The notes under the pieces: generated by a model
Told to the model about the DNA's origin: nothing
Database searches by the model: none
What the model saw: the letters and a program-made list of their open reading frames with translations, nothing else
Assembly (NCBI RefSeq): GCF_029227915.1
Contig: NC_079879.1
Span: 25,238,501-25,302,500 of the forward strand
Length of the DNA: 64,000 bases
Reading direction: 5' to 3'
Source of the DNA: Hydractinia symbiolongicarpus
Taxonomy: Eukaryota > Cnidaria > Hydrozoa > Anthoathecata > Hydractiniidae
In this document: one piece after another, positions 1 through 64,000 of the stretch
Position numbering within the stretch: the stretch's first letter is position 1
Layout: every line of letters starts with the position of its first letter
Position numbers and translations under genes: made by a program

Positions 1-489
1 CTAAACGATGTGAAATCCCGCAATCACGGTTTATATATTGCGACTGGCAGAAAAAGTCAAAAACAGGGTCTGGGACGGTGCTCAGCAATGTTAAACAATA
101 AGTTTAATTTGGGAAAATGGTTTCAGTTAATTCTTGGAAATATCCAAAAAAATGGAACATTAAGTAACAAAAAAAATCAAAAACCTTAACTTTAAACCTA
201 ATGGATTTCGCTATCGCATACAACTTGCGGGGCACCATTTTGACAATTACAACAATTACAGGATCCCATCTTTAAGAGGTTGACAGTCAGAGCATGCATC
301 TGAGACACTGGTAAAATGAAATAGTTCTGGATCCAAGGGTTAAAAGTTAGCCACAATGTTATTTTTTTCGACACTTGTTTTGTTGATATTTATATTGGTT
401 ACGCTACTTTAGAAAAATATAAAATGTTGATAAACAGAAAATATACCAACACATAACAACCGTGCAGGATCAGTTTAATAATAATAACT
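1..489. other. gene-free stretch at left edge
   Basis: AT-rich sequence in which no exon, RNA gene or repeat structure could be supported. The missing 5' exons of the TRMT1 gene would lie in this direction or beyond the window edge, but none was recognised here. Confidence 0.4.
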
Positions 490-2922
490 GTTTTCCTGTC
501 AAAACTAGTATTTCATATTATGGGTGAAGGTCTCTTTAAAAGACAAGAGAGGAGTTGAACGTCCACCATACCTTAGTTTAAAGGGGTGATTGTGGAAGTC
601 CCATGAAATGCCACATAGTGATGGTGTCACTTTAAAAAACACCCAGTCCGGTCTGTGAACGGTTGGCGCTAGGAAGGGCATCCAGCTGTAAAACAATGCC
701 AAAACTCTTTATTAATATTTATTAAATGGCTAGTGTAAATGTTGGTACTCTGAGAGGTAGAGCAGGTGAAGTAGTTGAAATGTTAGAACGTAGATCTGTT
801 GGTATGTGTTGTGGAGGGCAGGAAGGTGGCGAGGAGCTTCAGTGAGATTGGTGGAAGGTAGGAGGGCAAGGTATAAGCTTTTTTGGATTGGTAATAGTGA
901 TGGATATGGAGGAGTTGGGATATTCGTTGCAGAGAAGTGGGTAGAAAAAATAATAGATGTTATGCGTGTTAATAGTCGCATTATAGTGATAAGGTTTTTG
1001 ATAGGTAATAGGATTGTCACTTTTCCGTCACTTTATGCCTGACAATGTGGACTCAGTGAGGAAGATAAGGATTTATGGTAAGTTTTACGAACTTGTCATG
1101 GTGGGCGGCGACTTTAATGGTCATGTTGGGATGTTAGGCTATGGATTTGGTAGCAGAAATAAGGAAGGGGAGAGATAGCTGGAGTTTGGAATGGCAACGG
1201 ACATGGTGGTTTGCAACACATCATGCAGTAAGAGACAGAGTAGGCTGATAACATATGAGTCAGGTGGCTGTAAGACACAGATAGATTACTTCCTGGTTAG
1301 AAAGTCAGACAAGAAAGTGGTGAAGGACGTTAAAGTTATATTGGGGGGGAGAGTGTGTTTCCCAGCATAGGTTGCTGGTTTGTGATATTATCTTAAGAGT
1401 GTTAAAGAAGCCAAGGGAAAGTACAGGCCCCATTGTAAAGTCTGGAAGCTGAAGGAAAAGATTGTAGCAAGACAATTTAGTGCAAAAGTTCAGCAGTTAG
1501 CCCACAATGGTCAGTGTGATAGTTACAATGTTGAAAGTACTTGGACTACTTTGAAGAATTGTCTTCTAGAAGCTTCTGATGATACCTGTGGGTGAACGTG
1601 GAAGTCAGGTGGTAGTAAAAATATTTACTACTCGTGCAGCAGTGTTTTAGGCAAAAACCAGAGAGAAACAAATTTGCAGATGTGTTAAGAAGGGAAGACC
1701 AGCGCAATGAGGTATTCAAGATAGCAAAGTAAATAAAGAAGACTAATCAAGATGTTGTAGGTGAGAAGTGTATACGTAATGATGAAGGTGTTTTGGCTAG
1801 CACAGAGGAGGAGAAAAGGGTAGCTTGGAAGAATTATTATCAGAGGTTGCTTCAGGAAAAGTATTTACGAAAGAGAAATAATCTCTATTTTGCCTTTGTA
1901 GATTGAGAGAAAGCTTTTGATAGAGTGCCACATAAAGTTAAAGGTTCTGTACTAAGTTTGTTGTTGTTTGTTCTAGTCTTAGAAGCGCTGTCGATGGAGT
2001 TCAGAGAAGTGGAAGAAAGGACTAGTAGAGAAAGAGCTAAGGGTGAACACAGCAAAAGTCTAAAGTCATGATTAGTAGCATTGCAGCCAAGTGTGACTTT
2101 GTAGTTGGAAAGTGGCCTTGTGGAGTTTGCAGGAAAGGGGTTGGTAGTTACTCAATTTTTTGTCAGACTTGCAAGCATTGAGTACATAAGAAGTGCAGTA
2201 GTATTGGTGGAAGGTTAAGAGCTGACATTCAGTTTGTATGCAAGCGTTGCAAAGGTGAGATTATAGAGAATGAAGTATTTCTTCAATGATGTACAACAGT
2301 GGCTCAATAGAGATAGTTGAGAACTTCTGTTACTTAGGTGATATGTTGGACAGTGAAGGGGGTATTGGAAGAAGTGTTACTTGCAGGATAGGTTCTGCTT
2401 GGAAAAGGTTCATAGTTACTTCCTTTGTTGACTAGCAGAGTCTTGTCAATTGAGTTAAAAGGTATGTTGTATGAGGCCTGTGTAAGAAGTGTTATGTTGT
2501 ACGGTAGTGAGACATGGGCAGCGAAGCAGAAAGATCTTAAGGAATAATATGAGAATGGTTAGGTGGATGTGTAATGCCAGTCTGAGAGACAGAAAGAGTT
2601 CAGATGAGCTGGGAAGCAGGCTAAGTATCCGTAGAATTAAAGATGTTATCCAGATAAGAAGATTGAATTGGCTGGGGCACTTGGAAAGAATAGAGGGGAT
2701 AATTGGGTAAGAAAGTGTAGAGACTTGATAGTTCCTGGGGCAAACCCCAGAGGCAGACCGAGAAAGACTTGGCAGGAGGTTATAAGGACAGACTTGATAC
2801 AGAGGAAGTTGAGTTTAGATCTAACAGAGTCTAGATCAGATTGGAAGAGGGTCATTAATATACCCCGTCCAGCACATGCTAGCATGGAAAACGAACGTTA
2901 AGCCGATAAAGATGATGGTGAT
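490..2922 (+). mobile_element. decayed LINE (endonuclease + reverse transcriptase), pseudogene
   Basis: Relic of a jockey/RTE-type non-LTR retrotransposon. The block near 660-690 (GGAAGGGCATCCAGC) resembles leader sequence of such elements. Endonuclease pieces are read at 725-800 (VNVGTLRGR), at 806-1042 after a frameshift, and at 1096-1330 (VGGDFNGHVG, then QIDYFLVRK), with a TAG stop between the last two. Reverse transcriptase remnants follow: FVD*EKAFDRVPHK near 1890, then directly GSVLS-like sequence, so the block that should carry the YADD motif is deleted. A C-terminal zinc finger (WPCGVC, TGG to TGA in KHW, CKRC) lies at about 2090-2275, and the C-terminus at 2460-2901 (LYGSETWAAK, GRPRKTWQEVI). 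The 3' end is a short GATGATG tail. Several stops, frameshifts and an internal deletion make it inactive. It probably sits in or near the 5' part of the TRMT1 gene. Confidence 0.85.
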
Positions 2923-4422
2923 GACCTTCAGCAAATTTATAGATATTTTGTTGCTTCTGGTGCATTTATAGTGTACCTGGTAACATTATATATTTTTTAA
3001 TTTTAAATTGAATCACACTCTTTATATATTGATTCATTATGGATAGCCAGAGTACCGGAATAAAAAAAAAAATAGGATAGGATAAAAAAAATAGGAAAAA
3101 AAACTCACAATAGTATTGTGATTAAGATTTTAAGATAGCGAAGGTCATGATACTTTGCCATGTTTATGTTCGGCCGCGATGTTCACGATACATTCTTATC
3201 TATCATGGTGTGTTTAACATAGAAATATTTTGTTTTTCAAATCATAATGTTCGTAATTATATTTAGATGTTAAAAATGTTTACTTTTTTTTTAATTGTTG
3301 TGTGCAACTTCTGGAGCGCAAAACACTTTAAAAAATTTTTTAAAATTGCGAGATGCTTGTTTCTTAGCAAAACTTGTAAATTTTTCGTTTGTTGGAAACA
3401 ATTGGAGGATGTTTAAAACTGTGAACCCCAAACACCAGAACCGAGTTTCTGAACCAAAATAAAGATTTATATGCAAAGAGAAAGCTTACCAATATGTATG
3501 TCTCAAGTGTTTTTAAAAGATCTACAATATTGTTTTTGCTTTTTATGATCCAGTTGCAATGTTTTTGCTTTCTGGTATCCTGTGACAACGGTGTTTAAAA
3601 GATATATGGCATTTTTTTTGCTTCCTACAATCCCCTTTTGATGTTATTCAAATGATTTACAGCAGTGTTTCTGCTTTTCCTGATCCAGCTTTGAGGCTTT
3701 GTAAACAAGCTTCATTGAGTTAAAGCTCGATCCAAAAGTTATTTTTTCTTTTGTCTTAAAGGTTATCATAATCTATGTATATCTTTCCAATCATGTTCAG
3801 CACATTGAAGTGGTATGCTTCAGAATGTATTATTTTTAGGCACACAACCTAATGTCTAATAGGAAATCAACAATTAAAATTCACAATAAAGTGTTGTTTT
3901 TTTGTATACTGGGAAAACCTAAAGACCATAAGATATTAAACAGTTAAGTTTAGGCTAACTCTTACATAAACCTAAGCGATCAATTTAATTGGTGTTAGTT
4001 TCAAATGCTAATCAAATTAAAAAAGTAAAAAAAAAATTATCTAAGTGATATTTTATTGACGCACTCACAAGTCTAATCTAATGCATTCTTGCATTAAAAT
4101 GGAATTATTGGACACAAACGCAAAAATATGATAATTGTATGTTTGAATTGCTATCTTACAGTAAATTTTGTGGCATTTATTTTAGAGTGAAACATGTTTT
4201 TAGAAAGGTCAATAAAAAAGGATTGGGCTTGTAGATCTTTCTAGGTTTTTGGAGTGCCAACATTGAATTAGTTTATCACTTGACTGTAAATGTTAATTTG
4301 AGTATGCACATTTGGTAACAGACCTAAAGATTTTGTATGGTTTGCCATTGATTTTAATAAATTGCGTCATGGTGAAACATCATATACCAACTAATAATGC
4401 TTGAACATTTTCCTCTTTTTAG
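2923..4422. other. gene-free stretch, probably TRMT1 intron
   Basis: AT-rich, with no convincing exon on either strand. It precedes a good 3' splice site (pyrimidine run then TTTTTAG ending at 4422) and most likely belongs to an intron of the TRMT1 gene. I looked here for the S-adenosylmethionine-binding exon of TRMT1 and did not find it. Confidence 0.4.
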
Positions 4423-7400
4423 TTTGCTCATGTATCAGCACCGCTTCCCATTATCTAGCCGGTTTCAAGTCATCGATCTTGATCCATATGGTTCTCCTTG
4501 TCAGTTCCTAGACGGAGCTGTTCAAGCCATTGATGATGGTGGATTACTTTGTATCACTTGTACAGACATGGGTGGCCTGTGTGGTAACCATGGTGAGGCT
4601 GCCTTTGCAAAATATGGTGCCATGCCTTTTAAGGCTAAATACTGTCATGAAATGGTATATATTTATTTATTTGTTGATTTATATATTGAAAACCTTGTGG
4701 AATCTGCAATATAGTTACCAATGAGTTAGATGAATTGCGGGCTCCCTAAATTTATTGCTGTAATCTTTGTATATTATAACTTGGATGTTTTTTTTTTCAA
4801 TTTGTGTGAAACTTTGTAAACAGGCTTTTTTAGGTTGTGTTACTATTTATACTCATCCAATTTTGCTACCAAGGAGCAGCATTAAGCAAAAATTAATCCC
4901 ACCTGGGCAAGTAAAAACTATTTTAAATTTTTATTTATTGTTTAAGTTTTAAGGCACATCATAGACACACCTAAGATTATGATAGTAGGAATTATCAGAA
5001 ACTTTTGTTGTGCAATGAATGACACCATGATCTATGTAAAATGCAATTATTTTTTTTATGAAAAAGCAGATTTTTAAAATATTTAGCACTTCAAGAAGTA
5101 AAGAAAGTCATTTGATTTTGTGGACGTAATAACTATGTTTTTTGTGGCATTAATTCACTACAAAGTATTAGTTTTTAGTTCATTTTATGACACAATCACA
5201 ATAACGTAGCTTCAATCAACATAACTTTGAAAGCTATCAGTCTTCATTTTGCAATTCTTGACATCCTTGTCAATTGTTTTTTAGGTTTAGGTTACATCGG
5301 TTTAGGTCATTGTTTCATATTATTTGAGGGATAATAATATAAAACGATAAACACTGTAGAAATATTTAAGGTGTTGGAATTTAATTTGCATAAAAATTGT
5401 CTTTATTTTTTACAAATTCTCTTTGACATTGTTTTACTTAAATAACAATCATTGTTTAGGCATTGCGAATAGTTTTGGGTTGTGTTGATTCTCATGCTGG
5501 TAGATACAAGCGTTATATAAAACCATTGCTATCATTGAGTGCAGATTTTTATATTCGTATATTTGTGCGTGTGTATACAAGTGCTGCTGAAGTCAAACGT
5601 TCTGCAAGCAAAAAATCATATGTTTTTCATTGTAATGGTTGTGAAACATTCCATTTACAGCCAGGTAAGTTTTGATAACTGTTGATGCCAGTATCATGTG
5701 TAAGGGTAAATATGTTGGATGAAGGGTCAAGCCACTAACTGAATCTTTTACGGCCACAAATGGGAAAGTATTAGCTGAGGGTCTTGGGTAGGGCAGGGTA
5801 TTGATGATAGTTGACTAGATTTTTATTTGTTTTTGTAACAGTAAACAGTCAATTTTCTTGTGAAGCATACAAGATTTTTTTGGCAAGGATTTTCTCCTGA
5901 TAAACAGTGCACTGTAAATTACCGATTAAGTGCTTATTTAAGAGCTTATTTAATTATTGAGTTATTACGCTTGTACTCATTGGTACTGGGTGCTTATTCT
6001 AAACCCTTAAATAAGGGTGCATGCTTCTTCAGACTGGACGTTAGTATTCCTGGGCACTCGATAAGTAATTTATGTACTTGTTTGTAGCAATATCCTTCTT
6101 TAACCTTACAATATTTTTATTATATATATATAATTTTTTAAAGTTGGGAAAAGTGTTGAAGTTGGTGATAGTAAAAAGTACAACCCTGCTTCTGGTCCTG
6201 TGGTGGGTAAAACCTGTGAAGAATGTGGTTGTACCTTTAAAATTGGTGGTCCTATATGGTCAGAGCCGATGCATGATGTTGAGTTTGTTAAAGATTTGTT
6301 GCACGATGTAAAAGAGGAAAAGGATTGTTATGCAACTTTCGATCGCATCAATGGTTAGTGATGTTTTTTAAAGCATGCAGTTTACTTTTGCCAAACAGGA
6401 CCGTCGAACTAAAATATGAGGTTTCGCTTGGTACATGAAAATAACTAAAATTTATCCCCTTAATTTTTAAGTTCTGGGCTTATTCTAAATGAAGTTATTA
6501 TATTTTACTGATTATAATGCTTTGGGGGTATGGAACCTAGAAATTTGACAGACAGATGAATATAAAATCTCAGCAAGTATCATAACCATTTAATGCACCA
6601 AATGTTATTAAAAAAACTGACATGGGGGAAAGCGCAATCCCCCTTTCCCCAATCTTCAGACCAAATAGGGTTAGGTGTTAAGACGTATGCAATGTCTTCA
6701 CGTAGGTGTTCTTGCAGTGATGTTAGAAGAATTGGAAAACCAGCCATTGTATCTTGTGCTCGACAGTTTATGTAACACACTTCATTCCACAACACCATCA
6801 CAAGCACAGTTTAGATCCGCAATGTTGCACGCTGGTTATAAAGTTTCCAGTACACATGCAAACGAGGTTGGATTCAAAACAGATGCACCAGTTTCAGGTA
6901 ATTCATTGATGCTAGTATACTTAAGATAAATCTTATGCCATGTTATGTCTTGTTGTTTTAAATTCCAAAAGCACATGGTATTTTTGGAGAAAATAAACGA
7001 ACTATTTGTGAAATACTTATCCAATGGGACCACGTATTTTTATTTTATTTATGAAAATGCGTCATTAAGATACTGCTTTCTTTTTTGCCATGCTTCCTTT
7101 TCATACTTTATCGGAATTTTAACCGATTGACGTTTTTTAAATAGTCATAAAAGTTCGAATATTCTTTTTTAACAAAGGTTGGTTGTTATTTTATATAAAA
7201 AAGTGGTAAAAAATCTATTATGTACCATTGGCTATTAATTTCGCATTGAACCAAATAAGGTATAGGGTATATCAGACTGAAAGCTTAAATTACAATTGTA
7301 AAATGTTCAATGTTTATAAAGTTGTGGATTTACTTGTCTCGATTTTTTTCAGTCATTTGGGATATATTGCGCTGCTGGGTGAAAAAACATCCAGTGAACT

Positions 7401-8132
7401 CAAAAAAGATAAAAGAACGATCTCCTGCGGCTGCACTACTTGAAAAAGAAGCAAAAATGGAAGCAAATTTCGAAATATTACCAGAAGCTACTCCAATGTC
7501 AAAACAATTGAAGCTGACTCGTTTTCCTGTTAATCCGGAAGCTGATTGGGGTCCTAAAGCGAGGTGATTTAGCTAAATTTAGATTTTTGTGAAAACGTGG
7601 CATCATTTTCGATTGTGTTGTAATTTTCTAACGTGCGAAATGAAATTGGGCAGTTGTAGTATTTAATTTTGTTACCGGTTGGCCAAATTACGAAATATGC
7701 TAAAAAATTTTCGGAAAAGACGTCGCCGAAAGTTGAAATTCACTCTGTCGCTGAGCTGAAGAGCTGAAGGGCTTCACCACAAAAAAATACCTCAACCAGC
7801 GGTAATTTGGTAAAATTAAGCATGCGCTAAACAATATACCTGTGGATACACATTCGTATGCAGTTAGTAGTTAGCAGTGTTTTGTTAATATTATTTTTCG
7901 TAATGTTCTTAGGGCTAGTACTAAAGGATATACCAGTCTCGCAGACAAAAGAAAAGAGTTACAAGGCAAAAGACAACGAAATAAAGAGAAAAATGACTTG
8001 AAACAATTTCTATGTAAACGATTCAAAAGGGGTGAGTGTGCACGCGGAGAAGGTTGCAAGTTCTCGCACGCGGTACTGGACGAACCGAAACCTGGCGAAG
8101 AAATGACAAAAGACAATGTTATGGAAACGTGA
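4423..8132 (+). CDS. TRMT1: tRNA (guanine26-N2)-dimethyltransferase, TRMT1-type (3' six exons)
   Basis: Makes N2,N2-dimethylguanosine at position 26 of tRNAs with S-adenosylmethionine. Six exons are supported by GT-AG borders and continuous phase: 4423-4654, 5460-5664, 6144-6353, 6706-6897, 7353-7563, 7913-8132 (stop TGA), encoding about 422 residues. Exon 1 shown carries the catalytic-domain motif [10 protein letters not shown] and CHEM at its end; exon 2 [17 protein letters not shown]; exon 3 a CEEC zinc-ribbon pair and [11 protein letters not shown]; exon 4 [20 protein letters not shown]; exon 5 [15 protein letters not shown] and [10 protein letters not shown]; exon 6 a basic stretch then a CCCH zinc finger ([19 protein letters not shown]), as in vertebrate TRMT1. 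The N-terminal SAM-binding half was not found, so the gene is partial here. The splice site before 6706 has a weak pyrimidine tract. Identification is firm by motif order. Confidence 0.93.
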
Positions 8133-8571
8133 CCTATCACTGATGTGGCCTTATTTATTTTATGCGGTTATCTTCATACAATTTAATCTCATATATTGAC
8201 TGTGTATGAAAGATTTATTACCGTATATCTGTCGACCTGGTATAGATTATACGTGAGATAAGTACAGAGAATTTCCAATTTGCAGAACTCTTTCGAAAAG
8301 ATTTAAAATGAAGATCAAAACTGCAAAAAACTTAAGACCTTGCACTACATATTGTATGCTTCTCATGGAAAATTTGCGGATCTATTTTTATGGTGCAAAT
8401 AAAATCCCGAAGAAAAGAGTCCCGTTTTCCCACTGACTGGTTACATTCCGCTTACTAGCTTACATGGAGAAAGTGCTCTTTTTATGTTCTGTCGATATAG
8501 TAATGAAGTTAACTTAGCATACTTAAAAAAGCGTGTAAATTTTGCAAGTACAAATGTTGTTGCAAGTAAAT
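8133..8571 (+). other. TRMT1 3' UTR and intergenic
   Basis: Follows the TRMT1 stop. An AATAAA hexamer at 8398-8403, about 270 nt downstream, is a plausible polyadenylation signal. Nothing else was recognised. Confidence 0.4.
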
Positions 8572-8770
8572 GTTGTGGTGCGTAGCCTTGTGGTTATCGC
8601 GGTCTGTGGTTCGGTCTACAGCACAGGCATGTTTAGCCAGTGTCTATACCACAGCCCATGCCATGTGAGGGAAACTGGGTAGGCAATGCCAGCGTATACC
8701 TAATGTACACGTTGATAACCGTATGTACAACACTGAAGTGGTTAATATTATTAAAGTGATAATATAGATA
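8572..8770 (+). mobile_element. tRNA-derived SINE
   Basis: Contains sequences resembling the internal RNA polymerase III promoter: an A-box-like TAGCCTTGTGG near 8583 and a B-box-like GGTTCGGTCTA near 8609. The body that follows (CCATGTGAGGGAAACTGGGTAGGC, then GTATACCTAATGTAC, then CAACACTGAAGTGG) recurs in reverse orientation at about 53440-53590, which shows it is a dispersed repeat. The 3' end is AT-rich (AATATTATTAAAG). Confidence 0.6.
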
Positions 8771-9859
8771 TATAATTGTTAGCTAAAGCTTTCGGGACTC
8801 AAGCAATGTTTTATTCATGAAACGAATGTCCTACAGATTTCTTCATTTTTTTGGTTTATAGCATACAGTCATAGTAAACACTACAACAAAGTTATCACAG
8901 ATTATCACAGATAAGGCGACCTCGATTTTTATAATAGAAAATAGGAATACAAACGTTTGCAAGTGTCCAGTTTGGAGAAACATTTGGCGATTCGAATGTA
9001 AAACATAAATTTAAATATCAGTTTTAAAATTATTGGATAAACTTTTACAAATGGTCATTTTTAAAAGTTTCGCTAAAAAGGCCATATAAAATTTTCGTCG
9101 GAAAACTTTCGGACACAATTTTTTATTTCAGCGGAAAATTTTTCGGACAAGAATATGAAGTCAAAAAATGTCTGGGTAAGTCTTTTGAACGCATTTTAAA
9201 CAAACTTCAAAAGCAATGATTATGGGAAATGACACAAAAAGAAGGCTAGAAGCATTTAAAGTATACATATATTCAATCAAAATCCTAAAAAGGGTCTTCA
9301 GGATCCAACTTTACAGATAGAGCCTCGGCCAAATGTGAAAATCACGAAAATAAAAGTTTAAAAACTGCAGTTTTTTATTGATTTTCTGATTACCCTATAT
9401 ATAATTTCTATGCACTAGTCCTTTTTTAAAAATATTACGGACAGAGAACTTTTCGGACAAAAAAAATCCAAGTTTTTCCGTCCGAAAATTTAAATGCCGT
9501 TTAAGACCATAAACGTTTCAATCGCAAGACTTTCAACCATGAATGATAGGCTGTATTTTTTGTTAGCAATTTTCCTTTAAATAGTCAGTTTATAACGACA
9601 CGTTTCGTTTTGTTTGCGTTTGTTGTAAGATACAATATCACTTGTGTGCTTTATCTTCAAAGCTTCATGCACCAAACCTCTTCGAATGTTTGGCACGATA
9701 ACACAACGAATGAGCAGGTTGTCATCAAATATTTTGGTTGCGAGCGGAAATTCTTAGAGCCCCCAGGGCTTCTTGTTTACACTTCAATTCACAAAATGTA
9801 TTTTTCGTTGATTTCCGTCAGCGAAGGCGGAATCTTTAAATCGCCTGAGGAGATATAAA
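8771..9859. other. gene-free stretch with scattered TTTTCGGACA motifs
   Basis: No gene supported. Motifs of the type TTTTCGGACA or CGGAAAA recur between about 9080 and 9500 in both orientations, suggesting degraded repeat sequence; a similar cluster lies at 7705-7735 in a TRMT1 intron. A short block at 9745-9782 (GCGGAAATTCTTAGAGCC then AGGGCTTCTTGTTT) recurs in the same orientation at about 13629-13664. Confidence 0.4.
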
Positions 9860-10014
9860 TAGGTAGGTAGGTAGGTAGGTAGGTAGGTAGGTAGGTAGGT
9901 AGGTAGGTAGGTAGGTAGGTAGGTAGGTAGGTAGGTAGGTAGGTAGGTAGGTAGGTAGGTAGGTAGGTAGGTAGGTAGGTAGGTAGGTAGGTAGGTAGTT
10001 GGGGTAGGTAGGTA
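9860..10014. repeat. TAGG tetranucleotide microsatellite
   Basis: An almost perfect run of about 38 TAGG units with a single interruption (TTGGGG) near 10000. It directly precedes the truncated DIRS element. On the complementary strand it opens a long meaningless Leu-Pro-Thr-Tyr reading frame. Confidence 0.97.
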
Positions 10015-10124
10015 GAGACAGCGCAGCTAGGCTCGACGCACGAAACTTATCCAGGCTAAAGCTTTTGACAGATTTTTTTCTGAGAACGAGGCTACAATGA
10101 GTTTTACTCTGTCTTTGTTTTGGC

Positions 10125-11642
10125 TTGGCTCCAGCTCCACGGATTTTTACGAAGTTATTGAAAATTCCCATGGCAGTCCTTCGTCGTTTAATGATAAGAA
10201 TTGTAATTTACTTAGACGACATGTTAATTTTGGGACGGTCCAGAGAGGAGGTCCTTATGGCACGAGACACATTGATTTTTCTGTTACAAAATCTGGGCTT
10301 TTTAATAAATTTGAAAAAGTCTGTCTTGGAGCCAACCCAGAAAATAGAGTTCTTGGGAATGTCTGTGGATTCAGTAACCATGTCTCTTTATCTAACAAGG
10401 GAGAAAGTTACCAAAATACAGACGCAGTGCTTGAGTTTGTACAAGACAAGAGAAGCCACTATTCTGGAGCTAACTCAATTAATAGGGGTTCTGTCTTCCA
10501 CCATACAAGCAGTTCTTCCGGCTCGTCTAGAGTTTCGTTTTCTACAACAACAACAAATTCAAAGTCTAAAAGTATCGAAATCTTATGCCACCCTAGTGCA
10601 TTCAAAAAGGGAATCTCTGGAAGAACTTCTATGGTGGGTGAACAATCTAAAATTGTACAATGGGCGTTCCATTATGCAACCTCAAGCACAAAGTTTGTTA
10701 CAGACAGATGCTTCCCTAAAAGGTTGGGGAGCAGTTTGTCAAGGGACCAGGACAGGAGGCATGTGGTCCCAGACGGAACAGATTCTTCATATAAATGTTT
10801 TGGAATTGCTTGCAATCAAATTAGCACTTCTGTCTTTTCACAAAATAAAACAATTTGCATCAGTTCACATTCAGACAGACAACATGACAGCTTTGTCTTA
10901 CCTTCTCAAAATGGAAGGAACAAAAAATTTAACTATGATAAAAATAGCCAAGGAAATTTGGGATTTCCTATTACTCCACAAGATCACGATTACTGCAGAG
11001 TACCTCCCAGGTTGTCTAAATATCAAGGCGGACTGGGAGTCTCGACATACCCAGGACTCAGCTGAATGGAAGCTCTGTCCTGTGGTTTTCAAAATATTTT
11101 GTCAGAGAATAGGATATCCCAAACTGGACCTGTTTGACTCCCGTCTATCACATCAACTTCCAATGTATTATTCTTGGAAACCGGACCCTCACAATCTGGG
11201 TATAAATGCATTTCACCAAAAGTGGAATCAAAAGTGTCTTTATGCATTTCCTCCTTTTGCTCTGATCCACAGAGTTCTAAAAAAAGTAGAAGAGGAACAG
11301 GTTCATTTTCTGATTTTGATCACACCAACATGGCAGTCACAAACATGGTATCCCGAAGTGTTACGTCTGTCAGTGAGAAATCCATTTCTTCTTCCTATGC
11401 AGAGAAATCTTTTACAAAATCTAAAAATGGAAAACCACCCCATGGTAGTGACAGGGGCTCTACGGTTAGCTGTTTGGATAGTTTCAGGGGAAAACTCCTT
11501 GAGGAAGGAATTTCACCAGAGGCTTCCAATCTCATCATTGCTTCCAGAAGAAAGGGTACTAATGCAAATTATTCATCGTCCTGGAATAAGTGGGCTAGTT
11601 GGTGTTGTCAAAAACAGGTTGATCCATTTCAATGCCCTATAA
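10125..11642 (+). CDS. DIRS reverse transcriptase / RNase H (partial)
   Basis: 505 codons without a stop. The frame starts inside the RT domain at GLAPAPRIFTKLL; the catalytic box is YLDDML, followed by the LGFLINLKKS and IEFLGM motifs typical of DIRS RT. RNase H follows, with TDASLKGWGAVCQG, an NVLELLAI core and QTDN. The C-terminal linker (DLFDSRL, YYSWKPDP, NAFHQKW, FPPFALIHRVL, TWYPEVL) is the block that sits between RNase H and recombinase in this class. The first ATG is not the native start. Just upstream, the expected frame is broken around 10097-10115. It overlaps the recombinase frame by several hundred bases. Confidence 0.85.
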   Translation: MAPAPRIFTKLLKIPMAVLRRLMIRIVIYLDDMLILGRSREEVLMARDTLIFLLQNLGFLINLKKSVLEPTQKIEFLGMSVDSVTMSLYLTREKVTKIQTQCLSLYKTREATILELTQLIGVLSSTIQAVLPARLEFRFLQQQQIQSLKVSKSYATLVHSKRESLEELLWWVNNLKLYNGRSIMQPQAQSLLQTDASLKGWGAVCQGTRTGGMWSQTEQILHINVLELLAIKLALLSFHKIKQFASVHIQTDNMTALSYLLKMEGTKNLTMIKIAKEIWDFLLLHKITITAEYLPGCLNIKADWESRHTQDSAEWKLCPVVFKIFCQRIGYPKLDLFDSRLSHQLPMYYSWKPDPHNLGINAFHQKWNQKCLYAFPPFALIHRVLKKVEEEQVHFLILITPTWQSQTWYPEVLRLSVRNPFLLPMQRNLLQNLKMENHPMVVTGALRLAVWIVSGENSLRKEFHQRLPISSLLPEERVLMQIIHRPGISGLVGVVKNRLIHFNAL

Positions 11643-12481
11643 ATTTTGTGATAAATTATTTGGGGGAGTTATTCAAAAAGGGTTATGAATATAGAACTAT
11701 TTGTTGCCATAGATCAGCCATTTCAGCCTTTCACGATAAGATTCAAGGAAGGCCTATAGGAGAACATCCTAAAGTTATTTCTCTTATATCAGGTGTTTTT
11801 AATGAAAAGCCTCCTCAACCAAAGCACACTTTTATTTGGGATGTTCAGGTGGTCATAGATTACATTAAACAAAAATTTAAAGATAACAGACAAATATCTA
11901 TAAGATCTTTGTCTTTAAAACTTACAATGCTATTAGCTTTAACTTCAGCTTCTAGGGTGTTGGGTATTCATAATCTGTATATAAAATTTATGACTAAGAC
12001 TAATGATCAATATACGTTTACTTTTCATAAACTCCATAAGTCGTGGAGACAAGGACAACCAAATCCATCTATTGTTTTTGTCAGTTATCCAGAAGATGAA
12101 GACCTTTGTGTGTTTAATGCATTGACTGTTTATTTAGAACGCACCAGTGAATGGAGGAATGCAAGTGGTGCTTCACAGTTATTAATTAGTACTATTAGTC
12201 CTCATAAGGGTGTGGTCACCTCTACAATAGCTGGCTGGATTAAAACCGTGCTAAAGGAGGCAGGGATTGATACTACTAAGTTTTCTGACCATTCTACCAG
12301 ATCAGCTTCAACATCAAAAGCAGAACTATCAGGACTCTCTGTAAAGGATATTCTAGAGAGAGGGTCATGGTCTAAGGAATCCACATGGCAACGTTTTTAT
12401 AGAAAGGAAATTTGTTCTAATGCCAAATACAAAAACTTTCAGAATTCTGTTTTTAAGAGGGGCCAAAACGCTACGAACTGA
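11174..12481 (+). CDS. DIRS tyrosine recombinase
   Basis: Integrates the circular DIRS cDNA. The functional part begins around 11480 and contains an N-terminal core-binding region (NYSSSWNKWASWC, then INFVINYLGELFKKGY) and a catalytic domain with the expected active-site order: the first Arg in LALTSASR, His-x-x-Arg in HSTRSAS, and the nucleophile Tyr in STWQRFYRKE. The stop is at 12479-12481. The first roughly 100 codons of this frame overlap the RT/RNase H frame and may not all be translated. No internal stop or frameshift is seen in the catalytic part. Confidence 0.85.
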   Translation: METGPSQSGYKCISPKVESKVSLCISSFCSDPQSSKKSRRGTGSFSDFDHTNMAVTNMVSRSVTSVSEKSISSSYAEKSFTKSKNGKPPHGSDRGSTVSCLDSFRGKLLEEGISPEASNLIIASRRKGTNANYSSSWNKWASWCCQKQVDPFQCPINFVINYLGELFKKGYEYRTICCHRSAISAFHDKIQGRPIGEHPKVISLISGVFNEKPPQPKHTFIWDVQVVIDYIKQKFKDNRQISIRSLSLKLTMLLALTSASRVLGIHNLYIKFMTKTNDQYTFTFHKLHKSWRQGQPNPSIVFVSYPEDEDLCVFNALTVYLERTSEWRNASGASQLLISTISPHKGVVTSTIAGWIKTVLKEAGIDTTKFSDHSTRSASTSKAELSGLSVKDILERGSWSKESTWQRFYRKEICSNAKYKNFQNSVFKRGQNATN

Positions 12482-12535
12482 GGAAGGAGGTCCGGGCTCC
12501 ACTAGCTTTGTGTAGTAGAGACGGTTAGGTTGTAA

Positions 12536-12652
12536 GAATCCAGTATTAGATCGATTGAGATTTTATGAAATAAAATTGAAGAATTACGTAAGGGCGCGAA
12601 GCGCCCGCAATGTAATTCGGATTTTATAAATAAAATCGAAAGAAGATCTAAT
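12536..12652. repeat. imperfect palindrome, DIRS terminal repeat
   Basis: Starts CAGTATTAGATC and ends GATCTAATACTG, with a central GGGCGCGAAGCGCCC stem; the two halves are imperfect reverse complements of each other (about 117 bp). It lies 55 bp after the recombinase stop, where a DIRS terminal repeat is expected. The lead-in AGGTTGTAAGAATC and the palindrome recur at 13057-13158. Confidence 0.7.
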
Positions 12653-12703
12653 ACTGCCCACCCACCCACGCCTTAACATAAATGGTTTTATGTTTCATTT
12701 TAG

Positions 12704-12777
12704 ATACACGTAACAACAATTTTCATAACTACAATCCCAACTACAAGGCTCGACGTGCAACACATTGGCGTAGATAA
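12704..12777 (+). CDS. possible orphan terminal exon, unknown product
   Basis: A good 3' splice site (TTTCATTTTAG ending at 12703) is followed by 24 codons that end in TAA, reading DTRNNNFHNYNPNYKARRAT and then HWRR. The Asn/Arg-rich tail looks like the end of an RNA-binding protein, but I do not recognise it. The upstream exon would lie before the DIRS insertion, or this could be part of the element. It is short, so it could be chance. Confidence 0.25.
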
Positions 12778-13056
12778 ATAATGAACGCGTCACTTTATGT
12801 ATATAGTTTAGAGTCATTTTGTGAATATTTTCTACAACCTTAATAGGTTATGGTTGTTTTTTGTTTTGTTTTAACCCGTTATTCCTACATAAAGTCTGTG
12901 AGCAAATGTTCAAATCAATAGGAACTAGCGCTACCTATGTTTGTACATGTAAAGACATTTGTTTTAAATTTCACGGTCACACGGCCGTTTGCTGCATGCG
13001 GAAACTGCGTGTGTTCTGCGTTGCGGCGCATTGGGCTTCCATGTAGATCGCCGATA

Positions 13057-13158
13057 AGGTTGTAAGAATCCAGTATTAGATCTTCTTTCGATTTTATTTA
13101 TAAAATCCGAATTACATTGCGGGCGCTTCGCGCCCTTACGTAATTCTTCAATTTTGTA
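13057..13158 (-). repeat. second, inverted copy of the DIRS palindrome
   Basis: Repeats AGGTTGTAAGAATCCAGTATTAGATC directly, then carries the palindrome in the opposite orientation to the 12.6-kb copy: the GGGCGCTTCGCGCCC core is followed by TTACGTAATTCTTCAATTTTG, after which homology stops. It is probably a solo or truncated terminal repeat of the same DIRS family. Confidence 0.7.
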
Positions 13159-14846
13159 AGCACGTAGACTAAAGCTATATTCAGCAGAACTAATTAATTA
13201 TTTATGTTTTTAATTTAAAGAGGAATTTTATAGCTATAAAATCGTGACAAGTGTTTTATAAAAGAAAAAATAAGAATATGTAGTCTAAAAATAACCTTTC
13301 GTAACTGATTATGTGAAAAAGAATTTGCGGCCACCTTTAAAGATATTTTCCAAGTTGTTTTTCAGAGAAAAAGAGAAAATCGATAAATTTTCAGCCTTGC
13401 CGTTGTTCTTCTTTTGTTTTTATTGTTCATCAATTTTCAGGTTTTTTTTTTCTTTTAAAATTATTCTTATAGAGAAATGAAGTTTATGTAAGTTAAGTTA
13501 GCTATGATTTACAGTTACAATAATAATCAAAAATTAAATTTTAAAATTTTAGAATATTCAATGATTTTCTTCCCCCATATTTACTCAGTCCTCTTCAAAG
13601 TTCAGTACTTTTTCAGATTATTGCTAATGGCGGAAATTTTTAAGCCGCAGGGCTTCTTGTTTTTTTTACTTTTACTGTGTGGAAAAAAATGTAGAAAATG
13701 CGTTTAAGTCAGTCCTGATCCCAATGTTGAGGATTTCAAGTTACAGAAGAAATGTGAGCGGCATCAAAACATGTCTTATCTTTTAAAATAATTCCGCAGA
13801 TTATGATTGGCCGCTGTGTTACCTGAAGATCTAGTTGGATATTTATGTTGAACTTATTAAACAGTGTGATAAATATATTTAGTGCTATTAATTTTTCAAT
13901 CTTATACATGAAATAAAGGACTTGAATAATTTTTAGCTGACATACATTAAGAATGCCAAGATCTTTATTCAGTGTTCTAGAATAAGCACATTTTTTCTGT
14001 CGTAATATAATCCTACTGGTATGTTTTTGCTTAATGTGTAGTTTTTTAATCTTGTTATATTAGTGCTACCCCATGCAACGTTTACAGAAGTTAAATAGCA
14101 GTGTATAAAGGAAAATATATGCTTCTTAAGCAGTTTTTATTTAAAGCAAAACTGGCTTTATATAAGATTCCTAAGCTTTTGGAAACTTTGTTTTCAGCTA
14201 ATTTAAAAAGTTCTCTCTAAGTTAAATTTTCGTCTAGGAAGTACTCCAAGAAATTTCATTGAATATTCTCTTCTTATATTTAAACAATCAATACACACAC
14301 AATCAATTCAGCTAACCTAAGAGATATGTCATCTTTTTTACTAAGTTATATCTAAGGTATATCTTTTCTTGATCAGCAGTTTAAGCTCTATACAATAGAG
14401 GCAACAGATAAACGAATTCCGGAAAAAAAATATTGCTGATTTTATCAAAATTCTTAAGCATCATATGATCCTTTGTTGTCAAGCTGTACAAAATAGTGGG
14501 AGGGCTAACAAATTACTCAAAAAGCTTTTCTTCGCATAAGAACGTGATTTTTCCTGACGTTGTATATTTTGTCTCACAATGTAAAAGGTTGTCTGACAAG
14601 TTGCTAAAAAATAGATAAGTCTCAATAAATTGCAATGTTACAAGATTTAGCAGTTCTTTTTAAAACGGTGTTGCCTCATGGCTTTAAAAACTCTTATATC
14701 TAATAAGGTGATACCGAAAAACATTATCTCTCCAAAAGAGTCTTGGTGGAACAAACAACAAGCCGACAATGTCATGAAAGTTTTATTTTTGGAATCTTTG
14801 TTTTTTCTTAATTAAGTGCATAACTGTGTGCCTCTTAACAGGCAAA
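13159..14846. other. gene-free stretch
   Basis: AT-rich with no gene supported. It contains a copy of the short GCGGAAATT...AGGGCTTCTTGTTT block (13629-13664) also seen at 9745. Several very short reading frames are not coding-like. Confidence 0.4.
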
Positions 14847-15244
14847 GTGAATGCGTTTATTTCACTTCCGTCCCCAGAGCTTTTTGAGTTTAAAAGGGGA
14901 CTTTTACGAAGCGAATTGAACGGCGAATTCGATGGCGAATTCGCTTTTTAATTTTCACCACAAAATAAATTAGACGTCAAATTCATTGTTTACATTAGTT
15001 AACCGCCTTCTGATTGGTCTAAAACTAGCAGCAAAGCCTTTAGACGCGAAAAGTAGGAACTGTTTCTAATTTTCAGCGAAGCGAACATTTCGATGCAAAA
15101 TCATAACAAACATAACTGCGCATGCTCAGATACAATTCACCGTCGAATTCGCCGTTTAATTCGCTTCGTGAAAATCCCTCTTAATACTTTGAAACCTTTG
15201 GACGTTTATCTCAAAGAGCTCTGGGGTCGTGAATGCGTTTATTT
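14847..15244. mobile_element. MITE with inverted termini and 16-bp flanking direct repeats
   Basis: The 16-mer GTGAATGCGTTTATTT occurs at 14847-14862 and again at 15229-15244. Inside are inverted ends: CCCCAGAGCT...TTTGAG on the left and its complement CTCAAAGAGCTCTGGGG on the right. Further in, ACGAAGCGAATTGAACGGCG is answered by CGCCGTTTAATTCGCTTCGT. No coding capacity. The long flanking repeat looks like a target-site duplication, although nine unmatched bases lie between the left copy and the inverted terminus. Confidence 0.7.
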
Positions 15245-16190
15245 ATTTATTTTTTTAAGTTGCTGAAAAATGCATATCTGAAATGTTCATCAACAAATTA
15301 ATCGTCACGATGTCTGTAACATTAATAGCTTATAAGTTAATATGACTTACACGCATTATCTCGCCGTCAAGATCAGAGGTCTGATCCGGGTGAACCATTC
15401 TCTGGGCCTGTTAATTATTTCGGACAGAAAATCGATACTTTGAATGTATGTAAACAATAAAATATGATTTAATAAACTATAAACTTGATTTCTTGCTTTT
15501 AAGCTATAGTAGAAAATTATCTGCACATAATTTCACTGTTAAAAAATTTATATTTTTTCCCCAGAGCCTAAAAAGCAATTATGTCGGACGGACTGGATAA
15601 AAAATCAAAAAATAAATAAATTTTCATCGTCAACTAACAATCGTGGTAAAAAAAATTTAAGAATTGAGATGTTGTGACATTTTCTATTTCAAACTAAGAA
15701 AATATAATTGTTATGCACTGTTAGAAACGTATTTTTGACAGGATTAAACAAAGTTGAATTTTTTTTCATGAGGTCAAACTATTTCGTAACAGGCCTCTCT
15801 GTTGAGAATGGAATACGGGTGTGCTATGATAAATATTCACCTATATTAATAGCTTAATTACCTATTTATAGATAGCGACATCATTATTTGCAGATTCATT
15901 TGCATCAATTTCACTTTTGTGCCAAAATTTTACATACGGAAATATGACTCAGCCAATTTTTTATGTTTCTAGGAATTTTTTTTTGTATTTATATCGCTCC
16001 CTATTTTATCAATAGTCTTTTGATAAAAATTTTTTTTTAATTAAACCAAAAATTCATTACAGCAAATTAATTTAACTATGTGTGCCGATACGAACGCGTA
16101 TAAACAAGACACATTGCAAATCACCGACAGTCGGTAGCAGAGTTATACTTTTTATCGTCTTGAAGCCTCTTATTTGGTCACAATCAAAAG
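15245..16190. other. gene-free stretch upstream of the FUT8-like gene
   Basis: AT-rich; probably holds the promoter and 5' UTR of the gene starting at 16191, but no element can be assigned. Confidence 0.35.
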
Positions 16191-18153
16191 ATGGAAATAA
16201 AGGCAGCATTAAGAAGCATAGCGTTAATGTCATTTTTTATATATATGTACGTGCTAACTTTGTTTATTTTTCAACAGACATCGTATGAACACTTTACTTC
16301 GGAGATACGAGAAGAGCTGTTACGATTAGAAAATCGTTCTAAGTATCTTCAAAGTGATTACAATATCGGAAAAGTGAAGGTAGAGGAAGATAAAGACGCG
16401 CTGACAGAGTTGTTATCTGTTCCGTTTATCTTGGATCCAAAATTGAGAACAATTCAAAATGTTCATAATTTGGTTTATCAAACGTTAGATCAGCTTCAAA
16501 ATAAAGAAAACTGTGAAGATAAGAAAATAATTCGGTGCACATACTCTGGTGATGGTGATTTTGCATCCATAATGGCAAAATATGCAATATGTTTACAGAT
16601 TGCATTTGCGACAAAACGTATGTATTTCATTGATTATGAACTTCACTACAAAAATTTAGGCTGGTTTACTGAACTTGAATCAACGAAATGCAGGTTTTTG
16701 AAACACAAGCTTTCATCTATTGAAAATAAATGCAATTTCAACGACGCCAGATGCAAAGAGATCGCTTTACAAGTAAACAGTCCATATAAACTATTGAAAC
16801 TAACTGATTTTAAAAATTTATCCAGTTTAAGACACATCCATGGTATGATGTCGAAGATAATGGAAGAGGATTTGAGAGAGTCAGGTGTTAAAAATCCAAC
16901 TCTTTGGTTCACATCACAGTTCTACGGTTATATGTTAAGACCAAGCAAAGTTTTTAAAAAAAGATTTAATTATCTAATGAGATTCGTTAACCTTCAAAAG
17001 CCAGCTGTTGGGTTTGCAGTGCAAGGTGATAACAACACTTTTTTTAATTTCTCATAAACTTGGGAATGTCTTTATATTAGTTCTTGCAAAAAAAAAAAAA
17101 AAAAATTCGATTGAGATTATATTAATGAAAGGAAATTAAGTTGTCGACATTTACTTCACTTAACCCTTTATGGGCTCTGCTGCTAATTTGCAACAAATTC
17201 TTTAAAGAACCAAGAATTGATCGGCCACTTTCTATATAAAATTTGTTGTTTTCCTCTTGTATTATCTATAAAAGCGAACAAACAATTCTTTAAAAGGGAA
17301 GGAAATATATTCTTATGGGGTTGGAAGGGCATAGATCTTTCCAAATGGAAACGTTGCGGAAACAACAGGTACTATTTTTCTAAATTTGTCATTCTTACTC
17401 ACGTGCTTTTATCTTTCTCAAACTTTGTTTTTTAGAGACTCGGTACATAGTAATTCCCAAGTATAATGAAAGAAGTCTATTATCACAGAATTCCTTTAGC
17501 CCGATTCCGTAAAAATTGCCTAGGATTAAAAACTGTTTTTATGATTTTCACCACTAGATAAACATTTTCAGTTGCAAAATTTGATATTGATGGCAAATAA
17601 AAATAATGGACAGTAGTCATTTGAAGTTACGCTGAATGAATAAAACTGCCAATTTCTGTACCGTAAAACGTTCAATGTTGCAAATTTGCAACAAATAAAA
17701 AATAGGCACAAAAAAGCAATAATAAAAACATAAAATTTTTGTATCATTGCCATAATGCTTGACCCAGAAAGGGTTAAGCAATTTCTTTATTTTCCATTAG
17801 AAGAGGATGTATCTACGCAGGAAGCAGCACTGAAAGTACAAACATCAATATTGACAACCGCAAGGGATATCTATGTGGCTGGTCAAAAAAAGGTGTTCAT
17901 TGAAAGACTAGTTAACCAAAATGAAACCCGTTTTCATGTTAAAAGAATACCAGAGGTTAAGTTGTACAGTATCGAGGAGTACCGCGATAATACGGACATT
18001 AAAAGCATGAGAGTTTTGGTTGATTTATATCTTTTGCTGCAGTGTGATCAAATCATATTATCATCACAGACGAGTTTTGGAAAGCTAGTACTAGCACTCA
18101 AAAGAGCGGTCTATCCTTACGATACAAACCACATAATCGATCTTGCAATCTAA
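16191..18153 (+). CDS. FUT8-like (GT23-type) glycosyltransferase, divergent donor site
   Basis: Predicted type II Golgi membrane enzyme of the alpha-1,6-fucosyltransferase group, about 406 residues. Exon 1 is 16191-17025 (AAG|GTGATA). Exon 2 is best started at 17768 after ACCCAG; the phases match and the joined protein aligns in length with FUT8. Residues 8-28 form a membrane anchor, followed by a stem. Family blocks visible are LGWFTELESTKC, then IHGMM, LWFTSQFYGYMLRPSKVF and KPAVGFAV, and in exon 2 ARDIYVAG and SMRVLVDLYLLLQCDQIILS with SSQTSF. In FUT8 the block after VIGVHV is RRTDK, which binds GDP-fucose. Here the sequence is AVQERVKQ, with no arginine pair. The C-terminal SH3 domain of FUT8 is also absent. 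It may be inactive or use another donor. The exon 2 acceptor lacks a good pyrimidine tract, and an alternative middle exon at about 17273-17368 is possible in phase, which keeps the exact structure uncertain. Confidence 0.65.
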
Positions 18154-18927
18154 AACAGGGTCGGATCCAGCTATATGCAGGGTAGGCTAAAGCCTATATT
18201 CAGAATTTATTCAATTTTTTGTTTTTTCTGTCATAAAAACTTTTGTATTGTTGTATTTTTCGACAAATTTAGAACCATTTAAGGCATTTAGATAGCTCTA
18301 AAAGCAGCGTTAGCTTCCAGCTTTTTTGGATTAAGCCCTAACAGGCGCAATACAACGCCTTGTTGGGGCGTTGTAAACTAACTTATTAAGCATTTTTTTA
18401 CTTAAGCCTACTTTTAAAAAATCTCTGGATTCGACCCTGTAAAACTATAACTATCAATGTTTTTTTATCTGCTAGTAGTAGTAGTATATATTCGCCGACA
18501 ACAGTATATACAAAAATGTAGTCATAAAAGTGTTAACAATATGGCAGGGGCAAGCAGAAGACATATTTTGTAGCCCTTAACGTAAGCAAAATTTATTTAC
18601 AATCTACGGTCTATATTGACAAAAAGGGTAAAGCAGAAAAAGAAAGATAAGGCCATTTTGGATTAGCAGAGGTCTTTGATGTCTTGTTTTAGAAGGAATA
18701 TTTTTAACTGACTTTAAAGGAGTCAACAGTTATAGTCGTTGTAAATAAGGTATCGTTACGGATAATTATACTGTTCCACATATGAGGACAGCGAAAATGT
18801 GTGGAAAACTTTGAACATGAGAAATTAGGTGTTGGTAATTTTAGAACCATATTTTGAAATTCTAATCTCATACTTATGATTTGCAGTTGAGAATTGGATT
18901 TGCTTATATGTAAGATTTAGTTTAACT
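18154..18927. other. gene-free stretch
   Basis: 3' flank of the FUT8-like gene; AT-rich, no further gene or repeat supported. Confidence 0.35.
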
Positions 18928-19143
18928 TTATACATAAAGATAAGTGTTTTGTAGAATGTCGAGCTTATATACGCTTAAAATTTTAATTTTTGTCAAAAGG
19001 GGTTCTGCAGTGTGGTGTCTGTCGGCATTGAGAATTATTCTCACAGCATGTTTCTGTTTAAAATATATTCGTTTACATTTATTTCTATTTTTCGATGCCC
19101 ATGCTATATTTCCATACGTGATGTAGCTATGTATGAATGACAA
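18928..19143 (-). mobile_element. LINE reverse transcriptase C-terminal fragment
   Basis: On the minus strand 71 codons read SYITYGNIAWASKNRNKCKR, then IYFKQKHAVRIILN and ILSVYKLDILQN. This is the conserved region after the RT palm in CR1/jockey-type LINEs (HSYLTYGNxxWG...QKxAxRII). No other part of the element is recognisable here. Confidence 0.7.
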
Positions 19144-19376
19144 TTACAGTAAAAAAAACAAGTGTGGAAAAGAGGGAGGGGAGATTTAATTTATTGCACG
19201 AAATAACTGTAACTTATTTGTGAAAGTCAACTTCAAATTATAATTAGATTCTAAAAAAGCAAATTTTTTGTTTGTTAACCTAGATGGGCTGGTCCATGTG
19301 ATCCCAAAACCTCTTTGCATAGCTTTTAAAATCAATGCTTCCCTTTTTTTATTTGGCTAGAGTTAATATTTAGTAA
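19144..19376. other. intergenic
   Basis: Short AT-rich spacer between the LINE fragment and the first Helitron-like terminus; nothing recognised. Confidence 0.3.
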
Positions 19377-20251
19377 CTAGTCGATAAGTCCTGTGGAAAA
19401 ATCCACTTAGTCAGAGAAAAAATAGAAAAAGCCGTATTTACATTTTGATGACCTAAGCAGTATCCCGTTCTTATACATAAAAAAAAATTATTCTTAGAAT
19501 TTTTTTAACCCGTAGCATCTATTGTATCTCTGATCAAAAAATGTATGTGAAAATGTATTACGTTTAAAAATTTTGCTGACGTCAGCAAAGTCCCCTGAAA
19601 GTGACAAAAATTTTTTAAAGAAATATGTATACCAGTTGGCTTATCGTATAGATCCTGAAACGCTGAAAATGTATAGGATTATGTAGTTTTGACAAACGGT
19701 TGCAGAGATATTGGGGTTTAAAATTTAAAATTAAGGTTTTAAAATTAAATATTAAATAAATTTTGATGACGTCCGCAAAGTCTTCAAACGTACAAAAAAA
19801 AGATTTTTTAGAAATTTGTTTAGCTTGTGCCTCTATATCGTGTAGAGCTTCAAACACTGACGAAAAAAATGTATAGGATTATGACTTTTATAACTACAAG
19901 AGATGTAGTTTTGTTACAAAAAACCTGCAATTACTTAGAAAAACAAACAATAATATCATTCACAACACACAAAAACAGGTCACTCATCAGCTGAATTTAT
20001 ATGTTTACAAAGAAGTGTCTTGTTTTCATTTTATATTAAAAGCTAAAGGTATTTAATAAAAATCACTGCGATTTTATTATTACTAATTAGTTTCGAAAAA
20101 TTGCAGTGTCTAAATTTATTTCCTTAGTATAAAGAGGATTGAAATGCTATTATTACCCAAAAAAGATATAGAAATGACGGTAGAAACGCGGAAAAAAACA
20201 ATTAAAAGTTAATTAAAAACAAGAAAATGCTGTGCAAATTACATTATATCA
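19377..20251 (-). mobile_element. Helitron-like element, minus strand 3' end plus degraded body
   Basis: Read on the minus strand, the sequence ends with the hairpin GTGGATTTTTCCAC followed by AGGACTTATCGACTAG (CTAG at 19377-19380), the form of a Helitron 3' terminus. The body contains AATGTATAGGATTATG and TTTGACAAACGGTTGCAGAGATATT, repeated at about 22500-22560 in another copy. Tandem internal duplication is visible at 19620-19900. No rep/helicase coding sequence is present. The 5' boundary is not defined. Confidence 0.5.
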
Positions 20252-20423
20252 TCTCTATAATAATAGCCGTCGTCTGTCTGTCTCTGCGCGGACCCCCGCT
20301 AAGTTAGAAAATGATGTTACGGAAACACGAATATCAAATGCGATATATTCTTATCCACTTTGTTGCCACGGGTAAATTCAAAGGACGGGCGAACCCGTGG
20401 ATTTTTCCACGGGCAACGACTAG
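20252..20423 (+). mobile_element. short non-autonomous Helitron-like element
   Basis: Begins TCTCTATAATAATAGCCGTC after an A and ends with the 8-bp-stem hairpin CCCGTGGATTTTTCCACGGG, then CAACGA and CTAG, followed by T. The TC start, the hairpin a few bases before CTAG and the A/T insertion context fit Helitron termini. It is 172 bp and non-coding, and abuts the next element exactly. Confidence 0.65.
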
Positions 20424-20934
20424 TCTCTTATAATAATACAGACACTGTGTCTGTTTGTAACAGGAAAAGTAGGTATCGTTATTTTCCTTTGATGTCGCCG
20501 AAAAACTTATGTCTAATATGTTAAATTTTCTGACGTTACGGCGCGACGTCAATAACACTACTTTAACGTCAATATCCTATATTGAATTAATGAAGCCACT
20601 ACAGTGCATTCCGAGACGGATTCGTGGACCCAGGTTTGGGAAACTTAATCAAATTGGTCTTAGGTGGTCCCTAGTTACCCACGCGGTGAAAAATCATTGA
20701 CGTCACCACCTCGTTTCCAAGTTATTTGGCCTCAAAGTTTTAGGTGCACTGTAATGGCTTCATTAATTTAATATATCCTATATTAAATTAACGTTAAAGT
20801 AGTGTTATTGACGTCGCGCCGTAATGTCAGAAATTTAACATATAGACATAACTTTTTCGGCTACATAAAAGGAAAATGAAGATATCCACTTTGCCTGTTA
20901 CAAACAGACACAGTCTCTGTATTATTATAAGAGA
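20424..20934. repeat. large palindrome of two Helitron-like 5' ends
   Basis: The left arm (TCTCTTATAATAATACAGAC...TTACGGCGCGACGTCAATAACACTAC) is matched by its reverse complement on the right, ending GTATTATTATAAGAGA at 20934. Arms are about 180-190 bp around an unpaired middle containing GGACCCAGGTTTGGGAAA. The arrangement looks like two copies in opposite orientation or a fold-back derivative. Confidence 0.65.
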
Positions 20935-21180
20935 CTAGTCGATAAAGCCCGTGGAAAAATCCACTGAGGCAGGATAAATATGAAAAATAAGCGTCATTCG
21001 AATTTTGATGACGTCAGCAACCCATTCACAAAATAAAAGAACCTTCATTATGATAAATCAGCCAACAAATAAATAAGAAAAGTTTTAAAAACACATGTTA
21101 AAATTTTATTTTTAATTTATAAAGTAGCACGAAGCTTTTCGTAACTGAGTTACATTTTCAAGTGATAAAAATATCCTAAG
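20935..21180 (-). mobile_element. Helitron-like 3' end, minus strand
   Basis: On the minus strand it ends in GTGGATTTTTCCACGGGC, TTTATCGA and CTAG (20935-20938). It adjoins the palindrome without a gap and runs right into a Penelope-like fragment. Confidence 0.5.
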
Positions 21181-22430
21181 CTAAAAACCTTTATACAAAA
21201 TATCTACAATAAAATAATTAATTGATTTAATTAAAATGTTCTACCCAAGGGAATACAAGTAAAAATCATGGACAAGCGAAACAAAAGAAAGAAAATGTGC
21301 AAAATCACCGTGTGTAAAAATAAAATAAAAGAAACAAAAACTAATTGCCCACGGGAATAGAGAATAAAAACAGGCGATTGTGTAGATAAAAAGCTATGTA
21401 ACTCCATTCCTAAATAACAAAAGTGATTTGGTCTCTTTTTGATCATTCAAGAGGGCCTTATGGGAACAAATGAAAAATGTCTCCAAAATCTTTCTTTTTC
21501 TAGTGTCTCTTGGCGCCTTAGACAAGATGGACCAATTAAAGGCGTGATCGGGATTTCTGACTAAGTGCTTAGAAGGTTCGGATTTCTCACTGTTGGAGTT
21601 ATGTTCTTTCCATCTCACAATAGCATTTCTCATTGTTTCTCCTATGTAGATAGTGTTACACGTCGCGCATTCTCCCTTGTAAATGACTTTGTTATGATGG
21701 TTAACTTTATCCTTTAATGGGAAAAGAGACCTGACTTTAGTAGTTTTCCACGTATAGACAACTCTGACTTCCCCATTCGTAAACGATTCTATGTTTTTGG
21801 CAAGTTTTCTAATTGACGCCTCATTCTTGGTACAGAATGGTATTTGGATAAAAACTTTCTTTTTATCTTCTTTGAACAACCAGTCTGGGATTATCATTTC
21901 GTCAGACAGATTAGGCTTGAAAGCGTTTATTTGAGCTTCAATAAAACGAACCGGATAACCTACAGCTTTGAACTTTTGCGGATTCTTTGGAGCTCAAGAT
22001 TGAAAGAACTTCCGATTCTTTCAGCTCTGTGGAGTTCACCTTTGATTATACTACGTTTGTATTGTGTGGGAACTTTAGATGACCAATGGAAGGGTAACTT
22101 TGACTCTTTGTTATACACACTATATGTATAAGTGCCGTTCTCATTTCTTGAAATCTGGGTATCGAGGAACTTAGACGGATTCTCTTCTATGGTCAGCTTG
22201 ATATTGGGATGGTAAGTGTTAAGAGCTTCAAAGAGTTCGTCTGGTACTCCTTTCTTACGGCGGTGATAGGTGTCATCAACATATCGTTTATAATATTTAG
22301 GATTTCTCGGAACTACTATTTCTCTTTCAATTTTGTTCATGAAACAACCTGTGAATACAACCGATAATGGGCCACCCATGGTGACACCATCGATTTGTTT
22401 GCACAAATTACAAATTTTAACATGTGTTTT
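21181..22430 (-). mobile_element. Penelope-like retroelement fragment (RT + GIY-YIG endonuclease)
   Basis: On the minus strand, 22406-21960 encodes the C-terminal part of a reverse transcriptase: DGVTMGGPLSVVFTGCFMN, the catalytic YVDDT, then SKFLDTQISRNENG. The frame shifts between about 21960 and 21897 and continues to 21394 with VIYKGECATCNTIYIGETMR, then RWKEH. These are the GIY-YIG nuclease motifs that follow RT in Penelope-like elements. The 5' half of the RT is missing and the frame is broken once, so the copy is inactive. It is embedded between Helitron-like sequences. Confidence 0.85.
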
Positions 22431-22439
22431 TAAAACTTT

Positions 22440-22689
22440 TCTTATTAAAAGAACCTTGTTTTCACGTTGCCTCTATTGTGTAGAGCTTAAACTGCTGAGC
22501 CAGAAAATGTATAGGATCATGTACTTTTGACAAACGGTTGCAGAGATATTAGGGTTTAAAGGTTTTTTTGATGACGTCATCAACCCGTCTATTCCGACAC
22601 GGATTCGGGGACCCAGGTTTGGGAAAATAACCCAAATTGGTCCTAGGTGGTCCCTAGTTACCCATTTTTCAACGGGCTTTATCGACTAG
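22440..22689 (+). mobile_element. Helitron-like 3' part, plus strand
   Basis: Shares AATGTATAGGATCATG and TTTGACAAACGGTTGCAGAG with the 19.7-kb copy and GGACCCAGGTTTGGGAAA...GGTGGTCCCTAGTTACCCA with the 20.6-kb palindrome centre. It ends CAACGGGCTTTATCGACTAG at 22689, immediately followed by the 5' end of another copy. Confidence 0.55.
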
Positions 22690-22943
22690 TCTATATAATA
22701 ATACGCTAAGTGTGTCTGTCTGTGTGACTGTGACAGGCAAAGTGGATTTCATTATTTTCCTTTGATATTGCCGAAAAATGCATTTCTAATATGTCAAATT
22801 TTCTGACGTTACGGCGCGACGAAAATAACACTACCTTAACGTCAATATCCTACATTAAATTAATAAAGCCATTACAGTGCACCTAAAACTTTGAGGCCAA
22901 ATAACTTGGAAACAAGGTGGTGACGTCAATCATTTTTCACCGC
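22690..22943 (+). mobile_element. Helitron-like 5' part, plus strand
   Basis: Starts TCTATATAATAATACGC and GTGTGTCTGTCTGTGTG, then follows the same sequence as the palindrome arms (TTTTCTGACGTTACGGCGCG, ATTACAGTGCACC). It is cut off where the long-TIR element begins. Confidence 0.5.
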
Positions 22944-25261
22944 GCCTGTAGTAGCCGTGTAGTAGAGCATATAGAGCTTACTTCTCTGTAGTAGAGCGTA
23001 TTTCTTTGTATAAAAGCGAAGCATGGATACATTTCTTTGTCGTAGAGTGTAGTACGGCGTCTTTTTCTAGTGGTGTGTAACGTGGTCATCCACTTTTAGA
23101 ATGTGACTAAAAAGCTAATTACAATTCATCACTATATAAACTCTGTTAACACCAAAACATAATTATTTACAGAGCTATGGTTAAAAAACGCAAGGGCTTA
23201 CAGCAGTTAAACTTCACACAAATAGTTTCAAAAAATATTCCAACCATTCAGTCAGAGTGAACTTGCAAAAATGGCGTTCAAATGACTACCAAGGGCATCG
23301 CCATGATAGTCGTGCACTGTATAAAAACGAAACAAAATTTGGACATGTTCCTACAAAGAGATTTTGTAATCAGTAAATCAAGTTAGATCCATACTTCAAA
23401 ATTTTGACTCTAAAATTGTGACTCTAAACCACAAGTTTGTTGTAGTGTTTTTGCAAATGCCAAAAACGGTAGAGAAATTTTTAAAGTAACAATTTCTTCA
23501 CCTGAAAAGTATGAAGTATGGATGAAATTACAAACCGATTGTTTAAGTTCCAGCTTCCGTGAAACTACTAGCGTAATAGTGACCACTCGGATTCCCTCAT
23601 GGTCTTCTTTGGGACATACATTGCTTGTGATGTATTCTGTGAGGCTCAAACAAACTGATGATGTATGAATAAAGCTTTTTTTGCTGTATTAGAGGGCCAC
23701 GGTGTGCATTGTAGTTGGGTAAGCGCAGTAGGACAAAAGTTGTGAAATTAAAAAATATATAAAATATTAAAGCGGGTCTGCTACATTTGCTTTTTTCATA
23801 CACTTCAAGATCATCATCGATTGCGTCTCGATATATAAACCGCGTTAAAAAGGTTTCATTACTTTTCCCACGAAATTTGACAGAGTCTGTGGTATTTTTG
23901 GGCATTCCGGGAACCGTTGAACTGGACTAACAATATTTTCATTTGAAAATTATAAAGTATGGATGACATTACGGGCCGGTCCTTCAAGTTTCAGCTTAAC
24001 AGTACTGAAGTTTCGACTTTTCTTGTGAAACAGGAAAGGGACAATCGAATATCAAGAAGAATCTCAATTTGTGCGAAATAATTTGAGAGGAATTGACGAT
24101 TTGTGTATAAGCACTGGCCTAATAGTGACCACTTAGCTTCACTCATGGGCTTTGGTACATACATTGTTTGTGATGCATCTTGTATGGCTCAAACAAACTG
24201 ATGATGTAGGGATTATTGCGTTTTGCTGTATTCTGGGGATTTCGAAGTCACTTTTATCATTCGTGAATGACTAGTACCTTCGTGCATTCGTAACAGACAG
24301 TGTCCTTTTAGCCTGTAGAACTTTTTTGGGTGTCCTTTTAGCCTGTAGAACATTTTTGGTTAAGGTACAATAGCCATTTTCATCGTATCAAATAGATTTA
24401 CTTTTTAAATGGGCTGCTATAGCCTGATAATATATGGATAATTATGTCACAGTGTTTGCGGTACTAATCTTCGGCATTGCATAGTGTGGAAGACTTTGAC
24501 GGCGAACAAACAATATTGTAGTAAGTGACTCAGACGTACTACGTTTTTGTTACTTTTTGCCTTGATATTATAATCAGCACTGGCACATCGCTCTTCCATG
24601 CCTTACTTTTGCACCAACCGATTTACTGATAAAATAGCTCTCTTAGGGTACAAATACGTCCAGTTTTAGTTTCATGACGTCATTGTAGGATCATCATTAT
24701 TGCGGTATAATATTATAAGTCTGAAAGCCTCTATTTAGATTTACTTTTTCTATAAAGTGTGTGGTATTATTTTCTGCAAATCCCAGAAGCCGTTGAAAAA
24801 TTTGTCGGACTTCTAAGAACTTCAGTGGAAAATTTATGAAGTATGGATGACATTACAAACCGATCTTTCAACTTTCAGCCAGTAATAAAATTTCGACTTT
24901 TTTGGAAACAATAAGTGCAAGACTATCATGGTAGTCATTTGAACGCCGTTTTCGCCAGGTCACTTTGACTGAATAGTTGGAATATTTTTGAAACTATTTG
25001 CGTGATTTATTTTAACCACAGTCTTGGCTCTGTAAATAATTATGTTTTTGTGTTAATAGAGTTTATATAGTGATGAATTGTAATTAGCTTTTTAGTCACA
25101 TTCTATAAGTGGATGACCATGTTGCACACCACTAGAAAAAAAACGCCAGACTACACTCTACTACAAAGAAATGCATCCCTACTTCGCTTTTATACAAAGA
25201 AATACGCTCTACTACAGAGAAATAAGCTCTACTATGCTCTACTACACGGGCTACTACAGGC
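22944..25261. mobile_element. 2.3-kb non-coding element with about 340-bp terminal inverted repeats
   Basis: Sequence from 22944 (GCCTGTAGTAGCC) to about 23310 is repeated as a reverse complement from 25261 down to about 24925. The match includes AAAAGCTAATTACAATTCAT, CATCACTATATAAACTCT, ATAATTATTTACAGAGC and GTTCAAATGACTACCA. The outer parts hold many CTCTACTACA units (on the right arm; GTAGTAGAG on the left). The interior carries about three direct copies of a unit containing GAAGTATGGATGA...ATTACAAACCGAT and GGCTCAAACAAACTGATGAT (around 23500-23690, 23940-24230, 24830-24890). No transposase or other coding sequence is present. It is inserted in Helitron-like sequence. Family unknown. Confidence 0.75.
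24301..24358 (+). repeat. tandem duplication, 29-bp unit
   Basis: TGTCCTTTTAGCCTGTAGAAC plus a short T/G-rich spacer occurs twice back to back inside the long-TIR element. Confidence 0.8.
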
Positions 25262-25320
25262 TAGTACACTTTACTACACTCTGCTACAAAAAAATACGCT
25301 CTACTACAGGCTCTACTAAA
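25130..25320. repeat. degenerate CTCTACTACA array
   Basis: About ten copies of CTCTACTACA or close variants, spaced 10-25 bp, many with AAAGAAATACG between them. The array forms the right outer end of the long-TIR element and runs a little beyond it; a shorter mirror array is at 22945-23060. Such subterminal repeats are often transposase binding sites. Confidence 0.7.
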
Positions 25321-25329
25321 ATCTAATAT

Positions 25330-26344
25330 AGGGAAAGGAAGGGCCTGCTACACTCTAAAACAGACATTGATGCGCCTCACTACAGTGTGCTAGGCTATTG
25401 TGCGCTGAAAGCAGGGCATATGGAAAATTTGAAATCATTATCTCCACAAGGTTTGGGAAAGTACATAGGTTTAACGCATGTTGAATATGTTATATCCTTC
25501 ATATTCAGGAAGTAATACGTAGACGACTTACCCAAACATGATAGAACATTCTGCCTCGATGATCCAGCTTTTCTACTGATTTATTTTTTTCTCGTTCTCA
25601 ATCCATCGAGAAATTCCACGTCCATCTAAACCAACCTGATCATTCTGACGAAAACACAGTAAATACAACCTTGTGAATCTAGCTATACTTTTTTAGATAC
25701 TTTTAAATCATGGTAAGTATTACTTCATCAGTATTATTAAAAATTTTGGGGCAGGGTAAAGTAGCTTGTTGTTAAAATAAAGATACAACCAATTTAATTT
25801 TATTTTCATTGTTGAGAGAAGAAGGAAGACAAAATTATAATAATTAACATAAGAATACCCCAAATTTGATACCAGAATACTGTTTACAATATTTAAAATA
25901 ATCCATGCAAATAAAAACACAGCATTCGTGTGTAAAACAATATAATATTTGTTAAAGGTTAGCTACATATACCTAGCTAGCTAGCTATATAAAAATTGAC
26001 TAGTCAAAACAAATTTCAACTTACAGTTACAGTCAAGGTAGCTAAACATCTAATTGGCGACATGGTGTAATTTAGTTAAGGGACTTGATGTATAGTTCAA
26101 TTAGGCCCACCGGTAGCTAGTCTAACTAGGAGAACAAAAGCTTACTGTTGCAAATATGTTGAAATCATTGCGTTTCGCACCACAATTTTATGTCAAATCT
26201 GTTTACTTTTTTTACATTTTGACCAATTATCATTTTTTTGCATTGCTCATTGGCAACTTATGGCTCAAACCTACTATGGCAGTCTTCCACTTCGCAGGGA
26301 AGAAAAATTAATATGGGGGGACGAAAACGTATTGGTGTTCAATA
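25330..26344. other. gene-free stretch
   Basis: AT-rich; a small TAGCTAGC-type run near 25970. No gene supported. Confidence 0.35.
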
Positions 26345-29300
26345 AAGATAATAATAATAATAATAATAATAAATATTTAAAGTGGCTAGCCCAGAAAATC
26401 ACAAAAACCTATAGTTAGTGGATTGTTTCCACTGGGGGCCACTAGAAAAAAAAAGAAACAAAAAATGATAAACCTTAGACTGCCTCAGCTCAATCAAACA
26501 TAGTAACATTTATAATCTGTGAAAATTGAAAAGAAAAAGAATAAAAAACAAAAATTAAAAAATTCAAAAGTGATCTCCATTAGAATTTGCCAAATACATT
26601 AGAGATGGAAGTCTTAAACGAAAGCAGACTTCCATCACAGGTCACTTGGTCTGGAAGATTATTCCACACTTTTGCAGCTCTAAATGGGAAGGCTTTTTTG
26701 CCAAATTCCGTGTTGACCAAGGGAAGTGTGAACCTGTTTTTTGAAGCTCCTCTTGTTTGATGATTATGACAGTTTTTTGTCAAAAGGAATTTTGAGCGCA
26801 TGTAATCAGGAGCAATGTGATTCATGGCTTTGAAAACTAATATGGCATCGTTTTTGATGAGTAAATTATTCATTGAATATTCCCTCTCTTTCCCAAGAAA
26901 GGTACGGACACATTTTAATCGTTTTTCTAGTTTTCCCAATCTACCTTGGGTGGCACAAGCCCATGCCGAGGAGCAGTAGTTGAAATATGGCATGACGAGT
27001 GCATTAATTAAAAGGTTTTTTGTGTGAGGTGTTAAACAGGATGCAATGGTTCTAATTTTAGAATATTTAATTAGTATTTTTCTATTTATGTCATTAATGT
27101 GCTTTTCCCATTGCATTTTTTGATCAAATGTTACCCCAAGATATTTAACTTTTTCGCTCCTCTTCAAAGGAATACCCATATAGTTGATAGTTTTGTTCTC
27201 AACTTTTTTTAACTGGCTGTGGTTGCCGAAAAAGATTGTTTCAGTTTTGTCCGTATTAATAGTCATTTTGTTATTATTCAGCCAGAGGTCGACTTGCGAA
27301 AGTTCTAACTCGACCTGGGAGACAAGGCTATCCAAGTTTTTATGAGACGAAATAATTATTGTATCATCCGCATATAGATGGTGGTAGTTTGAATTGATGA
27401 CAGATTTTAAGTCATCAATATACAAAAGAAAGAGCAGGGGCCCCAACACAGATCCCTGCGGCACCCCAAAAGCGTCTTCATGAAGCAGATCTGATCCTGT
27501 GTCGTTTACAAGAGTCAGCTGCATTCGGTCCGTTAAGTAGGACTCGAACCAGTCAAAGGCAGCATCTCTGATGCCAAAACACCATAGTTTTTTTAACAAA
27601 ATTTTATGATCAACAGTGTCAAAAGCTTTTTTAAGGTCAATGAGCACAGCACAAACAAAGTTATGTTGGTCGAGCTCAGTAAGAATAAAATCAGAGACAT
27701 CGACTACTGCAGTTTCTGTGGAAAAGAGTTTTCGAAATCCGGACTGTCTGTCATTCAGGAAGTTGTGCTCAGAAATAAAATGAGACATTTGCTCATGCAC
27801 TAACTTTTCAAAAATTTTCATAGGAATTGGCAAAATGGAGATAGGCCGATAATTAGTAGGATCTGTTTTATTGCCACTTTTAAAAATAGGCGAGACCCTT
27901 TTAGTCTTCCAACATTTAGGTACATAACCAGTAAATAAAGATTTGTTGAAAAGACTTGATAAATAAATACTTAAAACTGACGAACCTGCTTTTAGCAGTC
28001 GTGAACCAATTCCGTCCAAGCCTGTAGCTTTATTAAGTTTTAGTGATCTAATTATTTTTTCGACACTTTTGGTCTCAATACGAGCCCACCGAAAATCGTG
28101 TCCGCTAACAGGTGGATTAACATTAGTAGTGTCAGAAGAAAATTTAGAGGCTAGTTTGGCACCAACACTGACAAAAAATGAATTGAATGTGTTGGAAATT
28201 TCTTTTGGGTGAGAAGTCTCTGTACCATCGTTTTGGACTACTCGTTTTATCGAGGTAGTATTGCCTGACTTATCAGGAACCAGTTTTTTTAGGGTTTTCC
28301 AAAGTTGTTTTGGCCGTTTTTGAAAGTCCTGCAAAACGTCATTATAGTACTCGTTTTTGAGTCGATTTTTGAGACCTATTACCTGGTTCCTTTTTTGTTT
28401 GAAAGCTTCCCAGTCTATGATGGATTTTGTTTTTGATGCTTTCCGTTTCAAGAAGTCTCTTTCTTTGATGGCTATTATTAATTCATCAGTGACCCATGCC
28501 TCAACACGGCCAGAAAATCTATGTGTTTTGAAAGGGGCATGTTTGTCAGCCACTGTTTTAACATTTTTATTCAGTTTCTCACATGCTTTATCAAGGTCAT
28601 CATAATTATTAAAATATGACCAGTCTAAATTCCTGAGGTCCTTCAGAAAAGCCTCTTCACTGAAGTTCTTGTAGCTACGAACCTTGCATGTTTTAGGTTC
28701 AAATTTTGGCCTTTTGAATTTTCTGATCACATAAACTAAATTGTGATCACTGATGCCTAAATCCATGACACCAGTTTTAGAAATACAAGAACTGTTAGAA
28801 AGTATCAAGTCTATAAGAGTGCTACTATTTTCAGTAACACGAGTTGGCTCCGTAATATGTTGTTTTAGGAAAAGAGTGGAGCATAATTCCTTTATTTTGG
28901 AGGAAAGAGCATATTTTGAAAGCATGTTACAGTTAAAATCTCCCAAGATAAAAACTTCTTTCTCTTCTGGGAGCTTGTTAAAACACTGTTTAAAATGAGT
29001 ACACAGGTTTTCGGTACTCTGCAAATCACTACCTCCAGGTGGCCTGTAAACCCCACACACGTAAATAGGTTTAGTTTTTTTCAGGCACACTTTCACCCAT
29101 AGTGATTCAACATTTTCGTAGTAAAGGTGTTTCAAAAGGTGGCTATCCAAGTTTTCATTAACAAAAATTAGAACACCCCCACCTCGTCTATTCCGATCAT
29201 TCCTATAACAAACATAGCCATCAATTTTAACGTCATTGTCAGTGATGGTGTCATCAATTTTGGTTTCACAGATGGAGAATACATCAAGTTTTGTTTGATG

Positions 29301-29605
29301 TAGCAGAAGTTTAACATAGTCTAGTTTGGATGACAGACCATTAATGTTGAGATGGGCCATTTTTAAGCCCTTCCCATTTCTGATTGCCTCAAAATCAAAG
29401 TTTTCATCAATAGTAATATTGATGTTGTCCGGAATTTCGTCACCAAATGACTCCTCATTAGCAAAGGGCAAATTACGAGAAAGACAGGGACTGCAAACGA
29501 AAAACAGTTTATCTTCAGGAGTCTTCATAAATTGTTGATATTTTTTATCAGAAATACGCTCACATTTTTTATGAGCCCATAATTTCAATTTCAATGTAAC
29601 CTAAT
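26345..29605 (-). mobile_element. 5'-truncated LINE with intact ORF2 and (TTA)n tail
   Basis: The element runs on the minus strand from about 29605 (an in-frame TAG lies just upstream of the open frame) to a TTA repeat at 26348-26373, which is a typical CR1/L2-group 3' tail. The 3' UTR is about 205-230 bp. The reading frame is uninterrupted, which suggests a young copy. The 5' side, including any ORF1 and the first half of the zinc finger, is lost, as expected from incomplete target-primed reverse transcription. Confidence 0.85.
26580..29594 (-). CDS. LINE ORF2: endonuclease-reverse transcriptase
   Basis: 1004 codons with no stop. It begins in the second half of a PHD-like finger (WAHKKC...FVCSPC); the frame opens with TTG and the true start has been lost. 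The apurinic-endonuclease domain has LKMAHLNINGLSSK, FSICETKI, GGGVLIFV, YRPPG, FILGDFNCN and, at its end, LGISDHNLVYV. The RT domain has LNKATGLDGIGSRLLK, YRPISILP, RQSGFRKLFSTETA, LIDLKKAFDTVDH, GVPQGSVLGPLLFLLYI with DDL, YADDTIII, and VKYLGVTFD. The C-terminal region has MPYFNYCSSAW. Domain order and motifs match CR1-clade elements. All catalytic motifs look intact, so this fragment could encode active protein if transcribed. Confidence 0.9.
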   Translation of the reverse strand: MKLKLWAHKKCERISDKKYQQFMKTPEDKLFFVCSPCLSRNLPFANEESFGDEIPDNINITIDENFDFEAIRNGKGLKMAHLNINGLSSKLDYVKLLLHQTKLDVFSICETKIDDTITDNDVKIDGYVCYRNDRNRRGGGVLIFVNENLDSHLLKHLYYENVESLWVKVCLKKTKPIYVCGVYRPPGGSDLQSTENLCTHFKQCFNKLPEEKEVFILGDFNCNMLSKYALSSKIKELCSTLFLKQHITEPTRVTENSSTLIDLILSNSSCISKTGVMDLGISDHNLVYVIRKFKRPKFEPKTCKVRSYKNFSEEAFLKDLRNLDWSYFNNYDDLDKACEKLNKNVKTVADKHAPFKTHRFSGRVEAWVTDELIIAIKERDFLKRKASKTKSIIDWEAFKQKRNQVIGLKNRLKNEYYNDVLQDFQKRPKQLWKTLKKLVPDKSGNTTSIKRVVQNDGTETSHPKEISNTFNSFFVSVGAKLASKFSSDTTNVNPPVSGHDFRWARIETKSVEKIIRSLKLNKATGLDGIGSRLLKAGSSVLSIYLSSLFNKSLFTGYVPKCWKTKRVSPIFKSGNKTDPTNYRPISILPIPMKIFEKLVHEQMSHFISEHNFLNDRQSGFRKLFSTETAVVDVSDFILTELDQHNFVCAVLIDLKKAFDTVDHKILLKKLWCFGIRDAAFDWFESYLTDRMQLTLVNDTGSDLLHEDAFGVPQGSVLGPLLFLLYIDDLKSVINSNYHHLYADDTIIISSHKNLDSLVSQVELELSQVDLWLNNNKMTINTDKTETIFFGNHSQLKKVENKTINYMGIPLKRSEKVKYLGVTFDQKMQWEKHINDINRKILIKYSKIRTIASCLTPHTKNLLINALVMPYFNYCSSAWACATQGRLGKLEKRLKCVRTFLGKEREYSMNNLLIKNDAILVFKAMNHIAPDYMRSKFLLTKNCHNHQTRGASKNRFTLPLVNTEFGKKAFPFRAAKVWNNLPDQVTCDGSLLSFKTSISNVFGKF

Positions 29606-30147
29606 TAGGTTATGTATTTCATTTTTAACATAATTCTTGCATGTGTGAACATGAGCATGAGTTATAATTTTGGCATCATGGCCATATAAACTATCCATTC
29701 TGAATAAAGATTTTTTCCGATTTTTTCTCAGGTATGTGTAAAAAGCCATTAAATATTGTTATGTCTTGACTAGGTTACATATGGCCCAATTAGTCTACCA
29801 CGAGTCACCAACTAGGTGATATGACGTAATTAGCCTACTGTTGCCTAATTAGGTGTTTACCCTGACTGACCCTTGAGCTTCTTCTCTCAGCTCCTTCTTC
29901 CCCGATCTTTTAAATGCAATACAAAATGCTTACTCAGGGATTTCCACATTTACACGAGATGAAACAAGTCAGCGATTCTTTTAAAGTTGTTTATGAGATC
30001 AATGAATATGACCCAGTCATTTAACCAGCGTTCATGTTTTTGTGTAAAATGTTGAAAAATATCTTTGCAGCAATCTCTGTCTGTTCTATCTTGGCAAAAT
30101 CTGAACTGATTTTTTAAGGACAGTCCATGTTTCTCGAGATATGTTAT
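29606..30147. other. gene-free stretch
   Basis: AT-rich; repeated short CCTAATTAGG palindromes near 29600 and 29845. No gene supported. Confidence 0.35.
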
Positions 30148-30447
30148 CCAGGCCTATCAATAAGGAGAAAGCAATTGCTCGCCCAATTCTGAGAAATAAG
30201 AAACTAGCTGAGCCAATAATTGCACGGTCAATTCCAAAAAATAATCAATGTTATCTTTCTTATTATTTACAGTAAAAAAGAACCAAAATTTATAAAAAAA
30301 GATAAAATAAAATAGATAAAAAACTTTGTGAAAATATGTGTTTATAAACTTATTCTATTTATTCAGATTGCTCGCCCAGTTTACATTATTGTAACCTTGG
30401 GGGAGCAATTTATTGCTCAGGTGTTATTTTCTTATTGATAGGCCTGG
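30148..30447. mobile_element. 300-bp MITE with 17-bp perfect terminal inverted repeats
   Basis: CCAGGCCTATCAATAAG at 30148-30164 is exactly reversed by CTTATTGATAGGCCTGG at 30431-30447. TTAT lies directly outside the left end and TTAT directly outside the right end, a likely target-site duplication. GCAATTGCTCGCCC and GGGAGCAATTTATTGCTC extend the inverted similarity inward. Non-coding. Confidence 0.8.
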
Positions 30448-32382
30448 TTATCTGTTGAGAGTGGGCACAATGTTTAAGGATTTTTAAGCAAATTAGAAGC
30501 ATGGTTATAGGTTGATAGTTTATAATGTCTTACTTTAAGCCACTTTTATACTTCAACTGACCTTAAATAAATAAAAATCATCTCTGATTAAACCGTGTTT
30601 GTAAAAACCCTAATAAACTCTCAGGTTTTGGGGGATCTGATGCCTCAATCTTGAGATCTTGTGCTTTAATCTGAGGATATGTTTCCTGGATCACAGGATC
30701 CCTGGTTTGTATGTTAAGCCTTAATGCTAAAGACCAAAGTTCACGTCTTACTGTGTTGCACTTGATTACATGATTAATAATAAGAAAAATTATAGTAATG
30801 CACAATAAAACTGGCAAACAGCACTTTACAATTAAAATATCAGGCCTGAGAAACATACTCTAATCTTGTAAACTTATAACCCTGTCATGCAAAATTGTAT
30901 TTTTTCATAAATGGGCATCTTAATTTAAGCTTTCACTACATGCTATGGTTGAGTGCATACTCTGATGAGTGCCATGTCAGGGAGTTCCGCAAGGAAAACA
31001 ACACGCATGCTATACATCGGGAATTAGCGCATGCAATTTTTTAAAAATTTTTTTGGTTTATTTCACTCTATCCCATAAGTGTCTCGTAAGTGGTGTAAAA
31101 GTGCTAAAGTTATTAACAAAACACCTTGGTTTGGTAGGAAGTAAGTTATAATAAGTAAATACCATGTAACTGAATTGAAAAGTGAACGAAGAGACGCTGA
31201 CTCGTGCCACATTGTACTCACTGCGATGATCTGTCATTTTGTTTGTGGGGGTCATTTTTTATTTATTAAGAACATGTTCTTTTATGCTTTTATTTTAAAA
31301 TAGAATGTTCAAATCATTAATTCAACAGACGCAAAAAAACACAGCATTTAATTTACAAACATTTTTTTAACAAGGGAAGAAAAAACACGGCATTTAATTA
31401 ACATTTTTAAAATAATTTAATTTAAACACATAGTTAAATGCTTTATGCCGTAAGTGGCAACTTAACTACACTATAAAATCATTTTCCTATAATTTCTTCA
31501 TTATTTTCTCGCCTTTCATGCGAGTAAAGTTTGGGTGGGTGCGCATGCAATTGCACATGACTCATGAAATTCCTGCATGTAGGACAGCTATATAATATAC
31601 AATTTTTTGTAAAAAATGGTTTGTACTTTTCAGCAATTCTGGGAAACTTCAACAAAAAAAATAAGTGTTAAACTTACAGCATGGTAAACTTACACAACTG
31701 TATGATAGACAGCCTTTCTAAATTACTTAAACTATTGGCCGATGTGTTCTTGAATCTTGATTCATGTTGCAAATATTCGATGATGTGTTTTTTAAGTAAG
31801 CTTACAAAAGTTTTGCACTCATTATCCCTCTAATTTAACTGTTGTTTGTGTAAGAAATGACCAACCTGGAAGTTTTTTAGGAGGTGATTAAAGGAGAGAA
31901 TTCTTCAAATTGATAAACTTGTAACTTAAACTGTTACTTTTATGGCAATCTGATAGGTGTAAAAACTGAGAAGTTTCTTTTGCCAATTTTTGAAATCCAA
32001 AGAAATAGTTACTGTTTCTATCAAAAATTTTAATAAAGGTTCAATTAGGAAAAGCTGCATTAATTGGTTCAACATGAAATAGCTCAAAAACAAGGGTTTA
32101 AATATTGAGTCAAGAAGGAATTAATCCCGGGAAAACATTCCACTAGATTATATACAACTCACTTAAGCAACTATCCTTACACATTTTTAAATTTTAGAAA
32201 ACTGACAGAAAACTTTTCTTAAAACTTTGGGGAAAAACTAAAAAGCAGGATGAAACCATTAAAAATGGCATTTGAAATTACCAATTTAGAATGCGTCACT
32301 TTAAACAATGAATTGATAAACTTTTTGTTAACTGATTATTATAGGTTGTGTGATATTTATACCATATTCTTTTCTTTTTTAG
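30448..32382. other. gene-free stretch upstream of COPB2
   Basis: Must contain the COPB2 promoter, 5' UTR and the exon ending in ATG, unless the leader is added by trans-splicing. ATG followed by GT occurs at several places (for example near 30947, 31617 and 31684) but none has a clearly better donor, so no choice is made. Confidence 0.35.
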
Positions 32383-35300
32383 CCATTGAGACTGGATGTG
32401 AAGGTATGCTATTTATACAGTGCCATTTTTTTCCCTAACAACTTGCATAGGCAGGTGTTATTTTCTATGTTTTTCTATGTTTTTTATTTTTATATTGCAT
32501 TTTAAGTTTCTTATAAATCTATATAAAATCTATGCAAGTGAGAGTGCTGCTATGTTAAAAACATAATAATTTTTAGCCGAAAGAAAAACATTTCTGTATG
32601 TCATGAGATAAAAAGGTTAAGAAGATACAATAGTGTGGATTGAGAGTTAGAAACAAACTTGTTTTGCAAAAAGTCACAGGAAATGCTTCAGAAAAGTCTG
32701 CATATAGATGATACAGGATAAAACTTTTATAACAGATTTGATATCATTTGATGGGTTTAAATAATTTTTTGCAAATAAATTTTAATTTAATTTTGCTGAT
32801 AGCGGTAGATATTTAAAAACTCCTAGAGTATACCATATCTTTATTAAAGGCAATGATACACATCTATTCTTTCATGAAATCATCTAACAAATTAATATGA
32901 ACCATTATTTTTTATATGCATTAGCTAATGTTCTGTTTATTTTTACTTTAACTGTTCAAAGTAGGATGTCAGTAGATTGTCTTCATTTTTGACTAAAATT
33001 AAATGTAGTTTAGAAACTGTAGTTTAGATAACAAAAACTATGTTCAGGTAAAGCATGCTTTGGAAAAAATTACGCATCCATGCTGTTACAGCAGGACTTT
33101 TTAAATAGTTTTTGTGAAATCTTTGTAGCTTGAATTTCTGACATCAATTTCCTTACTTTTAAGAGAACCTTATCTGCTCGATCAGACAGGGTTAAATGTG
33201 TTGATCTCCATCCTTCAGAACCATGGATGCTTGCAGCTTTGTATAATGGAAACTGCCATGTATGGAATCATGCAAGTCAAACGTTGATTAAATCGTTTGA
33301 AGTAACTGATTTGCCAGGTAAATTACTAAATTTGAATTAAGGTTACTGTAAAGGAAAAAACTCACTTGATGAGTAGTCTCAGAAAAACCCCTATAATTTA
33401 TCAATACTTTTATATTTTTTATATTTTTTTTTGTTTTATATATTTTTTTGTTTATGCTTGATGAAAGACTTTTTTGATGGTGTTATATAATGAAATAAAA
33501 AACATACTTTTTTTCACTGTATGTATTAAAATGGCTTCTTTTTCCAAAGGCATGGTCGCAGACTTCTCGTTTTTACACTGTTATATTAAGCATAAATTAA
33601 ATTCAAAAAGGTTACCATTTTTTTTACTAATAACGTTGTTATGAAATTATTTGTAATTGTATATAATAATTCAAAAATATGCATATTTATTTATTTCTGT
33701 CATCATAATTCGCTTATCAGTAATTTATACAAAAATTTATTCAGCTTTCCATTACCGAAAATTTCAATGGGTCAATAGGAAGCTTTCGAAAAAAGAGACC
33801 ACAAACGTAAAGGCATGTATGCAAAAATTTACTAAGGAGATATTTGTTAAAGATTTTCGTAGGTGTTGTGAAAATGTGTGAACTGAGTATGCAGAAAGAT
33901 GATAGAAGTGCAGAATTTTTCTTTATGCTAAATATGCGTGCACACGTTCACAATTATTAATAGACAAAAGTCAGGGTTACAAGAGACGGCTCATATGCAT
34001 ACTTTCCCTTACCCTGATTTTTTTAATGATTTTTTGTACAACAACATTTATGTATATAATATATATATATCGATGGTAATAGTAAACTATCTAAAAAATA
34101 TTATTATGCATATATTTATATGGGAGTTCCATACCATGCATAATGTTTGCAAAAAATATGCTCAACTCATTTTCCACATTTTTTCTTCAAGATGTGAAGG
34201 ATATACTCTGAAAAGGCTTTTTCCAGAAAAAAAGAATGTTCCAAATATTTCATGGAATATAAAATATGTCATTCGAAAGAGAATTTTTTTTCTATATGTT
34301 ATGAATTTTTTGCAAAACTTAAAAAAAATTGTTTCTTTTACAGTAACCTTAACTGTGATGTCCCAAAGTGTGGAAATAAATAATAATTTCATTTTCAGCA
34401 ATTGATCTTATCAGGTTTGGCTAAAACATAAATGCTTTAAGGCCTGGTGAATTGTTGATTTATAATTGTTTTTAGTACGATGTGGCAAGTTTGTTGCCAG
34501 AAAGAATTGGATTGTTACAGGATCAGTAAGTTTTTTAAGTACTTTGAGAAAAAGCTAATTTCATAAAATTGAAAAAAACTTTGAAGATTTGTGTTAATTA
34601 TTTCTTCTAAAAGTAAACAGTTTCGAAGGAGATAACAATTTTTTTGTTCTTTGTACCTACAACCTCAGAAGAAATATTATATTGGAAAAGAAAATGAAAA
34701 AAAGTTCTCAAATATTAAGTACAGGATTGTAGTTGACAAACCTTACTTTTCCCAAGTAATTGAATACATTGTCTGTAGTCATTGAGATTAGAGGGTCTCT
34801 GACAATAGCTCTCAAAAGACAACAGTGCAATTTTATTTCTTACCGGATATGTGCATTTTTATATATTTTACATTACACCTTTTTAGGATGATATGATGAT
34901 TCGCGTTTTCAATTATAACACATTAGAAAGGGTAAGATTAAATTTCAGCATTTTGAGCAACATCCAATTTAATATTATCTTAATATTATTTTATGACAGT
35001 TTTTAATACAGTATACCTTTTTGCCATGTTAGGTACATGGCTTTGAAGCACATTCAGATTACTTACGATGCTTACAAGTCCATCCTACACAATCATATCT
35101 TATATCAAGCAGTGGTATGTCTATTTATGTTTATTATTTTTGCTAGGTTGATAGTTTAAACAAATCTTGTCATTTGATTTTCCCTGTGAAAGTTTGGATA
35201 TCCTCCACAGTTGTAACTAGCTTGCCTTGTGACTATGTCAACAAAGAGCCCTAGGAGTAACTTAATACCTGCATACAACAGTGTCGTTTTGTCTTGATTA

Positions 35301-38300
35301 TAAACGAAATAGTGTTTTTAATTTTATATAGATGATATGTCAATCAAACTGTGGGATTGGGATAAGAAATGGCAATGCGTGCAGGTGTGTGTCTTGGCAA
35401 AATTATTTACAATACTTTAATTTATAAACATAAGTTCTGAAGAATGTTTGTTCTTAAGAGCATCTGAAGTGATGTTGTTCAGAACTTACTGATTAACCTT
35501 TAAATTTAGATGTTTTAGCAATTTAAAGGAAGTGTTTCTTTTCAGTTACGTACATATTTACTTGTTCTTATCTAGACCTTTGATGGCCACACTCACTATG
35601 TGATGCAAATAGTAATCAATCCAAAAGACAATAACCAGTTTGCTAGTGCTTCTCTGGATCGTACGATCAAGGTTAAATTATATTGGTATCATTTAGTAAA
35701 TCATATCCTATAGCTTTATTGTGTTATGACAGGTGCAACACAAGCTGTCCTTTCAGTGTGTATTTTGTATGCCTTCTTTAATTTAACTTATTTCTTAATA
35801 CATGTGAAGATAAATGAGTAACTATGCTTAATATATTCTTTTCTAGGTGTGGCAACTTGGTTCACCTCATCCAAATTTCACCCTAGAGGGTCATGAGAAG
35901 GTAGATAACCTTTATCTATCGACTTTTGTAATTTTATTTGAGTTAAATAAAAGTTTTTATTTGAATGTTTTTTTTGTGCAGGGTGTAAATTGTGTTGACT
36001 ACTTCCATGGTGGTGAAAAACCATACCTTGTGTCTGGGGCTGATGATCGTCTTGTGAAGATTTGGGATTACCAGGTAAAAGGAAAGAATTATGTAGTTAC
36101 ATGTGTGCTTTACGAGTACAAACCTTTGTGGTTTTTCAAAATTCTATTTTTTTTCGCTGAATTTCGTGCCTTTAAGAATTCCCTATTTGTAAAACTTTAA
36201 TCCTGTCAAATATTTCAAATTTCAAAGTTTCTAACTATCAAATAAGGTTGCAATTAAGTTTTTAAATGCTTTTAGTGATAAGTATGAAAATAAATAATAA
36301 TATAGTCTAATGCTAGTCGTCAACCCGTAGAAAAATAAACGTCGTTTATGTATTGCATTTCGTGCTTCCGTAACAGACAGACAAACACACAAATGACGGT
36401 TGTTATTATAGAGATATGTTATCTTCTTATACTTACAAAAAATTCCTACCCAGAAAAGTTTGTGCTCTTAGAAGAAGTATTATTTCTTTATTTCCAACTT
36501 TTAGAACTGGTTATTTATTTTCTTATAGAATAAAACTTGTGTTAAGACTCTCGAAGGTCATGCTCAAAATGTTTCTTCTGTGCTATTTCACCCTGAACTG
36601 CCTATCGTTTTGTCGGGTTCTGAAGACGGCACTGTTCGTGTATGGCATGCAAACACGCACAGATTAGAAAGCACGTTAAATTACGGAATGGAACGAGTTT
36701 GGAGTATGTCAGCCATGAAAGGCAACAACAACATTGCCATCGGATATGATGAAGGAAGCATCATGGTGAAAGTAAGTATTGAGTTTCCATTTTGATGTGC
36801 TGTCTTAATTAAAGTATCCAGGGTCGCTGACAAATTCTTTAAAGTCACATATGCTGCATATGCACTGTTATTCCAAAGATTCTGTAAAATTGCGAACAGA
36901 TTTTACCTCTTCCTAGGACACTAAAGTTCAGACAAAGTATCTTTGTTTAAAAATTTGACGTTTTATGTATTTTTCTTTACAGTTAGGTAGAGAAGAACCA
37001 GCAATGTCAATGGACAACAGTGGAAAAATAATCTTTGCAAAACACAGTGAAATATTACAAGCTAACCTTAAGAACTTAGGAGACACAGAATGTAAGGATG
37101 GTGAGAGATTGCCAGTTGCAGTCAAAGAGATGGGCTCGTGTGAAATTTATCCACAAACACTTTCACATAATCCTAATGGAAGGTAAGGGAGAATTCCTCC
37201 TGGAGAACATAGCTAAAAGTGTAAAGCAAGTAAAGAGAAATAACGGCAAGGTTGATGTGTGACAAATAAAACGCATGCATGTTTTAACTGCAACACACAA
37301 AAAAACGGATCAAGTGATATCGAAAAACACAACTTTTGCTAACTTTTGATTATCTGGCCGTTCTAATTTGCTTCAACAGTCGACAATTGCCATCGTGTTT
37401 CTAAAATTCTTGATCCACATTGGAAAGTTTTTGCAGACTTCTTTTTTTGTTGATGTAAATTTAAAATTACTAACATTTCTCTCACTCTGGTTTGCTTTTT
37501 CTTTATCTGTTGTTCGCGTGTAGAAGCGTGCGATTGCAAAACAAAATATAAATTGCCGACCTGAAATAGGTTGACATAGAAAGACTTTTTTCATATAAAC
37601 AAGGTTCTAACGCCTCCTAAAAACTCCTCAGATTTTTTTTAAGTTTAATCTTTGTTCTTCTTGATTTTCCTAAGAAAGATAAAAAAATAAAGGGTTTTTT
37701 CTTATTTTCATTTCTCTTATAACTCGAAAATTTTTCTTGTATAGTTTTCCATGTGGTTTGGAATATTTCATATCCAATTAGTTTGAAAAATATGGCTTTC
37801 AATGTGTAAATATATAAACAGGTTTATGCCTGTTTGTTGTCTGTTTGTTATCTGGTAATAAAGTTACCTGTTTTTCAGTGCCCATGAATTTATTTTCCTT
37901 ATTATTTTTATCAAAACTGCAAAAAAACAAACTCAAATCTCCTCATAAAATTTTGTTTTTCAAAAAGCTATTCAAATTTTTTAACATCGTGTTTTAAGGT
38001 TTGTTGTTGTTTGCGGTGATGGAGAGTACATCATATACACAGCTATGGCGCTTCGTAATAAAAGTTTTGGTTCTGCTCAAGAATTCGTCTGGGCTGCAGA
38101 CTCATCAGAATATGCTGTACGTGAGAACAGTAAAGTGAAAATCTTCAAGAACTTTAAAGAAAAGAAATCATTTAAACCGGATTATGGAGCTGAGAGTTAG
38201 TGGAATTTTTGGTTACGTTTGTTTGTTTTTGCTCCAATTTAAATTCTAGATTGGGAATAATTTGTTTTCTCCAAAAGACAGGTTTAAGTATTATATTTGA

Positions 38301-41300
38301 ATAGGTATAGTGAATAGGTGTATAACATAACGTGGTAATATATTGTCCCCATCGCACAGTTAACTCACAAGAATGACCACGCGTCTTTGAATCTTCTCTT
38401 TAATTTTTTTTAAAAAGTGTTCTAGTATCCCCGGAATATTTTTTTACATTTTTGCAATAACGAGAATATAAGATATATTGTCGTTATCCAAATACTAGTT
38501 TTTATTCACTTCACATTTGTAGCGCGTTTATTTTGTTTGTGAGATGAAGTTTCTTTTAATGTTTATTTCTGTGCAATTTAGTTCCCACAATTCTGCCGAA
38601 GATTACCCGGAATCTCTTTAATTTTCCCTAATCTAGAAATAATTTGGATTATTTCTTTTCCTACGACTTTTTTATTTAAATTTAACCATTCACTATCTTT
38701 GTCTTTAGATATCTACGGTGGTTTTCTATTGGGAGTCAGATCATCTAGTGGCTTATCATTTTACGATTGGGAAACACAAGAGCTTGTGCGACGTATTGAA
38801 ATTCAACCAAAGACAGTTGTTTGGTCTGAGAACGGCGAAATGTGCTGTATCACAACAGATGAGTCTTACTTCATCTTGAAGTACATTCAAGATAATGTTA
38901 CAGCTGCAATGGAGAACAAGGATGAACTGATCACTGAAGATGGTGTCGAAGACGCGTTCGATGTACGTGTACATGCTTGAGATAGTTTATATACCAGTAG
39001 TGTTTTGAAACGGAAAAGTTATAATTGTTAAGTGTTTGTGGAGTTTAAATTCTACGAATGCTCTATAGATATCAGCTGTTGTGCGTGCATAGCTTATCAA
39101 ATGAATCCTAGTCAGTCTCGATTTTAACCCACTGTCATGTCTTAAAAGGATTGTAACATTTACTAAAAACTTCTATACTTATGAAGACATTAATCTCTAC
39201 TTTAGGTGCTTGGAGAAATAGAGGAAGTTGTAAAAACTGGTATCTGGGTTGGTGATTGTTTTATTTACACAAATTCAGGTACTTTATATTTATACTATGT
39301 GTTTATTTACTTTCGCAGAGGAGACAAAAAGAAAATAGGTTGAAGGACGTATACATATTCTTTGTTTCAGTGAATCGTTTGAACTACTATGTTGGTGGGG
39401 AGATCGTTACAGTTTCTCATCTCGACAAGTAAGTAAAAGTTAGTTTTATTGGAACACCTTATAAATGACAGCCGAATAACCCAAGTAAATGTTGTCCCAT
39501 TAAAATTTTTAGGAGCATGTACCTTCTCGGTTACATTCCAAAAGACAATCGTTTGTACCTTGCCGACAAAGAACTAAATGTTGTCAGCTATCATCTTTTG
39601 CTGTCTGTGCTGGAATATCAAACGGCCGTGATGAGGAAAGATTTCGAAACTGCAAAGGTTGTGTTGCCGACTATTCCTAAGGAACAGCGAAATCGGGTTG
39701 CGCATTTCTTGGAGAAACAGGGTTTCAAGCAGCAAGCTCTTCACGTTTCCTGTGATCCTGAGCATAAGTAAGTTACAGTGATTTCCATTATTGTTGATTA
39801 AATGATAATACACATTTTTAAAAACAGTAAATCCAGGCACTAGGTGGGTAGAGTGCTTGCCTTGAATGCTATTTACATCACTGTTGTACCCATCTTCTGT
39901 GTTTAGGTTTGAATTGGCCGTACAGCTAGGTGATTTAAGAACAGCTTATGATATTGCTATGGAAGCAGAGGTAAAATATTTTTTTATTTTCTGACCTATT
40001 TTTCTCACTATCCTGAAATATTTATTGCTTAATTTTAAGAAATGTGCTATTTTTGAAATACTCTTTCCATTTTCTAGTCCGAACAGAAATGGAAGCATTT
40101 AGCTGAGCTAGCTATCCAAAAATGTGAGTTCGCACTTGCTCAAGAATGTCTCTACAAAGCACAAGACTACGCAGGTTTACTCTTGCTAGCCAGTTGTTCA
40201 GGCGATGCTGTCACGATGGAGAAGCTGGCTGTGGACGCTGAGAAAAATGGGAAATATAATGTAGCATTCTTGGCTTATCATTCCCTAGGAAGGTATAAAT
40301 TGCATGGATAGAACTCTTCTCTTCTTGCTTCTACCTTCCTTGTTTATACTTTAAGGCTTAGCCTGTACTTTTTGTACGAGGCCTTCTGTTTAGTAACTAA
40401 GGCTGTATTTTGTGACTGCAAATGTAGAAACCCGGATCCGTAATGTATACTTCTTATACTTCCAGATTAGAAGAATGTTTAGAACTATTGTGCAAATCAA
40501 ATCGCCTACCTGAGGCAGCCTTCCTTGCTCGCACTTACCTGCCAAGCCATGTACCTCGAGTGGTTCAAATGTGGAAGGAGGATTTGGCAAAAACAAACAA
40601 AAAAGCAGCAGACGCGCTAGCTGATCCTACACAATACGGAAATCTTTTCCCTGACATTCAAGAAGCTATAAAAGCCGAAGAGGTGTGTTTTTTTATGTAA
40701 TCATTGCTCTTTATGTTTTTCTACCGAATATAGTCATACTTTTAATCGCTTCCCTCTGTTATTTTCCATGTTGTAGTAACACATTGACAAAATTTTGGTT
40801 CTTTTTAGTTGTTAAAAGCTGACAGATTAAACCTTCGTCCTGCAGCGGACTACAAAACAATGCCGGTAGGTGCATTCACTAGCGAAGTCGTTTCGTGCAT
40901 GCGTCCGTGCGTCCGTTTTTTTGTGTGACACCTTAACTTCTAAATAATTTTTTTTCTCAGAACAACTTGGAACGAAATGCTTTGGAGGAAGTCCGACAGC
41001 ACGAAGAAGCTGGTGGTACAGTACAGGGCATTGTAGTAAGGCTAAAATTGTATTTTTATTAGGTTAACAGACACCTTTATTATTTCAAGCTTTTTCTTGT
41101 ACCAGGAGCAATTTTGTTTTTCTTTTTCTGAGCTTCAAAAATGAAAGGTTCGAGGAATTCGTTTTGTAGATTTTTTTTTATTTGTTAAATGCTATTTAGA
41201 GTCAAACAGAATCCCTGAATTTGTTGTCTGACGAGCCAGCAAGTCCGCCCACTGAAGCACTAACGCCCGATACCACCGAAGCGAACGATACGCCCGTTAA

Positions 41301-41735
41301 AACAGACCCGGTCGCCGTTGATAAACCACCAGAGGAACAGAAAGGAAAAGAGAGGGCGGATAGTATCGTAAGTGTAAAACCTAAGTTATTTTCGCGATCT
41401 TTCCTAATTTTTAGAAAATGCGCAAATATTAGTACACTTGTCACGTGTAAAATAAGTATGCGCGAAAATTACTACGCGCTAAAATCAATACAAAAGAATT
41501 AATTTTAAAACCTTTTTTTCAGGATTTGGAAATTGGTAGCGACATCGACGATGTTGACTTAGGGGTAGGTGAACTGATTTTTTGATCGACGAAGCTGCTA
41601 AGTCAATACACAACGAATAACAAAATGAGATATCTTTTAACGTTTTTCTATCGTGTAAAGATAATTTAAACATTTTAGGATCACGATGTTGACGACTTGG
41701 ATCTTGATGATCTAGATGACGACGATCTATCTTAA
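32383..41735 (+). CDS. COPB2: coatomer subunit beta' (COPI coat)
   Basis: Beta'-COP, a WD-repeat subunit of the COPI coat for Golgi-to-ER transport; it recognises dilysine cargo signals. 24 exons with GT-AG borders and continuous phase: 32383-32403 (21 nt, PLRLDVK), 33164-33317, 34476-34525, 34887-34931, 35033-35114, 35332-35384, 35576-35671, 35847-35900, 35982-36074, 36529-36771, 36983-37182, 37999-38195, 38709-38962, 39206-39278, 39371-39428, 39513-39767, 39907-39970, 40078-40292, 40466-40682, 40809-40865, 40961-41035, 41200-41367, 41523-41564, 41679-41735 (TAA). This gives about 941 residues with the missing Met. WD motifs include [21 protein letters not shown] and VRVWHA; the second propeller and alpha-solenoid follow ([36 protein letters not shown]). 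The tail is acidic. The initiator exon was not located. An AATAAA lies at 42120. Introns hold a TTAA element and a small Helitron-like element. Confidence 0.96.
33341..34348. mobile_element. 1-kb TTAA-flanked MITE in a COPB2 intron
   Basis: GGTTACTGTAAAGGAAAAAA at 33341 is mirrored by TTTCTTTTACAGTAACC ending at 34348, and TTAA lies immediately outside each end (33337-33340 and 34349-34352). TTAA duplication suggests a piggyBac- or Kolobok-related transposase. The interior is AT-rich; a 155-codon frame inside has no recognisable domain and biased composition, and is not taken as a gene. Confidence 0.75.
36313..36414 (-). mobile_element. 102-bp Helitron-like element in a COPB2 intron
   Basis: On the minus strand it starts TCTCTATAATAACAACCGTC after A and ends TTCTACGGGTTGACGACTAG, closely resembling the 20.25-kb element in both termini. 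The base after CTAG is C rather than T, so the 3' boundary may have changed since insertion. Confidence 0.55.
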
Positions 41736-42839
41736 CCGCATCTAGCGTGAAGTATGGCGTGCCAACTCGAAGCACATAATGTTAATGTTGTTTATTTCTT
41801 AGAATATTTGATTTAGGAAAAAAACAGCAATCCGCTAATTCTGTTGAACTAATTTCCAAGCTTCTCGGGTGAATTAATATTCTTCAAAATTTAATTTTTC
41901 TTTTAAACGAGTAAAATTGGATTTGGTTAAAGCATTGGTTAGAGAATGAATCCGTTTTTAGTGTTCAGCTCGAAATTGTATTTATTACCTTAAAATTGTA
42001 TCCGTCAATGATTGTGAAAGGATGGAGCTTGGGGGTATGACTTTTGTCTAAGTCAAAAACTTTTCACATTTAAATGGCTATTTTTGTTTATTATTATAAG
42101 ATAGGGAAATCATTACGTAAATAAATTTAAATTTTCGTTATTTTGTTGTGGTAACCCTCGCTTCCAAAGAAGGGAAAATTAAAGTACTGACAGATTTGTC
42201 CGGTTGTATCAAATTTTGGCCGTGGGTCTATTTAGTGAAACGACATCGGCAACAAGTTGAACGGCATAAAAACGAGTATAAAAGGCATGGAAAACAAAGA
42301 GTTAATGGTGTAATAATAATTACGAGTCATGAGGCTGTGGAAAATCCTTTTATCTAGAAGAACAATGAAAGATTCGTCACTTGAATTTATTGTTGACACA
42401 AGCAGTCACTCGTGAATAAGCATTTTTTTAAAAAAAAATTGTTTGCTTTAGACAAACAGTGAAGAGATATTTGGGTTTTAAATTTTTTGGAATGACGTCT
42501 CACCCCTTTTGTCCCGCAACCTCGCTTTAGAAAATTGATTCCAGGTAGTCCCTAGAACCCACACTGGAGAGGATATCAGTTATTTTCACCCGTTTCCAAA
42601 TAATGTGACCTCAAAGTTATTAGCTTTGCTTATCTTTTCCTGGCATGGAGAACCAGCATCAAACACAGGGTTAAGCCACAAGTAAGAGTCGCAAACTGCC
42701 ACATATTCAGGTAGAGCGCTTTAGTACAGGTATGCGGTACAGGTAAAGCGCACATTACAAAATGTTTCAAGTGTTATCATTTTCCAAAAAATAAGTTTAC
42801 TGCAACGGAAATAAAAATGCAGTTTGCAACCTTTGTTAA
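41736..42839. other. COPB2 3' flank and Helitron-like relic
   Basis: Includes the COPB2 3' UTR. From about 42450 to 42620 the sequence resembles the Helitron-like family (ACAAACAGTGAAGAGATATTTGGG, GGTAGTCCCTAGAACCCA, TTTCCAAATAATGTGACCTCAAAG) in degraded form. A 69-codon frame at 42148 has no recognisable domain and is not called. Confidence 0.4.
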
Positions 42840-43034
42840 AGGGGAACTAAGCCTCAAACTTAAATAGCATTATTTCGGTTAACATTATGTTCGTTTCCCA
42901 AATTCTGGTCAAAATTTTGAAAAATAAATATTATTTGGATTGATTTTAATATAAAAGTTACACCTTCTATGAGCGAACGGTAAGCGCCATTTAAATTTTT
43001 TGAAGCCACGGCTGATTCTGGAGACTGTTATATC

Positions 43035-44014
43035 GTGACGTATATTACGCTGAAGAAGCATAAGCTTGCGCTGAGCGAAAAGCAGCGAGATATGGAAAAT
43101 TCAAGCTCCTGCTCTAACTCTCCTATTTCAGAAGTAGAATATTCAAGTGACTCTAGCGAAACGTCAGTAACAGGATGTTACATGAATGAGCCTGAATACT
43201 CCAAAGCAGAACTTGAAAAAGTGACTTATAAATCTAGTGATAGCGAAGAAGACGAATTCAATTCAAGCAGACTTGAAAATTTGCATTGGTGTACTTGTAC
43301 ATGTTGCGTTATTTATAATTGCTTCACTCTTGTGGAATGCAAGTGTTGCCAAGAATTTTTCAATTTATTGAACGACAAGTTGAATGATAACAAGTGCATC
43401 ACGATGCACAAGGATTTTGAAATTTTATGTTTGAACCGCACAGTGTTAGAGACAGCCAGCATACGACATCGACGATATCAGAAAAAATATAACGAACTCT
43501 CCACATATACTAATAAGTAAGTCTTTCTTCAAAAAATATGTTTCTCGTAAATATTTTCACAGACCATTTTTCTCATTGTCACACACAAATAAAACGTTCT
43601 TCTTATCTTCTCACTTTTCGCTTTATAATCTTACAGGTCCATGCGCTATGAAAATACACACCATCGCAGATTATTTAATTAAATTAAAAATAATATCATT
43701 CCTTGAATATCTAATGAAAAAGGAGGAGAGCCCATGTGCCTCAAATAACAATTTGTTTCAAAGAAGTTTTGATGAATAAATAATTTCTTTCGAATATTTT
43801 ATCCTGGTTTACACTATAACATAAACTTTGATTCCGTTGTAGGGAAATGAGGTACACCAGTTACCGACAGTACACGGCCTGGGTACATTATTATGAAAGG
43901 CTTGGAAAAGGATGTCGCGTGGTGATTCCAGCTTGTGTTGTGCGGAAAATAAGGGAAGAATTTCCTGATTCAGATGGAAAATATACTGGATTCAAAGAAT
44001 TTGTTGACATATAA
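43035..44014 (+). CDS. P2X7 ballast-type zinc-domain protein of the Kolobok element
   Basis: Two exons: 43035-43516 and 43843-44014 (stop TAA), about 217 residues if the first ATG is used; ATG at 43092 (MENSSSCSNSP) is an alternative start. The N-terminal third is Ser/Glu-rich and probably disordered. The rest matches the cytoplasmic 'ballast' of the P2X7 receptor in cysteine pattern and end: WCTCTCC, ECKCCQEF, KCITMHKDFEILCLN, then in exon 2 GCRVVIPACVVRKIREEFPD and SDGKYTGFKE; vertebrate P2X7 ends with the same RKEFP.S.G.Y.GFK pattern. No transmembrane segment or ion channel part is present. In P2X7 the cysteines bind zinc and the fold binds guanine nucleotides; whether this copy does so is unknown. 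It lies within the transposon boundaries and is open, without visible damage. Confidence 0.8.
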
Positions 44015-44118
44015 CGGGACTTAACATTTTTAAACAAACAATAACAACAACAAAAAAGCGAAATAAAGCACAACGGACCAGAGTTATTTTTTGAATCGTT
44101 TTGCATAATTCCGTTTCT

Positions 44119-46841
44119 CTAAAATTTTCGAAGTGTCAGGTCTGGCCGTGTGGGCAATGTTACGTGGTCGCAAGGAGGTTTAAGCTTGTTTACAACTTCT
44201 TTACCACAGATCTTTACCTTTACCCCACTCTCCTTTCTTTCAATTATGTCATTCATTATCGCATCAACAAAACTGAAAGACTTGGGTTCTTTCACAGGTT
44301 TCGCGACCCACTCTTTATTCAATTTGCTTGAGACAAACTTCCACTTTTTTTCACCGACCTTCTGACTCCCTTTACGCGCGCATTTTACAACAGCCTGCTT
44401 TCGACCAACGTTATTGTTATGGTCCAAGATAGCCAACTTCACTCGGGCGTTCATCACATTCAACTCGAAATGTTGCCGTTTTGGTGCGTACGCTGTTATC
44501 AGTGAGTGAAAAACTTCCACGCCCCCTGTGTGGTATGGTTCGCAAAGAAGTTCCATATCCTTCAAGTTTTTTTTATCAAGGACGATTTCTTCCAATGCAT
44601 TATACGCTGGCGAATGTTTCTCAATCCACTTCTTCTTTCGTGCCTCAGCACTAGAATAGGCTTCGTGTCGGCACCTGGGATACTTGGGATATTGCTTCGC
44701 GAAATTATGTTTATTCGTAACATGTTGAAGTATCGACTTCCACATTTGCACCAGCAGCTCTGGGTCACCTTGGCAGTTTTCGGCACACCAGAAAAGATGA
44801 TTTCCTATTGGTTTGATCCAATCCTGTAATATTCGCCTATCTTTTCGTTTTACTAATGGTCTAAGTTTGGCTTTGATGTTCTTAGCAAAATGCCATGGAT
44901 CATACCGATGCATGATATCTAACCTGTTTTCACGTATCCATTTAGCGATTTGCCTGTTTCGGTCCGTGGCAACTCTTCCTACAGGATAGTTATCGGACCT
45001 TAACTGCTCAAGGCAATTTTTGAAGCCTTGTAACTCCAAGGGCGCCGAACCTTTACCGGTTGTTGTTTGGATTGTGGTTGTCGCAACAATTTTGTTAGAC
45101 GCTGACGATTGTAAACTATATGTGCAATACTTGGCAGATTTACCAGGTGAGTCAAATCTGCCATCGCCAAGACATGCTTCATTCTCTCCCCGACTATCCT
45201 CTCTTGCACTGGCAATATTTTTCACGAAATGGTCGTTTACAGTTGGGATTATCAGTGATCGCTGAACATCATAGTATGTTCGTTGATTGACAAAATTTAA
45301 ACCAGAAAAATTCGCAACTTTCTTCCCCCTTTCATATGTGTTCCTAAAATAGTAATATATGATTTTAGGTGATCCAGACTGCAGCGTGCTATATGAGCAG
45401 CGAAAATAACAAAAAGTCAACATGTCCGAGAGATGAGGTTGCTTTCAACCCGTTTGAAAACATGGCATAGCCTGCTGTAAATTTGCATATCATCATGCAG
45501 CATGCAAAAGAAGATTTTTTTTACCTGAACAAAATATTGCAGAGGATAGCAACAAATTAAATGCTGGCATTTTTCCAAGCATGGGTTGACTTTTTCAGTC
45601 AAAAACCACATGCTCATTGATGCAATACCCTTTGTATAGTACACGTTCCCTGCTCACGCTTTTCGATACTGGTTGCGGTTCCATCACATGAACGACAGGG
45701 CAGTAAGTTAAATATTTCATCTAGCATGCTTTCGAAAACAACAAATTTCTTTTCTTTTAAAATGCTTCGTTCGGTTTCATGAGCATCACTAATATTGATT
45801 GACTCTTCTGCACTTTCAGCGATGTAATCAGAATCTTTTTCATCGTCAGTTGGTAAGGATTGTAATGACAAGTTTATAGGAGAGAGTGAGACGTCCTCAC
45901 AAACGTGCTTTCTTTTAGAAGGAGTGGAGCAAACAGTTTTTTCTTTGGAATATGCGTGATCGTTTACCACAGCAACGTAATTAGCATAAATGGAATAATA
46001 CTCGGGAGCTTGCGCTTCAAAGTCACATGATTCTAACCGATCAGTTTGACAGCTTCTGTTTAAGTCGCTTAGTGATATTTTACATTGAACTCCAACGTTC
46101 TTGTGGGTTGGTTCAATAATCTTGAAAGATAAAATAACTAAGTTTTACCGAAAAAAAAGTTGCAACAAATCAAAATCAGTTACAGCGTGACTTACATCCT
46201 TCACATTTATGATCATGATGGTTTCTTCTTCAACCAAAGTTGGATTTGTTTGAACATTCACAGTTTCGTTTTGAGAAACTTCGTTTTCCGTTAGCAGATG
46301 GCCGATAAGCTGTAAAACACAAAATTAAATACAACTCAGTGTAAACAGGACCTAAACAATATCATTTGAAAACACTCCAGAGGTAGTCTAGATAAAAAAT
46401 AGAAAGAAAACTGATGTAATTATATGTTAGAAAAAAGTGACCAACTTCAGAACGTGCTAATTCTTCACTTCGTCTAACAGATAATTTTCGTTGCTGTAAA
46501 TGTTTTGTGCCGTCCATGTTTATTTCATCGTATGTTTTGTGCGAAAATTTTGTTGGCACTGCCCCCGGTACTAACTCTTTCTTTTTTCTTTTCGTAAAAT
46601 ATTCCGGCAATGTTATTTCTTTTTTTAAACAATCTGGGTGAAAATGATCTTCGCATAACACAGCGTCTTTACCAAATTTCAACGTATTGATGTTCACATC
46701 GGCACGACCCATGTTGTTTATCCATCTCAAACAACGCAACTTTTCTTCGTTACTGTTCGGTCGAGGAATCATAAAAAAAGACTTCTTCACCTCTCCTTTC
46801 GCAGTACTATTTCTACAGCCATAAGCTTTACAAGTAGGCAT
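44119..46841 (-). pseudogene. THAP-domain Kolobok transposase, interrupted
   Basis: Four exons on the minus strand: 46841-46446, 46309-46196, 46120-45525, 45343-44119. Exon 1 encodes a THAP zinc-binding DNA-recognition domain: MPTCKAYGC start, C-x-C, later CLRWINNMGR, then CEDHFHPDC and a YF/VPGAVPT end. Exon 4 encodes the catalytic region with GDGRFDSPGKSAKYCTY, VATDRNRQIAKWIRE, RYDPWHFAKNIKAKL and the late EVFHSL. In exon 3 the frame holds to REQGTC, then shifts by one base near 45621-45629; the continuation reads INEHVVFD, then TGA (45595-45597) where a Trp is expected, then KSQPMLGKMPAFNLLLSSAI. The exon 3-4 junction is also off by one base. With these lesions no full-length transposase can be made. 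ATG at 46892 is an alternative upstream start. Confidence 0.82.
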
Positions 46842-47134
46842 CGTTTTTGGAAGAAAGATAACATCAACAAATACGCTGTTACGTTTGTTCACATTGTGTA
46901 AACAACTTTAAAAAAGATGAAGAGATCAAAAAATTGAAATGAGCGTAAAATACGTCATAGATCTCCATCGCAGATTTTTTATGATTTAAACATGGCGATT
47001 ACTGTTGTCAACTTTTATGCTAGAAAAGGGATGTAAATTCAAAGAATTTCAATTTTTTTATATACCATCAAAATAAGTAGGGTTTGTAAAAGATATTTCC
47101 GAAGAAAAAAAATTTGGGCTTAATTCCCCTTTAA

Positions 47135-48870
47135 CCCTTCATAGCAAACGCAATTAGCCAATATTATGTTATTTTGTGGAATAAGTTTCCGGAAAATTGT
47201 GACACCGGGCTGAGCACTTAGCACAGATAAACAACCGGTATTTCCAAATAAACTTTATTGTCGTGATTCTGAAATTAAGCTGCGTGCAACGAAAAACAAA
47301 ATCCGTAAAAATCGGATTCTGCGTAAAGCTGACATGACGGTGCGGCGCAACTTTTTAGAATACGTCTATTTTTAAAAATTCTAAAATTCAAATCTCAATT
47401 ATTATGATACACTTTCAAATTAACAATGAACCTGAACAAATAAAAAATTCACATGTAACACTATTATACTATAGAAAATTCCATCATACAAATCAACAAC
47501 CATTAGTTGAGAAATAAAAATATTAACCTTTGAGTTTTTAGATGTTCCAAACTTGTGCTTAATTTTTGTCAATGTATTCTCGTTGTTTTTTTTAGCTTTC
47601 TGTCGTTTCGTAGTTGATTCTGCTCGTTTTCTGCTTTAGTAACCTGAAACGCGTCGAAACCAATGTCATTTTTATTTTCCAGTTTAGTTATTGTTAAAAC
47701 TAAGATGTTTAACTGAGAGCATTAAGTAATGAGAAGAAATCCTAATCGCGAAAAAATCCAACAGTACCAACTATTAGTCATGTTTAGTTAACAACTGGTG
47801 AAATAAAGGTATTAGTTTAATTAATATGTGGTGTTTTTACACTGGCCAAATGAAATAGTATAAAAAAGGTTTGAACCTATTGGCTCTTCAGTTTTAGAAT
47901 TTAGGCATTTTGAAAGAGGGCGGTAAGATATTTTGAAGAAAATTGACTGACTAAACTAGCTATCGGAAATACAACAATTCTTAACAGGTGTGTTTCAGAC
48001 TTCACTACACGATTACCTAGCTTCACGTTTTGTTGATTGAACTGAGGGGGCATTCTAGCTACGTGAAGAATACTTTGTATGTAGCAGGCCTTGCAAAGAT
48101 CGTATTAATACTGTATTTCTATTAGTTAAAAATAAAAACAAAGCATTCCTTTCGGTTCCTAAAAATTTTTTTAAGGCCCCGCTGAATGGACAACCAATCC
48201 TACGCATCCAGGCTCTCAGCTGTTTCTATCATTTCTCTCTCTATCTATGATCAGGCGATAGTGTGAACGTCCACAGGTAATTTGTAGATCACGCCTAAAT
48301 GAGGCGTTTAACATGTGATTAACGCCAGTTAGACGTCTAGTGGGATGTTACCTAAAATTTTTCCAAGATATGCAAAAACCGTTTGTTTGAACTCGCACAC
48401 TCTTTCAACAGGGCAACCCAAAATTAGTTTAAAAACAAAAGCTGATGAAAAATCATGAGGTTTAACTGAAAATTTCTGCAGACCTTTTTGCAATTTAAAT
48501 AACAAGTCAATACCATTTTCGTACGTGTTAAGGTTCATATTTAAAGAATTAGTAAAGAGAATTTGTATACATAATACACAATAAATAATGCAGTTTTTTG
48601 GAAAGCTTAAAATAGTTACTGTCATATTAAGCACAAAAAAATAATCCGGGCCTAACCACAGACTAATAAATATTTACTTACAAAAACTTTCCTACTAAGC
48701 TAAGAACAGAAAAGATCATTGCTCAAGAAATCCATTGAAAAAGGAACAAACAAGAGGCTTGTATTTCTAAAAAATACAGTTAATATACGTCGAAAAAAAC
48801 TTCTTATTTACATAAATATTTTATCAAGACAGTTGGTACCTTTTACAAAAATAAAATATTTTTTTCCACA
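47135..48870. other. gene-free stretch
   Basis: 3' flank of NAXD and intergenic AT-rich DNA. A 101-codon frame at 48329-48634 (-) has no recognisable motif and is not called. Confidence 0.4.
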
Positions 48871-49815
48871 TCATACTTCCTCAAACAGTTGTTTAAATAC
48901 AGAAGGAATTTTCGCAACCATGTCATTAGTTATCATCCCTCTATCGTTCTCAACAAAAGCAACTTCGTTCAGCTTCTTTGTGAACCTACAGGCACCATAC
49001 CCCGCAAGAAGTGTCTTGTGTTCATTTTTCGAAATCTCTGCCCAATGACTAAAAACTGCGATGGCTCCAGACAATATATCACCCTGTCCTCCACATCGTC
49101 GATTGCTTCCACCAATAGCAACAGTTTTAAATTCTGAATTAAATATCTTGTCAACAGCGCCTTTCCGAACAACAGTAACATTTTTAAAACGTTGTGAAAA
49201 GTTAAAATCTGCATCTTCGTCGATTTCAATTGATACAGCAGAGCACAATCTTTGAAATTCAATTTCGTTCGGTGTTACAACAGCAGTTGAGAAGTTTTCC
49301 ATTAAATCTGGAAACTTCGTCAACACATGCAAGCCATCTGCATCAATGATTGTAGTTACGCCACTAGATTTTAACTTTTGTATGATACGATAAGACAATT
49401 CGACTGTGGTGTCGTCCCGCCCTAAGCCAGGACCAATAACAACCACGTGTAGCCGCTGCAACCAATTTTCCAGCTGTTCAAACGCATCTGAGTCATTTAG
49501 AATTGGATGCACAATCAGATCAGGACTGTAACACTTGATTGCAGTACCAGCATCTTGAGAACAAAACACATGTGCTAAGTCAGCGCCAAGACGAAGCGCT
49601 GTCATAGCAGAAAAATATGGCGCTCCTGTATACTCTCTGCTACCTCCTATAATACCAATCCGACCAGCTTCACCTTTATGCTGCTTTGATGTTAATTGCG
49701 GTATTATACTTTGGACATCGCTTAAATGAAAATCGAGAACAGCGTGCTTAGACATGCTTCTGTATTTCGTAAAATTTCTTCCAAAATGGTTAAAATTTTG
49801 AACTGCTTTTAACAT
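48871..49815 (-). CDS. NAXD: ATP-dependent (S)-NAD(P)H-hydrate dehydratase
   Basis: Metabolite-repair enzyme that dehydrates damaged NADHX/NADPHX back to NADH/NADPH using ATP, working with the NAXE epimerase. 314 codons in a single exon. Ribokinase-like fold motifs of the family are present in order: GEAGRIGIIGGSREYTGAPY, RLGADLAHVFC, VVVIGPGLGRDD, TTIIDADGLHVL, VVTPNEIEFQRL, VVRKGAVD and the ATP/anion-hole motif NRRCGGQGDILSGAIAV. The N-terminus (MLKAVQNFNHFGRNFTKYRS) is basic and free of acids, compatible with mitochondrial import, and a second Met (SMSKH) could give a cytosolic form. Length agrees with the family. The lack of introns contrasts with every neighbouring gene and suggests a retrocopy or intron loss. 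No disabling mutation is visible. Confidence 0.95.
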   Translation of the reverse strand: MLKAVQNFNHFGRNFTKYRSMSKHAVLDFHLSDVQSIIPQLTSKQHKGEAGRIGIIGGSREYTGAPYFSAMTALRLGADLAHVFCSQDAGTAIKCYSPDLIVHPILNDSDAFEQLENWLQRLHVVVIGPGLGRDDTTVELSYRIIQKLKSSGVTTIIDADGLHVLTKFPDLMENFSTAVVTPNEIEFQRLCSAVSIEIDEDADFNFSQRFKNVTVVRKGAVDKIFNSEFKTVAIGGSNRRCGGQGDILSGAIAVFSHWAEISKNEHKTLLAGYGACRFTKKLNEVAFVENDRGMITNDMVAKIPSVFKQLFEEV

Positions 49816-50397
49816 CCGTAAGTTTTGTTTGAAAGTGAACTTTTCTGAAAGACGAACAACACACTAATTAAAACAATTATAAAAACATTGACAGGCTATC
49901 CGAGTTGTGGGTGCCATTGAACAAATCAAACGCTATAATACATTAAACCAAACGGATAACATCATGTTTTCGATTCCAACAATCAATGTTGTCATAGATT
50001 TGGGAGTTGAGGATTTAGAATGTGGTCCATTGATCTAATCAAAAAATACAATTCTGTTTCTTTAGTCATTTCGCTAGTTATACATTTTGTACAACGCACA
50101 AACAAAATATTAGCGATGACATAAATAAAATTATCTCTCATAGCGAGGAGCTTATCCAAAAAAAATCATTGCAAAAATTATCCTAGTACAAATAATATAA
50201 TTTCAAGAAATGACTTCCAATGTTGCACGAATTCCACGCAAAATGTGAAATTTTTTATTGAGAGTTGCTTAATACGCAATGAACAAACAAACAAAAATAT
50301 TTAACAGCATTTAAATCGCTTAAAGGAGATAACAGATGAGTTGAATGAGGTAACACAAATTGGAAAGTCGCAACCGAAGACTAAAAAAACATAAAAA
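49816..50397. other. spacer between NAXD start and ACAT1 stop
   Basis: Holds the NAXD promoter region and the ACAT1 3' UTR. A minus-strand AATAAA (TTTATT at 50254-50259) lies about 140 nt after the ACAT1 stop. Nothing else recognised. Confidence 0.4.
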
Positions 50398-58577
<8,180 letters not shown>

Positions 58578-58603
58578 TTTATATAATCGATATGGGTCAC
58601 TTT

Positions 58604-58672
58604 CTCGCACATGCACCCTCACGCAACAAACAGCACAGGGCAGCACTCTGCGTGAGGGTGCATATGTGAAGT
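58604..58672. repeat. inverted repeat just upstream of the ACAT1 start
   Basis: CACATGCACCCTCACGCA and TGCGTGAGGGTGCATATGTG lie about 25 bp apart, within 100 bp upstream of the ACAT1 ATG on the minus strand. It could be a paired regulatory site, a hairpin in the 5' UTR, or a fold-back insertion; the sequence alone does not decide. Confidence 0.6.
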
Positions 58673-59841
58673 TCGCCTCCTGAATGTATTTTTCGGCTTG
58701 CTTAGGGAAATGAGGGCGGGAAATCTTTCCGATCATAAATTCCCTATCTAGGGCAGGTATAATTGTAATTTTTTTAGATATTGAACAAAATCGATGCCAC
58801 GAATTCGTATTTGTATATCGTTTTTTTTTGCATCGAGGCCACCCCCTTTCTAGTTTAAGAAAAGCGCAATACTTTTAATTTACTCTTTATTTTATTCTCA
58901 TACATTTCTACAAGGCAATAAAAGCCAGTTTTGTTAAAAAATGTGGCTAAATTTTTTTGGCTTCTCGGTAATTTAAGAATGCTATAAACGTGTTGAAGAG
59001 TCTAGTTGATAAAATTGGACGAAAATTTTGGTCGACGAAGTGTGAGCAGATTACTCAAGGCTACTGGAAATATGCAGTGAACACGTTAAAGTTACCTGGT
59101 CAACACACACGATAAAAATGATAATTTTCAGCCTTATTTGCAGGTAATCAACGAATTCAACTAGTAGGAAGAAGTCTGAGATTACGTAATTAACGTATTA
59201 GGGCGAATGTTGGGAAAAATTTTCGCGATGCACAAATTATTAGCACGGATTGCCATTTTTGGGGCGCTTGAGTGCAATTAATTAGTGCGTTTTTTTATCT
59301 AAAATCTCACTTTATTCGCGCTGTTTTGTTCTGCATGATTTATGGCACTATTTGATAGCCATTAAAATACACAGAAGAAGTTCTGGGGTAAAGGGTATTT
59401 TAATAAATATTAGAAAGAAAAACAACAAAATAAAGTTTTAGTAACGTTTTTACAAGGTAAACATTTATGTCGATAAAAAAGTTATGCAAAAAATATACAA
59501 CTAAAACAATTTCACACTATTTAGACAGGATGGTGGGCGAGGCTCGGGATCTCGTTAGGAGTGGTCACTGGGTGGGCATATATAGATTGGGGTATGGGAC
59601 ACAAGAAAATGGCGGCGGGCTAAACTTATAAAACAATATTTACAAAACATAAACGAAAATAACTGCAGCCACCATTTTTCTTTTATTTCACGGAAAATAT
59701 TCGCTTTGTCTTGTGTATAGGAAAATAACCAATATAAGAGCACTTTTTTAAGGTAAAAAACCAATATTACATAAAAAAAATAATCGTAAAAGATAAAAGA
59801 GAAGGAGTGTATTCAGGAATGTTGTTGTGTTTAAAAATAAA
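58673..59841. other. ACAT1 upstream region and SMC6 3' flank
   Basis: No gene supported. It should contain the ACAT1 promoter and the SMC6 3' UTR, which face the same direction. Confidence 0.4.
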
Positions 59842-61882
59842 TTAGGCAGTCGGGAAGGAGAGCGTCTGTTGTCCACGTTCGGGGTCGTTTAATCGGAACA
59901 GCCGCACACGTTCGCTGCCAGCTACAGAGCTAAACAAGAAGAAAATTTACTTTAAAAACGTGTGCCGTGGAAATCGTGAATTCCTAAAAAAGCATTTAAA
60001 CTGTTCACACTTACCTCATGTCTTGTGGTGTGAGAAGTATAAATTGACGATGTCTTTGTTCTTTTGCTATCTTCATTAGCATCCCCATTGAAATACGACG
60101 ATTCACCATGTCCTATAACACCAAGAAACGAAAAATTATGTTGACTACACGACACAGTAGAAAAATAGTATTGGGATACCTTAAAAAATAAGACTTCGTT
60201 TTTGAGTTCCTTTAGGTTAAGAAAATTTTCAAACCCGTGAACAGGCAAATATTGGCTAACTGGCTTTTAAATACTAGTTACAGTTTTTTGCAACCTTTTT
60301 GTTGTTGTGTTTTTGTAAAAAAATATAAGTCTTTCCCATTTCCCAAATTTAAGAAACTTCGACTTTTCTAAAGTAAATCCGGGGTGATATAAGGTGTTAA
60401 AATTTTGTTGTAGAGTCGTTTAAAATTTAAAAATAGCTTATCTGAAGTTCCAGAGAGCTCAACAAAAATATAAGGGGTCTTGTACTAGTAACAACATTTT
60501 TAAGACTTAATGTTCCAATTTTTTTTTCTAGAACCCTTATAATTAAAATTTATATTATAAGTTTAGATTGTTATCCTTTAACATGTCAAATGCTATATGA
60601 CGTCATAATTTAGGCAGAATAATTAAATATTAAAATCGTAAAATCAAACATAATATAATTTCGACATCATTTTAATCACCTCGGATTCCCTTTAGGAACA
60701 TTGAAGTACTTAGGGTAGTTAAAGAGTGTAACATGCCGCGTCAGGGAACCGAATGTGTTATACATGAATAGTAGACTTATTACTGTTCGGAATAGAATAC
60801 CATCCTATAGTTTTTACTGTTTAAAATTCCTAAATTTCGTGGTGATTTTTTAACACAACAGAAGTTAGCTCTTGCATGAAAATGTTACGTTACCATAAAC
60901 ACGTCAAATTCGTCAAGACAACGAAATGGTGCTTCCATCGCATCCCACAATGCCATGATAAAACAAATTGTAGAAAACGACCGCTCTCCACCGGAGAGTG
61001 CTTTTGAATCCTTGGTACTAGCTCCTTCTGCATTTTCAACGTTCACCTAAAAAGTAGACCATACTTTAATTGTTTTTTTACTTCATAATTTGGCAAAATT
61101 AATAATTGGCAAAATTTTGGAACAATAAAATTTTGTGAACTGAGAAAAGGTATTTGTCATTATTTAGATTCGTTTTTTTCTTCCTTTTAGAAAATAAACA
61201 ACACCTTTAAGATGTTTTAAATCAATAGACAGAATTTTCAAAAATAAATATTAACAAATATTAAAGTCGTTATTACAACTGGTGATTTGTATTTTACGTA
61301 CAGCGTCTTCCTTAAGATATTTATTGAAATTATAAAACTTTAATTTCACTTTTTTGCGTTTAAATTAATCGAAGAAAATAAAATTGCAAAAGGTTATGCA
61401 AAATATTTCTAAAAATATAATTTTTCCTAGCATAAAACAAAAACGGGATTAATTGTATTTTCTGCTCTGCGCATGCGTTAAACAATCATTAAACCGTCAG
61501 GTGACACTGTATATCTATAACTTTTCTGGTTACCTGAACAACTAAGGTCTCTTCTTCGTGGTTGATTTTCATCTTACCAACGTAACCTCGTTGCGACAAA
61601 AGCATTTCAAAGAAGTATCTGGCACGAAGAGTGAGAAGCCTTTGGAATTTCGCAAAACTTCGTGACCTGCGACGAATCGCGCAGTCAAGGAACTAGAAGG
61701 AAAAACGAACATAATAAATATACCTGAACGGAAAGGGATTCTGCATCATGATTAAATGTCAATTTTCCACTGTAACCCCTCTGTGAGAGCATCATTTGGA
61801 AGTAATACACTGCTCGTATAACAATGTATTGTTGGAAGTCTTTAAATCGCTGGCTACGACGTACGAGCGCTTTATGGGAAGC
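59842..61882 (-). CDS. SMC6: structural maintenance of chromosomes protein 6, C-terminal exons
   Basis: C-terminal ATPase lobe of SMC6, partner of SMC5 in the complex for recombination repair. Exons on the minus strand: 61882-61724 (exon B), 61692-61534 (exon A), 61046-60894, 60112-60015, 59929-59842 (stop TAA). The 61046 exon holds the ABC signature and Walker [16 protein letters not shown] and [11 protein letters not shown]; the next has [12 protein letters not shown] and [10 protein letters not shown]; the last ends [13 protein letters not shown], as in animal SMC6. Exons A and B are both 159 nt, both phase 0, and encode alternative forms of the same segment (26 of 53 residues identical by eye; both contain MLSQRGY- or LLSQRGY-GK). 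They are separated by 31 nt and are probably mutually exclusive. Upstream exons (Walker A, hinge, coiled coils) were not found in the window. Confidence 0.93.
60370..60692. mobile_element. degraded MITE in an SMC6 intron
   Basis: TAAAGTAAATCCGGGGTGAT on the left is loosely mirrored by ATCACCTCGGATTCCCTTTA on the right, with AT-rich DNA between. It resembles the left end of the 57.5-kb repeat. No clear target-site duplication remains. Confidence 0.4.
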
Positions 61883-62295
61883 CTATAAAACATAGGTGAT
61901 GTATTTTGGGGAAGTCTTAAAATCGGTGGCTACAACGTACCAGCGCTTTATGAGAAGCCTATAAAACATAGGTGATGTATTTTGGGAAGTCTTAAAATCG
62001 CTGGCTACGACGTACCAGCGCTTTATGAGAAGCCTATAAAACATAGGTGATGTATTTTGGGAAGTCTCAAAATCGCTGGCTACGACGTACCAGCGCTTTA
62101 TGGGAAGCCTAAAAACATAGGTAATGTATTTTGGGAAGTCTTAAAATCGCTGGCTACGACGTACCAGAGCTTTATGGGAAGCCTATAAAACATAGGTGAC
62201 GTATTTTGGGAAGTCTTAAAATCGCTGGCTACGACGTACCAGAGCTTTATGGGAAGCCTATAAAACATAGGTGAGGTGTTTTGGAAAGTCTTATA
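61883..62295 (-). repeat. tandem array duplicating the SMC6 exon B splice acceptor
   Basis: Five units of 74-76 bp. Read on the minus strand each unit is CACCTATGTTTTATAG (a 3' splice site) followed by GCTTCCCATAAAGC, CTGGTACGTCGTAGCCAGCG and ATTTTAAGACTTCC, which are the first roughly 50 nt of exon B with small changes. In each unit the exon-B frame meets TAA where exon B has AAA. The array ends where the true exon B begins. It is a tandem amplification of an intron-exon junction. Confidence 0.9.
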
Positions 62296-64000
62296 GTCTG
62301 TCGGTGCGCTATGCACAATTAAAACTCCTGTTTTTTTAACTTTCAAAATTTCAAAAACGTAAAAGGAATAGTTAACAAAATATAATACAAATAAAACTGG
62401 AAAAAAGTGCATACATAAAAAAAGCGGCCTATAAAATAATTACACGAGTATACTAATAAAATCAACTGTTCTTTTTATCAGTATGTGTATTAGTACCCTT
62501 TTGTTCACGCTTGCACATGATCACTTCTCCTTGTCTAATTTAATGCTTTTTCTACTTTGTCTATTACTTCTATGTAGTTTTTTATGTGATTAGTTGATGG
62601 GACCTATGTTAGCTACATAGAAATCTGAACTATATATTAACCCTATTCGGTCTGGAGTGGTTGGGGCGGATTCTCTCCCCATGTCGGTTTTTTAATAACT
62701 CTCTCTTGGTATGCTGCATGGTTATGATACTTACTAAGTTTTAAATTTCTCTATTAGGCACCTTTATGGCAAATCCTTGGTTCCCATACCTGTCAGAGCC
62801 TGAGATATTGGTTATGACTCCAGACTACCCCCCAAAAAACTATAAAATCCGTACAATCGAAAAAATATAATAACTTTCGTTAGGATTATCCTTAGAACTT
62901 AAAACTTATACGAAAAAAATTATTTCATCGAGGGGAATAATTCTGTAAATTTTGAACACCTGATTAACCCAATTTTTTGGGGGCAATTGTTAGCATTTTT
63001 TTATGCGAACTATGTAAAAACCGGAAAATATGTTGTATATTTTTTTTAATAAGCAAAAATTTATTGACGCCATTTTGTTCCATTTATGAAGTACTATAAG
63101 TGTGCCACGTGTAATTCAATTTAGACAAGCCTATCCAAAGGTTTAATGTTCTTAGGTTGTTTGGCTAGATAAGTCTCAGGGGCAGCAATTTAGATATCCA
63201 CAATTTTTGCTTTCTCATGTGTGGTGTGAGAGCAAACTGTTTCGGTTTCTTGTTTTAATTACAAGACACACCAACAATTTACTGTCTGAAATCTGATTGG
63301 GCGAATGTTATTTGATCAGCTGTCGAATCTCATTTGACAAGTGACAATTTAAAAAAATGCTATTTTTGGTGAGGAATACATTTTCATAATTTTAAAAAAA
63401 AATTTTTGTGACGAACCCGAATCAACAAGAGAAAGTCGCTGTTCAACAGAGAAACAAAACATTTAAATTGTATGTAATTGTTCTCTTACAATAAAGTTTG
63501 TCATAGTGCTTTTCATAGTCCAAGTTTATATATTTTTCCATATCACACACAAGATTTGTTTTAATTTACTCATTGTCTGTATTTCTCATACATTGTAACA
63601 TACATCGAAAATTTTGTCTTTGTTTTCTGACCTTGCTCACATTTCTGCGTGGGGCAGAAGTGACAATGAAAATGCCCTTTTTTAAGAACTCGCACAAACC
63701 TTTCCTGAGATTTCATGATTTGGAAATTTATGATTGGAACTTTACAATACTAAACGGAGTATCTACTCGGAAGCGCATTCCCATGACATTGTTCTGTTTT
63801 GTTATGTTAGGTAAACTCTGCTAGACACGTATGCAGTACTCGTATTAGGAACTATTTAAATAAGTTTTAAAAAAATTCTGACTTTAGTAAATTGTTTAGA
63901 CTTTTCCTGATCACAAACCGAATTGCATTTTTCCCCCACACTATTTTTGGTTACTGGTGAGTGCCCTGCTCTTAACAATACTACTAACAATATTACTTCA
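62296..64000. other. gene-free stretch at right edge
   Basis: Presumably SMC6 intron, since the remaining 5' exons must lie in this direction, but no exon was recognised on the minus strand. An 83-codon plus-strand frame at 63573 has no recognisable domain and is not called. Confidence 0.35.

Follow-up and report, generated by a model that had tools for sequence, protein, structure and literature searches.

One case of neighboring exons of which only one enters a message is the alpha-tropomyosin pair, whose exclusivity, as Smith and Nadal-Ginard reportedly found in 1989, is achieved via an unusual branch point location; this is a muscle gene, said to have a distant branch point, and it does not encode an SMC protein. 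Another case is presented by exons 4a and 4b of the vertebrate OGDH gene. For these, in the portions of the reports bearing on the subject, the human branch points are placed 25-41 nt after the upstream donor, below a steric limit of approximately 50 nt for the distance from donor to branch point (PMC5740500; PMC7969005), and exclusivity is traced to branch points positioned too near that donor (PMC7969005). Human clusters of mutually exclusive exons with a donor-branch distance of under 50 bp are also described in part of a survey whose main text does not name SMC5 or SMC6 (PMC5740500), while doubled alternative exons are tied, in passages of a further survey, mainly to ion transporters, brain and muscle, and not to SMC proteins, SMC6 again not being named in its main text (PMC9741552). 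Full-text searches of the open-access literature, a body from which subscription literature is mostly absent, gave no SMC6 exon pair in the titles and the starts of abstracts of the papers listed.

Here we describe a candidate for such an exon pair in the SMC6 gene of a hydrozoan, located in a window on contig C5 of its genome (the window being the whole stretch of DNA that was analyzed, 64,000 nucleotides). The features in question, in window coordinates and in the order in which the gene is read, are these:

64200-64299, minus strand: SMC6 exon upstream of the pair, ending in KLIK
61824-62293, minus strand: tandem array of a 75-nt unit, 6.3 copies, 94% uniform, adjoining the 5' end of exon B
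61724-61882, minus strand: exon B, 159 nt or 53 codons, phase 0-0
61693-61723, minus strand: gap between B and A, 31 nt, starting with GTATAT (donor of B) and ending with TTCTAG (acceptor of A)
61534-61692, minus strand: exon A, 159 nt or 53 codons, phase 0-0
60894-61046, minus strand: SMC6 exon after the pair, phase 0, encoding the ABC signature LSGGERS and the Walker B motif CLDEFDVFM
60015-60112, minus strand: SMC6 exon encoding 32 residues
59842-59929, minus strand: last SMC6 coding exon, with the stop codon

The observed pair is confirmed: coordinates, strand, lengths, phases, the 31-nt gap and its GT and AG ends are all as a preliminary description of the locus had given them, and the statement made there, that about half of the residues are identical, corresponds to a count of 26 of 53. 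A and B are adjacent homologous exons of equal length and phase, which is the anatomy of a mutually exclusive pair. Reading through the gap does shift the frame, as had been claimed, with the open frame (61685-61882) ending 12 codons further on. A splice from B to A across the gap, on the other hand, remains in frame (318 nt) and gives a duplicated segment, and thus exclusivity is not enforced by the reading frame; only spacing could enforce it. As to whether the duplication belongs to the genome or to its assembly, which the preliminary description had named as a point on which its reading could fail, 79 of the 159 bases differ between A and B, and a search of the genome (481 Mb in 76 contigs) with 52 residues of exon B matches only two places, A and B, at E 0.001 or better. 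With approximately half of the bases differing and only two places matched, neither collapse nor doubling in the assembly accounts for the pair.

The assignment of the gene to SMC6, also made in the preliminary description, holds. The exons were traced with a human SMC6 sequence, and then with P0001, a database protein, and they run from 92221 down to 59842, the 5' part of the gene lying beyond the window and the whole spanning approximately 32 kb. The model comprises 29 exons, the pair being counted as one, in an open frame with agreeing phases at the junctions joined, the first exon and the exons at 77219, 67453, 66192, and 65920 standing outside the phase check; three exons (69057-69137, 67847-67940, and 65920-66039) were placed by eye, and approximately nine residues (566-574 of P0001) were not located in the model. 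The exons for the Walker A motif GRNGSGKSA, the hinge, LSGGERS and CLDEFDVFM follow one another in SMC order, and the best match in the PDB is also an SMC6, 9lwi_A (presumably the human protein). In a query made up of exon B and the exon that follows it, residues 9-104 match residues 926-1021 of 9lwi_A, so that the pair corresponds, by offset, to approximately residues 918-970 of that protein. When the A form was used for a protein search, P0001 was matched at 97% over residues 760-966, followed, among the best 120 of 3126 matches, by P0002-P0005 and then by the proteins of Hydra vulgaris (65%) and Clytia hemisphaerica (62%). In a tree built from the protein minus the exon pair, the gene joins P0001 within a fully supported group that includes Hydra, Clytia, and P0002-P0005, which identifies the animal as a hydrozoan; an insect origin, considered initially, was dropped in view of the homologs matched and this tree. 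A second SMC6 gene was considered as well and rejected, the genome search with exon B matching the present locus only.

The splice sites of the two exons were scored with a weight matrix derived from 27 donors and 27 acceptors of the SMC6 gene. The donors of B and A score 8.5 and 9.0, respectively, and the acceptors 7.5 and 7.3, all mid-range for the gene; the donor of B (CAG/GTATAT) resembles other donors of the gene, and the acceptor of A is pyrimidine-rich (TTTTTCCTTCTAG). The length of the gap between them is a different matter. The other intron intervals of SMC6 measure 82 to 5711 nt (28 of 28, one of them hiding an unlocated piece), and the shortest of 46 introns estimated for the TCP-1 chaperonin family of the same genome measures approximately 79 nt as corrected for profile overlap, with raw gaps of at least 61 (66 of 68 matches entered this sample, one gene, present twice on contig C1, was counted twice, and pairs were dropped if their profile positions were at least 20 apart or if they were at least 6000 bases apart). 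A 31-nt intron is outside the range of the sampled introns of this genome, and the earlier judgment of the gap as too short is upheld in that it is shorter than the introns measured in SMC6 (at least 82 nt) and in the TCP-1 family. The shortest human intron marked as spliced measures 43 nt, according to part of one report (PMC4463651). The best branch-point-like motif in the gap is TTTAT, a candidate by motif only, its A lying nine bases in and 22 before the end, which places it eight bases after the donor. Since the whole gap measures 31 nt, any branch point within it would be below the limit of approximately 50 nt, and a branch point could also lie in exon B. The likeness to OGDH exons 4a and 4b would be in a branch point too near the upstream donor, with the difference that in OGDH, as far as the relevant part of the report goes, the branch points lie far from the acceptor in a longer intron (PMC7969005), whereas the SMC6 gap is 31 nt in all.

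Both copies carry the marks of coding constraint. Of 120 listed proteins 108 could be segmented by pattern and 12 could not; P0001 was then left out, and the resulting SMC6 profile of 107 segments gives 79.6 bits for A and 80.7 bits for B. By the same profile, the hydrozoan proteins P0002-P0006 and P0008 score 70.3-78.8 (each left out in turn, with near-identical rows), P0007 scores 78.7, and five anthozoan proteins score 75.8-93.7. Twelve columns show conservation in at least 90% of the rows, and each copy keeps 11 of them, A having I for F at position 43 and B having S for L at position 2. At codon positions 1, 2, and 3, A and B share 26, 37, and 17 of 53 bases, respectively, against means of 13.3, 14.4, and 13.5 in 10,000 column shuffles; identity at position 3 is not above chance (P = 0.17), while the values at positions 1 and 2 were reached by none of the shuffles. 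The third positions being saturated and the encoded proteins still being SMC6, it follows that constraint has acted on both copies through most of their history after the duplication. An unconstrained stretch of 53 codons at the base composition of B would be stop-free with a probability of 0.04. Both exons are therefore intact and under coding constraint, as members of a mutually exclusive pair should be, and both look like selected SMC6 sequence by these scores, along with the mid-range splice sites.

What the two versions may mean for the protein can be approached through the neck of SMC6. In fission yeast, as stated in part of one report, residues 960-984 of SMC6 bind Nse4, with L964, L965, L968, E969, L972, and R975 being important, three of these six for other complexes too (PMC7297730). 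The spacing of these residues, matched as a pattern and not through alignment of the fission-yeast protein, fits the junction of the upstream exon with A, where it picks out L, I, L, D, I, R, whereas the junction with B gives L, I, S, H, L, R. All 108 homologs have L, I, M, or F at exon position 2, where B has S; at exon position 3, 80 of the 108 have D or E, and B has H. As a caution, another solved SMC6 structure, 8i4x_B, which we take to be that of budding yeast, was aligned with H at position 3, like B. At positions 38 and 43, in the C-lobe, it is B that keeps the commonest residues (S, in 56 of 108 homologs, and F, in 99 of 108), with A having V (3) and I (4). From these patterns we infer that the pair covers the predicted Nse4-binding neck, and that two forms would differ at the kleisin grip.

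As to the use of the two exons in messages, the evidence comes from proteins of relatives. P0001 has 1079 residues encoded by a contig of at most 3420 bases, and with a source so short, compared to a gene that spans approximately 32 kb here, we take it to derive from a message that was spliced in a close relative. Residues 881-914 of P0001 correspond to the upstream exon, residues 915-967 to exon A (52 of 53 residues), and residues from 968 onward to the next exon; the upstream exon is thus joined straight to A between residues 914 and 915, and B is absent. In a search for partial proteins, none with B from the hydrozoan or a close relative was found among the best 120 of 302 matches, and P0125 and P0126, which begin inside the segment, are not assignable to A or B. 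A narrow search for B produced eight candidates and one match and no B protein, but absence cannot be read from this, the region used (773-833) having been misplaced, with 29 upstream residues and only the first 32 of B (B being 802-854). Database proteins are grouped into clusters at 90% identity, and the full-length forms would differ at approximately 27 of 1079 residues, so that a B form may hide in the six-member cluster of P0001. As to the expectation of the preliminary description, that only one copy should enter an mRNA, A without B is found in a close relative, and B without A was not found in the protein searches. The segment was also expected to occur once in SMC6, and it does so in P0001, a second copy being recognized in two of 120 listed homologs, P0023 and P0042, which is a lower bound.

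The surroundings of B deserve separate treatment. The unit of the tandem array consists of the 3' splice site of B and the 5' end of exon B, and five complete units are found upstream, with decoy acceptors at 61958, 62033, 62108, 62182, and 62257. In these, 40-42 of the first 45 bases are identical to the start of B, an in-frame stop follows after 13 codons, and the unit at 61958 encodes a variant 13-mer. The decoy acceptors score 7.5-10.7, vs. 7.5 for the acceptor of B itself, and every unit has a donor-like CTG/GTACGT (7.6) that would define an 18-nt microexon. The repeat was not found elsewhere by the genome search, and, being local and uniform, the array is considered young. The decoys, if used, would make much of the splicing directed to B non-productive in this genome.

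Doubled versions of the same segment are also found in database models from other phyla. They emerged from a scan of the 240 proteins found, a procedure by which a divergent second copy can score low and be missed. One example is P0023 from the crinoid Anneissia japonica, with two back-to-back 53-residue units (882-934 and 935-987), and another is P0042 from the mussel Mytilus californianus (isoform X4), with units at 936-988 and 989-1041; P0061 from Mytilus trossulus (isoform X3) shares with the latter 1079 identical residues, with a single 53-residue gap at the unit. These models are like the hydrozoan case in that the gene and the segment are the same and the units are exactly 53 residues apart. 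They are unlike it in being predicted proteins with both units in the chain, in the order of the units, the more usual one being first in the crinoid and second in the mussel, and in the greater divergence of the second units (17 of 53 residues identical in the crinoid and 15 of 53 in the mussel, vs. 26). The presence of both units in one chain may be a gene-prediction artefact or real joint inclusion, and exclusivity is therefore not demonstrated by these models. The SMC6 proteins of other animals are alike in gene, motifs, and segment, but no second unit was recognized in the remaining 118 of 120 listed proteins. Given the doubled units of the crinoid and the mussel, there seems to be a tendency for this part of SMC6 to exist in two versions.

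In a 27-row tree of the segment, the data are consistent with a separate clade for each pair (p = 0.39 and 0.42); placing the divergent crinoid and mussel copies with A, or with B, is not rejected either (p = 0.13 and 0.083). Separate duplications are thus favored, though the branches are long, and the exon would have been duplicated repeatedly or very early, the crinoid and mussel events being probably separate. Within the hydrozoans, segment trees group A and P0001 with P0002/P0121 (91/89; bootstrap 87-91; 97/89) and not with B, and of the 27 columns that distinguish A from B, P0002 and P0121 agree with A in 12 and with B in 3. Trees that make A and B sisters are, at their best, 12-14 log units worse, with AU p values of 0.037 and 0.047 (21 rows, two models), 0.128 (19 rows, two long ones out), and 0.072 (16 rows). 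The grouping of B with P0003-P0005 varies by run (80/87 and 85/88; 61/16 and 45/6; unresolved in one more). This suggests, without proof, that the split between the two exon types is older than the divergence of these hydrozoan lineages. The order of Hydra, Clytia, P0002, P0003-P0005, and this gene has no resolution under two models, and thus the age of the duplication is not fixed. The idea of B as the more ancestral copy was withdrawn on recount, 64 of 107 homologs being nearer to A, 37 nearer to B, and six tied.

We thus have the anatomy of a steric pair, one of the two forms in a relative, and doubled units in models from two other phyla. The explanation that we favor, and regard as rather likely, is that an exon of the hydrozoan SMC6 was duplicated in tandem and that the two copies persist as a mutually exclusive pair, with exclusion enforced sterically. 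Splicing from the upstream exon (64200-64299) would go to either B or A, and the chosen exon would then be joined to 61046. The donor of B and the branch point of A would share the 31 nt, and in our proposal joining of B to A would be blocked because this space could not accommodate U1/U6 at the donor together with U2 at the branch point. The resulting two forms would differ over 53 residues, from the end of the C-terminal coiled coil, that is, the neck, expected to be gripped by Nse4, to the first C-lobe strands of the ATPase head, which immediately precede the signature motif. Productive splicing of B, the steric nature of the block, and a difference between the forms in the kleisin grip are what we infer, and the hydrozoan can probably make two SMC6 forms differing at the kleisin-binding neck. 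The two-isoform reading put forward in the preliminary description is sustained in part, by the intact and constrained pair, the short gap, and the A message of a close relative; no B protein was found in the searches, and the decoy acceptors and the lost neck hydrophobic count against routine use of B.

These last points also agree with the idea that B is a recently retired exon and A is constitutive, B being still readable only as little time has passed and the minisatellite being a symptom: only A has been found in a message, B lacks the hydrophobic residue that all 108 homologs have at one position, and the array of its 5' end adds five competing acceptors and stops. However, B scores higher than six hydrozoan SMC6 proteins, has no stop and good splice sites, and differs from A with saturated third codon positions, pointing to a history mostly under constraint, so that we regard retirement as unlikely, albeit worth keeping in mind. 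The same array could be taken to mean that B serves as a non-productive switch, splicing into the B region mostly reaching a decoy acceptor and leading to the in-frame stop after 13 codons, to destruction of the message and, in place of a second protein, a lowered SMC6 level. The five decoys score at least as high as the acceptor of B itself, and every complete unit, read in the frame of the exon, reaches a stop after 13 codons, but an array that is local, 94% uniform, and young cannot explain the long conservation of the coding sequence of B, and we find such a switch quite improbable. Inclusion of both exons, with the gap as a real ultrashort intron and a neck segment doubled in the protein, is suggested by the GT and AG ends, by the in-frame join of B to A, and by the models of the crinoid and the mussel that hold both units in a single chain, possibly products of gene prediction. 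Nevertheless, the introns measured in this genome are all much longer than the gap, and the P0001 protein of a close relative has one unit, making joint inclusion very hard to credit. As for an assembly artefact, a short tandem array does adjoin the pair, but two exons differing at half of their bases and found at one place each leave practically nothing to such an explanation. Mutually exclusive use of A and B thus remains the reading that we prefer.

A bolder extension of this reading is that animals have repeatedly doubled the SMC6 neck exon and so obtained two Smc5/6 motors. By this proposal, A of the hydrozoan would keep the Nse4 pattern and B would replace two of its residues (S, H) while keeping the commoner C-lobe residues, the switch would change the kleisin grip in some cells or stages, and crinoids and mussels would have evolved the same kind of switch; taken as a whole, we consider this a speculative and rather doubtful scenario. 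If both forms are made, a core motor of chromosome maintenance would possess an internal splice switch at the kleisin gate, and a natural test would be available of what the Smc5/6 neck does. If true, the doubled units of the crinoid and the mussel would make a neck switch a recurrent solution. The decoy array next to B, in turn, could be used to test how a minisatellite erodes an alternative exon.

Other features of the window are worth recording. An open frame of 1006 codons (26580-29600, minus strand) matches endonuclease and reverse transcriptase domains in Pfam and looks like an uninterrupted non-LTR retroelement. Three overlapping frames (10031-12481, plus strand) resemble, as we presume, a DIRS-type retroelement; of the two tested, one matches reverse transcriptase as well as, slightly below the cut-off, RNase H, and the other has no Pfam match. 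By Pfam matches, a single 330-codon open frame (48871-49863, minus strand) encodes an NAD(P)H-hydrate dehydratase (Carb_kinase), another open frame (46362-46907, minus strand) has a THAP domain, and a further one (16164-17057, plus strand) matches the alpha-1,6-fucosyltransferase domain (FUT8_N_cat). Elsewhere in the genome, pairs of matches with identical scores are found far apart on one contig, such as C1:14329287 and C1:17969783 for a TCP-1 family exon, and C5:3301394 and C5:33940425 for an SMC-family exon, representing either recent duplications or uncollapsed haplotypes in the assembly.
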